Below are positions 1 to 64,000 of a stretch of 64,000 nucleotides of DNA, in pieces. Within the stretch, counting starts at the first letter, position 1; every line of letters begins with the position of its first letter. The notes under the pieces are model-generated. The model was not told the origin of the DNA, did no database searches, and saw only the letters and a list, made by a program, of their open reading frames with translations. This DNA is from Calothrix sp. NIES-4101 (lineage in GTDB: Bacteria; Cyanobacteriota; Cyanobacteriia; Cyanobacteriales; Nostocaceae). The translations under genes and the position numbers were made by a program. Location of the stretch: NCBI GenBank assembly GCA_004296455.1, contig AP018280.1, positions 2,480,001-2,544,000 on the forward strand, read 5' to 3'.

Positions 1-1521
1 TTTACTAGGGGGTAATTGTAAATTGGTAAATAGTTTTTCCAGGGTTTTTCTACCACCACTAGTTAATGCTGCTGCACCACCTGCACCCAAGCCGATGACT
101 TGCAAGACAGCAGCCATGTTTTGGGATAAATCAGCTTGTTGAACCTCTTGTCCTTCAACTTTCTGGAAAAATACCTGACTACTATAAGCAGTAAAAGCAG
201 CACCAACACCCAAACAAACTACAGCTAAAGTGTTAAATAACCAATCTTTACGGGTTCCGGGTTCTTCCTCAGAACCAACGATCGCAGGTTTGAGTTCCCA
301 CCACCAGCGATTTTGACGTTTTAAACTATCTTTCCATTGCCTAATTTGGTTGTCTTTATTCAAATCAAGCCGATATTGCTTTAATTTGTTGTCTAGAGCA
401 ATTATTTGTCTGGCTAGCTTTTCGGGAACAGGTTTATCTCGATAAGCTCCCTCAACTGCTTCCTCTACCCCATCGCGAGCTAAAAGGGTGTCTAAAAGTT
501 GTTCTGAGGAAGGGGGTTTGCTGTTATCAATTACCTGAATAGTTTTTTCGTAACGAGCGATCGCTTCATTAGGTAAAGGAATAGAACGAGTGAAAGACCA
601 CCACCAATTCATCTCTGGTGGTTTGAGGTTATTTTTCCACTCATCAACGATGTCGTCGTTAGCAAAAGCTTGCGATTGAGCTTTTAACCGCTTATCTAAT
701 TCAATAATTTTTGCAGTCAGATGACGAGGTGGTTGTTGCTGCTTAGTCCAAGCTTTTTCTACAGCATCCCGTGCTAGCAACACCTCTAATAATTCTTCAG
801 AACTGGGTTTTGGCGGTGATTCTAAAGCAAATAAAGCCTTTTCGTAACGTTCTACCGCTTGAGTTGGTATTGGTTCAATATCGCTGAGTTCCCACCACCA
901 AGTATTAGGTGTAATTTTACTTAAACTCTTCTTCCAATACTCCAACTTCCCATCTCTATTAATTACATCCGCAAGCGATCGCAATCTTTCATCCAAATCT
1001 ATAACTATTTTGGCAATATGTTCTGGTAAAGGTTGATTATCTCGAGAAGTCTCAATTGCATCACGAGCAAGTAATACTTCTAAAACTTGTTCTTGAGTCG
1101 GGTAGGGAAGTGCTGCTTCGAGTAGGGAAATACTCTCTTGATAACGTTTTGCTACTTTGGTTGATGACATTACCAAAGGATATTTCAAATGCCACCACCA
1201 CATATTTGGCGCGGCGTTCAAACTATCTTTCCATTGCGCTAGTTCGTCATCTTCACTGAGAATTTTGGCTTGTGCTTTCAGACGCTCATCCAAACTTAGT
1301 AATCTGGCGTAACTAATACTAGTAGGATTTTGATCCATTTGCTTTTTTTTCTCTACCCCATCACGTGCTGCCAGCACAGCAACTTTCTGCTCAAATGTTG
1401 GTCGTAAAGATTCTTGTTCCAACGTAATTAGAGTTTCTTCATAAACATCGAGTGCTATATCTAATGGTGATCTGGGGGATGTAGTGGGAGATATTGGAGC
1501 TTGTCCGTTGACCTGAATCAT
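1..1521 (-). CDS. WWW-repeat membrane protein, C-terminus off the window
   Basis: The reading frame is open from an ATG at 1521 to the left edge, giving 507 codons with no stop. Four repeats of about 100 residues each carry a Trp-Trp-Trp triplet, at residues 108-110, 208-210, 306-308 and 406-408. Each repeat also has an LLARDxVE-like helix, an LDxRLK-like helix and a WKxSL-like stretch just before the tryptophans. A hydrophobic segment at about 427-446 looks like a membrane helix, and a glycine/alanine-rich stretch at 468-488 may be a second. There is no signal peptide, so the repeat region is probably cytoplasmic and membrane-anchored by its C-terminal part. I do not recognise the family. 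The protein lies downstream of a CHAT/PP2C gene group on the same strand, but a 296-bp gap separates it from the nearest gene. Confidence 0.85.
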   Translation of the reverse strand, partial: MIQVNGQAPISPTTSPRSPLDIALDVYEETLITLEQESLRPTFEQKVAVLAARDGVEKKKQMDQNPTSISYARLLSLDERLKAQAKILSEDDELAQWKDSLNAAPNMWWWHLKYPLVMSSTKVAKRYQESISLLEAALPYPTQEQVLEVLLARDAIETSRDNQPLPEHIAKIVIDLDERLRSLADVINRDGKLEYWKKSLSKITPNTWWWELSDIEPIPTQAVERYEKALFALESPPKPSSEELLEVLLARDAVEKAWTKQQQPPRHLTAKIIELDKRLKAQSQAFANDDIVDEWKNNLKPPEMNWWWSFTRSIPLPNEAIARYEKTIQVIDNSKPPSSEQLLDTLLARDGVEEAVEGAYRDKPVPEKLARQIIALDNKLKQYRLDLNKDNQIRQWKDSLKRQNRWWWELKPAIVGSEEEPGTRKDWLFNTLAVVCLGVGAAFTAYSSQVFFQKVEGQEVQQADLSQNMAAVLQVIGLGAGGAAALTSGGRKTLEKLFTNLQLPPSK

Positions 1522-1744
1522 GATTTATACACTCCTTTGATAATTTATATCTAATTGATATTTGTATATTGTTTAGGTATATGAATGTACTTTAATAGTT
1601 AACTTTAATGCTGGAATTAATGATTCAATGAATCTCAAAATATCAGATGTTAAAAAGCATGGGAAAATGTTAGTAATAGCATTTTGCTCCTACTAAAAAT
1701 ATGATTTTCATCACAGAAAAAGCATACATTCCAGCTTTGAAAAT

Positions 1745-1775
1745 GCCCACAGGCTAATAGCCTGGGGCTTTCTGC
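1745..1775 (-). terminator. Possible stem-loop downstream of the small PG-binding-like gene
   Basis: A six-base inverted repeat, CAGGCT-aat-AGCCTG, lies about 45 bases past the stop of the small gene at 1818-2048. On the minus strand it is followed by a weak T-rich stretch. It could be a terminator or simply a dispersed palindrome. Confidence 0.35.
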
Positions 1776-1817
1776 TTGTAGCGATTTAAAAAGTGGGATA
1801 CTTGCTTCTTTTACTAG

Positions 1818-2048
1818 TTAGCAACGTGCTTGGCACATTAAAGCATTCCAGGTATTTGGACCAACAATCCCATCACCGACAAGACCATTTGCCACTTGGA
1901 AATTTATGACTGCATTTTCGGTCATTGGGCCAAATGCACCATCAGCATTCAAAGAATATCCTAATGCTTGCAAAGTTTGCTGCACCATGTATACTTCTTG
2001 ACCTTCGCAATAGTTTTGCAAACAATAACCAGGGTAATCTAAAGGCAT
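1818..2048 (-). CDS. Small stand-alone peptidoglycan-binding-fold protein
   Basis: This 76-residue protein is almost entirely one PG_binding_1 domain (PF01471-like). It shows the usual pattern: a V-x-x-Q-x-x-L helix (VQQTLQALGY), DGAFGPMTENAV, then FQVANGLVGDGIVGPNTWNA. No signal peptide or membrane helix precedes the domain, which is unusual for a cell-wall-binding module. Four cysteines frame it (C9, C14, and two in the C-terminal CQARC), so a disulfide or metal site is possible. The upstream sequence on the minus strand has a GGAGA-like ribosome-binding site next to the ATG. Family assignment is good; the role is unknown, since similar domains also occur in cytoplasmic or phage-derived contexts. 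Confidence 0.8.
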   Translation of the reverse strand: MPLDYPGYCLQNYCEGQEVYMVQQTLQALGYSLNADGAFGPMTENAVINFQVANGLVGDGIVGPNTWNALMCQARC

Positions 2049-2698
2049 TTTTCTCTCCTATTTATTATGTATTACTTAATACAAATGAATCTGAGTAATG
2101 ATGATATCTCTAACCCTTGCCAAGAGAATTGAGTCACCATTTGATCATGCTTTGATGACTTGTAATTTTGAAATGACCCGATTAAATCTCCTCAAGTATG
2201 TAGCAATAGATGTTGATATCTTGAATCAATTTTGATTTCTACTTATAAGTAGCTAAGTATATTTTGATAATTACTTACCAAATATGCCAGCAGTGATTTT
2301 ACTTAATTACAACTAATGCTTAAAGCTATAGACAGTATTTTTTCTTAAATATTATGAATAAATAAAAAATCGCGAGCAAAACTCACGATTTTTTAAAGTT
2401 GGGTTTTAATCGATACTTCGCATAAGTACATATGTTGAATACAATATGTATGTATTTCACAAATTCTTCTATGGTAACTTGATCCTGCTGTTCTACCTTT
2501 TGATAGATGGCGCTTAACTAGTAAGAACCTATAGTTAGATTTAAAGTGGGGTTTTACTACCTTTTCGCAACACCTGCTCAGAAAAGCATTTTCCTTAGCT
2601 AAACAGCATCAACACTAAAATATAGACAAATTACTACATCAGCACTGTCCTCTATCAAACAGCACAAACAAACTTGTTATTTAAGTTGAGGATTAAAT
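2049..2698. other. Gene-free stretch of 650 bp
   Basis: This stretch is AT-rich and contains no convincing open frame. The only structure I can support is the symmetric hairpin at 2364-2394, described separately. The promoter of the small peptidoglycan-binding-like gene should lie near 2050-2150, but I cannot pick out its boxes. Confidence 0.5.
2364..2394 (-). terminator. Strong A/T-flanked hairpin, probable bidirectional terminator
   Basis: The sequence AAAAAATCGcGAG-caaaa-CTCaCGATTTTTT forms a 12-pair stem with one mismatch and a five-base loop, with six T residues on either strand. It lies about 300 bp past the end of the 215-aa protein gene. It would end leftward transcription from the CHAT region, or insulate it from the genes to the left. 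Confidence 0.6.
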
Positions 2699-3346
2699 CT
2701 AATCTTCAGGTGCTTCAGATTGAAACTTGTTGAGCTGACGTAAAGCGTAGTATGCAACTGCTAAACTGACTCTTGCTTGCTCGATTTCTGATAAATTGTT
2801 CCATTCGTGTTCGCCAACTTTGTTCAGCGCAGACTCAAGGCTTTGTGCTTCACCATTTCGCATCGCATAAGAATATGGACGCGCTAAAACTAATAAGTCA
2901 TCAGTGCCCAAGTTTGGCAATACCGCTTTTGCACACAATACCAGTTGCTCTCCCATTGATTGTGTAGGGTTGAATATTTCCGCCGCTTTTTCAGCTATCT
3001 TCTCAATCCAATTCTGGGGAACACGAGATGTCATTACTGCTTGTACACTTTCTTTAAGGCTAGCAATAATATTTATCGTTGGATTACATTTGTAGTTTTG
3101 GGTGCTGGCAGTGTTTGACCATAGATGATCAAGTGTTTCATAAAAAGCTTGCGATCGCGTAGGTAGTTCTGCGTCAAGTAATTCACGCATTGCAAACTGC
3201 GATTCCACATGATGAAAAAAGTCTTCTGTTTCGCCCTCTGCGGGATTCCAAGGATAATTGATGTCTTCGGAATCTAGCAGTGCTTCCAGGAGTTCTAATT
3301 GAATAGGGGAAGTTTGGATATTTTCTTGATTGTTAAAATAGGTCAT
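2699..3346 (-). CDS. Unrecognised acidic 215-aa protein next to the CHAT-FHA gene
   Basis: I do not recognise this family. The protein is predicted to be soluble and largely helical, has no signal peptide or membrane helix, and is acidic (N-terminal EDINYPWNPAEGETED region, C-terminal EAPED). A conserved-looking block, PNLGTDDLLVLARPYSYAM, sits near residues 140-160. The start is set at 3346 because a perfect GGAGG lies six bases upstream of that ATG; an ATG 21 bases further out (3367) has no such site. The gene follows the CHAT-FHA gene by about 170 bp on the same strand. It may be a partner or substrate of that protease, but this is inference from position only. Confidence 0.7.
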   Translation of the reverse strand: MTYFNNQENIQTSPIQLELLEALLDSEDINYPWNPAEGETEDFFHHVESQFAMRELLDAELPTRSQAFYETLDHLWSNTASTQNYKCNPTINIIASLKESVQAVMTSRVPQNWIEKIAEKAAEIFNPTQSMGEQLVLCAKAVLPNLGTDDLLVLARPYSYAMRNGEAQSLESALNKVGEHEWNNLSEIEQARVSLAVAYYALRQLNKFQSEAPED

Positions 3347-3351
3347 TTTTG

Positions 3352-3356
3352 CCTCC
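3352..3356 (-). promoter_or_regulatory. Ribosome-binding site that fixes the start at 3346
   Basis: The minus strand reads GGAGG, five bases of consensus Shine-Dalgarno, then a short A-rich spacer and the ATG at 3346. The more distal ATG at 3367 has no comparable site. Confidence 0.7.
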
Positions 3357-3517
3357 AGGTGATTCATTTAGTAGTATTGACAGCTACAGCATCAAGTTTT
3401 GAGTTTCCGCAAAAAGAATATGATTTTGCTTAGTTTGGCATATTTTTTTGGAGTTAGTCGTTACATTTAAAAATCCAGTGAAGTCAATGGTATATCTACG
3501 GTTTTTACCACTGATTT

Positions 3518-5101
3518 TTAGCGCTCATCAATGATAAATTCCCAGATTTCATTGCGGCTACTACCGAACTTTAACTGCATCCCAGATTCCAGGGGTATTT
3601 CCTGATGATGGATTCGCTGCCAATTCCCCGCTTTAAAAATTAAAGTTCCACCGGTTGAGTCATCACGTAGAAAATAATTTAGGACTGGCGTTGAGGCGCT
3701 GAAGTTATCACGACAGATAATTTGAGCATGTTGTCTCGACACTGATAAATCAGGAATTACAATATGATTATCTGTAGTACGACCAATACGGGTAATCGGA
3801 TTTTGTAATAAAGAAATTTTATCTTCACCATTAAGTAATCGCAGGCAAGCGCTGGGAATTTTGGTATATTCCGGTAGCGATGTGGGTAGTTCGGTGATAC
3901 TTTCATCCAAACTACGAAGAATTTGCCCATCAAATTGGGGATGCATATACAGCACAGGCAAAGTCCAAGATGGATAATTAAATCCGAACTTAGTTAGTAA
4001 TTTTTGTCTGGCTTCGGCGACAGCTTCATCAATGGCTTTGCGCGATCGCAAGGCTTCAGAAAATGCTTGAATAAAACTTAGACTTTCGCGATCGGCAATT
4101 TCGTCACGCATTCCTAATACAGCCGGAACTCCATGTCGAATCAAAACCTCAGCTAAACTGCTATAGGGTATTGATTGATGATTTACTGATGCTGGTTGTG
4201 CTCCCCAACAGGAATTAAATAGGGCTAGTTTCACTCCAGTTCGAGTTAATACTTGGGCAAGTTCAATCCCATTCAGCCTTGCTTCGGGATGTAAGTTTAA
4301 AATACCACCATCAGGATGTCGCAATCCATGTCCAGCATAGAAAAATACATTGTAGGATTGGGTTTCTAAGGCGGCGATTAATTCTTCTGGTGTGGGTTGA
4401 ATCAGAGTAGTCACCATACAGGGAGCATATCCACGCGCACTGCTAGCAACTGCTACTCCCTGAGTTAGAGTTTCTCTTAATACTTCTGCTTCTTCCCTGA
4501 GTTTCAGGTTCTCATCTTCACCTAATACAAGTAAAATGTTCAATCCAGGGTCTTTGCGGAAATCTGGAAGGGGTTCCACATCGCTGGTAGTGCGACTAAA
4601 GATGACATTTTGACTCAGAGAAATTACGGGCTGACCAGGGCGTTGCATAATTTCCCAGGGGACAGCGACTAAATAGGGGTCACGTAATTCCAAACGTAAG
4701 CGGAGACTTTTACCTAATGCTGTCGCCGCACCCCGATTATGTTCCAAACTATTCAGAATTGGCCCCTCAAAAACCCATTGCCATAAACTATTACCAAAAT
4801 ATTGCATTAACCGACTAGCGTAGTTAATCGGCTGTCCTGAAGTTGACGCAGGTAATTCAATTGTCATGACATTGACTGGCTGGGATGCAGCCTCTTCTTC
4901 GGAAGTATGGGCAGATATATCCAGGTTGCTATGTCCTGCAAACAATTGCTGCCACTCTCGCCAAACTTGTGTTAAAGCTGGTGTCCAGACACAATCATGA
5001 ATAACGCGACCACTGGGATAGGGAGCTTCCACAACCACAATCGCAAAATTGTTGGTGCCAGCGTGGACAAGACGGGCGATCGCCAGGTTTAAGGATGGCA
5101 T
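3518..5101 (-). CDS. CHAT caspase-like protease with C-terminal FHA domain
   Basis: This 527-residue protein is probably a cytoplasmic cysteine protease controlled by phosphorylation. Residues of about 180-390 form a CHAT domain (clan CD, caspase-like). It has the catalytic histidine in FFYAGHG (H258) and the catalytic cysteine in LALFNSCWG (C298), so both catalytic residues are present. Residues of about 420-525 form an FHA domain, with the phosphothreonine-binding core TRIGRTTDNHIVIP, then SVSRQHAQI. No signal peptide or membrane segment is visible. The next gene upstream encodes a PP2C phosphatase, which could oppose the phosphorylation that the FHA domain reads. No kinase gene is in the window. 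The domain calls are firm; the substrate is unknown. Confidence 0.9.
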   Translation of the reverse strand: MPSLNLAIARLVHAGTNNFAIVVVEAPYPSGRVIHDCVWTPALTQVWREWQQLFAGHSNLDISAHTSEEEAASQPVNVMTIELPASTSGQPINYASRLMQYFGNSLWQWVFEGPILNSLEHNRGAATALGKSLRLRLELRDPYLVAVPWEIMQRPGQPVISLSQNVIFSRTTSDVEPLPDFRKDPGLNILLVLGEDENLKLREEAEVLRETLTQGVAVASSARGYAPCMVTTLIQPTPEELIAALETQSYNVFFYAGHGLRHPDGGILNLHPEARLNGIELAQVLTRTGVKLALFNSCWGAQPASVNHQSIPYSSLAEVLIRHGVPAVLGMRDEIADRESLSFIQAFSEALRSRKAIDEAVAEARQKLLTKFGFNYPSWTLPVLYMHPQFDGQILRSLDESITELPTSLPEYTKIPSACLRLLNGEDKISLLQNPITRIGRTTDNHIVIPDLSVSRQHAQIICRDNFSASTPVLNYFLRDDSTGGTLIFKAGNWQRIHHQEIPLESGMQLKFGSSRNEIWEFIIDER

Positions 5102-5545
5102 GGATTCATTAAACTTAAAGGTTCAAGCAAGTTATTTCAAAGAACTATTTTAAATGGCAAACCTAAATGGCAAACCTGTTTGCAAAACACTAATTTTGTG
5201 TTTCTTCCTTGCTGGTTGAGAGTTTGAGCTTTTACCTCCTTTGCGTATTCACCAATTCATATTCACCAAGCTCATATCTGAATTATTTCAGGTTTGTTAC
5301 CAGTTTATATTAATTGATTCCGAAAGAACTCAAGAATACTTCCAGTGGTAAGATTTTGCAAAAGCTAATTCCTGACTGGCGAATAATGCGAATGAGGGGC
5401 ACCAAAAGTCTACCAATTGTAGTTTCGGGTTTTTTGGTTAACTTTACTTTTCGTTACATCACTTTTTTTGTGTCTTTCTACTGACGCAGGTATAACGGTT
5501 ATGGAAACTTGATTTTTGTAGTTACACTCTAAGGGTGAAAAGGGT
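5102..5545. other. Gene-free 444-bp spacer between the PP2C and CHAT-FHA genes
   Basis: No open frame is supported here. A short direct repeat, aaatggcaaacct, occurs twice back to back near 5153-5178, and the second copy runs into a small inverted repeat, gcaaac-ct-gtttgc. The spacer is long enough to hold a separate promoter for the CHAT-FHA gene. I cannot identify promoter boxes with confidence. Confidence 0.4.
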
Positions 5546-7936
5546 TCAATTATTTCGACTAGGAGGATTGGAACTTCTCCTGGGAGTAACAGTATTGGAG
5601 GGATTTGCTGGAGAAATATTGGCATTTGGAGATGTATCGACTGCTGGGGAATCATCTTCAGTCGCATCCGCACAAGGATTTGCGCCTGCTGCGGGTTTGC
5701 TGACGGAGGAGCCACTGATTTTGATTTGCGAGGCTTGAATCCAGATTTTCTCTTTTGGTTTAATTGTTTCTACTGGTAATGGTCCGAGAGTTCCTGAATT
5801 GACAGAACAAACTAGTACCTCGATGCTGTCACTTTGGATTGTGCCTTCGGGAATTGCTGCGGATGTATTGAGAACTTTGAGAATTGTGCCTTCCGGAATT
5901 ACACCACTCTGGGTAAAGGGTGAGGGAGTTTGGCTAAATGCGATCGCAGTTTTGACACTAATTAATGAACCTACCAAAGAATCTGTTTGTGCTTGTTGTG
6001 TTTGCTTTTCAGCGTTTGATAAAATTGGCGGATTCGGTAAATTTGTTGGTGTGACAACGGGTTGGGTTGGGAATGGAATTTTGAATGGTGAATTCTGCGA
6101 TAGTAAATAGCCCATAAATCCAGCTAATGCCAGAAAAATTGGTAATACGATCAGGTGTAAGGGAAATTTCTGATTTTTTGCCGGGGCTGTATCAGGCATT
6201 ACTTGGGTTTTCACCCTGGAAGAGTTGAACTGGCTACTGGGAGTCTCTTTTGTCGGTAAATCATTAGTATTTGACAGGTATAAATCTGATATTTTCGGTG
6301 TCATGATCGATTCTGGTTCTGTATATCTGATTTGATAATGAACCAGGGCAATAGTGACGTTATCGTGGCCATTTTGGGTGTTGGCAATATCGATTAATCT
6401 ATCTGCGACAATGCTCATATCAACACCATGAGTAAAATCGTTGTCGAGAATTGGTAAAATTTCGCTCTCCCAATATTGCTCAACACGATCAAAATCGCTC
6501 AAGCCATCTGAACACAACAAAAATACACAGTCTTCATCAAGTATAAATCTCTGGGCGGTGGGGTGTAATGAGTTACTGCTACCCATTCCCAAGGCTTGGA
6601 CTAGGGAACCACTCGCTCCTTGGTTAATGGCATCACGGTAAACGGCATAGCCTAAGCGAACTTCTCGTGAGGCAACATCATCATCTAGGGTAACTTGATA
6701 GCAACCTTGACGGGTAATCAGGTAAGCACGACTATCGCCAACATGGGTGATGTACATTTCGTGGGCAATTGGTAGCGCCATCACTAGGGTTGTCCCCATG
6801 CGCTGTCGTCCTTGTCTACCCTCTGTATCGTTTCGCTGGCTGATTTTTTCGTTGGCGACGGCGGCGGCTTGTTCCAAGTCTGCCAGTAAAATTGTCGGAT
6901 CGATGCGATCGCGTGGTTCTCTGGCTAGTAAATTAACCTGTTGCTGAATCACTTCGATCGCAATATTTGAGGCGACATTCCCTCCCTCGTGTCCACCGAT
7001 ACCATCGCAAACAATTGCCATGGCTGTCGGTTGGGGAGGTTTACTTACCTTGCTACCACTGGTGGGATAACAGGCATCTTCGTTGCGTTGGCGACTTGGC
7101 CCTGTATCAGTCTTTGTAACAATTTTGACTGATGAGTTAAAAATTGCGGCGCTACTATTTTCGGCACGTCCAACTTCAATTAATCCTTGGTCTAAAATTG
7201 CGACTAATTGTTCGCCGGAACGGATTTCGCTGTTGATGAGTGAGTCACAAACTTGAGTCAGAAATTCTGCGATCGCATTTTTACTTTTCTGGAGTAAATG
7301 GGTACGCCAAAATTCTCCTAAATCGGCTAAACTCAGTTTTTGATCACCATCATGGTGTAATTCTAATAATTTAACTACAGAGCCTTCTGGTCGAATTAAT
7401 GAGGTTTTTAACAAACTGGACGCGACACCCTCACTTGCCAGAGGTTGCCAGAGATTAGCGATTTGCCATAACCAGTTGAGTTGGCGCATCGATGTGGCTT
7501 CACCCCAAACCAAATCAATTGATTTGTATAGTTGCACTTCGGTAACTGATTCGGCGTTAGTCCACAGTGGGGGTTTCTCCAATAGCAAAATTTCTTGTTG
7601 ATTTCCTTCACCTGCGGGGATAACTCCATACACTTGAGGAACATGGAGTCGATAGGGAAATAAACGTAAATAAGATTTTAACTTATGTAAATTTTCCATT
7701 TCCGGCACTACAGGAATAAGTCCGGGTCTGGTATCGAAAAGAACAGACTGACTAATGATTAAATAGCGATCGGCTAAAATATTCCCAGCAATGCCTAAAT
7801 TTTTTCCTTCTGCCACTGCCCATAAATAACGTTTCGGCAACGGCGTTCGACACTGCTGACAAAAATGATGATTAAGCGGATTGGCTGTCTGACAAGCTTC
7901 ATTGGGACAGTTGAGCATTGCCGCGTCTTTTTCCAT
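5546..7936 (-). CDS. Zinc-ribbon/PP2C serine-threonine phosphatase, membrane-anchored
   Basis: This 796-residue protein starts with a zinc-ribbon motif (C10, C15, C26, C29). Next comes a region of about 230 residues without a clear family, loosely resembling degenerate kinase-linked regions. The PP2C (PPM) phosphatase domain spans about 272-535. Its metal-binding motifs are intact: RNEDA (D287), CDGIGGHEGG (D311), HVGDSRAYL, CSDGLSD (D477) and GHDNVT (D525). One membrane helix follows at about 592-612, then about 180 mostly Pro/Ser/Thr-rich residues. The phosphatase domain is expected in the cytoplasm, with the C-terminal tail outside. The downstream CHAT-FHA gene suggests a phosphorylation-controlled module. 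The family is certain; the target is inferred. Confidence 0.9.
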   Translation of the reverse strand: MEKDAAMLNCPNEACQTANPLNHHFCQQCRTPLPKRYLWAVAEGKNLGIAGNILADRYLIISQSVLFDTRPGLIPVVPEMENLHKLKSYLRLFPYRLHVPQVYGVIPAGEGNQQEILLLEKPPLWTNAESVTEVQLYKSIDLVWGEATSMRQLNWLWQIANLWQPLASEGVASSLLKTSLIRPEGSVVKLLELHHDGDQKLSLADLGEFWRTHLLQKSKNAIAEFLTQVCDSLINSEIRSGEQLVAILDQGLIEVGRAENSSAAIFNSSVKIVTKTDTGPSRQRNEDACYPTSGSKVSKPPQPTAMAIVCDGIGGHEGGNVASNIAIEVIQQQVNLLAREPRDRIDPTILLADLEQAAAVANEKISQRNDTEGRQGRQRMGTTLVMALPIAHEMYITHVGDSRAYLITRQGCYQVTLDDDVASREVRLGYAVYRDAINQGASGSLVQALGMGSSNSLHPTAQRFILDEDCVFLLCSDGLSDFDRVEQYWESEILPILDNDFTHGVDMSIVADRLIDIANTQNGHDNVTIALVHYQIRYTEPESIMTPKISDLYLSNTNDLPTKETPSSQFNSSRVKTQVMPDTAPAKNQKFPLHLIVLPIFLALAGFMGYLLSQNSPFKIPFPTQPVVTPTNLPNPPILSNAEKQTQQAQTDSLVGSLISVKTAIAFSQTPSPFTQSGVIPEGTILKVLNTSAAIPEGTIQSDSIEVLVCSVNSGTLGPLPVETIKPKEKIWIQASQIKISGSSVSKPAAGANPCADATEDDSPAVDTSPNANISPANPSNTVTPRRSSNPPSRNN

Positions 7937-9028
7937 ATTTTTCGCACCGATCAGCTTTACTTAGCAATTTTAGTTAACAGGACGTATGGCGGCACTCTCA
8001 ACCGCTATTTTTTAAGTTTAGATATATTTAAGTTACATATATCCTATTTTGGATCGCTATTGTAGCAATGTGGATACAATCAGCTACTAAAAGTTGACTT
8101 ATTTGCGTCCAAAAATAAGTATATTAAGTTAAATAAACAGTCCCCGCGATACTCGCTAATTCTAATTATTAGTGGGTGCTTGACTGCATTCTAAACAGTT
8201 ATTCACCATGCTTTTAGGAATTGTGCAAGGCTGTCTTCAGTTTATCGGAGTAGAGGCAGTAAAAAACTTAATTTAAACCTAAAAATTAATCATGCTAATT
8301 CAATGGACTTAAATTTCAGCATTGAGCGACCTTTCAAAATGTGAGCATTAAGGATAGATACCGCAGTGGTGAGCAATTGAGTTTCCTTCCCACACAAGTA
8401 GAATTATGCTAGATGGTTAAATCCAAGAAAGCGTGTTTCTTTGTTTTTGAGGTTGAGTTGATAAATCGCCTCTGATGCACGGTTTTATCGGCTGGTGACG
8501 GAGACAGATGATGCTGTAAGTCTTGAACATTCATGACACCTAGGGTTCTGGAATCGAACGACACTGTACTCTTCCCTGTCATGAATGAGAATAAAAAAAT
8601 ACCATTTTTTACCGTTAATGCCCAGAAAAAGACCTAGTAATTACCTTCCATAAACCTGGCTTGATTTGCTTGTTTGGGGTAAATGCTTTTAGGAATGTAT
8701 GTAAATCTTGTAGGGGTTGAGATTCTGAATAATTAGATCATTAATTAATGATTTATCTAGCGGACAATCTCTAATCTTTCCTTTCCAGCTTCTTGTAACT
8801 ACTGTCAGGATAAATCAGAACTTTCCCAACAGTAGATTTTTATTCTTCGCAATTATTAAAGTCAAAGCTGAAAGGTTAAGTAGTTAATAGTCTACAGAGT
8901 TAAGAGTTGGCGATCGCTAGTAGATTTAATACCCAGGAGTCACCAGCCTGAAATCTCAAACAACCATCAATCATTAACTAATTAACCACTTAACTAATTA
9001 ACCAATTTGCCAATGATAAAAATGTTGC
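7937..9028. other. Gene-free 1.1-kb stretch with one long-armed inverted repeat
   Basis: No open frame is supported. It contains a perfect 11-base inverted repeat (8528-8538 and 8577-8587) and a 14-base direct repeat (ATGCTTTTAGGAAT at 8208-8221 and 8683-8696). The left end must hold the promoter of the PP2C gene. A small RNA in this stretch is possible but not shown. Confidence 0.45.
8528..8587. repeat. Perfect 11-base inverted repeat with 38-base spacer
   Basis: CATTCATGACA at 8528-8538 is the exact reverse complement of TGTCATGAATG at 8577-8587. No poly-T tail follows directly on either strand, so it is not a standard terminator. It could be an operator, a structured RNA or a small repeat element. 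Confidence 0.6.
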
Positions 9029-9379
9029 TCACTCAGCTTCAACACGGGGAAGCCCCATACTGTAATTAGCCACGCGAGCGTTGAGATTATAGCTAATTTC
9101 AGCATTTTGCAGAAGCGATCGCACAAAATGTTCCAAGTCGGAACCAATACGGCGCAAGTTGTAGTCAGTTAAATCAGCACCGCTCGAAGCTTCAACTAAG
9201 TCATCAAACTTACGATAAACCTTTTGCAGTGCATCTTCATTCCAAATAAACTCATTATCAGGGTCAATATCCAACGTTAAAACCCGATCATGGGGAACTA
9301 ATTCGCCATCTTTGTCTAATTCCGCCGCGAAAATGCGGATGTGGCGGGTTGTAGACTTAAGTAGCATCGCATTGTCCAT
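9029..9379 (-). CDS. ndhM: NAD(P)H-quinone oxidoreductase subunit M
   Basis: NdhM is a subunit of the cyanobacterial and chloroplast NDH-1 complex on the thylakoid membrane, which serves cyclic electron flow and respiration. It is recognised by family-typical stretches: [35 protein letters not shown], and [19 protein letters not shown]. The protein is soluble, without a membrane helix, as is typical of this peripheral subunit. I place the start at 9379 (MDNAMLLKS, 116 residues), which matches the usual family length. The frame remains open upstream to another ATG at 9454, but that extension does not look like NdhM. No clear ribosome-binding site decides the start. Confidence 0.93.
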
Positions 9380-10333
9380 AATTTGAAGATGTTCAGGATA
9401 GAGGTTTCTCACCAACATTGTAGACTTTATCCCGCAGTCCCAATACCCATGCATTTGTCAATGGATGGTATAGGAGAGTGAATTAATCACTTAACTTTTA
9501 ATTAAAAATCAGCTTTGCTGGTGCTTAAAGTAATATCCTCAATTTTCACATACTGAAGCACAGACTCAGAAGCCAGAGATAGTTATATAGAGATAGACAA
9601 ATATAGATGTATCTATAAAGCGTACTTTTTCAGATTTGTTCCAGTACCTGTTGATTTATCCTTGTCCATTGTCTTGATTTCTTGACCTTTTTTTGGGGAA
9701 CTACAAATTTAGTGTCATAGTCAGCTTGATCTAGCTAAAACATGCTTTCCCAATTTCTCGTTCCTATTTCTCTTGACGCAAAAAACTAACAATTATTTTC
9801 CTGGAAATATTTTATCTTCATCAATAGGAATTGTTTCACAGCAAAAATCCCCTAATTTCTTTACCCAATAATGACGCTTTTGGACTGAAATGAATAAATC
9901 ATACATCTAGTATTTTTACGTAAAAACGTTGTATTAGGCTCCAGTATGAGGATATTAACAGTAATTTCAGCGTTATTACTTACGTATAAATACTGCGTAT
10001 TTAGTAAAAACAAAAACTGTTGTTGACGTTAATATCAAGTTGATGTAAAAACCTTTAAAAAGCACTAGCAACTTCTTACAGAATCTTTATCGTATGGAAT
10101 CTTAAAAATTGAATAATAGTTATGGTTTACCTAAATGGGGCATAGGGTCAAAACTCAGACTAAATTTGCTTTAGCTAGAAGAAACACACAGGAGAGAAAG
10201 ATGAGATATAACTTAATTTGACTGCAAGGGATTATTGATTCAAACTAGAGGGATTTAAAAAAGTATTAAGAATTTTGGCTTGAAACATAGCTCCTCACTC
10301 CGAAGACTACCAACTGAAGGAATCCTAGAAATT
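9380..10333. other. 954-bp divergent intergenic region between ndhM and the heterocyst-type regulator
   Basis: Both flanking genes read outwards, so this region should hold both promoters. It is AT-rich with scattered TACGT-type words (9917-9990) but no gene. I see no binding site of a named regulator that I would defend. Confidence 0.4.
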
Positions 10334-10615
10334 ATGAACTCTAAAGCCTTACCACGCCAAGTTAATAATGCCGAAGTCGGTGTTTATGAGTGCGAGATTC
10401 ATCTCAAATTTCGTCTCGTTGAGGAGAAAAGTTTATTTGGCGATCGCGATCAACTTTTGCAAGTGTTATTAGAAGCACTCGCTGAAGGTTCAGATGATTT
10501 TCTGGAAATGCTACAAGCATCAGTGAAAGCTCATGAATCATCTGAGTTTAAAGCGTCACCGCAAATGCGCCGCCAATTAATGCGCTTACGCAATTCTGCC
10601 GATACTTGTCAGTAA
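10334..10615 (+). CDS. Small protein resembling the Npun_R1517 heterocyst-regulator family
   Basis: This 93-residue soluble protein matches my memory of a family restricted to filamentous cyanobacteria and named after Nostoc punctiforme Npun_R1517, described as a heterocyst-differentiation transcriptional regulator. Characteristic stretches are LPRQVNNAEVGVYECEIHLK, LFGDRDQLLQVLLEALAEG, and SPQMRRQLMRLRNSAD. I see no classical helix-turn-helix by eye. The start is placed at the ATG at 10334, preceded by a GAAGGA-like site; an upstream in-frame extension to 10280 looks non-native. The gene has about 950 bp of upstream non-coding DNA, consistent with complex regulation. Family recall is fairly good; function is inferred from the family name. 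Confidence 0.75.
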   Translation: MNSKALPRQVNNAEVGVYECEIHLKFRLVEEKSLFGDRDQLLQVLLEALAEGSDDFLEMLQASVKAHESSEFKASPQMRRQLMRLRNSADTCQ

Positions 10616-11248
10616 TTTTTTGAGTAGAGCAAAAGTTGATCTAGTAGAGAAAACAGAAAATTTGGTAAGTATTATTACAAATTGGCTGTTTGACCTGTAC
10701 TTGATTTGAAAATGAGTCGGCTGATGTAATTGGACACCACAACGTCTATCCCCGTTCAAACCTTTGGAAAGAGGCTGCATATATTTTTAGCCAACCGTTG
10801 CGAATAAACAGGAAAACTCAGTTTTAGTTTGAGTGAGCTATTCCCAAGCTATCGACGGTAAACGCTCCACTTAATTAACCAAGCCTAATAAACCATTCTC
10901 AAGGAATTGCGGAAAGTCGTCGTCGCGTCTACAGTAGCCCTCACCCATTGCACTACAGAGAATCATATTGGGTGCCTACTACTAACAAAAAATCTTTACT
11001 TGCTTTTCAGCTAGTTGAGATTGACTAATTTTTATTTTGCATTTCAGGGTAATCGCTAAAACTGAATCTTTTTTCCTTCCAGACACGAGTTAAGAGAAAG
11101 GGTAAAGGAAAAGGGAAAAGATGGAAACTAAGTATGACAGCCAGTAAGCTAATGTTTTTGGCATCAGCAAACAGTATGGGGAGAAAGGTGAAAAGTTGTT
11201 TCTTGATCCTTTCCCCTTTTCTTCCAAATTAGACTGACATTGGTATGA
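10616..11248. other. Gene-free 633-bp stretch between convergent genes
   Basis: There is no supported open frame. Near 11100-11230 there is a purine/pyrimidine-rich imperfect inverted repeat (GGTAAAGGAAAAGGG-like on one side, CCTTTCCCCTTTTC on the other) just past the end of the response-regulator gene. It may help terminate that transcript. Otherwise I see nothing. Confidence 0.4.
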
Positions 11249-11944
11249 TTATTTTGCTAAACCATGTTCCAGAGCAAAACGTACTAATTCTGTTCGGCTA
11301 TTTGTACCTGTCTTACTAAACAGACGGCTAACATATTTTTCAACATTGCGAACGCTTGTCTCTAAACGACGGGCAATTTCCTTATTCATTAACCCTTCTG
11401 CAACCAGATTTAGGACGCTTTGTTCTCTGGGAGTCAAATCAATCGTAAAGGGTGCGGGAGATTGAGCGATCGCATTTTTTTGCGTCAATAAAGCTTTAAT
11501 TTGAGCAATTTGTTTGGCGAGTTCGGCAATATCTGGTGTTTCCCCATCTTCGGTAGCCAGTTGCAAACTCGTAGAACGTCGGGCAAGGAGGTTTTCGACT
11601 ATAGCCACCAACTCATCTGGATCGAATGGTTTTGGTAAATAAGCATCAACACCAGCCTGATATCCTTGAATGCGATCGCCTGTCATTCCCTTTGCAGTTA
11701 AAAATATTACTGGTAGCGTTTTGAAGCGAACATCTTCGCGTACCTGTTTCAGAAACTGATAGCCATCAACTTGAGGCATCATAATATCTGATATCAGTAA
11801 ATCTGGTGTGTTTTGCTGCATCAAATCCCACCCCTCACGGGCGTTACTGGCAACTTGAACGCTGAAGCCACTATCCTGCAAATAATCCCTCACGGCTTCA
11901 CGCAGTCCCGGTTCATCATCTACCAGTAACAATTGTGCTGACAT
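11249..11944 (-). CDS. NarL/FixJ-type response regulator, probably Rre1/Ycf29-like
   Basis: This is a 231-residue two-domain regulator. The receiver domain covers residues 1-120, with acidic residues D9, D10 and E11, the phosphoacceptor D53 in LISDIMMPQVDG and the conserved K105 in YLPKPFDPDE. A linker of about 45 residues leads to a LuxR-type helix-turn-helix at about 167-230 (LTPREQSVLNLVAEGLMNKE, then SVRNVEKYVSRLF). It should bind DNA when phosphorylated by a sensor kinase. The signature TKTGTNSRTEL-like ending (here SKTGTNSRTEL) recalls cyanobacterial Rre1 (plastid Ycf29), a stress and high-light regulator partnered with Hik2. That ortholog assignment is from memory. No kinase gene is adjacent. 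Confidence 0.9.
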   Translation of the reverse strand: MSAQLLLVDDEPGLREAVRDYLQDSGFSVQVASNAREGWDLMQQNTPDLLISDIMMPQVDGYQFLKQVREDVRFKTLPVIFLTAKGMTGDRIQGYQAGVDAYLPKPFDPDELVAIVENLLARRSTSLQLATEDGETPDIAELAKQIAQIKALLTQKNAIAQSPAPFTIDLTPREQSVLNLVAEGLMNKEIARRLETSVRNVEKYVSRLFSKTGTNSRTELVRFALEHGLAK

Positions 11945-12135
11945 CTAAATCTATCCTTATCCCTTACTTTTCTCCAATTTAGCGAACTTTCGGTACATGG
12001 GAAAGGGGAAGTGGAAAAGGGGAAAGATTAATTGCCCAATTTCTACTCCCAAAATATACAATCCAAATCCAAAATCCATAGACGCACAAACGGCTTCTCA
12101 AAGAGTAGTCCCAACTCATTCCCAATCCAAAATCC

Positions 12136-13125
12136 CTACAACCAATCAATAATTTTTGCTTTCTCTGGTAATTGAGCTTGCATTTGCCCACAGTAACGAG
12201 CTCTGGCGGTAAATAAACCAATTGGAGTTGCTAATATATCTATGATGCTAGCTTTGCCTAATATTGCCTTAAAACTGAATTTGGGCACTTCTTTCAAAAT
12301 CCACCTGACTAAGCGAAAACTACATTCTTTGACGGTAATTGCCCGCATTAAATCAATACCATACAACTCATGTAAATAACGGTTGGAACGCCCGTAGCGC
12401 CGCCATTGACTAGCTAATTCTGGCAAGGTGGCACGATGGCGATGCTGCACAATTGCATTCGGTGCAAATTCCAAACTCCCAATCCCTTCTTGCTGAATTC
12501 GCCAGCACATATCCGCATCACCTCCTGTTGTTAGGTAAGGACGGAATAAACCAACTTTTTCTAAAGCGATGCGGCGAATTGCTAAATTTGCAGTTTGGGC
12601 ATAGGGGCAAAATTTATTCGCCAAGGTATGTTTTTGTGATAATGTTTCTTCGCGATCGGCAAATTTTTCCAAAAATGTTGTCCCTGGAAGTGCTTTGATT
12701 TCTCCGGCTACCATCGCTACATGGGGATTAATAAAATCTTGTACTAATAATTCTAGCCATTGTGGTTGTGGACGACAGTCAGCATCGGTGAAGGCAATAA
12801 TCTCACCAGTAGCTGCGCGAATACCAGTATTTCTGGCTGCATAGGAACTTTGTATTTGGATTTCGCTTAACGGAAGAATCTGAATTGGGGAATGTTCGGC
12901 GGCGGTTTGCAGGCATGTGAGGGTGCGATCGCTACTGTTATTATCTACTAGCAAATACTCGACATGTTCCTTGGGGTAGGTTTGCGCCAATAGGCAAGGA
13001 ATTAGTTCGTATAAATCCTCTTCGCCGTTATAAATAGGTATAACTACCGTGACTTTGGGAAAATAGTTATGGGAACTATCACAAAAATTAGGTTCTTGAG
13101 ATTTATGGTTAGATTTGTAACTCAT
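12136..13125 (-). CDS. Family 2 glycosyltransferase
   Basis: This 329-residue protein has a GT-A fold of glycosyltransferase family 2. The nucleotide-sugar site begins at VTVVIPIYNGEEDL. VDNNSSDRT and the metal-binding FTDADCRPQPQWLE follow, and GGDADMCWRIQQEG is the usual acidic acceptor-site motif. It lacks long membrane spans, but the basic, hydrophobic C-terminal region may associate with the membrane. The acceptor and sugar cannot be read from the sequence. It stands alone between a response regulator and a processing protease on the same strand and is far from the main polysaccharide locus. The family is clear; the pathway is not. Confidence 0.88.
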   Translation of the reverse strand: MSYKSNHKSQEPNFCDSSHNYFPKVTVVIPIYNGEEDLYELIPCLLAQTYPKEHVEYLLVDNNSSDRTLTCLQTAAEHSPIQILPLSEIQIQSSYAARNTGIRAATGEIIAFTDADCRPQPQWLELLVQDFINPHVAMVAGEIKALPGTTFLEKFADREETLSQKHTLANKFCPYAQTANLAIRRIALEKVGLFRPYLTTGGDADMCWRIQQEGIGSLEFAPNAIVQHRHRATLPELASQWRRYGRSNRYLHELYGIDLMRAITVKECSFRLVRWILKEVPKFSFKAILGKASIIDILATPIGLFTARARYCGQMQAQLPEKAKIIDWL

Positions 13126-13259
13126 AAAAATTAGGATTTTGAATATTGGGATTTACTAATTAGTATTCCCATTTCAAAATCCTAAATCAGTAGTACAGTC
13201 CTGTTTGACTATACAAAAATCTTTTCTGTGAATGTATAATTTGCAACTAAAAATTACAA

Positions 13260-14606
13260 CTATAATTTCAAATTACTAGCACCATTACTCATTGTTCGCT
13301 GAGAAGTGGGATTTTGCTGCGGTGTAGGTAGAGCAAATGTGTTTGATAGCGCAGCTAAAGCTCGTACATACTGAGGGTCGCTGGGAGTTCCTAACATATC
13401 TGGATTAGTTGCCAGTTGACGCTGCTGTGACTCAGACAAGTCCAGTTTGATATCCGGGGTAATCCCTTTATGGTTGATATCAGTACCTTGGGGAGTGTAG
13501 TAGTGGGCAATAGTAATTGCCACGCCCGAACCATCTCCCAATTCATGCACCGACTGCACCAATGCTTTACCAAAACTTTGAGAGCCAATCACAACTGCCC
13601 GTTTATTGTCTTTGAGGGCACCAGTTAAAATCTCACTAGCACTAGCAGAGTTACCATCAATTAATACAGCCAGAGGGAGTTTTGTTAGCGCAGTCTTATT
13701 TGCCCTAAAAGTTTCATCGCTTATCCCGCCGCGATCAACTGTACGAACAATCGAACCGCTATCCATCCACATCCGCGCAATTTCGATACTGGCTTGCAAT
13801 AACCCGCCAGGGTTTCCACGCAAATCTAGGACGTAGCTATCAACATTTTTACCATTCAAATCACGGATAGCTTTCCGCATTTGATCTGCTGCATGGGCGC
13901 TAAATTCGCGCAAGCGGATATAGCCAATGCGCTTGTCTCCTTCTTGACGCAAAGCATAACGAACGGTGGGAACCTCAATTGTTGCTCGTGTTAACTTCAA
14001 CTCGAATTCGCTTTGTCCATTGCGTCCTAAACGCAGCGTAATTAGAGAACCAGCCTTACCACGAATCAATTTTGAGGCATCATCAACCTTCATTGATTGG
14101 GTGAGCTTACCATCGATCGCTAAAATTTGGTCGCCAGCTCTGACACCTGCTTTTAGTGCTGGTGAATTTTCGATTGCTTCAACAACAGTCAGCCGTTTGG
14201 TTTTTTCATTTACCTCCATACGGATACCAATCCCCGATACTTCGCCCGAAGTTTGACTGGTGAGGGCTTCATATTGCTTGGGGTCCATAAACCTGGTATA
14301 GGGGTCACCCAATTTCTGTAATGCTTCGCGAATAGCGGTGTAGGCTTCTTCACGCGATGAGTAATTTTTATTCAACAACTGTTGTCGAATTGCAACCCAG
14401 TTTTGTTGATTAAATTTACCATCTACATATTCGCGGTGTACAAGTTGCCATACTTGGTCAACAATGGCTTTGGGGCTATCTTGTAGTGCAGCGCGAACCG
14501 AGCGACACCAAGCTGGACCAAATACAGAGAACAGAGCTGTGGAGGCGATCGCTCCACCAATCAAAGCTACTTGCAGTGGCGAGTAACGTTTCGCAGATTG
14601 GTTCAT
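13260..14606 (-). CDS. Carboxyl-terminal processing protease, S41 family
   Basis: This 448-residue serine protease of the CtpA/CtpB/CtpC group trims C-termini of exported proteins. In cyanobacteria CtpA matures the photosystem II D1 protein. An N-terminal hydrophobic segment (residues 11-31) acts as a signal peptide or anchor. A PDZ domain covers about 120-205 (GIGIRMEV, AGDQILAIDG). The catalytic domain contains LDLRGNPGGLL, the nucleophile S322 in GNSASASE and the general base K347 in SQSFGKALVQ, exactly 25 residues apart as in known members. A Pro/Gln/Ser-rich tail ends the protein. Which Ctp paralogue it is cannot be decided; I lean to CtpB or CtpC. Confidence 0.9.
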   Translation of the reverse strand: MNQSAKRYSPLQVALIGGAIASTALFSVFGPAWCRSVRAALQDSPKAIVDQVWQLVHREYVDGKFNQQNWVAIRQQLLNKNYSSREEAYTAIREALQKLGDPYTRFMDPKQYEALTSQTSGEVSGIGIRMEVNEKTKRLTVVEAIENSPALKAGVRAGDQILAIDGKLTQSMKVDDASKLIRGKAGSLITLRLGRNGQSEFELKLTRATIEVPTVRYALRQEGDKRIGYIRLREFSAHAADQMRKAIRDLNGKNVDSYVLDLRGNPGGLLQASIEIARMWMDSGSIVRTVDRGGISDETFRANKTALTKLPLAVLIDGNSASASEILTGALKDNKRAVVIGSQSFGKALVQSVHELGDGSGVAITIAHYYTPQGTDINHKGITPDIKLDLSESQQRQLATNPDMLGTPSDPQYVRALAALSNTFALPTPQQNPTSQRTMSNGASNLKL

Positions 14607-15054
14607 GTATATCAGCTGGAATAATTTTAGTGATGTTAACAGTTTAGCAATCAGCTTTTGAGAAGAAGTTGCTAATCAGCGAGTTTTGTGGAGGATTGAT
14701 TCCTCTCAAGCAACTTGCACGCTTTTTAGGGATAATGCTCCCCTGAGCCAACTTAGGAGAAATAACTATTTTAAGTCTCTATACTCGCTTCAGAAGGCTT
14801 GAATCCGATATATTTACGGAAACTTTATGCTTAAAACGATTTCTGACCCTCGTTACATTATTTTTACTAGTTAAATCCATTTCTTCCGGAGATAGAAACA
14901 GAATAAGATGACACCTTTGAGCGTCTCCTAGTACGCAGTTTATTTATTTTTAGGATAACACTGGAATGTATTTGTCTGTAGGCATCTAATCATCTTCCAA
15001 GTCTAACAGAGCCACTTAAATTCAGCTACGCAATCCGAAGAAAAGTTACACATT
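14607..15054. other. 448-bp divergent intergenic region
   Basis: It separates the leftward protease gene from the rightward YdcF-like gene and must hold both promoters. No open frame, strong hairpin or known site is evident. Confidence 0.4.
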
Positions 15055-15729
15055 ATGAAATCAGTGAGAAGCTCTAAAAATTACTCCAAATGGCGGCATT
15101 TTTTACAAAAAATTACTTTTGGACTATGCCTGCTCCTTAGTTTTTGGCTGGTTTTTAACACTATAACTCTAATTTATGCATCTTCCAAGGCGGTAGATGC
15201 CAATTTTGTGCTAGGTGGTAGCATCCAACGCGAAATATATGCCGCAGAGTTGGCAAGAAAAAACCCCAAAATACCAACTCTAATTTCCCAAGGTTCACAA
15301 GACCCTTGTATCTTACGAATTTTTCAGAAAAAAGCAGTTAGTTTGTCAAATATTTGGCTCGAAAAGTGTGCAAATTCAACTTTTGGAAATTTTGTCTACA
15401 GTTTACCAATTTTGAAGAAATGGAAAGTTCACAAAGTTAGGTTAATTACTTCTAGTAGCCATTTACCAAGAGCAAAATGGATGGCACAGATTATTTTCGG
15501 AACTCATGGCATCTGGGTAGAACTTGATATTGCCAAGGAAAAAGGAGTACCAGGAAACCGTGAGTCATGGATAAAAACAGGCTTGGATGTTACACGAAGT
15601 ATATTTTGGGCTGGCTTAAGTCATTTTATCCGACCACAATGTTCTGATGTGACTGAGTTAATTGATGTAGATATAAAAGCTTGGCAGCAAAGAGGTTTCA
15701 ATTGTGAACGTCAGGGAAGAGAGATATAG
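15055..15729 (+). CDS. YdcF-like (DUF218) membrane-anchored protein
   Basis: This 224-residue protein has one N-terminal membrane helix (about residues 18-43) and a periplasmic or lumenal DUF218 domain. Family signs are VDANFVLGGSIQREIYAAEL at the domain start, TLISQGSQDPC, and RLITSSSHLPRAKWMAQIIF with the conserved SS-H-x-x-R motif. Some family members (SanA, ElyC) affect cell-envelope integrity, but the biochemical activity is unsettled. The cysteines in SQGSQDPC and WLEKCAN are typical of cyanobacterial members. The gene stands alone, transcribed towards mraY, with its ATG at 15055 preceded by GAAGAAAAG. The domain is confident; the role is unknown. Confidence 0.8.
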   Translation: MKSVRSSKNYSKWRHFLQKITFGLCLLLSFWLVFNTITLIYASSKAVDANFVLGGSIQREIYAAELARKNPKIPTLISQGSQDPCILRIFQKKAVSLSNIWLEKCANSTFGNFVYSLPILKKWKVHKVRLITSSSHLPRAKWMAQIIFGTHGIWVELDIAKEKGVPGNRESWIKTGLDVTRSIFWAGLSHFIRPQCSDVTELIDVDIKAWQQRGFNCERQGREI

Positions 15730-16172
15730 CTATCAGTTGTTTCAGTAATGAGAGTAAATAAAGCAATTTATAATACTTGTTATTGACCTTTAGCTAAGTA
15801 ATTCACTGTATGCCTTTCAAGGTGGGTAACGACTAACGTTTTACCAATTATCCAAAAGGAAAGTATTGGTATACAGATGGTGACGTGGAGATGGAGAGAC
15901 ACGAAGATTTATTTTAAGTATTGCCAGATTTTGGAGAAACGATATTAGAAACCGGATTTCTTTGATTTAAAAATGAGAATTTTCTGAATTGGTTTGGATA
16001 AACACACAAAAAAGCTTGATTTGACGTTCAAGATTTTCATCAACATCTTGAAAAGGCTAGTAATTAACTCTTCCCAATTTCCAAAAATAGAAAAAGCCTC
16101 CATGTGTGAGGAGGCTAATGTGTCTTATCGAAAAAGTCTCAATTACTGTCTAGAAGCAATTGCAAACTAAAT
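15730..16172. other. 443-bp spacer between convergent YdcF-like gene and mraY
   Basis: There is no supported open frame. It contains the mraY terminator at 16081-16116. I see no clear terminator for the YdcF-like gene. Confidence 0.5.
16081..16116 (-). terminator. Intrinsic terminator of mraY
   Basis: On the minus strand AGCCTCC-tcacacat-GGAGGCT forms a perfect seven-pair stem, followed by TTTTTCTATTTTT. It lies 57 bp past the mraY stop codon. Confidence 0.85.
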
Positions 16173-17282
16173 TTAAACCAAACTTAGTCCAAAACAACAT
16201 ATAGCTAAGATTGCTGCAATTAGGTAGAAGACTGCAACTACCTGTAATTCTGACCATCCAGAAAGTTCGAGGTGATGGTGTAGTGGTGCCATTTTTAACA
16301 ACCGCTTACCTTTACCGTCAGGACCTTTTGTAGCCTTGTAATATCCAACCTGTGCCATTACAGACAATGTTTCGACAAAAAAGATACCACTGAGAATAAA
16401 CAACGCCACCAGACTATTAGAAACTAATGCTACGGCAGCTAATCCACCACCCAGTGCTAGGGAACCTGTATCACCCATAAATACGCGGGCTGGATTGCGG
16501 TTGTGTGCGAGAAAACCTAAACAACTGCCACTCATTGCAGCGCAAAAAATCATTAGAGGAACTGAAGTCGGTGCCACCAATACACCTAACGCTAACATAG
16601 CGATCGCGACTGTTCCACCTGCCAAACCATCGATACCATCAGTTAAATTAGTCGCATTACTTTCTGCCACTAGTACAAATCCAGCTAGGGGCCAAAATAA
16701 CAATCCCAGAGGTAAAGAAAAACCTAAAGGCAGGGCTATCTTTGTAATGTCAAATGAATTAGAATGTTGATTGACAATTAACCAGAAACAAAACATTAGT
16801 GCAAAGGTGATTTGCAACATTAGTTTCATCTTCGGCGAAATACCTTTATTTGACTTGCGACGTAGAATTTGCCAGTCGTCTAGCCAACCGATAAAACCAT
16901 AACTTACTGTCAAAGCAGAAACAGCAAGAACTGTACCATCAAAACCAGACCAAATACATGCAACAACTGTAGCGACTGGGATAAAAAAGATTCCACCCAT
17001 TGTTGGTGTACCAGCCTTCTTGAGATGAGCCTGAGGGCCATCTTCACGAATCACTTGTCCAGCTTTGAGGGCTTGTAGCCAAGGTACAACCCAATAACCG
17101 ATTCCGGCAGAAATTAGGGCACAGAAGAGGAGTGGCATGGTTAAGGATGTCGCTAACCAAGGCATCCGACCTGCTACCACATCAAATACGATTGCTGCAA
17201 TACCGAGTCCGATACCCAATAATGAGACTAAACCAATGCCAGTAATATTTAATCCTTGGTCAGGAGATAATTTTGCGTCCAC
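16173..17282 (-). CDS. mraY: Phospho-N-acetylmuramoyl-pentapeptide-transferase
   Basis: MraY transfers phospho-MurNAc-pentapeptide from UDP to undecaprenyl phosphate, making lipid I, the first membrane step of peptidoglycan synthesis. The protein has 369 residues with about ten membrane helices. Diagnostic motifs are HLKKAGTPTMGGI, the magnesium/catalytic loop ESNATNLTDGIDGLAGG, VFMGDTGSLALGG and APLHHHLELSGW. The N-terminus (MDAKLSPDQG) is hydrophilic and slightly extended, as in other cyanobacteria. The gene is monocistronic, separate from any mur cluster as is common in cyanobacteria, and ends at a strong terminator. Assignment is very secure. Confidence 0.97.
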   Translation of the reverse strand: MDAKLSPDQGLNITGIGLVSLLGIGLGIAAIVFDVVAGRMPWLATSLTMPLLFCALISAGIGYWVVPWLQALKAGQVIREDGPQAHLKKAGTPTMGGIFFIPVATVVACIWSGFDGTVLAVSALTVSYGFIGWLDDWQILRRKSNKGISPKMKLMLQITFALMFCFWLIVNQHSNSFDITKIALPLGFSLPLGLLFWPLAGFVLVAESNATNLTDGIDGLAGGTVAIAMLALGVLVAPTSVPLMIFCAAMSGSCLGFLAHNRNPARVFMGDTGSLALGGGLAAVALVSNSLVALFILSGIFFVETLSVMAQVGYYKATKGPDGKGKRLLKMAPLHHHLELSGWSELQVVAVFYLIAAILAICCFGLSLV

Positions 17283-17367
17283 GGAAATTTCCCTTCACTC
17301 CACACTCTTATAAGCTTTTGCTTTAATTAATAGGGACTATGTTTTTACAACAGCCCTTTTAGAAAAG

Positions 17368-17601
17368 CTATGGTTCTTCGATGTCTCCGTCATCGTCGTC
17401 ATCGATATCATAGCCATCCTCACCACCTAAAAACTCCGATATCTCCTCTTCGCCCTCGTCACTGTAATCTAGTTCGTGATGGTCGCGTGCGATTAGACGA
17501 CCGCTTGCTTGTAACCAATCTAAGAGCGAGGTTTCTTGCTTTAATGGAATTACAGCAGCGCGCTGATTGCGAGGTGCTTCACGTAATGGAGAATTCAGCA
17601 T
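17368..17601 (-). CDS. DUF3134-family cyanobacterial small protein
   Basis: This 77-residue acidic soluble protein belongs to a conserved cyanobacterial family of unknown function (DUF3134). It is recognised by LREAPRNQRAAVIPLKQETS followed by LLDWLQASGRLIARD. The C-terminus is strongly acidic, with a run of five aspartates in YDIDDDDDGDIEEP. I place the start at the ATG at 17601, which matches the usual family N-terminus (MLNSPLRE). A longer frame from a TTG at 17709 is possible but has no family support. The gene lies upstream of mraY on the same strand with an 85-bp gap, so co-transcription is possible. Confidence 0.8.
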   Translation of the reverse strand: MLNSPLREAPRNQRAAVIPLKQETSLLDWLQASGRLIARDHHELDYSDEGEEEISEFLGGEDGYDIDDDDDGDIEEP

Positions 17602-17835
17602 ATCGACAAAGACACGAAAATTAATGTAACTGGACAATAAGAGTCTATCACTTGATACAAGAGATTTTAGTTCTTCATTCAACTCTTTTATCGGAGAATC
17701 CGACAACAAATTCGATTATTTAACATCTGTAGGAAAATCACAGCGTTATCTTGATTTTTTGGTATTGGGCTTAACATTTTTAGTTTTTTATTCTTAATAA
17801 CGACAATTTACTGATATTTTCTCAGGTTTAAAGCA

Positions 17836-18423
17836 ATGATAAGAAAAAGTGAACTCATCAGTGCGATCGCATCTACGAATCGAGGCTTATTAGCAACAGA
17901 ATCAGATAAACAGGTAATTTTATCTGCGATCGCCAATCTCGAAGACCTTAACCCGACACCAAGTCCGCTCTTAAATAGCGAATTACTTGATGGTGATTGG
18001 CGACTACTCTATACCACCAGCAAAGCTTTGCTAAACCTCGACCGTTTTCCTTTATATAGGTTGGGTCAAATATACCAGTGTATCCGCGTAAAGACCAACA
18101 GTATTTACAACATTGCGGAAATCAACGGATTGCCATACTTAGAAGGCATTATCAGTGTAGCTGCTAAATTTGAACCGATTTCGCTACGTCGCGTTCAAGT
18201 TAAATTTGAACGCTCAATTTTAGGATTTCGCCGCATAATTAACTACACATCACCTTCTGACTATATCCAACAAATCGAAAATGGCAAAAAATTTACCGCC
18301 ATTGATTTTCCTATTCACAGTAGTGGTAACCAAGGTTGGCTCGACATTACATATATAGATAATGATTTGCGAATCGGTCGTGGAAATGAAGGTAGTGTAT
18401 TCGTATTAACTAAAACTAATTAA
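17836..18423 (+). CDS. PAP/fibrillin family lipid-associated protein
   Basis: This 195-residue protein belongs to the plastid lipid-associated protein (fibrillin, PF04755) family. In plants these proteins coat plastoglobules; in cyanobacteria they associate with thylakoids and stress protection. Family signs are the helical N-terminus with LISAIASTNRGLLA, then LLDGDWRLLYTTSKALLNLD, and the C-terminal GWLDITYIDNDLRIGRGNEG with VFVLTK. It is a lipocalin-like beta-barrel without membrane helices. The gene is divergent from the DUF3134 gene and reads towards psaE. The family is clear; the bound lipid is unknown. Confidence 0.85.
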   Translation: MIRKSELISAIASTNRGLLATESDKQVILSAIANLEDLNPTPSPLLNSELLDGDWRLLYTTSKALLNLDRFPLYRLGQIYQCIRVKTNSIYNIAEINGLPYLEGIISVAAKFEPISLRRVQVKFERSILGFRRIINYTSPSDYIQQIENGKKFTAIDFPIHSSGNQGWLDITYIDNDLRIGRGNEGSVFVLTKTN

Positions 18424-18753
18424 AACATCGGCACTCCTGAGAAATGTACTCGCGTCCAAAAACGTATTCTATCTTTGGTGTATTGTCAAGAAGGAGGTGA
18501 TACCTTTTTCTGAAATTGGGGATAACTGCGTATGAAGTTCAAGCCTAATCAGCATTCTCTCCACGGCTGTGCATCGTTTCAGCATCCTAGAGAATCTAAA
18601 TTCCAGGCATCCCAACTTTTGAAGTATTACTTTCCTTGACCCTGGCTTTGTTTCAAATAACTTAATAAAACAACATTGCACTCCAAGGTAGTTTTATAGT
18701 GAATCAATAAGCCCTATATATTTGGCAATTCATAACTAAAAGGGAAAAAACTC
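18424..18753. other. 330-bp upstream region of psaE
   Basis: No open frame is convincing. The proximal end holds the psaE leader, with AAAAGGGA eleven bases before the ATG. A nearly identical leader word (aaaagggaaactcatg) occurs before ndhO. A long untranslated leader is plausible for a photosystem gene, but no promoter can be fixed. Confidence 0.4.
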
Positions 18754-18975
18754 ATGGTTCAACGTGGTTCTAAAGTACGTATTCTTCGCCGCGAGTCCTA
18801 CTGGTATCAAGATGTAGGAACCGTAGTATCGGTTGACCAAAGCGGGATCAAATACCCAGTTATTGTCCGTTTTGAGAAAGTCAACTACGCTGGTATCAAT
18901 ACCAATAACTTTGCAGCTGATGAGTTGATTGAAACTGAAGCACCTAAAGCAAAGCCAAAAGCAGCTGCTAAGTAA
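18754..18975 (+). CDS. psaE: Photosystem I reaction centre subunit IV
   Basis: PsaE is a small stromal/cytoplasmic-side subunit of photosystem I that helps dock ferredoxin and supports cyclic electron flow. The 73-residue sequence carries the SH3-like core: [40 protein letters not shown], then [16 protein letters not shown]. The lysine/alanine/proline-rich tail (KAKPKAAAK) is typical of cyanobacterial members. The ATG at 18754 has a GGGA-type ribosome-binding site. The gene appears monocistronic, followed by a probable terminator at 19061-19125. Assignment is secure. Confidence 0.97.
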
Positions 18976-19060
18976 CTATTTAGTATTTTTGAGTGTTCTT
19001 TAGCTGTTTTTCGTTGTGTGATACGTCCTATGCGATCGCACGATGATAGATTAATTTCGG

Positions 19061-19125
19061 ATGGGGTAACAGGTAGGTAAAGGAAATTTCCTCAAATTTT
19101 CTTACTTTTCTGTCACCCCATTTTT
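19061..19125 (+). terminator. Probable psaE terminator
   Basis: ATGGGGTaACAG at 19061-19072 pairs with CTGTcACCCCAT at 19110-19121 with one internal mismatch. Five T residues follow. A smaller palindrome (GGAAATTTCC) lies inside the loop. It is 85 bp past the psaE stop. Confidence 0.55.
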
Positions 19126-19201
19126 GAATTTGGGATTTTTAGATGGCAAGAAATTGGTAGGCTGAAGGAATACAGAGTGCCATTGTCTTTATCACTGCAA
19201 A

Positions 19202-20110
19202 ATGCCAGAATTGCCTGAAGTTGAAACAGTCCGTCGGGGATTAAATCAATTAACCCTCAACCAAAAAATTACGGGTGGAGATGTGCTTCTACATCGCACC
19301 ATCGCTTACCCATTCAACATAGAAGAATTTTTAACTGGAATCCAAGGATATAAAATTACTACTTGGTATCGTCGTGGCAAGTATCTTTTGGCTGAGTTAC
19401 TGGAAAGACAAGAAAACAGTACCGGGATAAGCAAACAAGCGGACAAAGAAGAAGTTTCTCCATGCCTCTCCCCCTCCACATCTACTTACCTGGGTGTACA
19501 TTTGCGAATGACAGGTCAATTGCTATACCTGCATCGTGATGAACCACTACATAAACACACCCGGGTACGAATATTCTTGGAGAATGAGCAAGAATTACGT
19601 TTTGTTGATCAACGTACTTTTGGGCAAATGTGGTGGGTTCCACCAAAGATTCAAGTTGAAAATGTCATAACTGGTTTGGCTAAACTGGCTGTAGACCCAT
19701 TTTCAAGTGAATTTACTGTTGATTATCTAGCAAACAAACTGAAAAACAGTCGTCGTCCCATCAAAACCGCTTTACTCGACCAATCTAATATTGCCGGATT
19801 GGGAAATATTTATGCTGACGAAGCATTATTTTTAAGTAATATTCGCCCAGAAACTCTCTGCTCTAATTTACAGCCTTCGCAAATTGCCAAACTACATCCA
19901 GCAATTATTGAAGTTTTGACAAAAAGTATTGAAGCTGGCGGTACTACTTTTAGTAATTTCTTGAATGTCAAAGGTGTTAATGGTAATTATGGCGGTGTAG
20001 CATGGGTATATAATCGCACTGGTGAACCTTGCCGAGTATGTAATAGTCCAATTCAGAGAATTAGGTTAGGTGGGCGTTCCAGCCATTTCTGTTTAGAGTG
20101 TCAGCAATAA
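19202..20110 (+). CDS. mutM: Formamidopyrimidine-DNA glycosylase
   Basis: MutM (Fpg) removes oxidised purines such as 8-oxoguanine and nicks the abasic site. The 302-residue protein starts MPELPEVETVRRGL, with catalytic P2 and E3. K60 lies in RRGKYLL, LRMTGQLL follows, and the helix-two-turn-helix region has LLDQSNIAGLGNIYADEALF. The C-terminal zinc finger is CRVCNSPIQRIRLGGRSSHF then CLEC. Residues of about 69-95 are an extra hydrophilic, Ser/Thr-rich insertion compared with the usual family length; it lies between two core strands. The gene stands alone between psaE and ndhO. Assignment is very secure. Confidence 0.96.
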   Translation: MPELPEVETVRRGLNQLTLNQKITGGDVLLHRTIAYPFNIEEFLTGIQGYKITTWYRRGKYLLAELLERQENSTGISKQADKEEVSPCLSPSTSTYLGVHLRMTGQLLYLHRDEPLHKHTRVRIFLENEQELRFVDQRTFGQMWWVPPKIQVENVITGLAKLAVDPFSSEFTVDYLANKLKNSRRPIKTALLDQSNIAGLGNIYADEALFLSNIRPETLCSNLQPSQIAKLHPAIIEVLTKSIEAGGTTFSNFLNVKGVNGNYGGVAWVYNRTGEPCRVCNSPIQRIRLGGRSSHFCLECQQ

Positions 20111-20381
20111 GTCTGAACTCTTTAAAAATAAATTTTGTTACCTCACAACTAGTAAAAATTAAATATTGCGATCGCTACAACTAACTAGAATTCAAAGGTG
20201 AGAAAATAAGAATATAAAAATTTATCGGTAGTTACCAACATTGAGTCAAATTTGGAAATAGTTAGCCCTTAACTATTGCTTAAACATATCACCATAATTA
20301 AAAAATCCCAGAGCAGTGAGGACTTAGTGCAAGCTAAAATCCTGAAAGAAACAATCATAATTAAGCTCAAAAGGGAAACTC

Positions 20382-20597
20382 ATGGCAGTCAAGAAAGGTG
20401 ACATGGTTCGCGTTGTGCGCGAGAAGTTGGAAAACAGCACCGAAGCAAAAGCTAGCGATACTCGTTTTCCTTCCTACTTGTTTGAAAGTCAAGGCGAAAT
20501 AGTGGATATCAAAGGTGATTACGCCTTTGTCAAGTTTGGAAAAGTACCTACACCGAATATTTGGCTGCGTTTAGACCAACTTGAAAATTTTAGTTAA
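20382..20597 (+). CDS. ndhO: NAD(P)H-quinone oxidoreductase subunit O
   Basis: NdhO is a small peripheral subunit of the thylakoid NDH-1 complex, found only in oxygenic phototrophs. The 71-residue sequence matches family landmarks: [36 protein letters not shown] and [15 protein letters not shown]. The fold is SH3-like and soluble. The ATG at 20382 follows an AAAAGGGAAACTC leader much like that of psaE. It is one of two NDH-1 genes in this window; the other, ndhM, is about 11 kb away. Assignment is secure. Confidence 0.95.
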
Positions 20598-20774
20598 GTA
20601 ATTGGGGTAAAGAATAGGGAAGACGAAAGTGGGAAGCATTTCTATGTTGCCCACAAAAGCCTAACTCTTTGCACAAACGAGGAGGGAGTTAAATCTTCCC
20701 CTCGCAGATGAAGGACTCAGGAAAATTGAGGATTCCCCAATACCCCATTCCCCATATATGGAGGAATTTCTACT

Positions 20775-21749
20775 ATGTCTTATTCCCCTTCCTTCCCGAG
20801 TTGTAATTCGTCTCGCGTTACCGTTATCGGCGCTGGTAGAGTTGGCAGCACTCTCGCACAACGCATCGCGGAGAAGAATTTAGCAGATGTGGTGTTACTC
20901 GATATCGTACCGGGAATGCCCCAAGGGTTGGCACTAGATTTAATCGAAGCCAGAGGCATCGAATCACACGATCGCCGAATTATTGGTACAAATAATTATG
21001 CCGATACATCTGCTTCGGAGATTGTCGTCATCACAGCCGGTTTTCCCCGCAAACCGGGAATGAGTCGCGATGATTTGCTATTAACAAATGCAAAGATAGT
21101 AGTCGAGGCTGCAAAAAATGCCATTAAATATTCTCCCCAAGCAATTTTTATCATTGTCACCAACCCATTGGATGTGATGACATATTTAGCTTGGCAAGCG
21201 ACAGATTTACCCAGGGATAGAATTATGGGTATGGCTGGGGTATTAGATTCGGCTCGATTTGAAACCTTTATTGCTCTGGAATTGGGTGTTGCACCCAAAG
21301 ACGTAAAAGCAATGGTAATGGGTAGTCATGGCGATTTAATGGTGCCTTTACCGCGTTATTCTACAGTGAATGGTGTGCCTATCACCGAGTTATTGGATGC
21401 AGAAACGATCGCGAAATTGGTAGAACGTACTCGTAATGGTGGTGCAGAAATTGTAGAGTTGATGCAAACTGGCGGTGCATTTTTTGCTCCCGCTTCGGCA
21501 ACTTGCGTGATGGTAGAATCCATTTTGCACAACCAGTCACGGATGTTACCAGCAGCAGCCTTGATGAAAGGTGAATATGGTTTAAATGATGTGTTTATTG
21601 GAGTTCCCTGTCGCCTCAACTGTGGAGGAATTGAAAAAATTGTCCAGTTGAAGTTGACTGATATTGAATTGGAAGAGTTGCACGTTTCTGCTGCTAACGT
21701 GCGTAAAAATATTGATAGAGCGCAAGAAATATTAATGGCGGGTGTTTAG
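20775..21749 (+). CDS. mdh: Malate dehydrogenase
   Basis: It interconverts malate and oxaloacetate with NAD(H), and belongs to the lactate/malate dehydrogenase family of LDH-like type. The 324-residue protein has the dinucleotide-binding VTVIGAGRVGSTLAQRIAE, then LLDIVPGMPQGLALDL. The substrate loop is AGFPRKPGMSRDDLL, with the arginines of malate-specific enzymes. IVTNPLDVMTYLAW and the catalytic MGSHGDLMVPLPRY follow. The start at 20775 gives a short non-conserved N-terminus (MSYSPSFPSCNSS) before the fold. A GGAGGAATTT ribosome-binding region lies directly upstream. The family is certain, and malate rather than lactate is favoured by the arginine-containing loop. Confidence 0.93.
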   Translation: MSYSPSFPSCNSSRVTVIGAGRVGSTLAQRIAEKNLADVVLLDIVPGMPQGLALDLIEARGIESHDRRIIGTNNYADTSASEIVVITAGFPRKPGMSRDDLLLTNAKIVVEAAKNAIKYSPQAIFIIVTNPLDVMTYLAWQATDLPRDRIMGMAGVLDSARFETFIALELGVAPKDVKAMVMGSHGDLMVPLPRYSTVNGVPITELLDAETIAKLVERTRNGGAEIVELMQTGGAFFAPASATCVMVESILHNQSRMLPAAALMKGEYGLNDVFIGVPCRLNCGGIEKIVQLKLTDIELEELHVSAANVRKNIDRAQEILMAGV

Positions 21750-21818
21750 TTGTTGATAGGATGAAAACTGGTATAAAAACTGGTGTTTAGACTTCCTCTA
21801 CCCATTTTCTGTTGTTCA

Positions 21819-21854
21819 AAATAAAAAGCAGAGACAATGCAAAAATGTCTCTGC
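21819..21854 (-). terminator. Intrinsic terminator of the 101-aa protein gene
   Basis: GCAGAGACA at 21828-21836 pairs perfectly with TGTCTCTGC at 21846-21854. On the minus strand the stem is followed by TTTTTATTTT. It sits 50 bp past the stop of the leftward gene at 21905 and may also serve mdh from the other side. Confidence 0.85.
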
Positions 21855-21904
21855 CTAAGCCTATGCTCTCTTTGTTTTCCTAAAATCCTGCTTTTCAAAC
21901 AGGT

Positions 21905-22210
21905 TTAAGCTTCTACTCTTGTTTGCAATCCGGGAACCATTAATGTGATCATTTCTAAAATCGCGGTTCTATCTCCCGTCTTGCAACGCTCGAATAATTT
22001 TTTGACATCTATCTGATGATTTCTGGCGCTGGCTCTTGATACTTCCAGTGCATTCTCTCTGGCATTTTGATTGTTATTTGCACAGGCGGTATAAAGTATC
22101 AATCCTGCCATTGTGTACAAATCCAACATTGGTTCATCACCGTTAACATTCGCTACGTAGGGAAACTGCGAGCGTGGGTGGATAAATTGGCTGAAATTTA
22201 GTTGAGTCAT
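21905..22210 (-). CDS. Unrecognised 101-aa protein
   Basis: I do not recognise this family. The protein is soluble and appears helical, with MLDLYTMAGLILYTACANNN in the middle and a C-terminal stretch LEMITLMVPGLQTRVEA. I place the start at the ATG at 22210 (MTQLNFSQFIHPR); the frame stays open upstream to 22297, but that extension looks non-native. A strong terminator follows the gene, which supports its being real. The neighbours are mdh, convergent, and a DNA-binding/PAS-like pair, divergent. No function is proposed. Confidence 0.6.
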   Translation of the reverse strand: MTQLNFSQFIHPRSQFPYVANVNGDEPMLDLYTMAGLILYTACANNNQNARENALEVSRASARNHQIDVKKLFERCKTGDRTAILEMITLMVPGLQTRVEA

Positions 22211-22778
22211 GCCTTTTGTTGCTTGAGATGGATGTGGAATCTGAAGAAGTAGAAGTGACGGGATACTTTTATAACAAATAACATCTCGAAAAGTCACTGG
22301 AGTTATTTGCTACTTCTGCTTTAAAAGTTAGTCACAATAGAGACAAGGTCATGTGTTTTACTAGTATGTTTACCAATCAGTCGAAACACTGGAAATGACT
22401 TTAAAAGCTCTTTATATACATGAAGTTACGATAATGGAAACTACGATTATTCCTTTTTCGTCAAAAAAAATGGGTACTTAAGTTGACAGGTATTGCGTAA
22501 GTAAGTGACAGCATATATACTGGTACATATCAGGGACAAAACCTCGGATTCCTTGTTTAATTAATTGCTAGCCAAAGGTAAGGTGCTAGCTGTTAGGGTC
22601 TCTACCATTCTTTATTCTTCGGTGGCTTATTACTCCACACCTTTATACTAACGCTTGTCATTTTTTTATGTCAATATGTCATTTAAAAATGGTGGTACAA
22701 AATGCCTTGCTTTTTAAATGTCATGAGAGAAAATAGAAACTAGCGTTAGATTCTACATCAGGTGAAAAAGTCGAAATT
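22211..22778. other. 568-bp divergent region with TGTCA repeats and nested inverted repeats
   Basis: There is no supported open frame. Its right part (22648-22749) holds four TGTCA words and two nested inverted repeats, described separately. The region should carry promoters for the leftward 101-aa gene and the rightward DNA-binding/PAS-like pair. Confidence 0.5.
22648..22749. promoter_or_regulatory. Candidate operator region: TGTCA words within nested inverted repeats
   Basis: TGTCA occurs at 22656, 22669, 22677 and 22719 on the plus strand. An outer perfect inverted repeat pairs CTAACGCT (22648-22655) with AGCGTTAG (22742-22749). An inner one pairs CATTTAAAAA with TTTTTAAATG. The block ends 30 bp before the start codon of a ribbon-helix-helix-like gene, so an autoregulatory operator or leader structure is plausible. 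Confidence 0.45.
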
Positions 22779-23231
22779 ATGACTGACAGAAGGCGTTCAG
22801 ACGATTACAAGCAGGTGAGTGGTTACGTTCCAAATTCCCTGGTACGGGAATTTAAAGTCATCTGTGCTCGTGAAGGGATGTCCCAAAGTGACGCAATAGA
22901 AGAGATGTTGTACGAGTGGGTTGCCAAACGAGGGGGTGCAGGATGCTTGGACGAAGAGGAATCTCCCAGGACAGTGGCCGACTTAGTACGGGTGAATATG
23001 GCGAAATTGAAGCGCTGTGGGGTCAAGAACTTACCAGCGATCGCCAAGGGTGAAGTTTTACCGACACCTGGGGACTTTGCGATCATTACATCGTATTTAG
23101 CCATCCCAGAGGAAGAAAGAAAAACAATTTGGCAAGAAACTTTTAAAATTTCCGTGGAAAGGGGTTCTACTGGTGTAAAAGTATATAAATACTCTGGAGG
23201 TATCAAAAAAGGTGAGTGCGAGTATTCTTAG
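22779..23231 (+). CDS. Probable ribbon-helix-helix-type DNA-binding protein
   Basis: The 150-residue protein begins with a polar, basic segment (TDRRRSDDYKQ). It continues VSGYVPNSLVREFKVICARE with GMSQSDAIEEMLYEWV, the beta-strand plus two-helix layout of CopG/Arc-type (ribbon-helix-helix) regulators. The C-terminal half (about 60-150) is of unknown family. The ATG at 22779 is preceded by GGTGAAAAAGTCGAAATT. The gene overlaps the next one by 20 bases, so the two are probably translationally coupled. The upstream TGTCA repeats may be its operator. The DNA-binding call rests on the N-terminal pattern only. Confidence 0.65.
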   Translation: MTDRRRSDDYKQVSGYVPNSLVREFKVICAREGMSQSDAIEEMLYEWVAKRGGAGCLDEEESPRTVADLVRVNMAKLKRCGVKNLPAIAKGEVLPTPGDFAIITSYLAIPEEERKTIWQETFKISVERGSTGVKVYKYSGGIKKGECEYS

Positions 23232-23892
23232 TATCCTGAACTTGCCAGGCTGGAACTACAAAATCTCCTATGAAGGAGTTTCTATCTTTGCTCCGACAAA
23301 GCGTGATGCGACTCATTTAGCACAAAGCTATGGAGATGCACTTAGCGAAACTGCGGCAAAATTTAATGGTAAGGTGCGAATTGGATGGAGACGATGCAAA
23401 CAGCCGATTGAATTTTACGCCTGGATGTCATCAGGTGAAGCACCCGCGCCATCAGAGACAGCCGAACGTATCATGCGTAATGGTAGTTCTGTTTTTTGTA
23501 GTCAAGCAGAACTACCTGTGGAATTATTGCGGCGCATGATAGTCGCTGCGGAAAGCGACCGCCCGGTTAGTATTGTTCGCCAAGACAACCGTAAGCAAAT
23601 CATCGTCAATCAAGCAATGGCTGATATGTTGGAAACACCCCCTGAGGTTGCAACTCAGAGGGTGATGACAAGATTTTGGCTGCCGGAGGATTTAGCAGAA
23701 CTAGAAAGCAGACTGCATCAAGATAGACAGTTTACTTGGACTTATTCTGCTGGCCTCAACGAACAAGCTTGGGCGATTTTAACGACTAAGTTTGAAGCTT
23801 TTGAAGCCGATGGAATTTGGTATAGACAGGGGACTTGTATCTCGACTCCGCAATTAGTCGCCACTCCCCCAGGTGCATTTGCTGCCTCTTAA
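23212..23892 (+). CDS. PAS-like sensor protein coupled to the upstream DNA-binding gene
   Basis: This 226-residue soluble protein starts at GTG 23212, inside the preceding gene, with a GGAGG ribosome-binding site 11 bases upstream. The C-terminal half (about 110-215) looks PAS-like: an RPVSIVRQDNRKQIIVNQAM strand-helix, LETPPEVATQRVMTRFWLPE, then WAILTTKFEAFEADGIWYRQ. The N-terminal part, with GWRRCKQPIEFYAWM, is not recognised. No kinase or output domain is attached, so a signal would have to pass to a partner, most simply the co-encoded DNA-binding protein. That link is inference from the overlapping gene arrangement. Confidence 0.6.
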   Translation: MSASILSILNLPGWNYKISYEGVSIFAPTKRDATHLAQSYGDALSETAAKFNGKVRIGWRRCKQPIEFYAWMSSGEAPAPSETAERIMRNGSSVFCSQAELPVELLRRMIVAAESDRPVSIVRQDNRKQIIVNQAMADMLETPPEVATQRVMTRFWLPEDLAELESRLHQDRQFTWTYSAGLNEQAWAILTTKFEAFEADGIWYRQGTCISTPQLVATPPGAFAAS

Positions 23893-23931
23893 ACTAAAGT
23901 GAGCTATTCACCTTTTAGTGATTTGATTACT

Positions 23932-24141
23932 TTAGTTATTTCTATAGTCGGCATCTACCCAGCAACGAGGCAAATTTTCTCCAGATGGAAATACGAGGTT
24001 TTGTTTCTGATAGTTAGTGGGGTCTTGTTCTTCTTGACCTAATTGATCTTTTCCTTGAACAGTATCACTAACAGGGTTAATTAATTCTTGGATATCAAGA
24101 ATTTTAATGATGCTACCATTGTCTTTTGCTTGTAATAACAT
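23932..24141 (-). CDS. Conserved small cyanobacterial protein of unknown function
   Basis: The 69-residue soluble protein resembles a small cyanobacterial family that databases often label acetyltransferase, though it is far too short to be one. The conserved end is LVFPSGENLPRCWVDADYR, with a single cysteine; the start is MLLQAKDNGSIIKILDIQEL. The GGAGAAAAATTA before the ATG at 24141 is a good ribosome-binding site. It is convergent with the PAS-like gene (39-bp gap). The family memory is moderate and no function is assigned. Confidence 0.7.
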   Translation of the reverse strand: MLLQAKDNGSIIKILDIQELINPVSDTVQGKDQLGQEEQDPTNYQKQNLVFPSGENLPRCWVDADYRNN

Positions 24142-24553
24142 TAATTTTTCTCCGTTACTTTTGGGATTGGGTTAATTGTTATCAATTAAGAATTATTTGT
24201 CTTTATAACAATTTGATCAATAATTTAACGCTGTGATAGGGGCGCGGCATTGCCGTGCCTCTACTGCATTTTTCAGGTATGCAAAGCTTTCTTCTTCAGA
24301 TGGTGGTGATTCTTAGCAAATCATCGGAGAAAAACTTAAGTATCAATTAAGAGCCTCAAATTAGATAACGGGACTTAAACATTTTTGAGACAAAAACAAG
24401 GCTCAGGCCTATACAGGACAAAGAAAATACATCAAAAGCTAAAAAATGCGCCAACCCTAGATATATAAAGAAACTAGGTCAATTGATGTCAAAGTCTTTC
24501 TGTATATACATTTGATAGCTTTTTGAGGCTACTTTTTGTCTAAGTCCCAATAA
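24142..24553. other. 412-bp spacer with one dispersed palindrome
   Basis: No open frame is supported. A near-perfect palindrome lies at 24238-24262. Promoter signals for the small gene to the left should be near 24150-24230, but I cannot specify them. Confidence 0.4.
24238..24262. repeat. Dispersed-type GC-rich palindrome
   Basis: AGGGGCGCGGCAttGCCGTGCCTCT folds into an almost fully paired hairpin (two G-T pairs) in an otherwise AT-rich spacer. This type of GC-rich palindrome is common in Nostocales intergenic DNA. Confidence 0.55.
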
Positions 24554-24862
24554 TTACACTTCATCCTGATATTTTTCGAGGATATCAACTAGATTTACTT
24601 GGCATTGAAGCGGTAATAAATCAATTAAAGCAAGTTCGTGTCTACCACCACCAATTTTGACTTTGATGGATTCGAGAACTTGAACTACCCGTTCTTCCTT
24701 AACAGATTTTGATGTTAACAAAGGGTACATTTTTTCGGCGACTACTGTGTGCAGTTTGGCATCTGCCAGGTATAGATGCCATTTTGCAATGTCAATGTAT
24801 ACGTTTTCGCCAATTTCAGCAGCCAGGGATTCGAGGATTTCTGTGGTGCTTGTCTTTGCCAT
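24554..24862 (-). CDS. DUF3181-family cyanobacterial protein
   Basis: This 102-residue soluble protein belongs to a conserved cyanobacterial family of unknown function. It is recognised by LAAEIGENVYIDIAKWHLYL, HTVVAEKMYPLL, and GGGRHELALIDLLPLQCQV with a final DILEKYQ. Its ATG at 24862 has a GAGG ribosome-binding site eight bases upstream. It stands alone with gaps of about 230 and 410 bp on either side. The family call is fairly firm; nothing in the neighbourhood suggests a role. Confidence 0.82.
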   Translation of the reverse strand: MAKTSTTEILESLAAEIGENVYIDIAKWHLYLADAKLHTVVAEKMYPLLTSKSVKEERVVQVLESIKVKIGGGRHELALIDLLPLQCQVNLVDILEKYQDEV

Positions 24863-25089
24863 AAAAATAACCTCAGTAAATTAGGCGATCGCATCAATAC
24901 TATATAAAAATAATATATATAAGTTTTATAGAAAACAAATTAAATATAAAATTTAAATATACCTTGAGTGCAAATTTTCAATTGTTCGGTCTAGGTGGTT
25001 GAATCTAGATTACTCAATATTATGGCGTAACTAATGAGATTGACTCTACCACCGGAAGTTACAATTGCTGAAGCGTTACTATTACATCT

Positions 25090-25347
25090 TCAGGTAGATT
25101 TGCGTGGAGTCTCTGAATAATCAGCAATGACTCCGATGTAGAGAAGGTGCGCCAGTAGTACCACAAGCCAAGCCAAAGTGACTACAGGTAGCCATTCCCA
25201 ATCTGTCTTCAGAAAATTATGAAAAAACCACATTCCCGAATTAATTGCCGCAAAAACTGCCACATGTACAGCAAAATTCATGCGATCGTCTAATTTACGG
25301 AAATCAGCATCTTGGCGGGTGGGAATACGAGGCCAACGGGGAGGCAT
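25090..25347 (-). CDS. Two-helix membrane protein, 2TM domain
   Basis: The 85-residue protein has a polar N-terminus (RIPTRQDADFRKLDDR) followed by two hydrophobic helices, at about 25-45 and 54-74. They are separated by FLKTDWEWLP, the usual layout of the 2TM-domain family (PF13239). It should sit in the cytoplasmic or thylakoid membrane with both ends in the cytoplasm. Function is unknown. It lies downstream of moaC on the same strand with a 132-bp gap, so a shared transcript is possible but not shown. Confidence 0.75.
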   Translation of the reverse strand: MPPRWPRIPTRQDADFRKLDDRMNFAVHVAVFAAINSGMWFFHNFLKTDWEWLPVVTLAWLVVLLAHLLYIGVIADYSETPRKST

Positions 25348-25479
25348 AAGTAATAGTTACAGAAGTTTACAGTTAATTTATTCTACGATTGTTCTAGCTA
25401 TTGGCGCAGCTAAAATTCAGGTAGTTTTTGATTTGATTGCCGAATCTCTATCTATAAATTGAGTCATCTAGATTGAGTC

Positions 25480-25998
25480 CTATAAATTCAGGTTATAGTC
25501 TCCTGATTTTCCACCTGTTTTACTGATTAGATGAATCGACTCAATTTTAATTGACTTTTCTAAGGCTTTTGCCATGTCGTATAGAGTCAAAGCTGCAATG
25601 GAAACCGCAGTCAAGGCTTCCATCTCTACGCCCGTTTCCGCTTTCGTTTTAACTGTGGCTTGAATTTCGTAGCCTGGTAAATCTGGTTGGGGTATCACCA
25701 GAACTTCAACTTTTTGAATTGGTAGGGGATGGCATAGAGGAATTAAATTTGCGGTTTGCTTGGCTGCCATAATTCCAGCGATTCTTGCAGTTCCCAACAC
25801 ATCACCTTTAGGGGTGTTTCCGGCTTCTATAGCCGCAAAAGTTTCTGGCAACATGCGTACAGTTGCAGATGCCACAGCTTGGCGCAGGGTAGTAGCTTTC
25901 GCGGAGACATCTACCATTTGGGCTTGTCCCTCACCATCAAGATGGGAAAGATTTGCTAAATGTGATTGGGGAAAATTTGCTGGAGAATTTTCTTGCAT
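25480..25998 (-). CDS. moaC: Cyclic pyranopterin monophosphate synthase
   Basis: MoaC acts with MoaA in the first step of molybdenum-cofactor synthesis, converting the GTP-derived 3',8-cyclo intermediate to cyclic pyranopterin monophosphate. In cyanobacteria the cofactor serves nitrate reductase. The 172-residue protein shows [49 protein letters not shown], and [20 protein letters not shown]. The signature [12 protein letters not shown] closes it. The first 27 residues are a non-conserved extension. No other moa gene is adjacent; a MoaD/ThiS-like gene lies about 26 kb away. Assignment is very secure. Confidence 0.96.
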
Positions 25999-26052
25999 TA
26001 TCTAGTGGAAGTCTGCTAATATAATTTTCTTGTGGGGGTTAATTCCTCGCGA

Positions 26053-26126
26053 GGGCGTGTAGCTCAGTGGACTAGAGCACGTGGCTACGGACCACGGTGT
26101 CAGGGGTTCGAATCCCTTCCCGCCCG
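26053..26126 (+). tRNA. tRNA-Arg (anticodon ACG)
   Basis: A 74-base cloverleaf. The acceptor stem GGGCGTG pairs with CCCGCCC with one T-C mismatch at the sixth pair. The D-arm contains AGCTCAGTGGACTAGAGC. The anticodon stem CGTGG/CCACG encloses the loop CTACGGA, so the anticodon is ACG (arginine, wobble-modified to inosine in bacteria). The T-arm carries GGGTTCGAATCCC. CCA is not encoded. The stem-loops at 26131-26183 probably end the transcript. Confidence 0.95.
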
Positions 26127-26130
26127 TTTT

Positions 26131-26183
26131 AAACTAACGATAGTTTTAAAATTTGCAAGTTAAGAAATATATCTCTTAACTTG
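26131..26183. terminator. Two stem-loops between tRNA-Arg and the convergent MFS gene
   Basis: AAACTA-acga-TAGTTT (26131-26146) lies right after the tRNA. CAAGTTAAGA (26156-26165) then pairs perfectly with TCTTAACTTG (26174-26183). Each is flanked by T- or A-rich DNA, so the block may terminate both the rightward tRNA and the leftward transporter gene. Confidence 0.6.
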
Positions 26184-26231
26184 TATCTGTTTATCCATTG
26201 ATTGATTGGGTGATCATTATTAATCCCAAGA

Positions 26232-27458
26232 TTAATCCAAAGCATAACTATCTTTACTTTTACCCAAGGCAAAACGTACTGAACTAGATAAATCTTGGCT
26301 TGATTGGGTGACAAAAATAATAATTGCAATGAGAGTTAATATTCCCGCAAAAGCAAACATATTCCGATAGCCCAGACTTTCTGCTGCTGCACCAAAAACT
26401 GGTCCAGCGATCGCTATTCCCACATCAAACCCGGCAACGCAGAGGGCAAATATCTTACCGCGTTCTTGTGGATATGATCGGTCTGCCATCATCACCACAA
26501 TCATGGGAATCATTGTCCCACCACCAATACCTTCGATCGCACCTGCAACTAAAAAGGCTGTAGCAGTATTTGCTTGCCATAGTAAAAACATTGCCCAACT
26601 ATAACAAGCAATGCCAATGGTAATAAATAATCCTCGCCCGATGCGATCGCTAATTTTTCCAGTGATGAAGCGTGTACTAAAACTCGTCAGCGCTGCTGCT
26701 GTATAAAACAATCCAGGGTTCAAATTAACTTTGGTAGATTTGATAAATAACGGTACAAAGGTACTCAAAGTGCCAAATGCTAACCCCACAAGCAACATGA
26801 CGATTGCTGGGACTCTGACACGTGGACTCCATAAAATCTGCCAAGAACCCTCGCTATTTTTTTGGTGAGGAAAAGCCTCTATTAAAGCTGGATTCGATAT
26901 CTGTAGAGTACACAAAAGTCCTAATGTGGCGATCGCTGTAGAAATTAAAAATAAAGGAATGTAGCCGAATTTTACCTGTAAATAGCCACCCAACGCTGGT
27001 CCGATTGCCATACCCACAGGGTTAACTAAGCTCATGTAACCAAGAATTTCACCCCGCTTTTCTCGTGGTGCAATATCAGCAACTAATGCACTAAATGCAG
27101 TCGTAAAAGCTGCAATACTAATACCGTGAAAAGCACGTAATGCCATTAACATCGGCACTGATTTGACTACTGCATAACCCAAAGGTGCCAGGGCAGCAAC
27201 TGAAAGCCCAATTATTAATACTAGCTTGCGACTTCTTTCATCTGCCATTTTCCCCAAATAGGGACGGAAAATCAACAAGCCAATCGCAAAGCTACCCATA
27301 ACAATCCCGATTTGTTGCTTATTTGCCCCGATATACTCAGCGTACAAAGGTAGGGTTGGCAACAAGGAAGCCATGCTTGACCAAAATAATAAACCTGTTG
27401 CAAATAACACAACTAAGTTGCGTCGCAACTGCGAATCAATTGTATGAAAAGCGTTCAC
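26232..27458 (-). CDS. MFS transporter (multidrug-efflux-like)
   Basis: This major facilitator protein of about 408 residues has twelve predicted membrane helices. The loop 2-3 signature appears as RPYLGKMADERSRKLVLIIG, and the sequence after helix 5 has NPVGMAIGPALGGYL; the repeat in the second half is RFITGKISDRIGRG. Such proteins usually export drugs or small molecules by proton antiport; the substrate is unknown. I set the start at a GTG at 27458. The frame is open back to a TTG at 27503, but that extension reads through a repetitive intergenic tract (27491-27516) and looks non-coding. It is probably a monocistronic gene. Confidence 0.85.
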   Translation of the reverse strand: MNAFHTIDSQLRRNLVVLFATGLLFWSSMASLLPTLPLYAEYIGANKQQIGIVMGSFAIGLLIFRPYLGKMADERSRKLVLIIGLSVAALAPLGYAVVKSVPMLMALRAFHGISIAAFTTAFSALVADIAPREKRGEILGYMSLVNPVGMAIGPALGGYLQVKFGYIPLFLISTAIATLGLLCTLQISNPALIEAFPHQKNSEGSWQILWSPRVRVPAIVMLLVGLAFGTLSTFVPLFIKSTKVNLNPGLFYTAAALTSFSTRFITGKISDRIGRGLFITIGIACYSWAMFLLWQANTATAFLVAGAIEGIGGGTMIPMIVVMMADRSYPQERGKIFALCVAGFDVGIAIAGPVFGAAAESLGYRNMFAFAGILTLIAIIIFVTQSSQDLSSSVRFALGKSKDSYALD

Positions 27459-27590
27459 GGTAGATGCAAGGAGGGGATAATTGAGTAATAGGTAAATGGG
27501 CAATGGGCAAATGGGTGATAATCATCAGTGACTAATTTACAATTCCCAATCGTTCATGCTCCATGTCCTATTCCCTATTGTATTGTTACA

Positions 27591-28580
27591 TTACTTTACA
27601 TTTTTTGTGATCACTTCGCGAATTCTGTATATTGGTCTTCCTTGTGATTCATGGTAGGTACGCATAAGTAATTCAGCGAGTAAACCAAAGCAAAATAGCT
27701 GTACTCCTGTAACTACAAGTAATACCGCAAGAATTAATAAAGGACGGTTGCCAATATCCTCATTCAAAACCAATTTGACAATCGTTAAGTAAACACCAAT
27801 GACACCCCCAGATGTCATCGAAACCAAACCCAATAACCCAAACACATGCATTGGGCGGGTGAGGAATTTTTTCATAAAGGCGATGGTTAATAAATCCATC
27901 ATGACCCGGAAGGTACGCGATAAACCATATTTACTGCTACCAAAGCGACGGGCATGATGTCGCACAGGCATTTCGGTAATTCGTGCCCCTTCAATATATG
28001 CAAGTGCAGGTAAAAACCGATGTAATTCCCCATATAAATTCATATCCGCCACAAGTTCAGCACGGTATGCTTTCAGCGAACAACCGTAATCGTGGATACG
28101 TACATCGGTAATATGGCGAATAATCCAGTTAGCAATTTTAGAAGGTAGTAAACGTGTCAATGCCTTATCTTGGCGTTTTTGTCGCCAACCGCTTACCATA
28201 TCGAAACCTTCATCCAACTTAGCCACCAACATCAGTATATCTGCGGGGTCATTTTGCAAATCTGCATCTAAAGTGACAATTTTTGTTCCGCGTGCATGAT
28301 TAAATCCGGCTGACATTGCTGCCGTTTGCCCATAGTTGCGGCGTAAAATAATAACTTTGAGATCGTGACGAATTTGCGCCTGTTGTTGGAGCAACTGTGC
28401 CGAACCATCGGTAGAACCGTCATCAACTAAAATGATTTCGTAACTCAATTCGCTATCTGCAAAAACTGATGCGATCGCTTCTAGCAAATGTGGAATACTT
28501 TCCACCTCGTTGTATACTGGCGCAACGACTGATACATCGAGAACAAGCGGGTAAGCAGCCCCATTTTGTTCATTTTTCAT
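27591..28580 (-). CDS. Polyprenyl-phosphate-type family 2 glycosyltransferase with two C-terminal membrane helices
   Basis: This 329-residue protein resembles dolichol-phosphate mannosyltransferase-like and ArnC/GtrB-like enzymes. These load a sugar onto a polyprenyl-phosphate carrier. The GT-A core shows VSVVAPVYNEVESIPHLLE, ILVDDGSTDGSAQLL, LDADLQNDPADI, and MVSGWRQKRQDKALTRLLPS. YGLSRTFRVMMDLLTIAFMK precedes two membrane helices at the C-terminus. I place the start at the ATG at 28580; a GTG-initiated extension to 28619 is possible. It lies just outside the exopolysaccharide locus on the same strand as its leftward genes, so a role in envelope sugars is plausible. Confidence 0.88.
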   Translation of the reverse strand: MKNEQNGAAYPLVLDVSVVAPVYNEVESIPHLLEAIASVFADSELSYEIILVDDGSTDGSAQLLQQQAQIRHDLKVIILRRNYGQTAAMSAGFNHARGTKIVTLDADLQNDPADILMLVAKLDEGFDMVSGWRQKRQDKALTRLLPSKIANWIIRHITDVRIHDYGCSLKAYRAELVADMNLYGELHRFLPALAYIEGARITEMPVRHHARRFGSSKYGLSRTFRVMMDLLTIAFMKKFLTRPMHVFGLLGLVSMTSGGVIGVYLTIVKLVLNEDIGNRPLLILAVLLVVTGVQLFCFGLLAELLMRTYHESQGRPIYRIREVITKNVK

Positions 28581-28810
28581 ACTATCTGAAACTAACCCAC
28601 TCCTCATAAGCCAAGCCACAATAGAAGGACAACATTAGAAAGAACATTTTAATTGGGGAATGGAACATGGGATAAAAATACAGAGATTGGGAGAGGTAAG
28701 ACAAGGGTGTGGACAAAGGAAATTTGGTAGTTAATCATATTTCCCCTATTCCTGTGTCTCCGCATTTCCATGTTTCCTTTTCCCAATTTGGACTTTCCTT
28801 GCCCATTACC

Positions 28811-29515
28811 CTAATAACTCTTCACAACCCTACCAGCACCGCGCAGTTGTTTAAAATATGACTGACTAACTGCATCACCTTGTTCCGAGAGAATATCGAT
28901 ACCAATACCGTTACGTCCTTGTTCTTTTCCCGAACTGTGAATGTAGCGATCGCTTCCTAAATAGAGTCCCACATGGGTTGCCTTTTGGGGAGTTCCAAAA
29001 AAGATTAAATCACCTGGTTCTAATTCTCCAATAGAAATGGGCAACAGAAAAGCCTCTTGTTGGTAGGCATCACGAGGTAGACGAATCCCCACCGATGCAA
29101 ATGCTGCTTGCATCAATCCTGAACAATCATAATTTGGGGCAACTGTACCTCCCCAGAGGTAATAATTGGGTTGTTGCATAGCTTTTTGGGTAAAGTTAAT
29201 TATTTCCGGCAACAGTTTTTTGATTTGTTCGGGCGAAAATGATTTAGCCTGATAAGCTAGGGTAGTTGGTTGTAGCGAACTTAAATCTGATTTTGCTAAC
29301 CAACCGGGGTAATTATCTTCGCAAAGACATATTTCTACGGCTGTATTTTGCGAATTAGATGTCGAATTAGATGTTAGTCTTAGATGTCGTCCGATGGCTG
29401 CTTGGGTAGCAAGCCGGTTACATTCGGGAGAATCGTATATATTTAGGTTCGTTAAGCATTCGTACTCTAGAGATTGAGGATGAGTGATTTTTGGTTTTGA
29501 ATTTGAGGACATCAT
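28811..29515 (-). CDS. NlpC/P60 cysteine peptidase with N-terminal SH3-like domain
   Basis: This is a cell-wall-peptide endopeptidase of 234 residues, of the cyanobacterial gamma-D-glutamyl-L-diamino acid endopeptidase type with solved structures from Nostoc and Anabaena. Residues of about 15-85 form a bacterial SH3-like domain, and the NlpC/P60 domain follows at about 105-230. Catalytic C131 lies in NYDCSGLMQ, H181 in ATHVGLYLG and the third polar residue H193 in RYIHSSG. There is no signal peptide, so it may act on recycled cytoplasmic muropeptides. Its start codon is 17 bp from that of a divergent serine-hydrolase gene. Assignment is secure. Confidence 0.93.
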   Translation of the reverse strand: MMSSNSKPKITHPQSLEYECLTNLNIYDSPECNRLATQAAIGRHLRLTSNSTSNSQNTAVEICLCEDNYPGWLAKSDLSSLQPTTLAYQAKSFSPEQIKKLLPEIINFTQKAMQQPNYYLWGGTVAPNYDCSGLMQAAFASVGIRLPRDAYQQEAFLLPISIGELEPGDLIFFGTPQKATHVGLYLGSDRYIHSSGKEQGRNGIGIDILSEQGDAVSQSYFKQLRGAGRVVKSY

Positions 29516-29532
29516 TCGGATTATTTTTCTGT

Positions 29533-30474
29533 ATGAATTTTTTTAGTAAAGACGAACAATTAGAGAAACTCGGTAATGGAATTTTAGAGACTACATGGGC
29601 TAAATTTCCCACGTTAGCACGTAACCAAATTTCCATGACTTGGATTGTCTACGACCCTCCAGTGCTTGTAAATACTGGTGGGGCACTAACACCAGATGCT
29701 TTTTGGACTCACCCTGTGCGTGGGTTTGCATATCGGGGTGTAGAACGAATTTATCCTGCTAGTGTCGTCAAATTATTTTATGTGGTTGCTGCCCATGAAT
29801 GGCTAGAAAAGGGCATGACACAGCCATCGCAGGAGTTAGAGCGAGCAATGCGTGATGCGATTGTTGAGTCTAGTAATGATGCAACCAGTTTAATGGTAGA
29901 TGTGTTGAGTGGTACGACATCGGGACCCGAACTACCAGCAGGACCTTTTGATACATGGAAGTATCAACGTCAGATTGTCAATCGCTACTATCAATCTTTA
30001 GGTTGGACTGAGTTAGAAACTATTAATATTTGTCAAAAAACCTGGTGTGATGGTCCCTACGGACGGGAAAGAGCTTTTTACGGACAAATGTTAGAAAACC
30101 GGAATATGCTGACCACGAATGCAACTGCTCGGTTATTACATAGTATTGTTGGTGGGGTCGCAGTTTCCAGTATGCGATCGCAGTCCATGATGGGATTGCT
30201 CAAGCGCGATATTGACCCGAAGTTGTTACCTCAAGAAGTTGAAGAAGACCAAGTTACAGGGTTTTTGGGTGCTGGCTTGCCAGAAAATGCTCAACTTTGG
30301 TCAAAAGCTGGTTGGACAAGTCAAGTCCGTCATGATGCTGCTTATATTGAAGTTCCCGATTTACGTCCTTATTCGTTGGTTGTATTCACAGAAGGGAAAG
30401 CCCAAGCAAAAAGCCGCGAGATATTACCGTTTGTTTCGCAGCGAGTGGTTGAGGCTATTCGTAGTATTGAGTGA
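29533..30474 (+). CDS. Class-A beta-lactamase-like serine hydrolase
   Basis: The 313-residue protein has the beta-lactamase/DD-peptidase fold. The active-site SxxK is S77-V-V-K80 in YPASVVKLF, and the SxN motif appears as SSND (113-116). A KTG-like element is in LWSKAGWTS near the C-terminus. There is no signal peptide, which is unusual for enzymes acting on peptidoglycan. It may be a cytoplasmic esterase or peptidase rather than a resistance enzyme. I place the start at ATG 29533 (MNFFSKDEQ), as the frame upstream runs into the divergent NlpC/P60 gene. The head-to-head partnership suggests a shared cell-wall role. Confidence 0.83.
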   Translation: MNFFSKDEQLEKLGNGILETTWAKFPTLARNQISMTWIVYDPPVLVNTGGALTPDAFWTHPVRGFAYRGVERIYPASVVKLFYVVAAHEWLEKGMTQPSQELERAMRDAIVESSNDATSLMVDVLSGTTSGPELPAGPFDTWKYQRQIVNRYYQSLGWTELETINICQKTWCDGPYGRERAFYGQMLENRNMLTTNATARLLHSIVGGVAVSSMRSQSMMGLLKRDIDPKLLPQEVEEDQVTGFLGAGLPENAQLWSKAGWTSQVRHDAAYIEVPDLRPYSLVVFTEGKAQAKSREILPFVSQRVVEAIRSIE

Positions 30475-30714
30475 GAATTTTAGCTTCGGCGAAATATCAA
30501 GTTCAAAGCGATGGGGAGATGAGGACGCGGAAAAAAGGAATGATAACTGATTAGCCAATTAGCCAAGTTTGATATTATTTGGAATAATGGCTCCGCGTCG
30601 AAGCATATCTCTCCAAAATATTTTTAATTCTGATGAATCTATAGTCATTATGCTGAGAACAAAAAGCCGACGACGATATTAACTGTTCACTCAGCACTTC
30701 TACATCAACACTTT

Positions 30715-31977
30715 CTATCCCTTCTTCCCAAATACATATCGAGTTGTCCAAAGTGAGAATAGTGGTAAACAAACTAAATGTGCAATCAAAACTGCTGCCG
30801 CAACTCCTAATATATTCCAGTTCACTCCTATGACTAAGGCAATTCCAAATATTGAGGTAAATATTGCATTCCAAATTAAATCTAACTGGGGTTTCCCAAC
30901 TGCAACAAGTAATTGTGAAGCCGCATCTGCAAAGGGTCTAGGAATTGCGGAAAGACAAATTAAGACAACGATAGGAATTGCAGGTATCCACTTTTGATCT
31001 ATAATTGGGATGTAAAACTGTGCCACACTGGATTGAAAAAGCACAAAAGGAATAATAATTAATGAAATTATTTTCAGGCTCTTGAAGTACGTATTTTCAA
31101 ATTCTTTTTCATCAGTACGTGCTGAACATAAGTGCGGTAAAATAGCAGAATTTATCGCGTTAATAATACTTAAGCTAATTCCTAATCCAGCATTAAATCC
31201 AAAAAAGTAAGTTCCTAATTCTTTAACTCCCAGCAGGCTGAAAATAACAATATAATCAAGATTATTTCTAAAGGTTTTCAGTAACCCAATCCCTAAAATA
31301 TTCTTGCCAAAATCCCATATTTCCCGCCAATTTTTTGTTGTAAATTTATTGCTAGGTTGCCAACGATGATATTTATGGTAAACAAAAATTTCTAGTGGAG
31401 CAACGATAACTGCGGGCAGGGCAAATGACCATACCCCCATACCATTAACAGCAAAAGCCGCAGACAAAATACTAGCTAGTGAAAATTGCAAGCTATCTGT
31501 TAGTGCAATAACTTTGAAGTTATTTTCTTTTTGAATTAGGGTTTTTTGAATGCTCGCAAGAGGCCAAACTAAATAAGGAATAGCTGATACGCAGATTGGA
31601 AGGATAATTTCCGGTGTATTTTTAACTAAAGCAACTGGATATGCGATCGAGCATTGAATCAGAAACAAACTGACAAAGATTACCCAGTTTAAACAATAAG
31701 CTGAATGGCATAAGTCCTTGAGTTCTTTTTCTTCAGCTTGAATTATTTTTGCACCAATACCAAAGTTACTAAAAGTAATGGCAAATTCGCGCACCGTCAT
31801 CAAAATGGCACCTAAACCGTAATCATATTCGGTTAAATATTTCGCCATGATAATGACGATCGCAAACCGCATTGCCCGGTAGATAATCTCGGCAACTCCC
31901 AGCCAACTAAGGTTGCGAATAAACTGATTTGACAGTTTTTTTCTAATTTCTACTGTTATTTGTTGAATGACACTCAC
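30715..31977 (-). CDS. Wzx-type polysaccharide flippase
   Basis: This 420-residue integral membrane protein belongs to the oligosaccharide flippase branch of the MATE/MVF superfamily (Polysacc_synt). It has about twelve membrane helices. The family-typical start is IRNLSWLGVAEIIYRAMRF with AKYLTEYDYGLGAILMT, and the central part has NSAILPHLCSARTDEKEF. It should move undecaprenyl-linked repeat units across the membrane for assembly. The start is GTG at 31977. It is followed upstream, on the same strand, by the Wzc-like gene with a 141-bp gap, so the two may share a transcript. Confidence 0.86.
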   Translation of the reverse strand: MSVIQQITVEIRKKLSNQFIRNLSWLGVAEIIYRAMRFAIVIIMAKYLTEYDYGLGAILMTVREFAITFSNFGIGAKIIQAEEKELKDLCHSAYCLNWVIFVSLFLIQCSIAYPVALVKNTPEIILPICVSAIPYLVWPLASIQKTLIQKENNFKVIALTDSLQFSLASILSAAFAVNGMGVWSFALPAVIVAPLEIFVYHKYHRWQPSNKFTTKNWREIWDFGKNILGIGLLKTFRNNLDYIVIFSLLGVKELGTYFFGFNAGLGISLSIINAINSAILPHLCSARTDEKEFENTYFKSLKIISLIIIPFVLFQSSVAQFYIPIIDQKWIPAIPIVVLICLSAIPRPFADAASQLLVAVGKPQLDLIWNAIFTSIFGIALVIGVNWNILGVAAAVLIAHLVCLPLFSLWTTRYVFGKKG

Positions 31978-32118
31978 TATAGTTTATTGTTGTGAAGGAC
32001 AAAGCTCAGTTTATTCGCTCAATAGCAAAATTACACCTTCCATCTGCCAGAATAACCTTTTTTATTTCTTGCTCATACCTAAATTGCCGATAACTTGCTG
32101 TCACTAGTTGACCGAAAA

Positions 32119-34440
32119 TTAGCTTTCTAAATTATTTGTGACCATACCTAAAATACCTACCTTTCTACCTTTCAACTCTTCTATTGCTTGTTTGAAGTTA
32201 GGACGGTCTGTTTTACCCAGCCCTACAACTAGCAATATCCCATCAGTGTGATTTGCCAAAGCATTAGTATCCAAACGTCCAAGTAAATTAGGTGTGTCGT
32301 AAATAATTAGGTCAAACTTAGTTTGTGACTTTTCAACAAAATTCTCCATGTTGCTGGAGGTAAATAATTTGTTCGGATTTGCCTTAGCTTTTCCAGCAGT
32401 CAAGACAAAGAGATTTTCATCATTTGGAGAATTTTGAATCGCTTGATTAATATCTAAGTCTTGAGACAGGACTTCACTCAAGCCTTCGTTATTGGTCATC
32501 CCAAAATGGGAATGTAATTGTGGGTGTCGCAAATTCGCATCAACGAGTAGAACTTTTTGTCCGGCTTCGGCGGCTATCTGTGCTAAATTAGCTGCAACAG
32601 TTGTTCTTCCTTCTCCAACTGTCGCTGATGTGACAGCTATAGAACGAATTGATGCTTCCCGACTGAGGGATTGAAAACGGTTGTAAAGAGAACAAAAAGC
32701 CTGTGCAAACACCACATTTTTATCATTTCGCTGCTTCAATGCCACATTTGATTCGACTTCGCGATTATCTCTGCTTTCTAGCATGACAACATTGTTAACC
32801 GCAGGAATGTGAATGTTTCGGCAAAAAGGAATCGAACCTAAAACGGGCAATTTAGCTGTACGTTGAACTTCATCAGGTTCGTGGAAAACATTTTTCTTAT
32901 TTTCCAAGAGAAAAGCCGCAGCAGTTCCCAGAAGTAGTCCAGCAATCCCGCCCAGCATAATATTTCGCGAAGGCTGGGGTGATACAGGAATGAGATTACC
33001 CTTGGCATTACGGGGTATAGTGGGAGGCATGATAATTTCCCAAGGCACTTCCTGCTGTGCGGCATCAACTCTTAAAGCTTCCTGCTTCGATTTCAACTGG
33101 GTGAGGGTATCACTGGCAACTTGTAAATCGCGCTGTAAGTTGGCATATTGACGGGAGACTACTGGATATTGCTTAATTTGCTCGTTGATCTGAAACTCAG
33201 TTTGGACTAATGCTTGCAAACTTGTTTCTAATGACTGCACTTGGTTATTAGCATCAGCCAATTGCTTGGTTAAATCGCGCCTGACAGAGTTTTGATAGGT
33301 AACGACTTCAGGTGAAATATTTTCCTGAACAGCACGATTACCTAGTGCCAGACGTGCTTCTTGGTTTAACAGGGGTTGGAGTCGGCGACGTTCTTCACGT
33401 AACGACTGAATCATCGGGCTGGCTTCATTGAAGCGTACCGATTCTTGGGCGATTTTGGCATCAATTTCGCCGATACGAGTGCGTATTTGTTGATATTGGG
33501 GTGATTCACTCAATGCTGATGCTGCGATCGCCGCATTCTGTTGCATTCCCAATTGGTTTTGCAAGGAGGCATAGAGCGATCGAGATTCTAAATATTTGCG
33601 TTCGGTATCTAGTCGTTGTACTTTTGTGTCATCAAGGCGCTTTAATAGCTGCTCACCTTGTAGTTGGGGATTGTAGAAATTATAACGCTGCTGAAATGTC
33701 TGTAGTTGTCCTTGCAGGGTGTTAACACGCAATTCTAGTTTGGGAATTTGTTGATCAACAAATTTGATACCCTGACGCACACTACTCTGTTGCTGTTCGC
33801 TACTATACTTGCGATAGGCTTGGGATACTTTATCTAAAATAAATTCAATTTTTTGGGGATTGCTATCGCGGTAACGCACTTCAATGACTCGCGACTCGTC
33901 TTTACCTTTGGCAATACGGGTCATGATTAATGTTCTCTCGGCTCCGCTTGACACCTTACCACCACTAACATTATTACCAACTAGTTGATCGTAATTAATG
34001 TCGGGATACTTGACCTTTAACTCATCAACCACTGGGTTAATGATTTTTGGGCTTTTGAGTACCTCCATTAAGGCGTTATAGTCCAGAGTCGTGTTATTTT
34101 GCTTCGTAATTTCGTTGATATTTTGTTGAAGCGTAACCGACAGTAATTTCAATAATTCACTATCGGTTGTCTTCAAAGGTTCTACCATGATTTGGACGCG
34201 ACCTTCATACTTTTCGTCTTGATTGGCAGTCAACACGGCTGCTGTTGTGGTTATTGCCACAGTGACACCTGCAATCAAAGCTACTTGTCGTCGCAAAACT
34301 CCCAAGGCTGGACTAAATGATTTGGGACTTTCTTCTTCAAGTTCTGGTTTTTTCCAGACCCAAAAAGCCTCTCGCGTTGATGGATGCGGATTTTTGAGGT
34401 GTTGTATGCTTGTTTCTTTTACTGGTATGTGTGTTCCCAT
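32119..34440 (-). CDS. Wzc-type chain-length regulator with an altered BY-kinase domain
   Basis: This 773-residue inner-membrane protein controls exopolysaccharide chain length and export. It has a Wzz domain (about 50-170), long coiled coils (about 210-450, Q/L/R-rich), a PxxP-type Wzz C-terminal region and a second membrane helix near 495. A C-terminal BY-kinase-like P-loop domain spans about 600-770. Two changes from the family pattern stand out. Walker A reads TVGEGRTTVAANLA with R612 where lysine is usual, and the Walker A' motif reads LLVDANLRHP with N636 where the second aspartate is usual. Walker B (DLIIYDTPN) is intact. No tyrosine cluster ends the protein (it stops at TNNLES). Confidence 0.9.
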   Translation of the reverse strand: MGTHIPVKETSIQHLKNPHPSTREAFWVWKKPELEEESPKSFSPALGVLRRQVALIAGVTVAITTTAAVLTANQDEKYEGRVQIMVEPLKTTDSELLKLLSVTLQQNINEITKQNNTTLDYNALMEVLKSPKIINPVVDELKVKYPDINYDQLVGNNVSGGKVSSGAERTLIMTRIAKGKDESRVIEVRYRDSNPQKIEFILDKVSQAYRKYSSEQQQSSVRQGIKFVDQQIPKLELRVNTLQGQLQTFQQRYNFYNPQLQGEQLLKRLDDTKVQRLDTERKYLESRSLYASLQNQLGMQQNAAIAASALSESPQYQQIRTRIGEIDAKIAQESVRFNEASPMIQSLREERRRLQPLLNQEARLALGNRAVQENISPEVVTYQNSVRRDLTKQLADANNQVQSLETSLQALVQTEFQINEQIKQYPVVSRQYANLQRDLQVASDTLTQLKSKQEALRVDAAQQEVPWEIIMPPTIPRNAKGNLIPVSPQPSRNIMLGGIAGLLLGTAAAFLLENKKNVFHEPDEVQRTAKLPVLGSIPFCRNIHIPAVNNVVMLESRDNREVESNVALKQRNDKNVVFAQAFCSLYNRFQSLSREASIRSIAVTSATVGEGRTTVAANLAQIAAEAGQKVLLVDANLRHPQLHSHFGMTNNEGLSEVLSQDLDINQAIQNSPNDENLFVLTAGKAKANPNKLFTSSNMENFVEKSQTKFDLIIYDTPNLLGRLDTNALANHTDGILLVVGLGKTDRPNFKQAIEELKGRKVGILGMVTNNLES

Positions 34441-35184
34441 GAAAACCCGTTTATTTTAATTTTTGGTTACTCAAATTTTCGGCCACTTCAAAGTTCATCG
34501 CTAAATAGATTTTTACAAATCAAGGAAGTTTGCCACAGGGGTGAGATCAAATGATAAGACTATTTAAAACTGTTCACAATGGTTGATGCGATACTATGAA
34601 AATATATTACAGGCAAGAAGACAACTTCAATCAATAGTTCTGATGACAACTTTGCGAACAAGATTAATCTATTAATTATCCAGCTATCTGCCTGATCGCA
34701 AGATTTGACTATTTATCTTAAATACTCTACAAGGTCAAACTTGTCTGGGCGATCGCATTAAATATTTTCCATTTTGGCTTCGCATATTTTGACAAGGATA
34801 TAGCTAGAACGATAGAAGATAAAATCTTGCTGCCTACCTGTTTCTTAACATATCTTGCTAATCCCAACTATTTAATCAGCTTTACGAAAATTTTGTCAAA
34901 TAGACATACAAATGAAGATTGAGTAAAGCTTTCTCAATTCACTCAAATCAACAGTTATTCTTTTAAAAATAATATTTCTCAGGATATAAACCGGCAGTTC
35001 CAGTCTAGCTATCCCAACATCCTCAGCTTGTTGGAACAACTCAACTCTTAACAATATAAAACATGAAGTTGTATTTGTCTTGATCCGATTACCTTTATGA
35101 TACTGAATAAAATGAAAAAATGATTGTTCTTATACCAGTACTTTTGTCTACATAGGAATAATAAAAGATGCAATATAAACTACC
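34441..35184. other. 744-bp divergent region of the exopolysaccharide locus
   Basis: It separates the leftward Wzc/Wzx genes from the rightward Wzy/glycosyltransferase genes, so both promoters should be here. It is AT-rich with one HIP1 site at 34750. I see no gene, strong hairpin or known regulatory motif. Confidence 0.45.
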
Positions 35185-36522
35185 ATGTCAAAATATCCAA
35201 CCTTAGCCGAAAAGTGTTTTGTAGTTGTTTCCCTATTCTTTTCCACCAGTGCATTAATCCCAGTTCTCTTAGATAGTCAAGAATCCAGCGCTACAGCCTC
35301 AGACCCCTATAGCCCGATATTGTTTTTGGGGATTTACACTATCACTGGTCTGTTGATTGCACAGCAATGGCAGAGTTTTGTGCAGGTGGCGAGGAAAAAT
35401 ATTTGGATTTGGTTAATTGTAGCAATTGCGATCGCATCTGTCTATTGGACGGTGGCATCAGATATTACATCGCGTCGGAGTATTTTGTTACTGGGGACAA
35501 GTCTATTTGGCACATACATGGCAATGCGCTTTACCCTACGAGAGCAATTACATTTACTCGCCATTGCTTTAGGATTAGTCGCAGTTCTTTCTTTTATATT
35601 TGCGATCGCCTTACCATTTTACGGTGTCATGAGTATCCAGGAAGGAGGTGTTCATGAAGGTGCTTGGCGGGGTGTCATGACCCATAAAAATGTCTTCGGC
35701 AGAGTGATGGTCTTGAGTAATTTAGTATTTCTATTCGTCGCCCTGGGTAAACCCATATCACCAACATCAAAGCAGTCTTGGCAGTGGTTAGCTTGGCTGT
35801 GTTACGGTTTGTCGATCGCATTAATCATCCTTTCGACATCGAAAACGGCAATGATTTCCACTGTTGTGCTGACAGTTGTGCTATTCCTGTATAGGACTTG
35901 GCGGTTGAGTTATTCTCAAGTAATACCCTTAACTATTGTGATTGTCTTGGTTTTGGGAAATGCAGCCATCCTTGTCTTTGATAATATCAATGCCATTTCC
36001 GGCGCTCTGGGACGGGATTTAACCCTGACTGGACGTACTGATATTTGGGCAGTAATGCTGGATAAACTCGCCGAGCGCCCTCTGATTGGTTACGGATTTA
36101 ACGCATTTTGGCGTGATTGGAACAGTCCTGTGACCGCAGAGGTGTGGCGAATTTTGGCATGGGAATGTCCTTATGGTCATAACGGCTTTATGGATTTGCT
36201 GGTGGAGTTGGGAATACCTGCATTAGTTATATTCATGATTAGCTATATTACTGCTATTTTGCGAGGGGTCAGGTTGTTGCAAAATACCCGTAACGTCGAG
36301 GGTATATGGCACTTGATGTTTTTGACTTTTATATTGATTTACAACATTAGCGAAAGCTCTCTATTAGCAACAAATAGCATTTTTTGGATAGTCTACGTAT
36401 CTACAGTGTTTTCGCTGGCTGCCAAGTCCCAACCATCGCCAGTTTATCAATTTGTAACTGCGATCAGTGAAGATGAACGCCTGGAATTAGAAGGAGCAAG
36501 GGATTGGGACTTACGAAATTAA
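35185..36522 (+). CDS. Wzy/O-antigen ligase-type polysaccharide polymerase
   Basis: The 445-residue protein has about ten to twelve membrane helices and the Wzy_C (O-antigen ligase) region. The large periplasmic loop carries GAWRGVMTHKNVFGRVM with the usual basic and histidine residues. The sequence GRTDIWAVMLDKLAERPLIG followed by YGFNAFW and CPYGHNGFMDLLVELGI is typical of the family. It should link repeat units into a polymer on the outer face of the membrane. It heads a rightward group of four genes, and the next gene starts 49 bp after its stop. The family is firm; the polymer is unknown. Confidence 0.88.
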   Translation: MSKYPTLAEKCFVVVSLFFSTSALIPVLLDSQESSATASDPYSPILFLGIYTITGLLIAQQWQSFVQVARKNIWIWLIVAIAIASVYWTVASDITSRRSILLLGTSLFGTYMAMRFTLREQLHLLAIALGLVAVLSFIFAIALPFYGVMSIQEGGVHEGAWRGVMTHKNVFGRVMVLSNLVFLFVALGKPISPTSKQSWQWLAWLCYGLSIALIILSTSKTAMISTVVLTVVLFLYRTWRLSYSQVIPLTIVIVLVLGNAAILVFDNINAISGALGRDLTLTGRTDIWAVMLDKLAERPLIGYGFNAFWRDWNSPVTAEVWRILAWECPYGHNGFMDLLVELGIPALVIFMISYITAILRGVRLLQNTRNVEGIWHLMFLTFILIYNISESSLLATNSIFWIVYVSTVFSLAAKSQPSPVYQFVTAISEDERLELEGARDWDLRN

Positions 36523-36556
36523 AGCAGCAACGATAGTAATTTTGAGACAAATCGAT

Positions 36557-36568
36557 AAGGGAGGGGAG
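36557..36568 (+). promoter_or_regulatory. Strong ribosome-binding site fixing the start at 36572
   Basis: The sequence AAGGGAGGGGAG lies just before the ATG at 36572, a near-perfect Shine-Dalgarno. The alternative TTG start at 36542 has no comparable site. Confidence 0.75.
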
Positions 36569-36571
36569 AAA

Positions 36572-37498
36572 ATGTTAGTTTCTGTTTGTGTTGCCAGTTA
36601 TAAACGTCCAGAAGGCTTAAAGCGTTTGCTTGTGGGACTGAATAAATTAACTTTCAATCAGAGTGAAGTTCCAGAAGTCGAAGTTATTATCATTGATAAC
36701 GATGTTAAAGGCTCTGCTCAGGGGATTTGTCGCGAGATTGAAGCTGATTTTCAGTGGCAACTGAAATATTATGTTGAAGCTCAGCGAGGTATTTCCTTCG
36801 CACGTAATCGGGCGATCGCATCTGTTAGTCAAGATTCTCAGTTTGTTGCATTCATCGATGACGATGAAGTTCCCGAAAACAACTGGTTAGACGAGTTGCT
36901 GTCTGTGCAAAAAGCCTATCAAGCAGATGTTGTTGCTGGACCAGCGATACCAAACTTCATCAAAGATATTCCCCAATGGGTTACCAAAGGTCAATTTTTT
37001 GAGCCACGCCGTTATCCCACTGGTCATCCAATTGAGATTGCATTTGCGGGTAATGTTTTGATTCGTAATGAGATATTGCAAAAAATTGACCCAGTTTTCG
37101 ATGAACGCTTTGCCATCACTGGTGGAGAAGATACTAACCTATTTATGCGGTTGCGTCGTGCTGGGTACAAGTTTGCTTGGGCAAATGATGCGATCGTTCA
37201 CGAATGGATACCTCAAAGCCGTACCAATATTAAATGGGTACTACAACGTGGTTACTTTGGTTGGAGTGTTCATAGCTGGTGTGAATCAGAACTCTACCCA
37301 TCAATTCCCGTGATTGCCCTTCGTATTCTCAAAGGTTTGGCACTAATTATTAAAGGCTTATTTTTGATACCTCCTTCTCTGTTTTTGGGGCAACATGCAT
37401 TGATTAAGGCATTACTGAATATTTTCCGAGGTGCAGGGACTTTTGCAGGTCTGATTGGTATTCGTTATCAAGCCTACAAAGTTACCCACGGAGTATGA
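36572..37498 (+). CDS. Family 2 glycosyltransferase of the exopolysaccharide locus
   Basis: The 308-residue protein has a GT-A fold. MLVSVCVASYKRPEGLKRLL begins the nucleotide-sugar site. RGISFARNRAIA and the metal-binding FIDDDEVPENNWLDELL follow, with ITGGEDTNLFMRLRRAG as the acidic acceptor motif. The C-terminal hydrophobic segments suggest membrane association. The start at 36572 is fixed by a strong ribosome-binding site. It follows the Wzy-type gene by 49 bp and precedes a family 4-type transferase by 18 bp, so these genes form one operon. Sugar and acceptor are unknown. Confidence 0.88.
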   Translation: MLVSVCVASYKRPEGLKRLLVGLNKLTFNQSEVPEVEVIIIDNDVKGSAQGICREIEADFQWQLKYYVEAQRGISFARNRAIASVSQDSQFVAFIDDDEVPENNWLDELLSVQKAYQADVVAGPAIPNFIKDIPQWVTKGQFFEPRRYPTGHPIEIAFAGNVLIRNEILQKIDPVFDERFAITGGEDTNLFMRLRRAGYKFAWANDAIVHEWIPQSRTNIKWVLQRGYFGWSVHSWCESELYPSIPVIALRILKGLALIIKGLFLIPPSLFLGQHALIKALLNIFRGAGTFAGLIGIRYQAYKVTHGV

Positions 37499-37516
37499 AT
37501 ACTGACTGAAAAATTT

Positions 37517-38701
37517 ATGAAAATTCTCTATTTAACTACTGTAATTCCGACTTCTCGAAAAACCGGAGGTGAAATCGCTTCGCAAAATTTTATTGATGCG
37601 CTGAAAAAAAATGGACATGATGTTGTAGTAGTTGCCTATCAACGGCTTGGCGACATTCAACAAGAAAGTAAAAATAAAATTATTGTTGGTAAACGCCATA
37701 TAGAGAGTAATAAATCGCGACTTTATCCACTTTTGTGGATGGGAGATAGTCTGCTGAGAAAATATCCCTATTCTGCGGCTAAATATTATTCACTTAATTA
37801 TGTAAAATCTGTCAAAAAAATTCTTAGTAATGATACTTACGATGCTGTAATTGTAGACCATGCTCAAATTTGCTGGATAGCTGATTTATTGAGCGCAAAA
37901 GTCAAAAAAATTATCTTTATTGCCCATAATATTGAGCATGAAGTTTATTTAGCACAGTGTCAGAATACACATAATCCTCTAACTAAATATATATATCAAC
38001 GCGAAGCTACTCTGATTCAAACTTGTGAAGATTATTTAGCTAGTCTGGCGATACAAGTCTGGACTTTGACTCCGCACGATTCAAAGTATTTTTGGAAACT
38101 TAATCCAAATACACAAGCATTTGATTTACCTTCTAGTTTGAACATTAGATTTAATTCATTGCAACAGCCAGCTTCCAGCAAAAAGTTTGATATTGGGATA
38201 ATCGGTAGCTGGACTTGGAATGCGAATATGTTGGGCTTGAAGTGGTTTTTTCAGCAGGTTTATCCTCACTTACCTAAAAATTTATCGATACATGTAGCAG
38301 GTAAAGGTGCTGAATGGCTGTCTGGAGAGTATGACAATGTTCATTATTGCGGCTTTGTACCCGATGTCCAAGAATTTATGTCACAGGCAAAAGCGATCGC
38401 TATTCCTTCGGTTGCTGGTGGAGGTATCCAAATCAAAACTTTAGATGCGATCGCATCTGGTTTACCGATTGTTGCGACTCCTACTGCATTACGGGGAATT
38501 GTTGAATACCCTTCTTCTGACATTGAAGTTGCAGAACAACCAGATAAATTTGCCTATATTCTGACTGATTTTGTCACAAATACTGATCTTACTGAAAATT
38601 CGCGGATTAGTCTTTTAGAGGAACGGCATAAATGGTTACAATTAAGACAGCAGCAGTTTACAGCAAAGGTTAAAAATGCCATCTATTCTTTGGGGCATTA
38701 G
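37517..38701 (+). CDS. GT-B fold glycosyltransferase (group 1 / family 4-like)
   Basis: The 394-residue protein has the two-domain GT-B layout. The N-terminal acceptor domain starts MKILYLTTVIPTSRKTGGEI, with the glycine-rich loop of the family. The C-terminal donor domain carries GIIGSWTWNANMLGLKWFF, HVAGKGAEWLSGEYDNVHYC, and GFVPDVQEFMSQAKAIAIPS. VAGGGIQIKTLDAIASGLPI holds the site where the usual E-x7-E is replaced by K-x-L-D, as in some relatives. The gene starts 18 bp after the previous stop, indicating operon membership. The family is firm; the substrate is unknown. Confidence 0.86.
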   Translation: MKILYLTTVIPTSRKTGGEIASQNFIDALKKNGHDVVVVAYQRLGDIQQESKNKIIVGKRHIESNKSRLYPLLWMGDSLLRKYPYSAAKYYSLNYVKSVKKILSNDTYDAVIVDHAQICWIADLLSAKVKKIIFIAHNIEHEVYLAQCQNTHNPLTKYIYQREATLIQTCEDYLASLAIQVWTLTPHDSKYFWKLNPNTQAFDLPSSLNIRFNSLQQPASSKKFDIGIIGSWTWNANMLGLKWFFQQVYPHLPKNLSIHVAGKGAEWLSGEYDNVHYCGFVPDVQEFMSQAKAIAIPSVAGGGIQIKTLDAIASGLPIVATPTALRGIVEYPSSDIEVAEQPDKFAYILTDFVTNTDLTENSRISLLEERHKWLQLRQQQFTAKVKNAIYSLGH

Positions 38702-38747
38702 TTAAATTTATTTGATTGCTTAAGAATATTAATTAAGGCTATTGAAA

Positions 38748-39962
38748 ATGTCAGCAACTCATAGTCAAATAATTTTCAATCAACCAGTACATCAACTAAT
38801 AGAAAATAAATATAGTGACAAGAAGCAAACACCACGCATTTTAATTGCATCAATGCGAGAAATGCATTTGGAAGCATTTCGTTCGCCAGAATTTGAGTTT
38901 GAAGACTTAATTTGTCAACTTGATCACGTTGACATGCTTTTACCTCAATTTGATTCCAGTCGTAGTCACACAATGAAAAAACGATTGGCAAATTATCTGG
39001 CTCTGAAAACGAATAGAAAAGAATTTCTGAATTCTGGTTGTATTCCCACAAAAATCTCAAAAACCTACGACCTATTCTTTTTTATCTGCCAAGGCTGTTG
39101 GGATATTACAACAATTAATTCAATTCAAGGATGGCGAAATCAATGCCAAAAATCAGTAGCTTGGGTTGATGAAATCTGGATCAAAGAACTGAGCGATCGC
39201 AAAACAAAACTCTGTATAGAACTTCTCCAAAGTTTTGACTATATTTTCACTCCTCACCAAGAGAGTGCGAAGGCTGTCGCTAATTTAACTAATCGACCTT
39301 GCTATTCACTAGCATATGGGATTGATGCTATCAAATTTTGCCCTTTTCCAAATCCGAAACCCAGAAATATTGACATATATAGTATCGGTAGGCGATCGCC
39401 GATAGTCCACCAATCACTACTCAAATTTGCAGAGGATAAAAACTTACTATATTTGCACGATACCCTTAAAGGTTTGCACATGAATAACTATAAGGAGCAT
39501 CGTCATCTTTATAGTAATTTAACCAAGCGTAGCCGCTATTTTATTTCTAACAAAGCAAAATTTGATACACCTGAACAAACAGATGGACAGGAAGAATTAG
39601 GTTCGCGGTTTTTTGAAGGGGCTGCGAGCGGTACAGTAATGATTGGAATACCTCCAAAGTGTGAAACTTTTACAACACACTTTAACTGGACTGATTCTGT
39701 AATCCCAATTTGCTACGATACCAATAATTTAGGCGAACTCATAACCGAACTTGATCAACAACCCGAAAGACTCGAGCAAATTCGTCAGAATAATGTTGTT
39801 AATTCGCTTTTACGGCATGACTGGGTATACCGTTGGGAACAGATTCTGGAAATAGTGGGAATTGACCCTACACCCCCAATTTTATCCAGAAAAAATCAAT
39901 TACAAAATTTAGCAGAATTAGTGAGTTCTATGAAGTTTTCGCCTGACTTGCAATTAATTTGA
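38748..39962 (+). CDS. CgeB-like GT-B glycosyltransferase
   Basis: The 404-residue protein resembles CgeB/group 1-type glycosyltransferases. The C-terminal donor half contains NIDIYSIGRRSPIVHQSLLK, then a C-terminal segment GSRFFEGAASGTVMIGIPP, with the conserved acidic residue in RFFEGAASG. The N-terminal half is less recognisable and has an aromatic-rich region (YDLFFFICQGCWDITTIN). I use the ATG at 38748; an earlier TTG is possible. It ends the rightward exopolysaccharide operon, followed by a hairpin at 39985-40015. The family call is moderate; the sugar is unknown. Confidence 0.7.
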   Translation: MSATHSQIIFNQPVHQLIENKYSDKKQTPRILIASMREMHLEAFRSPEFEFEDLICQLDHVDMLLPQFDSSRSHTMKKRLANYLALKTNRKEFLNSGCIPTKISKTYDLFFFICQGCWDITTINSIQGWRNQCQKSVAWVDEIWIKELSDRKTKLCIELLQSFDYIFTPHQESAKAVANLTNRPCYSLAYGIDAIKFCPFPNPKPRNIDIYSIGRRSPIVHQSLLKFAEDKNLLYLHDTLKGLHMNNYKEHRHLYSNLTKRSRYFISNKAKFDTPEQTDGQEELGSRFFEGAASGTVMIGIPPKCETFTTHFNWTDSVIPICYDTNNLGELITELDQQPERLEQIRQNNVVNSLLRHDWVYRWEQILEIVGIDPTPPILSRKNQLQNLAELVSSMKFSPDLQLI

Positions 39963-39984
39963 TCTTAATTTGAAATATCTAAAT

Positions 39985-40015
39985 TTAACCCCTTCCAGAC
40001 TCAGGGAGGGGTTAA
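39985..40015 (+). terminator. Hairpin at the end of the exopolysaccharide operon
   Basis: TTAACCCCTTCC at 39985-39996 pairs with GGGAGGGGTTAA at 40004-40015 (one G-T pair) across a seven-base loop. It lies 22 bp past the last stop. No long T-run follows, so it may act as a transcript-stabilising stem or a weak terminator. Confidence 0.55.
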
Positions 40016-40164
40016 AAATATAATCAATTAGAACAAGGACATCAAGCTTTTTAAGCTATCTTTTAATGGCATAATAATTAATATTAATATTAATCTCTAT
40101 TTATACCTGCTTATCTTGAGTAGATTCTGAGAAGCAAGGATAGAAATACTTAATATATATTTAA

Positions 40165-40953
40165 TTAAAATTTGTCTGCCATTTTCCAAAAATTCCGATT
40201 TTGTTTCTTTTTCTTGTTGCTATAAAAATTTAATTTTTGCTGCACAATTAGAAACAAGAAAGGAAGATTTTCTACTAAATATCTTTTCCAAAGCCGCTTT
40301 GGTTCACAATATAATCGAAATAGCCATTCTAGACCAATTTGGCTAATCCATTTAGGCGATCGCTGCAATTTGCCGGCTTCAAAATCGATAGTTGCACCTA
40401 ATGCCATAAATATTTTGATCTTCGGCAATTGTTCTCTATACTTGTATATCCATTTCTCTTGTTTGGGAGCTCCAACTCCAATAACTAAAACTGTAGCATC
40501 GGATTGATTAATCATATTAATTATTTGACGGCATTCCTGTTCGTTATTTTCAAATCCGAAACTGGGAGAATAGGAATCAACAACAATCTTTCTACCAATT
40601 TTATGATTGATTTTTTGTTGTGCTTGCCGAGCAATACCTTCTCTTGCTCCTAAGAGAAATATTTTAATATGTTCGTGATGCTTATGATAGTTACAGAAGG
40701 CTGGCAACAAATCAGAACCTGATATTTTTTCCTTAATAGGAGTACCTAAAAATTTTGCCGCATATAGTAGAATTTGACTATCACAGACTTTGTAATTGCT
40801 GATTCCATAGGCTTGGACAAAATCAGAGTCATTTTGAAGTTTCATCAAATGATCAACATTTGGTGTGAATACTATACCAGATTCTAAATCTGCTAGAAAT
40901 TCTGACTGTGACAAATTATCAATTTCTAGGTTCAGAACTTTAATTTTTTTCAT
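40165..40953 (-). CDS. WecG/TagA/CpsF-family glycosyltransferase
   Basis: This 262-residue GT26 enzyme of the WecG/TagA/CpsF family transfers N-acetylmannosamine-type or related sugars to a lipid-linked acceptor. Family signs are VFTPNVDHLMKLQNDSDF, DSQILLYAAKFLGTPIKEKI, SGSDLLPAFC, FLLGAREGIA, VGAPKQEKWIYKYREQLPKI, and FMALGATIDFEAGKLQRSPK. The C-terminal LEWLFRLYCEPKRLWKRYL is the membrane-docking tail. It is transcribed towards the end of the rightward operon (convergent), so it has its own promoter at about 40960-41100. It closes the polysaccharide block. Confidence 0.92.
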   Translation of the reverse strand: MKKIKVLNLEIDNLSQSEFLADLESGIVFTPNVDHLMKLQNDSDFVQAYGISNYKVCDSQILLYAAKFLGTPIKEKISGSDLLPAFCNYHKHHEHIKIFLLGAREGIARQAQQKINHKIGRKIVVDSYSPSFGFENNEQECRQIINMINQSDATVLVIGVGAPKQEKWIYKYREQLPKIKIFMALGATIDFEAGKLQRSPKWISQIGLEWLFRLYCEPKRLWKRYLVENLPFLFLIVQQKLNFYSNKKKKQNRNFWKMADKF

Positions 40954-42045
40954 AGTACGACCCTGCCAAATGATAACCTAAGTTGAAAATTTTGAAATTA
41001 CTAATTAATGCAAACAGAGAAAATTGAACCATTCTTCCGAGTCTTTAATAGCTACCTTTGAAAATTCAGTGAAGGTATAGAAGTTAACTTAGACAATCGC
41101 TCTAATTTTTTTGATGCTGCGACAAGTATGTAAAGATACTTTAATCTATTTCCATAATTTTATTTTGACTGAATTCATTTGTTTGATTTTGTAGTTTTAG
41201 TACAAATCAATTAAATGCACTAACAATCCAGTCAGATGCGATTAGGAAACAAATAGACAAGGTAGTTAGAGAGATATTTAGGCAATATTCCCCGTGGATA
41301 TGAATATTGCGATCGCTATTTTTTCCTAACCATCACTACATTGCCATTACTAATAGAGAAACTGTAATTTGTACCTCAACATTGTTATATCTAAATGCAA
41401 GTTATCATAATCTGCTGCCAGATCATAGTAGATTCATCGACTTTTCATAAAAAATATATGATATCAAAAATCAATCACGGACGTAATTAACCGGATGGCC
41501 TATTATTGCTATTATTCCCCTAATGACTTCTACTGATAAGTATATGAAAATTAGATAAAGGTTTTATCTAATCTACCCATTCTCACCAAGTTTACATAGC
41601 GACTTATCTAACTGATAGTGGCTTGTTGATATGTAACTATATTGTTCTTTATATGTTTTTAACATCATCAATTAGGTGGATTTCTCTTGAAATCAATTTA
41701 ATAGTTCAATATTTTGATTAACCTGATATTAGACACATCCCCAAATTACGAGAATGGCTGAAATAAACCTCACTATGTGACAAAAGATAAATTTCAGTCT
41801 CTATTTCAATAACCTTCAGAGCCAGTTCCAATCAAAATTACTGTAACCACTCGGAGATATCCATAATATAGACAATTATTTTTGCCAACCGTCTAATCAA
41901 GTAATCATTACAAATGATATTTGTAGCTATTTATCTACGTAACTATCTAATAGCGGATGTGTAAATTGGTTTTTTGTAGTTTAATGTGAGATGTCGCTAA
42001 AAATCCATTTATTTTAGTGTGGCAGTATTTTTTTAAGGAGTGAAT
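40954..42045. other. Gene-free 1.1-kb divergent region
   Basis: It separates the leftward GT26 gene from the rightward barrel-protein gene and is strongly AT-rich. No open frame, tRNA or long hairpin is supported. The right end carries AAGGAG at 42035-42040, the ribosome-binding site of the next gene. Small RNAs cannot be excluded. Confidence 0.4.
42035..42040 (+). promoter_or_regulatory. Ribosome-binding site deciding the GTG start at 42046
   Basis: AAGGAG lies five bases before the GTG at 42046. The earlier GTG at 42040 overlaps this site and is therefore unlikely to be the start. Confidence 0.65.
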
Positions 42046-42738
42046 GTGAACAATATTTTTTCTCGCCATCAAATCTTGAGCTTGCTGGGGTTCGTATCTG
42101 TCGTATTTCTGGGAACCCACTCTTCAGTTGTTGCTCAAACTACAACTATTACTGCTGACGATAACCCTGTGCCTATTCCCGGAAGTGTAGCAACCACTTC
42201 TGCGGCATTTGTTGACAATGAAGCACCTATTGTTGCTAACACAAGCAAGCAAGGGGTTAATAATCAGATTGTACCAAAACAAGTTGCTCAAGCAGATATC
42301 AATCCAGGTCGGGTGACTCGTGGTGGTTCTAGCTATGTTGGCGTTGCTGGCAATATCGGACTTGGTGGTGGAGATTCAGCTTTAGGTGATGGAAACTTTG
42401 CTGTTATGAGTAAAATTGGATTGACAAGAGCCATTTCGGTACGTCCGGCTGCCGTATTTGGTGACAACACAGCAATTCTTATCCCTGTCACCTATGATTT
42501 TTCTGTACAGTCAGCAGAAGACCCATTTACCGAACCATTACCATTTGCGCCCTATGTGGGAGTTGGAGCAGCACTTAAAACGGGTGATGATTCACAAATT
42601 GCTTTTTTGGTATCTGGTGGCGTTGACATACCCCTCAATAGACAATTTACAGCAACTGCTGCTGTTAATGCTGCTTTTTTTGACCAAACAGATGTTGGTT
42701 TGCTGTTAGGAGTTGGCTATAATTTCCAGGGATTCTAG
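42046..42738 (+). CDS. Probable outer-membrane beta-barrel protein with signal peptide
   Basis: The 230-residue protein has an N-terminal signal peptide (hydrophobic core at about residues 9-25) with a likely cut after SVVAQ. A low-complexity, Thr/Val/Pro-rich stretch follows (about 30-85). The C-terminal part (about 85-230) alternates polar and apolar residues with glycines: SSYVGVAGNIGLGGGDSALG, FAPYVGVGAALKTGDDS, and a last strand LLLGVGYNFQGF ending in phenylalanine. This ending is typical of outer-membrane proteins. It resembles the OprF/OmpA-type barrel (PF13505), though no family is certain. The GTG start at 42046 is set by AAGGAG. Confidence 0.75.
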   Translation: MNNIFSRHQILSLLGFVSVVFLGTHSSVVAQTTTITADDNPVPIPGSVATTSAAFVDNEAPIVANTSKQGVNNQIVPKQVAQADINPGRVTRGGSSYVGVAGNIGLGGGDSALGDGNFAVMSKIGLTRAISVRPAAVFGDNTAILIPVTYDFSVQSAEDPFTEPLPFAPYVGVGAALKTGDDSQIAFLVSGGVDIPLNRQFTATAAVNAAFFDQTDVGLLLGVGYNFQGF

Positions 42739-42762
42739 TTATTAATACATAGTTAAAGACAT

Positions 42763-42793
42763 GTAGAGGCGAGATGTTATTTCCCGCCTCTAC
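42763..42793. repeat. GC-rich palindrome after the barrel-protein gene
   Basis: GTAGAGGCG at 42763-42771 pairs perfectly with CGCCTCTAC at 42785-42793. It lies 24 bp past a stop codon and could stabilise or terminate the transcript. The motif resembles the dispersed GTAGAGGCG-type repeats often found in Nostocales genomes. Confidence 0.6.
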
Positions 42794-42834
42794 TACAAAA
42801 AGCTTTATTCTAGTGGAGAAATATGCTTTGAAAA

Positions 42835-42926
42835 CGGAGAGGGAGGGATTCGAACCCTCGGTACGGAGTTACCTGCCGTACAACAGATTAGCAATCTGCC
42901 GCTTTCGACCACTCAGCCACCTCTCC
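42835..42926 (-). tRNA. tRNA-Ser (anticodon GCU)
   Basis: A 92-base class II tRNA on the minus strand. The acceptor stem GGAGAGG pairs with CCTCTCC. The D-arm contains GGCTGAGTGGTCGAAAGC. The anticodon arm reads CAGATTGCTAATCTG, giving anticodon GCU (serine AGC/AGU codons). A long variable arm (TACGGCAGGTAACTCCGTA) is typical of serine tRNAs. The T-arm is GGGTTCGAATCCC. CCA is not encoded. Confidence 0.96.
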
Positions 42927-43035
42927 AGGTGTACAAATAATAAATGTATCTTACTTGTCGGTATATGTCAACTAAATTAATTGGGAAAATTGGGAATTGG
43001 GTATTAGGTATTTTCCCTTTCCCCTTTTCCCTCGA

Positions 43036-45394
<2,359 letters not shown>

Positions 45395-45645
45395 TTACTT
45401 TACTTTCTTCAATATTTCTTAACGGTTTTGCCGTTTTCATTATACGTTGCATTCCGTTACATTTGGAATTTTGTTTTTGGCAATGGGCAAGGAAGAAACG
45501 ATAATTCGTGATATTTGGCTTTGCGTAGAACATAAGAAATATCTTCACTAATAATTGCCGCAAAGTGGCTCCTCTCACCCTTGCATCGCATTTTCAGCAG
45601 ATGAGAGTGCAGTTCACAGGAGTGAAAAACTACATCTTGGTTCAG

Positions 45646-46539
45646 TTAAAGAAATTCTCCTTTGGCAACCATAATTACTTTTCCACCCACATTCACCTCA
45701 ATTGCTTCACTGGTAGATGTTTTGCTGGCTTTTAAGAGTATTAGAGATGGTCTGTTGATTTCATAGCCCTGTTCGACTCGCAAATTAATTTCACTTTTTC
45801 CAAAATATGAATGTTCGACTAAATAACCTGCCAAGCAACCATTCGCACTACCTGTTGCTGGGTCTTCGGGAATACCTAAATAGTGGCAGAATACACGCAC
45901 ATTTAAATCATTCTCTGGATAGTAGGTTTCTGGGCAAAATACGAGGATAGATTTGGCTTCAGTGTCTTGGATCAACTCGTTACATTTATCAAGATTGACT
46001 TTTATCCGCTTTAATGATTCTAAAGTTTTTAAGGGCACAATTATAAATGGTAAACCAGTGGAAACTTCTTGAATTGGATAGTTAGCATCGATTTCATCAG
46101 GCTGCAACTGTAACACTTCTGCGATCGCATCTACAGTCAATTTTTTCCCGAAAACCGGTATTTTTTGCTGCATCCATAAATATTTATTATCACTATTACT
46201 ACCGTCTATTTTCACTGGTATTTGCCCTACCTTAAGATTTAAAATCACCTCTTCGATAGATTGATTAATAATCTCTTGCTGGAGTATATAAGCTGTACCT
46301 AAGGTGGGATGACCTGCAAAGGGTATTTCCTGATAAGGAGTAAATATTTTTACATTATAACCACCCAATTCTACTTGCTCCGATAAGATAAATGTTGTTT
46401 CTGAATAATTAGTTTCCCTGGCGATAGCCTGCATTTGCTCTGGCTTTAGACCTCCTGCGTTGGTGAAGACAGCTAATTGATTACCAGTATATTGAGCTTC
46501 GGCGAAGACATCAACAATGTAATATTTTATTCGTGTCAT
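45646..46539 (-). CDS. PhzF-family isomerase-like protein
   Basis: The 297-residue protein belongs to the PhzF family of diaminopimelate-epimerase-fold isomerases. Signs are YYIVDVFAEAQYTGNQLAVF, LKPEQMQAIARETNYSETTF with the catalytic glutamate, IPFAGHPTLGTAYIL, and HYLGIPEDPATGSANGCLAG near the C-terminus. Members isomerise small hydrophobic acids or unknown metabolites; only some make phenazine, and no phz operon is here, so a phenazine role is unlikely. It is preceded by about 320 bp without a gene. The family is secure; the substrate is unknown. Confidence 0.9.
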   Translation of the reverse strand: MTRIKYYIVDVFAEAQYTGNQLAVFTNAGGLKPEQMQAIARETNYSETTFILSEQVELGGYNVKIFTPYQEIPFAGHPTLGTAYILQQEIINQSIEEVILNLKVGQIPVKIDGSNSDNKYLWMQQKIPVFGKKLTVDAIAEVLQLQPDEIDANYPIQEVSTGLPFIIVPLKTLESLKRIKVNLDKCNELIQDTEAKSILVFCPETYYPENDLNVRVFCHYLGIPEDPATGSANGCLAGYLVEHSYFGKSEINLRVEQGYEINRPSLILLKASKTSTSEAIEVNVGGKVIMVAKGEFL

Positions 46540-46862
46540 TGTAGTAGTTTCAGTATTAAGACTGTTGATATTAAAGTGATTTTTACATATTTTGTGGTTG
46601 AAAAAATTAAATAGATAAAAAATTTAAATAGAAAAATAGCGATTTTCAGGAACAATATCCAAAAGTTTTATTTGCTAGTTTTCTAAGGACAAGATATTAT
46701 GAACTCTGCTGGGGATCATCCCAAATTTTAGTGTTTGGCTAGAGTTTGACTTTGTTTATTCAGATAAAGTGTGTTCTCGTCCAAGTCCAATTTCTAATAT
46801 CCTTTGTCTGGAGTGCATCTGCATCAATTTTAGGTGTGATCGCGCTAAATACTAAATATGCC
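46540..46862. other. Divergent spacer upstream of the RlpA gene
   Basis: Divergent promoters for the PhzF-like and RlpA-like genes should lie here. The right part is formally open in the RlpA frame from a TTG at 46746, but that extension is not protein-like. No special motif is seen. Confidence 0.4.
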
Positions 46863-48113
46863 ATGCTAACGTTTACAACATTTTTTGCCACATCTTGGGC
46901 TAGTTTTTTATTGTCATTAACTCAAGGTTTACACCCTAGTAATCCAGTGAAGTTTTCGACTGCAAATTCCAGTTTCAAGCTGTCATCTAGTTTGGGTGAA
47001 TTTGCAAATCGCTCTAGCTATTTGCGGATTTTGCCCAAGCGGCAAATGCCAAAGATTCAGGCAACAATTTTGCCAAACAGGTTTTTTGATATTGATTGGG
47101 ATAGCAACGAATCAGCAGCAAAAACAACTCAAATACCCAATCAAGTACAGGAGGTGCCTACAGCCAATAATCAATTTTGTTCCACACTTGCAGATAAATC
47201 TTCTGAATCCAAAAGAACCCCAAATATTAGCTTTGTTCCATCCTCGATTGTTCCATCCTCGAATTATTTATCGAGTGATATAGCGAGTAATTTTTCCAAT
47301 CGAATACTGCGTTCCTTACAAAACTTCTTCCGTCTCCCTAGTCCTTTCGAGTCACGCTTCTCCTCATCCCCATCACCTGTGATATTAGTCCGGCGCAATG
47401 AGGCGAATTACGAAATCTGGGTGAATAAACATTTGGTGGGAACTGTACCCAAGCAATCTAAAGCCAAGGAAATTCAGCGGCGTTTAATTAGACTCCTTAA
47501 GTCTCCCAATCTCGATCCTTTGCAGCTACGTCCAAGTTTGGTTGATGGGAAACCCGCATTAATGCTAGGAAACCGCTTCCTATTTGCAATCTCTCCAGAG
47601 ATGACTCAAAATACTACTCGCAGTGGAGATTTGATTGCGATTGATTGGGTGAATAATTTACGTTCCTCTCTGAATGTTCCCACCCTGTCACTAATTAAGG
47701 GACAACTGGAGATGTACGGCTTACAAGAATCAAATCAGAAGATGGTAGGTTTAGCTTCTTGGTATGGTGATTATTTTCATGGTCGCACTACTGCCAATGG
47801 CGAGATTTACAATCAGTATGCATTAACAGTTGCTCACAAAAGTTTACCTTTTAATACCTTTTTGCAAGTTAAAAATGTCAAAAATGGGAAAGCAGTAATC
47901 GTACGAGTGAATGATAGGGGACCATATATACCTCCCCGTAGTCTTGATTTATCGCGTACTGCTGTTCGTTGCCTTGATGGTGAGATTGCTGGTGTTGTCA
48001 CCTATGAAGCGAAGATTTTGCAACCAAGTCAACCACAAATGACATTGAATGCAGCATTAGCAGAAAAAGACCGTAAGAACCCGCGACAAATGGCTGTGAT
48101 TTCTGATTTTTAA
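46863..48113 (+). CDS. RlpA-like septal ring lytic transglycosylase family protein
   Basis: The 416-residue exported protein begins with a probable signal peptide (MLTFTTFFATSWASFLLSL). The long central part is Ser/Asn/Pro-rich and holds a possible fold at about 175-270 (VILVRRNEANYEIWVNKHLV). The C-terminal RlpA double-psi beta-barrel is at about 295-385: GLASWYGDYFHGRTTANGEI, ALTVAHKSLPFNTFLQV, and IVRVNDRGPYIPPRSLDLSR with the conserved NDRGP. Such proteins cleave peptide-free glycan or act at septa. The start at 46863 is chosen for its signal peptide. It is convergent with the TldE-type gene. Confidence 0.87.
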   Translation: MLTFTTFFATSWASFLLSLTQGLHPSNPVKFSTANSSFKLSSSLGEFANRSSYLRILPKRQMPKIQATILPNRFFDIDWDSNESAAKTTQIPNQVQEVPTANNQFCSTLADKSSESKRTPNISFVPSSIVPSSNYLSSDIASNFSNRILRSLQNFFRLPSPFESRFSSSPSPVILVRRNEANYEIWVNKHLVGTVPKQSKAKEIQRRLIRLLKSPNLDPLQLRPSLVDGKPALMLGNRFLFAISPEMTQNTTRSGDLIAIDWVNNLRSSLNVPTLSLIKGQLEMYGLQESNQKMVGLASWYGDYFHGRTTANGEIYNQYALTVAHKSLPFNTFLQVKNVKNGKAVIVRVNDRGPYIPPRSLDLSRTAVRCLDGEIAGVVTYEAKILQPSQPQMTLNAALAEKDRKNPRQMAVISDF

Positions 48114-48118
48114 TTAGG

Positions 48119-48145
48119 ATAGAGACGCGATATATCGCATCTCCA
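48119..48145. repeat. Imperfect palindrome between convergent genes
   Basis: GAGACGCGATATATCGCATCTC forms a palindrome with one mismatch right after the RlpA-like gene. It resembles dispersed Nostocales repeats and may end both convergent transcripts. Confidence 0.5.
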
Positions 48146-48156
48146 GACTTGCACTT

Positions 48157-49497
48157 CTATTCTCCAGTAATCGAAAGTCCCTCAACCCAAACACGAGGGC
48201 ACACACCACCAGGAGTTAATTCAGGTTCTTGCTCAACAAAAACTATTGATTTGAGTACCGTGAGAAAATCTCCGGCAACAGTGGCAGATTCAATACTGGT
48301 TCTCACGCCTTTATTGACAATCCAGCCATCAAACGGTAATGAAAAAGAACCTTGTAAAGCTTTCACACCTGCGTGTAAAGCCTGTAAATCATCAATTAAA
48401 ATGACATTTTCGGCGGTTTCCAAGCTAAATTCCTTCTCAGCTTTTGCACCTGCATAAACGTGATAAAAGTTGGGACTAACGCTAACTTTTGCGCCAATGC
48501 TGGCATTTCCCGTCGGTTTGGCATTCATGCGTTTCGCAGTGCCAGCACTATGGAGAAAACCACTTAAAACACCATTTTCAATCAAAGGAACTCTGCGGGT
48601 TGGAGTTCCTTCACCATCAAAAGATTCTGCGCCGACATTGGCAGGGTGTAAGGCATCATCGCAGACACATAGTAAAGGTGAAGCAATTTCCTTGCCAATA
48701 TCATCGGGAGTAGAAAGACTTTGTTTATCGAGAATATTTTGAGCGTTATAAAGATTAGAAAATGCAGCCAACAAACTTAAAAATGCATCCGGGGAAAAAA
48801 CAACTGTATATTTTCCGGTTTGCACCTTCTGATAATTCAAATGGCTAATAGTTTTATCAGCAGTTTCCTGAATACAACCATTGATATCTAAATCTTTGAC
48901 ACCATGACTAATTCTAAAAGCACCAGCACTGCGAGGTTTTTTACCTTCCTCCTCAGTTTTACTGTACAAATATACCGAAGCGAGGGAATGAGATTCAGTT
49001 CTTAATGCGCCATCGCTATTTAAGTAAAAGCGATCGACATCACGCTGTGCCAAATTATTATAAGGTACACCTTTAATAGCCGGATGTGCAGCCATTAATT
49101 CCTTTTCAGCACTCAGTAAACTATTAATTAGTTCCGTAACTCCAGCCTGTTCGACTTTTTCAGTCGTTTTGATATCTAGCGGCGCGATCGCTTCGGGGCT
49201 AAAATCGGGTACATTTTCTTTGACACCAAAAAAGCTGGCTTCATATGCTGTTTTCAGTGCTAATTCTAAACCCTTGGGGTCAACATCTGTAGTGCTGGTG
49301 ACACCCATAGTATTTTCTTCGTTCCAGACGCGAACCGTAACACCCGATAAATTCGAGGCTTTAACTTGCCTAGGTTCACCTTGGTCTACTTGTACACTGG
49401 TAGAATCTACAGATGAACCGTAGATATCAAATTTTTTGATACCAAGATTATTGGCGCTTGATTTCGCCGCAGATGCGATTTCTTGAATATTTGCCAT
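48157..49497 (-). CDS. tldE: TldE/PmbA-type metalloprotease subunit
   Basis: TldE (PmbA) pairs with TldD to form a zinc metalloprotease heterodimer that degrades unfolded peptides and trims some modified peptides. The 446-residue protein lacks the HExxxH motif, as expected for this subunit. It shows GVTVRVWNEENTMGVTSTTD, GAFRISHGVKDLD, YTVVFSPDAFLSLLAAFSN, and SFDGEGTPTRRVPLIENGVL. The last fits the shared loop of the family. It lies downstream of tldD on the same strand with a 168-bp gap, so the pair is likely co-regulated. It is convergent with the RlpA-like gene. Assignment is secure. Confidence 0.93.
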   Translation of the reverse strand: MANIQEIASAAKSSANNLGIKKFDIYGSSVDSTSVQVDQGEPRQVKASNLSGVTVRVWNEENTMGVTSTTDVDPKGLELALKTAYEASFFGVKENVPDFSPEAIAPLDIKTTEKVEQAGVTELINSLLSAEKELMAAHPAIKGVPYNNLAQRDVDRFYLNSDGALRTESHSLASVYLYSKTEEEGKKPRSAGAFRISHGVKDLDINGCIQETADKTISHLNYQKVQTGKYTVVFSPDAFLSLLAAFSNLYNAQNILDKQSLSTPDDIGKEIASPLLCVCDDALHPANVGAESFDGEGTPTRRVPLIENGVLSGFLHSAGTAKRMNAKPTGNASIGAKVSVSPNFYHVYAGAKAEKEFSLETAENVILIDDLQALHAGVKALQGSFSLPFDGWIVNKGVRTSIESATVAGDFLTVLKSIVFVEQEPELTPGGVCPRVWVEGLSITGE

Positions 49498-49665
49498 CGT
49501 TCAATTATTTGATTTGAGATTTTGGATTGACTCACGCTCATGCTCTGCATGAGGGTATATGCAGGTAAGTGATAAACCTATTCAGTTGAAAATTTACGAA
49601 TGTTTTCACAGCAGGCGTTCCCACACAAAGCATGGGAACAAAAACTAAGAGAGAAATATGTAAGA

Positions 49666-51138
49666 CTATCTACCACCGACAGTAATGGAGTCAACTTTGA
49701 TGTGGGGCTGACCAACAGTAGTATAAATGCTACCAGATACGGAGCCACAGAATCCTGGAGCTAGTGACAAATCTTGGGAACACATAGAAATTTTATTCAT
49801 GATTTCCTTTGCCTCACCAATCAAAGTCGCACCTTTCAATGGTTTGGTAATTTTACCGTTTTCAATTAAATAAGCTTCATCTACACCAAAATTAAATTGT
49901 CCGGTAGCACCAACGCTACCACCACCCATTTTTTTACAGTAAATACCCTTATCAACGGAAGCAAAGACATCATCAAGGCTATATTCACCCGTGGCGATGT
50001 AAGTATTCCGCATCCGACTCGCTGCTGCAAAGGTGAAGTTTTGACGACGACCGCTACCTGTGCGAGGATGTCCTGTACGTGCAGAACCGGCTCTATCAGC
50101 TAAAAAGTTCTTTAAAACGCCTTTTTCAATTAACAAGGTACGCTGCGCTGGCATTCCTTCGTCGTCCATATCGATAGTGCCAAAGGCATTTTCAGAACGT
50201 CCTTCATCCCAAGCTGTCAAACTTTCGTGGGCAATTTTTTCACCTTTTTTATCAATAAACGGTGTGGTATTGCGTTCGATTTGGGTTGTTTCCAATAAGT
50301 GTCCACAAGCTTCATGGAAAATTACACCACCAAAGTGGTTTGCCATCACAATGGGATAGTTGCCAGATTCGACATAATCTGCGTAAAGCATCTTACCAGC
50401 AGACTCAGAAATTTGTTCCGCAGATTCGTTGTAATCCCAACTACGGAGGAAATTCGGGTCACTTGTGTTACCAGCACGTTCGGCGATCGAAGTTCGATTT
50501 GCACCATCAGCACAAAGTAAGTTAAAACCTACCGACTGGGTAAGGCGAATATCACGGGCAAATGTACCATCGCTAGCAGCAACTAAAACTTCTTGCCAGT
50601 CACGGAAATAGGTGGCGCGACGGGATTGAATGTGATTGGCTGTTTTTTGTAATTTTGTAGTGCCATCAAGGAGAACTTCGCCCATTTCGCGGATGGAGCT
50701 ACACAAAGGCAACCAACCATCTTTACCGCGCTTGGTGGCATAGTCGCGTAATAGTTCTAAATTAATTTCGGGAATAAAAGCATTGGGTACGGGTAGTTGT
50801 AAACCCATGATTCCCAGGGCTTTTTCTAAAGCTGCCTTTAAACCAGTAAATGATAAATCGTTTGTTGTCACGTAGCAGTCAGCTTTACCGCGAAAAACGC
50901 GCACACCTGCACCTGTAGAAAGTCGTGGAGTGATGCTGGTGATGGTGTCATCTTCAGCGAGGCAACTGATATAGTTAACTCGTTCAAGGAAAAACTCGAT
51001 AAAGTCAGCACCGGCGGCACGTCCTAATCCTAATAAAGTTGCTAAGGGAGCTTCCCAAGTTTCGTCAAATTTTTCCTGAGTTGAGGAATATTGGAGAGTG
51101 GGGAGTTGTTTGGAGATAAGTAAAGTATCTATGAGCAT
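49666..51138 (-). CDS. tldD: TldD metalloprotease catalytic subunit
   Basis: The catalytic partner of TldE. The 490-residue protein contains the zinc motif HEACGH in [19 protein letters not shown] (H275, E276, H280) and a C-terminal cysteine/glycine-rich loop with the third ligand region ([28 protein letters not shown]). The TldD core signs include [21 protein letters not shown] start it at ATG 51138, which has a GAGG six bases upstream; the frame continues to an ATG at 51195 without better support. The two subunits are adjacent in order tldD-tldE, read leftwards. Assignment is very secure. Confidence 0.95.
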
Positions 51139-51144
51139 GAATTG

Positions 51145-51148
51145 CCTC
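51145..51148 (-). promoter_or_regulatory. Ribosome-binding site supporting the tldD start at 51138
   Basis: The minus strand reads GAGG six bases before the ATG at 51138. The alternative ATG at 51195 has no such site. Confidence 0.5.
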
Positions 51149-51302
51149 GCAAGTCCAGCTGGTTTCGGGGATTGAACTGAAATCCTGGTTGCCATCAGTG
51201 TAACAAAATCCTTAAATATGCAACGGGAAGCGAGGGGTAGGGGATACCGAAAGTTTTGGCTTTTGGATGGGGGATTTGAGAATTGAGCGAAAATTGTTGT
51301 TG

Positions 51303-51566
51303 CTACCCTCCGCTAACGGGTGGAATTAGAACTACTTCATCACCATTTCGGAGGATTGTATCGGGTTCGACGAATAATAAATTCACACCAAAACGAGTAA
51401 CATCACGCCATTTACTAAGTTCGGGATGTTCGCTGATGAGGTATTCTTGGACTGCTTTGACTGGTGTACCGTCTGGAAATGCTAGGTTTAGTTCTGGAAT
51501 TCCTCCATATGCTTCTTGGTATGCAGCGAATAGTTTAACGTTAATGGTGATGAGGGAGTTGGACAT
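51303..51566 (-). CDS. MoaD/ThiS-type ubiquitin-like sulfur carrier
   Basis: The 87-residue protein has the beta-grasp fold of MoaD/ThiS. It starts with a strand ([16 protein letters not shown]). [19 protein letters not shown] and [20 protein letters not shown] follow. It ends with LIPPVSGG, the C-terminal double glycine that is adenylated and thiolated. It may supply sulfur for molybdopterin, thiamine or another pathway. The ATG at 51566 is favoured over an upstream GTG. It lies between tldD and the J-domain gene on the same strand; no adenylating enzyme (MoeB/ThiF) is adjacent. The family is firm; the pathway is open. Confidence 0.88.
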
Positions 51567-51644
51567 AAGCGATAACACAAAAGTTCTGCTAATTACCTGA
51601 GTTCGTGATTGCTATAAAAACTGAACATTTCCATAATAACGTTG

Positions 51645-51677
51645 AAAAAAAAGGGACACAGCGATCGCTATGTCCCT
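51645..51677 (-). terminator. HIP1-containing intrinsic terminator
   Basis: AGGGACA (51652-51658) pairs with TGTCCCT (51671-51677), and the interior AGCGATCGCT is itself a palindrome built on HIP1. On the minus strand the stem is followed by eight T residues. It lies 52 bp past the stop of the J-domain gene. Confidence 0.88.
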
Positions 51678-51728
51678 AGATTCCTTAAATTTGAGATGTA
51701 TTTATCTTCTGGTATACGGTTATTATTG

Positions 51729-52391
51729 TTAGAAAATTTGTTCGAGTTTTTGAAAGTCACGCTCCACTTCATCAACTAAAGACTTGTTGTGGGGGTCAGT
51801 TTTTAATGCTTTTTTCAGATATATGCGCGCTTTGAGCCATTGTTTTTCGGCAATTAATGCACGTCCCCAAATTTGGTAGGAAATAGCCTGCCACTGACGT
51901 ATTTCTGCATCTTCTGGTAAACGCTCCGCTAGCGCTTCTGCCAGTGCGATCGCTTGGGGAAATCGCCTTTCACGCAAGAAACGCTGTAATTGTTGATACG
52001 TATTCCACTTCAGCCGCCGTTCTACTTCTAATACATTTGGTGGCTTGGTTTTGACTTGTTCTGGTGCTGCTACTTGTTGAGTTGTAGTTTTTGTTGAGTA
52101 TGTTTTTGTCTGTGTTGTGGCTTGGTGCTGAGGTGTAGCAGTTTGTCTGGAACTTGATTTTGGACTTGACTTGACACTTGACTGCTGAGGTGTATCTGCT
52201 GCTGGGGTGACTGCTTGCAGAAGCAACTTATACGCCTCGGTCAAGGTAATAAACTTTTCTTTAGCTTTATGGTCATTGGGGTTAATATCAGGATGATACT
52301 GCTGTGCCAATCTTCGATAAGAAGCTTTGATATCGGCAAATGAAGCACCTGACCTCAAACCCAGTACACGATAGCAATCTACAACATCCAT
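51729..52391 (-). CDS. J-domain protein with TPR-like C-terminus
   Basis: The 220-residue protein begins with a J domain (residues 1-65): DCYRVLGLRSGASFADIKAS, the HPD tripeptide in QQYHPDINPNDHK, and KFITLTEAYKLLL. A Gln/Ser/Thr/Lys-rich linker (about 70-120) leads to TPR-like helices at about 120-215 (WNTYQQLQRFLRERRFPQAI, ALAEALAERLP, ARIYLKKALKTDPHNKSLV). It lacks the Gly/Phe and zinc domains of true DnaJ, so it is a specialised Hsp70 co-chaperone. It is cytoplasmic, monocistronic and followed by a strong terminator. The domain calls are firm. Confidence 0.9.
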   Translation of the reverse strand: MDVVDCYRVLGLRSGASFADIKASYRRLAQQYHPDINPNDHKAKEKFITLTEAYKLLLQAVTPAADTPQQSSVKSSPKSSSRQTATPQHQATTQTKTYSTKTTTQQVAAPEQVKTKPPNVLEVERRLKWNTYQQLQRFLRERRFPQAIALAEALAERLPEDAEIRQWQAISYQIWGRALIAEKQWLKARIYLKKALKTDPHNKSLVDEVERDFQKLEQIF

Positions 52392-53114
52392 CTTCAGCCA
52401 TCACAAGCGCGAATATTGGTTTACTTTGATTAGACACCCCTTGAGGAGTATTTACAACTTAAAGCGGAATTTAAGAATTGATTCAGAAGTCCGAAGTAAC
52501 AAAGACTTTATATCTGGCTGTCAAGCTGAGATGCGGCGCTTTATTTACTTGCAAACTACTGCAAGGTCTAGATTCAAGTTTATGACTTGAACTTTTAATT
52601 ATAAATAGCCGTAATTTACTTTTGAGTTCATGATTGACAATTTCTTCTTTCCTGAAAATTACTTTTCCGGAAATTTAATTACTTTTCCAACCATCAGTAA
52701 GTTTCAAGTCTCAGTCACCTTGTTACCCCGGTTTTATTTAAATTACGCTACATATACTATCGTCTGAAGCTCCTATTTGCAAAGATGTGGGGGATGAATC
52801 TAGTAGAAGATAAGTATTTTAACTTACATTGCTATCAGAGTATTTACGGTTATCATAAATCAATAGGCTTCAGTTAAGGTTGTCAGTCAATCGATTTGTT
52901 GAGAACCAAGATTTGGGAGAAGTTGGGGGGAGGAGATTTTCTTCCCCCAAACCCCCTCCAAAAAAGTCGATCTGTTTTATTTGCAGTAATTGATTTGTAT
53001 TCTTAACTAAACTGTATTGTTTCATAAATAACTATATAAGTATTGAGAGAAAAATTTTAATTCAAATTCCTATATCAGGATTAACTTTGATCAGCAAAAG
53101 CCTGATTTCGTTTT
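52392..53114. other. 723-bp gene-free spacer
   Basis: No open frame is supported; in particular I see no remnant of a second ABC permease. A GC-rich hairpin lies at 52923-52950, followed by a C-rich run (accccctcc). The left end should hold the promoter of the J-domain gene. Confidence 0.45.
52923..52950. repeat. G/C-rich stem-loop
   Basis: TTGGGGGGAGGA at 52923-52934 pairs with TTTTCTTCCCCCAA-type sequence ending at 52950, giving about twelve pairs with three G-T pairs and a four-base loop. It is 165 bp past the permease stop. It may be a transcript-ending structure or a dispersed repeat. Confidence 0.5.
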
Positions 53115-54173
53115 TTAGCGTCGGGGTTTTGTCTCGCCAAATTTAATCAATACTGCGATCGCAATACTAACTAACATAATTAAAGTCATACTCAAAGCCG
53201 AACCAAATCCCCAATTTTGTGTTGCCCCTAAAAATTGGTTGTAAATTAGCCGTGCTACCGTCATGCTGGAGGGTCCACCTAATAATTCTGGGTTTACAAA
53301 ATCTCCTAAAGTGGTAATAAAGACCAAAAATGAACTGGCTGTAATCCCCGTAATTACTTGAGGTACGGTAACTTTCCAAAATACTTGTAGAGGGTTTGCA
53401 CCTAAATCGGCTGCGGCTTCCAAAAGTCGTTGATCGAGTTTTTCTAAAGAAGCATATAAAATTAAAACCATGTAGGGCAGAGCACTGTAGCTCATACCAA
53501 TAAATACAGCAGGGTTGAGTAAATCTAGTATTTGTTGTAAATTTAGCGTTTCTAAACCAATACTATCGAAGATGGTTTGTAAACCAATGCGATCGAGGAT
53601 GGTTTCTAAATCAATACTATCGAAGATGCTTTGTAAACCAATACTATCGAGGACGGTGTTTAACAAACCAGTCGGACGGAGAATTGTAATCCAAGCATAG
53701 GTACGTAATAAGGAAGAAGTCCACAGAGGTAAAACAAATCCTAAAAGGAACAAGTTTCGCCAGCGTTGCGGTGCTAGTTGGGCAATCCAGTAGGCGACAG
53801 GGAAAGCAAGAACTAAGCAAATTACTGTAGTTCCAATTGCAAAAAAAAGCGATCGCTTAATAACTTGTAGGTATAAAGGATCGAGAATGCGGGCATAGTT
53901 GAGAGTTAGTGATTGCCAAATATTTTGCCAGTTCTGAGGATTAAAAAACTGGCTGTAATCGCTGATTTTTCCCGGATTAACTATTTCTCCAGGTCTAATT
54001 CCTGGGACTAAACTTAATTCAAATATGATTAGTGTTGGTAAAATCAGGAATAGTAACAACCAAATACCAGATGGTGCTAGTAGTAGTAATGGTTCTAGCC
54101 ATTGAAATTTTGGACGATTGTGTCTTTCGATTTCGGCATTTTTTTTAAATGAATTAGTTGGAGAATTATACAT
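53115..54173 (-). CDS. potB: Polyamine-type ABC transporter permease (PotB-like) with a repeat-bearing loop
   Basis: The 352-residue membrane protein is a PotB-type permease of a spermidine/putrescine importer, with about six helices. It has the periplasmic-side sequence RSLFFAIGTTVICLVLAFPV and the EAA loop LEAAADLGANPLQVFWKVTV that contacts the ATPase. Residues of about 170-210 carry an unusual tandem repeat of nine residues (IGLQSIFDS, IDLETILDR, IGLQTIFDS, IGLETLNLQ), in a loop between membrane helices, encoded by a 27-bp DNA repeat. The binding-protein and ATPase genes lie upstream on the same strand; no PotC-type permease is adjacent. The family is secure. Confidence 0.88.
   Translation of the reverse strand: MYNSPTNSFKKNAEIERHNRPKFQWLEPLLLLAPSGIWLLLFLILPTLIIFELSLVPGIRPGEIVNPGKISDYSQFFNPQNWQNIWQSLTLNYARILDPLYLQVIKRSLFFAIGTTVICLVLAFPVAYWIAQLAPQRWRNLFLLGFVLPLWTSSLLRTYAWITILRPTGLLNTVLDSIGLQSIFDSIDLETILDRIGLQTIFDSIGLETLNLQQILDLLNPAVFIGMSYSALPYMVLILYASLEKLDQRLLEAAADLGANPLQVFWKVTVPQVITGITASSFLVFITTLGDFVNPELLGGPSSMTVARLIYNQFLGATQNWGFGSALSMTLIMLVSIAIAVLIKFGETKPRR
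53553..53660. repeat. In-frame 27-bp tandem repeat, four copies
   Basis: Four consecutive 27-bp units (53553, 53580, 53607, 53634) share the core taaaCCAATactatcgagga with a few substitutions; the last is the most degenerate. The unit length is a multiple of three, so the repeat adds nine residues per copy to the ABC permease without breaking the frame. Confidence 0.85.
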
Positions 54174-54393
54174 AATTTGTAATTGTTAAAGTCCATATTT
54201 ACAGGAAAATCTCAAATAAAAATATAGGAATAAATGAGTTGTTTATATATTTTCTCCTATATTAATAAATCTCAAATAATGCACTTGAAAATATTGTGAT
54301 CATTTTACTGATAAAGTGCAGTCAAGACATTTGATTTTTTTATTTTAATGTATCTTAATATTCTGGGAGGGAAATTAGCAAAATTTCCCCTAA

Positions 54394-55482
54394 TTAAGCA
54401 CTAGTTAATTGAGTCCAATAGCGTTCGTAAACTTCATCTGTATCACCAAGGGGTGAAATACGTTCGCATTTCTTCAATATTTCTTCGTTTGGAAATAAAC
54501 TGGTATTAGTTTGATATTTCTTGGGTAATAAATCAAAAGATGCCTGATTAGGAGTTGCTAAACTGAGATTGATGGTTAATTGTGCTGAGACTTCTGGCTG
54601 TAATAAATAATTTATCCAAGCATAGGCACCATCGGGATTAGGTGCGTTTTGGGAAATTACTAAAGTATCAGTCCATAAAGAAGTCCCATTTTGGGGAATA
54701 ATATATTTAAATTTAGGATATTCTTTCATAATCTTAATTGCGTCACCAGAGTAACACATTGCGATTAAGGAATCACCTGATAAAATTTTATTCCGCCATG
54801 CATCAGTATCAAATCCAGAAAGAGATGGTTTGAGTTCTTTTAATTTTTCATAAGCTTGTTTGATTTCACTTTCATTGGTGGAATTGTAAGAATAACCCAA
54901 CATTTTTAAAACTGCTCCAAACACCTCACGAGTATCATTGAGCAAAGTCATTTTGCGGTTGAGTAGATCGCGATTTTTCCAGAGATATTCCCAATCATGA
55001 GGAGATGCAGCTAAAGCCTCACTATTATAAATAAAACCCGTTGTTCCCCAAGTAAAAGGGATGCTGTAGCGGTTATTCGGGTCATAGGAAGGGTTTTGAA
55101 ATTGGGGAAATAAATTTTCGACCCCAACAAGACGATCGCGTTGAATTTCGCTTAATAATCCTTTATCTATCATCTCCTGTACTTTATAGTCGGATGGGTA
55201 GATGACACTATAAGCTCCACCTCCGCCTGCGAGCATTTTTGCCAGCATGATATCGTTGGATTCGTATAAATCCGCTAATAATTTAATTCCTGTTTGAGCA
55301 GTAAAAGTTTTGAGTAATTCCTTATCGTCAGTATATTGTGTCCAAGTAAATAAATATAATTGGTCACGCTGTCCTGTGATATTCGCTTGCGCTTTGACAT
55401 TACCAAGTTTCCAACCGCAGCCTGTGATTGATAATCCCGATAATGCTGCTAAATATTTCAATAATTCTCTTCTTTTCATCAT
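54394..55482 (-). CDS. potD: Polyamine-type ABC transporter substrate-binding lipoprotein (PotD-like)
   Basis: The 362-residue protein starts MMKRRELLKYLAALSGLSIT with lipobox cysteine in SITGC, so it is a probable lipoprotein; the twin arginine (KRRELLK) could allow Tat export. The binding fold shows LYLFTWTQYTDDKELLKTF, GGAYSVIYPSDYKVQEMI, IPFTWGTTGFIYNSEALA, and the C-terminal GDAIKIMKEYPKFKYIIPQ. It should deliver spermidine, putrescine or a related ligand. I start it at the ATG at 55482, two bases past the ATPase stop, so the two are in one operon; the earlier TTG at 55506 is less likely. Confidence 0.88.
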   Translation of the reverse strand: MMKRRELLKYLAALSGLSITGCGWKLGNVKAQANITGQRDQLYLFTWTQYTDDKELLKTFTAQTGIKLLADLYESNDIMLAKMLAGGGGAYSVIYPSDYKVQEMIDKGLLSEIQRDRLVGVENLFPQFQNPSYDPNNRYSIPFTWGTTGFIYNSEALAASPHDWEYLWKNRDLLNRKMTLLNDTREVFGAVLKMLGYSYNSTNESEIKQAYEKLKELKPSLSGFDTDAWRNKILSGDSLIAMCYSGDAIKIMKEYPKFKYIIPQNGTSLWTDTLVISQNAPNPDGAYAWINYLLQPEVSAQLTINLSLATPNQASFDLLPKKYQTNTSLFPNEEILKKCERISPLGDTDEVYERYWTQLTSA

Positions 55483-55484
55483 AA

Positions 55485-56612
55485 TTAATGGCAAATCGAC
55501 AAACAATCACTCTCTCCCCACCATGCATAAACTGAGGTGTTGGAATCAGGTATAATTCCGACAGTATTTGGTTGCATTACTGTTATGCGATCGCCTGTTT
55601 CCAACTCAACGACGTAGTTAACGTGAGTACCCAAATACATGACATTAATCAGTTTGCCTTCAAAACAATTGTTCTGCACACTTGGCTGATAAAGTGATAG
55701 TTGAATTTTTTCTGGACGGATACAAACTGTGACTGATTGCGATATTGCCGTCGGTGAATTTTCAGTCCGACTTACTATAATTTTTAATCCCGTTTTAGTG
55801 ATAACTTGCAAATTTTCTGCATCTATGCCGATCACCTCACCAACAAATAAATTTGTATCACCAATAAAATCAGCGACAAATGTCGTCTGAGGCTGTTCGT
55901 AAATTTCACTAGGGGAACCAATTTGTTCCACCTTACCTTTATTCATGACCGCAATGCGATCGCTCAATGACAGCGCTTCCTCTTGATCATGTGTCACCAT
56001 TACAAAAGTTAATCCCAAGTCTTGATGTAGGTTCGATAGTTCAACCTGCATTTCTTTTCGCAATTTTAAATCGAGCGCACCTAAAGGTTCATCTAGCAAG
56101 ATAACCGCAGGTCGATTTACCAAAGCTCTGGCTAAAGCCACACGCTGCTGTTGCCCCCCAGAAAGTTGCGAGGGAAAACGCGATCGTAGTCCTTCCATCT
56201 TTACCAAAGCTAAGGCATCATTGACCCGATTGCGAATTTCTGATTTGCGTATTTTTTGTAATTTTAAGCCAAAAGCAATATTATCCCAGACAGTTAAATG
56301 CTTAAATAAAGCGTAGCTTTGGAACACAGTATTAACTGGTCTTCGATAAGGTGGAACATTCGCCATCGATTGTCCACGTATAAATAACTTGCCAGCATCT
56401 ACGGTTTCAAACCCAGCAATCATCCGTAATGTTGTCGTTTTCCCACAACCAGAAGGGCCGAGAATACTAAAAAACTCACCCTGTTTGATATTTAAGTCAA
56501 TTCCATGTACGGCTGGCTCTTGGTGAAAAAACTTAAACACATTTTGCAATTCCACATCTAATGGTTCTAGCGCCGCTTGATTACCCCGGTTTTGCTGTAC
56601 AGCTTGAGACAT
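55485..56612 (-). CDS. potA: Polyamine-type ABC transporter ATPase (PotA-like)
   Basis: The 375-residue ATPase powers the importer from the cytoplasmic side. It has Walker A ILGPSGCGKTTTLRMIAG, the Q-loop VFQSYALFKHLTVWDN, the ABC signature LSGGQQQRVALARALV, Walker B VILLDEPLGALD and the switch VMVTHDQEEALSLSD. A TOBE domain follows at about 290-370 (CIRPEKIQLSLYQP). It heads the leftward operon potA-potD-potB. The assignment to the polyamine group rests on the whole operon; related iron and thiamine importers have similar ATPases. Confidence 0.93.
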   Translation of the reverse strand: MSQAVQQNRGNQAALEPLDVELQNVFKFFHQEPAVHGIDLNIKQGEFFSILGPSGCGKTTTLRMIAGFETVDAGKLFIRGQSMANVPPYRRPVNTVFQSYALFKHLTVWDNIAFGLKLQKIRKSEIRNRVNDALALVKMEGLRSRFPSQLSGGQQQRVALARALVNRPAVILLDEPLGALDLKLRKEMQVELSNLHQDLGLTFVMVTHDQEEALSLSDRIAVMNKGKVEQIGSPSEIYEQPQTTFVADFIGDTNLFVGEVIGIDAENLQVITKTGLKIIVSRTENSPTAISQSVTVCIRPEKIQLSLYQPSVQNNCFEGKLINVMYLGTHVNYVVELETGDRITVMQPNTVGIIPDSNTSVYAWWGESDCLSICH

Positions 56613-56917
56613 AACCCTGACAACTCAGTAAATATACGTATTTAAACAAATCGATATAGCCTAATCGGTAGACAGTGAATACTACCTTGGTTTATTGTAT
56701 CCGCCAACAATAAAATATACAGAGCATTTGCTAGAAGAATACAGAACTCAACAACTTCGCAGAGAAAATAAGTGGTTGCCTATTTCTGTGCCCACCCTCT
56801 TAATCTCAAGTCTATTCAAACTATTAAATTACTTTTATAGTTTTTAGAAAATAGCCAGTATGCTTGATGCTGAATGGTATACAAATAAAGTTATTGTCAA
56901 CAATATATTCTTATGCT
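56613..56917. other. Divergent spacer between potA and the PBP2 gene
   Basis: It must hold promoters for both the leftward transporter operon and the rightward PBP2 gene. The right end is formally open in the PBP2 frame from 56864, but the family start is at 56918. No hairpin or known site is evident. Confidence 0.4.
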
Positions 56918-58765
56918 ATGTCACTACTAGAACATTCTCTTCTAAGTAATAAGAAAGAAGCACGTACAGTTGGGCGTGGCGCTCAATCGATTATGTTCGT
57001 GTTAGTTACCCTATTAGCTTCCCTATGTATCGAAGCGAGATTAGCCTATTTGCAAGTATTGGAAGGACATAATTATCACAATAAAGCTGAGGCTAACCGA
57101 GTTCGTATCATTCCCAAACAACCAGAACGAGGTAATATTTTTGACAGAAATGGTAAACTTTTGGCAACTACACGTTACCCGCGTTCAGTATATCTGTGGC
57201 CTATGGCGCATAAAAAAGCTGGATGGGATGACAAAATTGCCCCACGTTTATCAAAAATTTTAAATATTTCTCAAGAAGAAATAGAACAAAAGTTGGAAGA
57301 AGCTGGTGCGAATTCATCTTCCCTAGTAAGAATTGCCCGTGACCTTAGCGATGCTCAAGTAACAGCATTAAAGGAATATGAAGGCGAGTTATCAAATGTA
57401 GAAATTAATACTGAAGCTGTACGCTTTTATCCTTATGGATATGCAATGGCTCATGTTATTGGTTATACTCGTGAGCTAACCGCCGAGCAGTTAAAAGATC
57501 GGAAAAAAGAAGGATATCGTCTGGGTGATGTTATTGGTCAAATGGGTGTAGAAAAAGCCTATGAAAAAAGTCTTCGGGGAGAATGGGGGGGTCAGCAAGT
57601 CGAAGTAGATGGTGCAGGGCGACCCAAAAAAGTTTTAGGGGAAAAACAAGCCAAAGCTGGTGATGATTTACGCTTAACTATAGATATAAATGTTCAGAAA
57701 GCAGCAGCAAAAGCCTTAGCAGCGACAGGAAAACCAGGGGCGATCGTTGCACTCGATCCTAATAATGGGGCAGTGTTAGCAATGGTATCAAATCCATCTT
57801 TTGACCCAAATATTTTCTCGAAACAAAAATTAAGTCAGAAAGATTGGCAGAGCCTTCAGGGAAAGGAACACCCACTCGTTAACCGTAGTTTAAGCGGCTT
57901 TCCACCTGCAAGTACATTTAAAATTATTACAACAACTGCGGGGTTAGAATCGGGTAAATTTACCCCGAGTTCGATATTACAAACTTATGGTTCTCTGACC
58001 ATTGGAGGTGTGACATTTGGTGAACATAACCACGCTGGTTTTGGTACAATTGGTTTCCCTACTGCGATCGCGGTGAGTAGTGATACATTCTTTTACCAAG
58101 TTGGACGTGCGGTTGGTGGCCCAAAGTTAATAGAATGGACACGCAAATATGGTTTTGGTCAAACAACCGGGATTGAGTTTAGTGATGAAGAATCTAGGGG
58201 GCTAGTACCTGATGAAACTTGGAAACAGAAAACCTGGAAGATACCTTGGACAGTAGGCGACACAATTAATATGTCTATTGGTCAAGGAGCATTGCAAGTT
58301 ACACCTTTACAAGCTGCCATCATGTTTGCTGTTCCTGCGAATGGAGGCTATCGGGTCAAACCTCACCTACTTCAAGAACATACAACAGAAGTAAAAAATT
58401 GGCGTGAATCAATAGGGATAAAGCCTTCTACTATCAAAGTTTTACGTGAAGGACTGCGAAAAGTAATTACAGAAGGCACTGGAAGAAGTTTGAATCAGCC
58501 AAGTATTGCTCCTGCGGCAGGTAAAAGCGGGACTGCGGAAGCTGGAGTCGGTCGTCCCAACCACACCTGGTTTGGAGCCTATGCGCCCTTTAATCAGCCA
58601 GAAATCGTTGTTATTGCTTTCGGTGATCATTCTGGAGATCACGGGGGAACCTTTTGCGGACCTTTAGCGCTGCAAGTTCTTGAGGCTTATTTTCAGAATA
58701 AATACCCAGGTAAATATGTCAAACCCCAATCTACAACCGAAGTTAATGGGAAAACAGTTGATTAA
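56918..58765 (+). CDS. mrdA: Penicillin-binding protein 2 (elongation transpeptidase)
   Basis: PBP2 cross-links peptidoglycan during cell elongation. The 615-residue protein has one N-terminal membrane anchor (about 25-45), a dimerisation domain starting RIIPKQPERGNIFDRNGKLL, and a C-terminal transpeptidase domain. The active-site S332-x-x-K335 is in FPPASTFKI, the SxD-type second motif SSD is at 387-389, and the third motif KSG at about 536 is in AAGKSGTAEAG. I start it at ATG 56918 (MSLLEHS), typical of cyanobacterial members; a longer frame from 56867 is possible. It is divergent from potA. PBP2 rather than PBP3 is inferred from length and motifs. Confidence 0.9.
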   Translation: MSLLEHSLLSNKKEARTVGRGAQSIMFVLVTLLASLCIEARLAYLQVLEGHNYHNKAEANRVRIIPKQPERGNIFDRNGKLLATTRYPRSVYLWPMAHKKAGWDDKIAPRLSKILNISQEEIEQKLEEAGANSSSLVRIARDLSDAQVTALKEYEGELSNVEINTEAVRFYPYGYAMAHVIGYTRELTAEQLKDRKKEGYRLGDVIGQMGVEKAYEKSLRGEWGGQQVEVDGAGRPKKVLGEKQAKAGDDLRLTIDINVQKAAAKALAATGKPGAIVALDPNNGAVLAMVSNPSFDPNIFSKQKLSQKDWQSLQGKEHPLVNRSLSGFPPASTFKIITTTAGLESGKFTPSSILQTYGSLTIGGVTFGEHNHAGFGTIGFPTAIAVSSDTFFYQVGRAVGGPKLIEWTRKYGFGQTTGIEFSDEESRGLVPDETWKQKTWKIPWTVGDTINMSIGQGALQVTPLQAAIMFAVPANGGYRVKPHLLQEHTTEVKNWRESIGIKPSTIKVLREGLRKVITEGTGRSLNQPSIAPAAGKSGTAEAGVGRPNHTWFGAYAPFNQPEIVVIAFGDHSGDHGGTFCGPLALQVLEAYFQNKYPGKYVKPQSTTEVNGKTVD

Positions 58766-58786
58766 AGTTTGGCCTTTATCTTAATG

Positions 58787-58888
58787 CCATTCTAGTACGT
58801 GAAGGCAGAAGTAAGAAGGCAGAAGTAAGAAGGCAGAAGGCAGAAGGAATAAAGCTTATTTCAGAAGCTTTTTGTCATTTTAGAATGG
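58787..58888. repeat. GAAGGCAGAAGTAA tandem repeat flanked by an 8-bp inverted repeat
   Basis: The 14-bp unit gaaggcagaagtaa occurs twice in full (58801, 58815), then in shortened form to about 58846. The perfect inverted pair CCATTCTA (58787-58794) and TAGAATGG (58881-58888) encloses it. The purine-rich unit is a common short repeat type in Nostocales. Confidence 0.6.
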
Positions 58889-58939
58889 TTGCTTCATTTC
58901 CGACGTACTGTACTAGTATCATCATATTTGTTAATATTT

Positions 58940-59003
58940 GGTAAAAAATTGCATAAAAGAACCCTACCTTAATTTTATGTACATCAAAAATAGGCAGGGT
59001 TCT
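58940..59003 (-). terminator. ilvC terminator with long loop
   Basis: AGAACCCT (58958-58965) and AGGGTTCT (58996-59003) form the outer stem, extended by CCT/AGG inside. On the minus strand the stem is followed by TTTATGCAATTTTTT. It lies about 80 bp past the ilvC stop. Confidence 0.65.
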
Positions 59004-59079
59004 AACTCAATGTTTTAAAAGTTGTACGACACGGGAATGAATCTGGAATTAATTCAATTTAGTTGATAAGTGGAATTAA

Positions 59080-60547
<1,468 letters not shown>

Positions 60548-62536
60548 TTAATTATTAGCTAAATTTGGCTTAACTTCATCACTTGCTAATAATTGTCTTA
60601 ATACTCTGACAAGAGTCTTTTGTAACAATTGTTCGGTAATTTGCTGACCCAATCTCTGCACCCCAGGATTAAACAATATTTGTGTAATTTGGGGAACTAA
60701 TTGATTGACATCAAAACCCCGTGTTTGTTGGAGAATTTGCACAACATTCTGAATATGTTCTAATGTTTCTTGCTGTTCTAGATTGGCTGCGGCTGTTTCC
60801 TTAACGGCGGTAATTCCTACTTGTTCACGCAATAAATAAGTAAAGTTGTGTAAGATATTTTTCCGCAATCCATCGACACTTTTTAATAACTCATCAACCA
60901 ACTTTTCACGAATATACTCACCGCGTTCTGATGACAGAAAATCAACTGCTTGATTCAAGACTAAATCGAAATCATACTCTTCATTATTTCGAGCATTTTT
61001 GAGGAGGTTTTCTAGGCGATTCCAGCGAAAACTTCCCTCTTTAAATAATAAATCTCGTAATGATGTTCTTAACTGCGGTGCCGGGTCGGTTAATAGCCGT
61101 TTGGCAACATAGGGATAGGCTTCACTCAAGACTTTGAAGTCAGGATCGATGTAAATTGCAATACCTTCCAGTGTCACCAAAGAGCGAATAATCAACGCAT
61201 AGTAGGGAGGTACGCGGAAAGGATACTCGTACATCAACTCCGAGAGGTCGTCAGTTATACTCTTAATGTTGAAATCGGCGACGCTAGCACCTTGGGCATT
61301 GGCGAAGACTTTCCCAAACGCGGGGATAATTGGTGTAAGGTCAGTATCGGGTGAGAGAAAATCTAGTTTGACATAATCGTTTGCTAAACCTTCAAAATCA
61401 CGGTTGACGACATGAACGATCGCCTCAATTAAACCATAACGCTGAGGTGGTTGAACTTGGCTCATCATCCCAAAGTCAAGATATGCTAACTTTCCATCTG
61501 GGGTAGCGAGTAAGTTGCCTGGATGGGGGTCTGCGTGGAAAAATCCATGTTCGAGTAACTGCCGCAAGGAGCACTGCACGCCCACCTCAATCAAATAACG
61601 AGCGTCGATGCCTTCTTCTGCTAATTCTTGTGTTTGTGTGAGTTTTTTACCGTTAATCCATTCCATCGTGAGCACACGACGGTTTGTATATTCCCAGTAT
61701 ATTTTCGGTACATATATGTCTTTCATATGACCGTAAAGCTGGAAGAATTTTTCGGCGTTTTCACCTTCATGGATGTAATCCATTTCTTCAAAAATGCGAT
61801 CGCCTAATTCGTCCAAGATACCAGCTAAGTCGCTACGCACTCTTTTGACTTTTTGTTTCGCCCACACAGCTAATTTGCGAAGAATATATAAGTCAATAGT
61901 GATGGCTTCGCGCAAGTCGGGACGCTGAATTTTAATGGCGACTTCTTCACCGCTAAATAATTTACCTTTGTAAACCTGTCCTAAGGATGCTGCGGCAATG
62001 GGATGGGGCGAAATCTCAGCATAGATTTCTTCGGGTGTTTGTCCCAGTTCTTCTTCGATAAATTTATAGGCAATTTCATTGGGAAATGCGGGTAATTTAT
62101 CTTGTAACTGGGTTAATTCTTCTAAAAATACGGAGGGGACTAAATCTGGTCTTGTAGATAATGCCTGACCGATTTTAATGTATGCTGGCCCCAATTTAGT
62201 CAGTAATTCTCGAAATTGGACGGCGCGACGACGGTCATTTTTAACCTTGACACCTCGTTTACCGTCAAACCAGACCCCAAAGGCAAAGCTGAGTGTCGGT
62301 GCTAAAACTTTCAAAATCCGACTAAATACCTTTAAAGGTCGAGATTGATAATAGAATGCGATCGCATCCGCGTCATACTTTAATTCAAATTCTAAACTCT
62401 TGCCAGGATTTACTACAGGGGATGGCAAGTTTGACACCTCCCCTCTCAAAGCCAGCAAACTCACCTCCGTTAGTTGGCTTGGGTGACTGTCTTTTTCTAG
62501 CACTTGGGAAGTAGGAGTCATTGTTTTCGCATTCAT
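60548..62536 (-). CDS. ABC1/UbiB-family atypical kinase
   Basis: The 662-residue protein belongs to the ABC1 (ADCK, UbiB, AarF) atypical kinase-like family. In cyanobacteria and chloroplasts these affect quinone and prenyl-lipid metabolism. The family-specific KxGQ motif is in LGPAYIKIGQALSTRPD. The alanine-rich loop is AAASLGQVYKGKL, with the kinase lysine in EEVAIKIQRP. The catalytic loop is HGFFHADPHPGNLLATPDGK, and the metal-binding LAYLDFGMMSQVQ. Residues of about 495-660 form an alpha-helical C-terminal region without clear homology. It stands alone, ends at a terminator, and has its ATG at 62536. The family is secure; the substrate is unproven. Confidence 0.92.
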   Translation of the reverse strand: MNAKTMTPTSQVLEKDSHPSQLTEVSLLALRGEVSNLPSPVVNPGKSLEFELKYDADAIAFYYQSRPLKVFSRILKVLAPTLSFAFGVWFDGKRGVKVKNDRRRAVQFRELLTKLGPAYIKIGQALSTRPDLVPSVFLEELTQLQDKLPAFPNEIAYKFIEEELGQTPEEIYAEISPHPIAAASLGQVYKGKLFSGEEVAIKIQRPDLREAITIDLYILRKLAVWAKQKVKRVRSDLAGILDELGDRIFEEMDYIHEGENAEKFFQLYGHMKDIYVPKIYWEYTNRRVLTMEWINGKKLTQTQELAEEGIDARYLIEVGVQCSLRQLLEHGFFHADPHPGNLLATPDGKLAYLDFGMMSQVQPPQRYGLIEAIVHVVNRDFEGLANDYVKLDFLSPDTDLTPIIPAFGKVFANAQGASVADFNIKSITDDLSELMYEYPFRVPPYYALIIRSLVTLEGIAIYIDPDFKVLSEAYPYVAKRLLTDPAPQLRTSLRDLLFKEGSFRWNRLENLLKNARNNEEYDFDLVLNQAVDFLSSERGEYIREKLVDELLKSVDGLRKNILHNFTYLLREQVGITAVKETAAANLEQQETLEHIQNVVQILQQTRGFDVNQLVPQITQILFNPGVQRLGQQITEQLLQKTLVRVLRQLLASDEVKPNLANN

Positions 62537-62838
62537 CTAAACTTACCACCGCATCACAAGAGTAATGTTAAGTATTGTAACAAGGAATAAATTAAGGTTT
62601 GATTAAATTAGCTAAATGAGATTAGCTCTTAATTAAGCTTAACGTGCAACTAGTGTGGTGACGTACCCGGAGAACCGAAAATTTCTTCCTAGCTAACCGA
62701 TGGCAAAGGAGAAGAGGAAATAGAAAACTTCGGCTTGTAGTTATATCCATCTAAGATAAATGGTGGCATATACGACAGAATGCAACTCTGTAACCATCGT
62801 TAAATCATAGGTACAAATATTCTGAAGTAATAAAAACA
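62537..62838. other. 302-bp divergent spacer
   Basis: It lies between the leftward kinase gene and the rightward aminotransferase gene. Both promoters should be here. No open frame or hairpin is convincing. Confidence 0.4.
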
Positions 62839-64000
62839 ATGTTAAGTATTCCCGTAAATTTACCATTACCGCGATCGCCGCGTTTGGTGACAACTTTGCC
62901 GGGAGCGCGTGCAAAAGCATTGGTAGAGCGCGATCAGGCTGTAACATCACCATCCTATACCCGTGATTATCCTTTAGTGGTGGCGCGGGGTCAAGGTTGT
63001 ATGCTGGAAGATGTGGATGGTAATGTTTTTCTAGATTTAACAGCAGGGATTGCGGTGACTGCGACAGGTCATTGTCACCCGGAAGTTGTGCAGGCAATTC
63101 AAGAGCAATCCGCAAATTTACTGCATATGTCTGGTACTGATTTTTACTACGAGCCAATGGTGGAATTGGCGGAAAAAATAGCGATTAAAGCACCATTCCC
63201 AGAGAAAGCGCGTGTATTTTTTAGCAACTCTGGTGCAGAATCAAATGAAGGTGCCATTAAGCTAGCAAGATATTATACCGGACGTAATTTAATTGTGGCG
63301 TTTTTAGGTGCATTCCACGGGCGCACTTACGGAGCCATGTCGTTGACGGCTTCTAAAACGGTGCAAAGGGCAAATTTTGGTTCCCTGCTTCCAGGAGTGA
63401 CACATATACCTTACAGTACGCACGCCAGTTTGGACTATCTAGAGCAGCAGTTATTTACGACGATGTTGCCAGCAAATGAGGTGGCGGCAATTATTGTTGA
63501 ACCAATTCAAGGAGAGGGTGGTTACATCGTACCCGAAGATGGTTTTTTGCAACGTATCCGGGAGATATGCGACAGACACGGTATTTTGATGATAGTCGAT
63601 GAAGTGCAATCGGGGATGGGGCGTACTGGAAAGCTTTTTGCAGTTGAACATTGGCACGTCATGCCCGATATTATTACTACGGCAAAGGGGATTGCTAGCG
63701 GTTTACCATTAGGAGCAATTATAGCGCGATCGCACATTATGACATGGCAGCCTGGTTCCCACGCGACAACATTTGGCGGGAATCCGGTAGCTTGTGCTGC
63801 CGGGATTGCCACATTAAGGTTGTTAGAAAATGGGTTGATGGAAAATGCGACTCGTATGGGGGAAATTTTACAAGCTGGTTTATTTAAATTACACCAACGT
63901 TTTCCCCGACTTTCATCACCACGAGGAAAAGGATTAATGGTAGCTGTAGACTTATTTGATGAAGCGGGAAATTTTGACAAGGAATTACGCGATCGTTTTT
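62839..64000 (+). CDS. Class-III PLP aminotransferase, 3' end off the window
   Basis: The reading frame is open from ATG 62839 to the right edge, giving 387 codons. Features are LVVARGQGCMLEDVDGNVFL, DLTAGIAVTATGHCHPEVV, FFSNSGAESNEGAIKLARYY, GAFHGRTYGAMSLTASKT, PIQGEGGYIVPEDGFLQRI and VDEVQSGMGRTGKLFAVEHW. The PLP lysine is in ITTAKGIASGLPLG. TTFGGNPVACAAGIATLRL follows. These fit the acetylornithine/4-aminobutyrate aminotransferase group; the N-terminus and GEGGYIVP loop lean towards the GABA-type subgroup. About 40 residues are probably missing. Substrate specificity is uncertain. Confidence 0.92.
   Translation, partial: MLSIPVNLPLPRSPRLVTTLPGARAKALVERDQAVTSPSYTRDYPLVVARGQGCMLEDVDGNVFLDLTAGIAVTATGHCHPEVVQAIQEQSANLLHMSGTDFYYEPMVELAEKIAIKAPFPEKARVFFSNSGAESNEGAIKLARYYTGRNLIVAFLGAFHGRTYGAMSLTASKTVQRANFGSLLPGVTHIPYSTHASLDYLEQQLFTTMLPANEVAAIIVEPIQGEGGYIVPEDGFLQRIREICDRHGILMIVDEVQSGMGRTGKLFAVEHWHVMPDIITTAKGIASGLPLGAIIARSHIMTWQPGSHATTFGGNPVACAAGIATLRLLENGLMENATRMGEILQAGLFKLHQRFPRLSSPRGKGLMVAVDLFDEAGNFDKELRDRF

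Follow-up and report, generated by a model that had tools for sequence, protein, structure and literature searches.

The locus examined here raises the question of what a caspase-like CHAT protease with an FHA domain does between a PP2C phosphatase and a small protein, and whether the three, as a sequence-only reading had suggested, form a phospho-switched stress or immunity module. The three genes lie in the window (the whole stretch of 64,000 nucleotides of Calothrix sp. NIES-4101 that was analysed) and proved open and intact where that reading had placed them, all on the minus strand:

5546..7936, minus strand: PP2C-type phosphatase of 796 aa, with four-Cys zinc ribbon, pseudokinase-like domain (from the model), PP2C domain, one transmembrane helix and C-terminal tail
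7838..7915, minus strand: zinc ribbon of PP2C, residues 8-33 (C10, C15, C26 and C29 invariant in 22/22 aligned; weak Pfam DZR match, E 0.046)
7142..7804, minus strand: pseudokinase-like domain of PP2C, residues 45-265 (AlphaFold2 model and Foldseek)
6332..7129, minus strand: catalytic domain of PP2C, residues 270-535 (Pfam PP2C match)
6098..6154, minus strand: transmembrane helix of PP2C, residues 595-613 (hydropathy 2.24 over 19 residues)
3518..5101, minus strand: CHAT-FHA cysteine protease of 527 aa, sister of HetF (Pfam and tree)
3989..4798, minus strand: CHAT protease domain, residues 102-371 (PF12770, 78.7 bits)
4328-4330, minus strand: catalytic His258 of CHAT-FHA (39/39)
4208-4210, minus strand: catalytic Cys298 of CHAT-FHA (39/39)
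3563..3793, minus strand: FHA domain, residues 437-513 (PF00498, 51.8 bits)
2699..3346, minus strand: PatU-like protein P0001 of 215 aa, proposed substrate of CHAT-FHA (hhalign against PatU, co-occurrence, ribosome site)
2858..2860, minus strand: Arg170 codon of P0001, proposed cut site (invariant; aligned to a PatU Arg)

In many cyanobacteria, a sister protease of HetF is found next to a membrane phosphatase and along with a relative of a HetF target, and protease and relative probably constitute a second protein-cutting switch of the HetF/PatU type. As for the small protein, its open reading frame opens at 3367 and would encode 222 aa; GGAGG stands directly 5' of the ATG at 3346 and many aligned homologues start at that ATG, so that the length of 215 aa given earlier is right. 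Arg170 is counted in the 222-aa numbering and is the same residue as Arg163 of the 215-aa protein. A scan for promoters and terminators was uninformative, its matches being rarer than in shuffles.

The CHAT domain (PF12770, cut-off 24 bits) and the FHA domain (PF00498, cut-off 20.7 bits) of the protease were both recognized by Pfam with the scores listed, and the intact His/Cys pair read from the sequence was confirmed, since His258 and Cys298 are invariant in alignment A2, whose 39 rows are the query and 38 of 53 extracted homologues. In the FHA domain, Arg441 (38/39) and Ser455 (37/39), which we take to be the residues contacting phosphothreonine, are kept, as is His458 (38/39); in 35/39, Tyr, Phe or Gly takes the place of the Asn that usually precedes Gly-Thr. 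When the host genome, which has 39 CHAT matches, was searched with CHAT-FHA, HetF led with 121 bits, followed by a protein with 44, and a CHAT-FHA profile run over 15 CHAT loci of this genome gave 191 for HetF vs 58 for the next. The CHAT tree, built without seven own-genome CHAT loci that match the profile too weakly, placed HetF (10 rows) in one group and CHAT-FHA (15 rows) in another, and jointly split both (100/99) from the other CHAT rows, a split that joins long branches and is set against seven rows, of which six are different (two rows are the same gene). CHAT-FHA is the sister of HetF. Against the HetF family NF045509 it reached 141.3 bits, under the equivalog cut-off of 1200, and HetF proper is a separate gene in the host genome (G000:C1:5920249-5922798, 1393 bits). 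In the literature searched, nothing on proteins joining CHAT and FHA domains was found, and to our knowledge few bacterial CHAT proteases have a known substrate.

P0001 had been described as a protein of unknown family, which holds as far as Pfam is concerned, where no family matched, but profile-profile comparison identifies it as a distant relative of PatU. Alignment of the P0001 and PatU families with hhalign gave 92.4% (E 5.3e-7, score 54.6, 100 columns). Column shuffling, done 60 times, yielded scores of at most 20.4 and reversal 20.5, and the unrelated control A4 reached 0.3%. When 291 genomes were searched with the P0001 profile, all eight secondary matches were PatU genes adjoining hetZ, and the reverse search with PatU picked up a P0001 gene (E 4.5e-4). 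The homology is limited to 100 columns of a helical domain, at the end of which P0001 stops, whereas PatU continues for ~100 residues C-terminally. The PatU/PatU3 gene is described as sitting immediately downstream of hetZ (PMC7377430); the P0001 gene sits downstream of CHAT-FHA, not of hetZ, and a separate hetZ and patU are present in the host genome (at L164). Alignment A1 of P0001 has 31 rows, with 30 of 35 extracted homologues; L062, L063, L069 and L076 were omitted as close relatives of others and L110 as a fragment, and L060, L067, L077 and L104, for which no start codon was found, are absent as well. The structure model of P0001 was moderate (pLDDT 73) and its fold search yielded a best E of 0.78, while the three matches of the P0001 profile to solved structures (the best, at E 0.0059, being a designed binder) were taken as chance.

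The expectation that the three-gene order is conserved was borne out in the host's family and only partly beyond it. Among 60 genomes of this family, CHAT-FHA and P0001 are same-strand neighbours in all 59 that have both, separated by 147-562 bases. Of these 59, 53 have their best PP2C match upstream and on that strand, across a gap of 302 bases in the median and 3224 at most; in five of the six exceptions PP2C is on another draft contig, and in G015 it lies far off on the same contig. Gene order within the family is conserved far beyond chance. Outside the family, 26 genomes have CHAT-FHA, but no more than 10 of them have the best PP2C match next to it, and 17 of 36 CHAT-FHA/P0001 pairs are not adjacent. 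CHAT-FHA and P0001 are co-inherited: of 291 genomes, 68 have both, one has CHAT-FHA only, three have P0001 only and 219 have neither. Across 40 genomes from other families, HetF-PatU was discordant in 1 and CHAT-FHA-P0001 in 4, whereas the crossed pairs were discordant in 10 and 9; HetF/PatU and CHAT-FHA/P0001 are gained and lost as separate pairs.

With regard to the phosphatase, the chance is somewhat below even that the three genes are neighbours by descent only, PP2C working elsewhere (e.g., with ndhM, the gene on its other side) and protease and client being the unit. PP2C-like genes occur in 100/100 genomes, and as they are present where CHAT-FHA and P0001 are absent (e.g., G043), PP2C is not a dedicated partner; moreover, NdhM was found in 24 of the 29 named loci yielding a whole PP2C. 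However, the PP2C-CHAT order persists in those 10 genomes of other families, and an FHA domain beside a Ser/Thr phosphatase and a pseudokinase makes a plausible functional set. Neighbourhood by descent is, in any case, compatible with the main claim on the CHAT-FHA/P0001 pair.

For a second HetF/PatU-type switch, we infer cleavage of P0001, the Arg170 bond as its site and control by phosphorylation, and propose the following course. CHAT-FHA, a caspase-like cysteine protease of the same stem as HetF, would have P0001 as its own PatU-like client and would most likely cut P0001 after Arg170, as HetF reportedly does with PatU3; in the model, this site is predicted at the end of the sixth helix, ahead of a short loop. 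A repressor-like protein would be eliminated by the cut. Through its FHA domain, the protease would be recruited to a protein carrying phosphothreonine, or be retained there, and this phosphorylation would be set by the adjoining membrane PP2C.

The candidate site is strictly kept alongside CHAT-FHA: Arg170 is present in 31/31 rows of A1 and in 27/27 further proteins from CHAT-FHA-bearing genomes, that is, in 57/57 distinct proteins from genomes with CHAT-FHA (not 58, as the G271 protein is identical to A1 row L082). The aligned PatU column holds R in 25 and K in 1 of 28 sequences and corresponds to position 117 of a PatU3 that is split (L117). HetF reportedly cuts PatU3 after Arg117, and the PatU Arg aligned with Arg170 is presumably this cut site. 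The survey obtained a P0001 sequence from 53 of 54 loci (none from L241), with 27 genomes having CHAT-FHA and five in which it was not found making up the counts, beside 21 uncounted ones. In one of the five, G082, P0001 is truncated before the site; of the other four, G083 (Gln) and G264 (Asp) have lost Arg170, which may be general decay, and G076, with an FHA-end remnant upstream, and G185 retain it, all four being drafts of 150-460 contigs, so that absence of the protease is uncertain. In G416 and G450, two of the uncounted genomes and of one genus, P0001 is broken off before Arg170 despite upstream CHAT-FHA sequence; the CHAT-FHA match shifts frame in the former, and in the latter only a piece of CHAT-FHA is in view and P0001 is interrupted by about 900 bases. 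The other arginine beside Arg170, Arg163, is equally invariant, and the region may therefore be structural; the moderate model, too, tells against a cut here, since it has Arg170 closing a helix instead of lying within a loop. Among the other uncounted genomes, G440 and G471 (genus of G264) have Asp at position 170, G592 keeps Arg170 and not Arg163, G412 keeps both with CHAT-FHA adjoining, G599 is ended by a contig edge and G501, G505 and G550 are truncated; the rest keep both arginines.

It appears rather unlikely that P0001 is instead an adaptor, inhibitor or activator whose PatU fold docks HetF-type proteases, the real substrate being another protein. A regulator would account for the pairing and the homology no less than a substrate does, and two invariant arginines lying close together resemble a binding surface. 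On the other hand, the arginine aligned with the reported cut site is the only one that PatU keeps too (R or K in 26/28, as compared to R in 11/28 at the position four residues earlier), and the one PatU-type protein that has been studied, PatU3, is described as a substrate cleaved by HetF (PMC12288457).

The phosphatase matched PF13672 (PP2C_2) with 43.5 bits (cut-off 24) and PF00481 with 41.6 (cut-off 20.3), and scored 250.3 bits against the NCBIfam Ser/Thr phosphatase PRK14559 (NF011149), under its cut-off of 374. In alignment A3 (22 sequences; 21 of 29 extracted homologues used), D287, D311, D477 and D525 are invariant in 22/22; by their motifs, we take them to be the metal-binding residues. 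The membrane anchor attributed to this protein corresponds to a single strongly hydrophobic segment, residues 595-613. The remark that no kinase gene is visible in the window stands for active kinases, but PP2C itself has a kinase-like fold: the AlphaFold2 model of residues 1-270 (pLDDT 89) returned the kinase folds PknG, PDGFRA and Rv3910/MviN as top Foldseek matches (E between 1e-5 and 1.5e-3 among the first five; TM-scores of at most 0.50). There was no Pfam Pkinase match in PP2C, no catalytic kinase residues of the N-terminal domain were recognizable in the alignment, and a solved-structure search with the N-terminal profile gave three matches, the best at E 0.16, with no kinase among them. 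Judged by the model, PP2C holds a pseudokinase-like domain.

Ser/Thr kinase genes in the same neighbourhoods, searched for with two kinase queries at 54 named loci (36 of them at least 15 kb), were found at only one (L090; 27% identity, E 9e-13), and a conserved kinase gene beside the triad was rejected. In the host genome, 58 stretches exceed the PF00069 cut-off, and the one closest to the window precedes it by about 26 kb; a weak PF00069 match at 61439-61801 of the window belongs, as far as its sequence indicates, to a UbiB/ABC1-like protein and was not considered a partner. In PADLOC-DB 2.0, the best match was that of 143 residues of the CHAT domain to SAVED_CHAT (E 0.0014), PP2C reached E 0.036 and P0001 had none; neither a P0001 match among plasmids nor a plasmid or phage record covering 80% of CHAT-FHA was found, and a defence or toxin module was rejected. 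That FHA and PP2C gate a self-killing protease, as the stress or immunity proposal would have it, is very improbable: the kept Arg441 and Ser455 and the PP2C gene just upstream in most family genomes would fit, whereas the near-universal presence in the family (59/60), the lack of a defence family and of P0001 plasmid matches, the single locus with a kinase gene and a nearest CHAT relative that is a division and development protease do not. The closest relatives rather point to developmental proteolysis of the HetF/PatU kind.

A role confined to heterocyst patterning is unlikely, as G065, G069, G077, G084 and G090 have CHAT-FHA and P0001 but yielded neither HetF nor PatU at the thresholds used. 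Only tentatively, HetF/PatU3 and CHAT-FHA/P0001 might be seen as parallel ancient pairs, the second being addressed by FHA and reset by PP2C with the pseudokinase as FHA target, and acting, apart from heterocyst patterning, as a caspase-like and phospho-gated switch that governs division or cell fate. As a sister of HetF/PatU3, the pair offers a named protease, a candidate substrate and a bond in easily grown cyanobacteria. If the proposed switch exists, paired evolution of protease and client has occurred at least twice, an unknown-family protein conserved in many cyanobacteria is accounted for, and a caspase-like protease is tied to Ser/Thr phosphorylation.

Among known systems, HetF (NF045509; alr3546 of Anabaena sp. 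PCC 7120) shares with CHAT-FHA a sister CHAT domain with the same His/Cys, a PatU-family partner with Arg at the aligned site and co-inheritance of protease and partner as a pair; it is described as longer, with transmembrane and TPR regions (PMC8406250). By contrast, no strongly hydrophobic segment was found in CHAT-FHA, which carries an FHA domain, and P0001, unlike PatU3, is without the C-terminal PatU part and is encoded beside the protease, not hetZ. The phosphatase resembles PknG, the N-terminus of which binds zinc, in that a kinase fold comes after a zinc-binding N-terminus (4y0x was the best Foldseek match, E 1e-5), but differs in its missing kinase signature and in the PP2C domain that follows. 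Likewise, MviN (Rv3910) combines a pseudokinase of similar fold (3uqc) with an FHA protein, its phosphorylated tail being described as recruiting FhaA via the FHA domain of the latter (PMC12599244); here, the pseudokinase-like domain is fused to PP2C and the FHA domain to the protease. Finally, PrpJ (all1731) of Anabaena PCC 7120 is described as a plasma-membrane PP2C and, like the phosphatase studied here, belongs to a heterocystous cyanobacterium (PMC6161253).

The host genome is Calothrix-like and measures 7.6 Mb. The three genes are transcribed from the minus strand in the order PP2C, CHAT-FHA, small protein, the two longer ones at:

5546-7936, minus strand: PP2C, membrane phosphatase, 796 aa
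3518-5101, minus strand: CHAT-FHA protein, caspase-like CHAT protease with an FHA domain, 527 aa

The small-protein ORF has 222 aa and a ribosome-binding GGAGG precedes its eighth codon, hence the protein has 215 aa; residues are numbered on the 222-aa ORF. CHAT, FHA and PP2C passed the Pfam cut-offs. The intact His/Cys pair that the sequence-only reading ascribed to the protease was confirmed, as the catalytic residues His258 and Cys298 do not vary among 39/39 aligned proteins. At CHAT-FHA residues 482-486 (window 3644-3658, minus strand), the Asn that FHA domains usually carry before Gly-Thr is replaced by Tyr, Phe or Gly in 35/39 proteins, which may alter the choice of phosphopeptides read. 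Upstream of PP2C lies NdhM (9029-9454, minus strand; PF10664, E 1.5e-52), present in 24 of the 29 named loci yielding a whole PP2C. The minus strand also carries a free-standing 76-aa peptidoglycan-binding protein (1818-2048; PF01471, E 1e-19), without a match in 54 named loci, and the beginning of a gene that the window edge truncates (1-1522), in which a unit of about 290 bases is repeated several times, as judged by eye.

A search of 291 genomes with the small-protein family profile returned eight weak additional matches (E 2e-6 to 7e-4), and in every case the gene hit follows hetZ directly. HetZ was recognised at locus L113 by NF037963 (E 9.5e-198) and at the other seven loci by 65-86% identity to L113 HetZ. 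According to PMC7377430, hetZ is immediately followed by patU, which in Anabaena PCC 7120 is split into patU5 and patU3, and HetZ is bound by PatU3. Profile-profile comparison of the small-protein and PatU families gave a probability of 92.4% (E 5e-7, score 54.6, 100 columns), with a maximum score of 20.4 in 60 column shuffles, 20.5 for the reversed profile and 0.3% for an unrelated family. Moreover, a plain PatU search returned one small protein (E 4.5e-4), and both families carry a Pro-Trp motif ahead of the shared domain (mostly YPW[ND] / FPWE). Taken together, these results indicate that the small protein is, by sequence comparison, PatU-like, minus PatU's C-terminal region. The earlier description as a third protein of unknown family holds for Pfam and PADLOC, where no family matched, and for NCBIfam, which gave nothing above chance (best E 0.15), but not for the profile-profile comparison. 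The small-protein model is all-helical (pLDDT 73), with Arg170 ending helix 155-171 before a short loop, and its fold search found no known fold (best E 0.78).

The protease itself is closest to HetF. The host genome has 39 CHAT matches. Searched with CHAT-FHA, it gave HetF as the best other protein (121 bits; next 44), and the CHAT-FHA profile scored 191 bits against HetF among 15 own-genome CHAT loci (next 58). When 32 CHAT domains were placed in a tree, CHAT-FHA (15) and HetF (10) each formed one group (90/93 and 100/97, respectively), and jointly they split from seven other host-genome CHAT rows (six different) at 100/99, a split at which the program warns of long branches meeting. A review (PMC12288457, citing Xing et al. 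2022) reports that HetF cleaves PatU3.

CHAT-FHA and the small protein are inherited together. Across 291 genomes of the phylum with completeness of at least 95%, 71 carry the small protein and 69 carry CHAT-FHA: 68 have both, three the small protein only (G076, G185, G264), one CHAT-FHA only (G292, a draft) and 219 neither (Fisher p 1e-61, ignoring kinship). Outside the host's family, coordinates read by hand placed 19 of 36 pairs adjacent and 17 not. In four of the latter (G163, G204, G310, G341) the genes share a contig at a distance of more than 1 Mb; in the other 13 they are on separate contigs, and linkage may be masked by draft assembly. The pair is thus retained even after its genes have separated.

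Each protease follows its own PatU-type protein: in 40 genomes of other families, discordance was 1 for HetF-PatU and 4 for CHAT-FHA-small protein, compared with 10 and 9 for the crossed pairs. For this tally, HetF was scored absent from G074 and G076, where a fragment matches its C-terminal part alone, and PatU absent from G090 despite a match at E 8.6e-4; HetF was scored present in G091, where it is split, and the small protein present in G082, where it is truncated. The CHAT-FHA pair occurs without HetF and PatU in six genomes (G065, G069, G074, G077, G084, G090), and the reverse holds for G064 and, in the host's family, G043. In the single 3.8-Mb contig of G015, nothing beyond the CHAT-FHA match was found for HetF and patU has stop codons, but neither CHAT-FHA nor the PatU-like gene has an internal stop, so the two pairs decay independently.

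Xing et al. 2022 reportedly placed the HetF cut of PatU3 after Arg117. Residue 117 of the split PatU3 at locus L117 (258 aa) is Arg. This PatU column, which we take to be the cut site, holds R in 25 and K in one of 28 PatU proteins, and the profile alignment pairs it with Arg170 of the small protein. Arg170 is R in 31/31 aligned small proteins and in 27/27 further ones from genomes with CHAT-FHA, 16 of which are not adjacent to CHAT-FHA in the stretch examined and one of which is very diverged (G268); one of the 27 duplicates a row of the alignment, leaving 57 distinct. Five genomes without detected CHAT-FHA have Gln (G083), Asp (G264), Arg (G076, G185) or a truncated protein (G082). In G076, a stretch just upstream still matches the FHA end over its final 53 residues, thus the loss of CHAT-FHA looks recent. 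Retention of Arg170 was 58/58 with CHAT-FHA against 2/4 without (p 0.003, without kinship correction; 57/57 hardly differs). Kept apart from these counts are 21 further sequences from genomes of undetermined CHAT-FHA status, including two relatives of G264 with Asp at this position. Also among the 21 are G416 (L236) and G450 (L238), of one genus, in which the PatU-like gene is broken beside a partial or frame-shifted CHAT-FHA, possibly a joint decay of the pair; the break in G450 consists of about 900 additional bases. Alternatively, the region around both arginines may have a structural role, because Arg163 is as invariant as Arg170 and the PatU position four residues ahead of the presumed cut-site Arg is R in only 11/28.

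PP2C is more loosely associated. In the host's family (60 genomes), CHAT-FHA (E < 1e-60, as HetF and other CHAT proteins give weaker matches) and the small gene were each found in 59 and adjoin on the same strand in 59/59 (median gap 202 bases). The three-gene order, whose conservation the sequence-only reading proposed to test, largely applies there, the best PP2C match lying at most 3.3 kb ahead of CHAT-FHA in 53/59, but is less common in other families (40 genomes, 32 families): 26 carry CHAT-FHA, 28 the small gene and 25 both, adjacent in 18, whereas PP2C-like genes, present in 40/40, adjoin CHAT-FHA in only 10/26. As PP2C also occurs without the pair, clearly in G043, it is not dedicated to it. 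Second CHAT-FHA copies were seen in G031 (G031:C18:43131-44696) and at L066 (Calothrix sp. NIES-4105), the latter with no PP2C or PatU-like gene in the 15.6 kb examined. Ten further loci likewise have CHAT-FHA without either gene in the stretch examined (L083, L084, L091, L094, L095, L099, L100, L102, L105, L106), six of them from Chamaesiphon.

PP2C residues 1-270 were modelled well (pLDDT 89) and Foldseek returned kinase folds: PknG ranked first (E 1e-5, TM 0.50) and the kinase homology domain of Rv3910/MviN fifth (E 1.5e-3), with PAN3 pseudokinases further down. Since no Pfam kinase matched this region, the modelled domain is classed as a pseudokinase on its fold. According to PMC12599244, FhaA is recruited to MviN through its FHA domain, which the tail of the MviN pseudokinase domain attracts once phosphorylated. 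With this precedent of an FHA domain bound to a phosphorylated pseudokinase tail, our guess is that the FHA domain of CHAT-FHA might read the pseudokinase of PP2C.

We propose that CHAT-FHA probably removes its PatU-like client by cutting after Arg170, as HetF limits PatU3. It is a tentative and rather doubtful extension that the FHA domain would decide where or when CHAT-FHA acts and that PP2C would set the phosphorylation. By analogy with HetF/PatU3, the process controlled may be division or cell fate. A literature search, with subscription papers mostly outside its reach, found no paper joining a CHAT domain and an FHA domain. The CHAT-FHA/PatU-like system is a variant of the HetF/PatU3 kind and no new category, differing in that PatU carries a C-terminal region that the small protein is without, and in that patU adjoins hetZ whereas the PatU-like small gene adjoins CHAT-FHA in the host's family.
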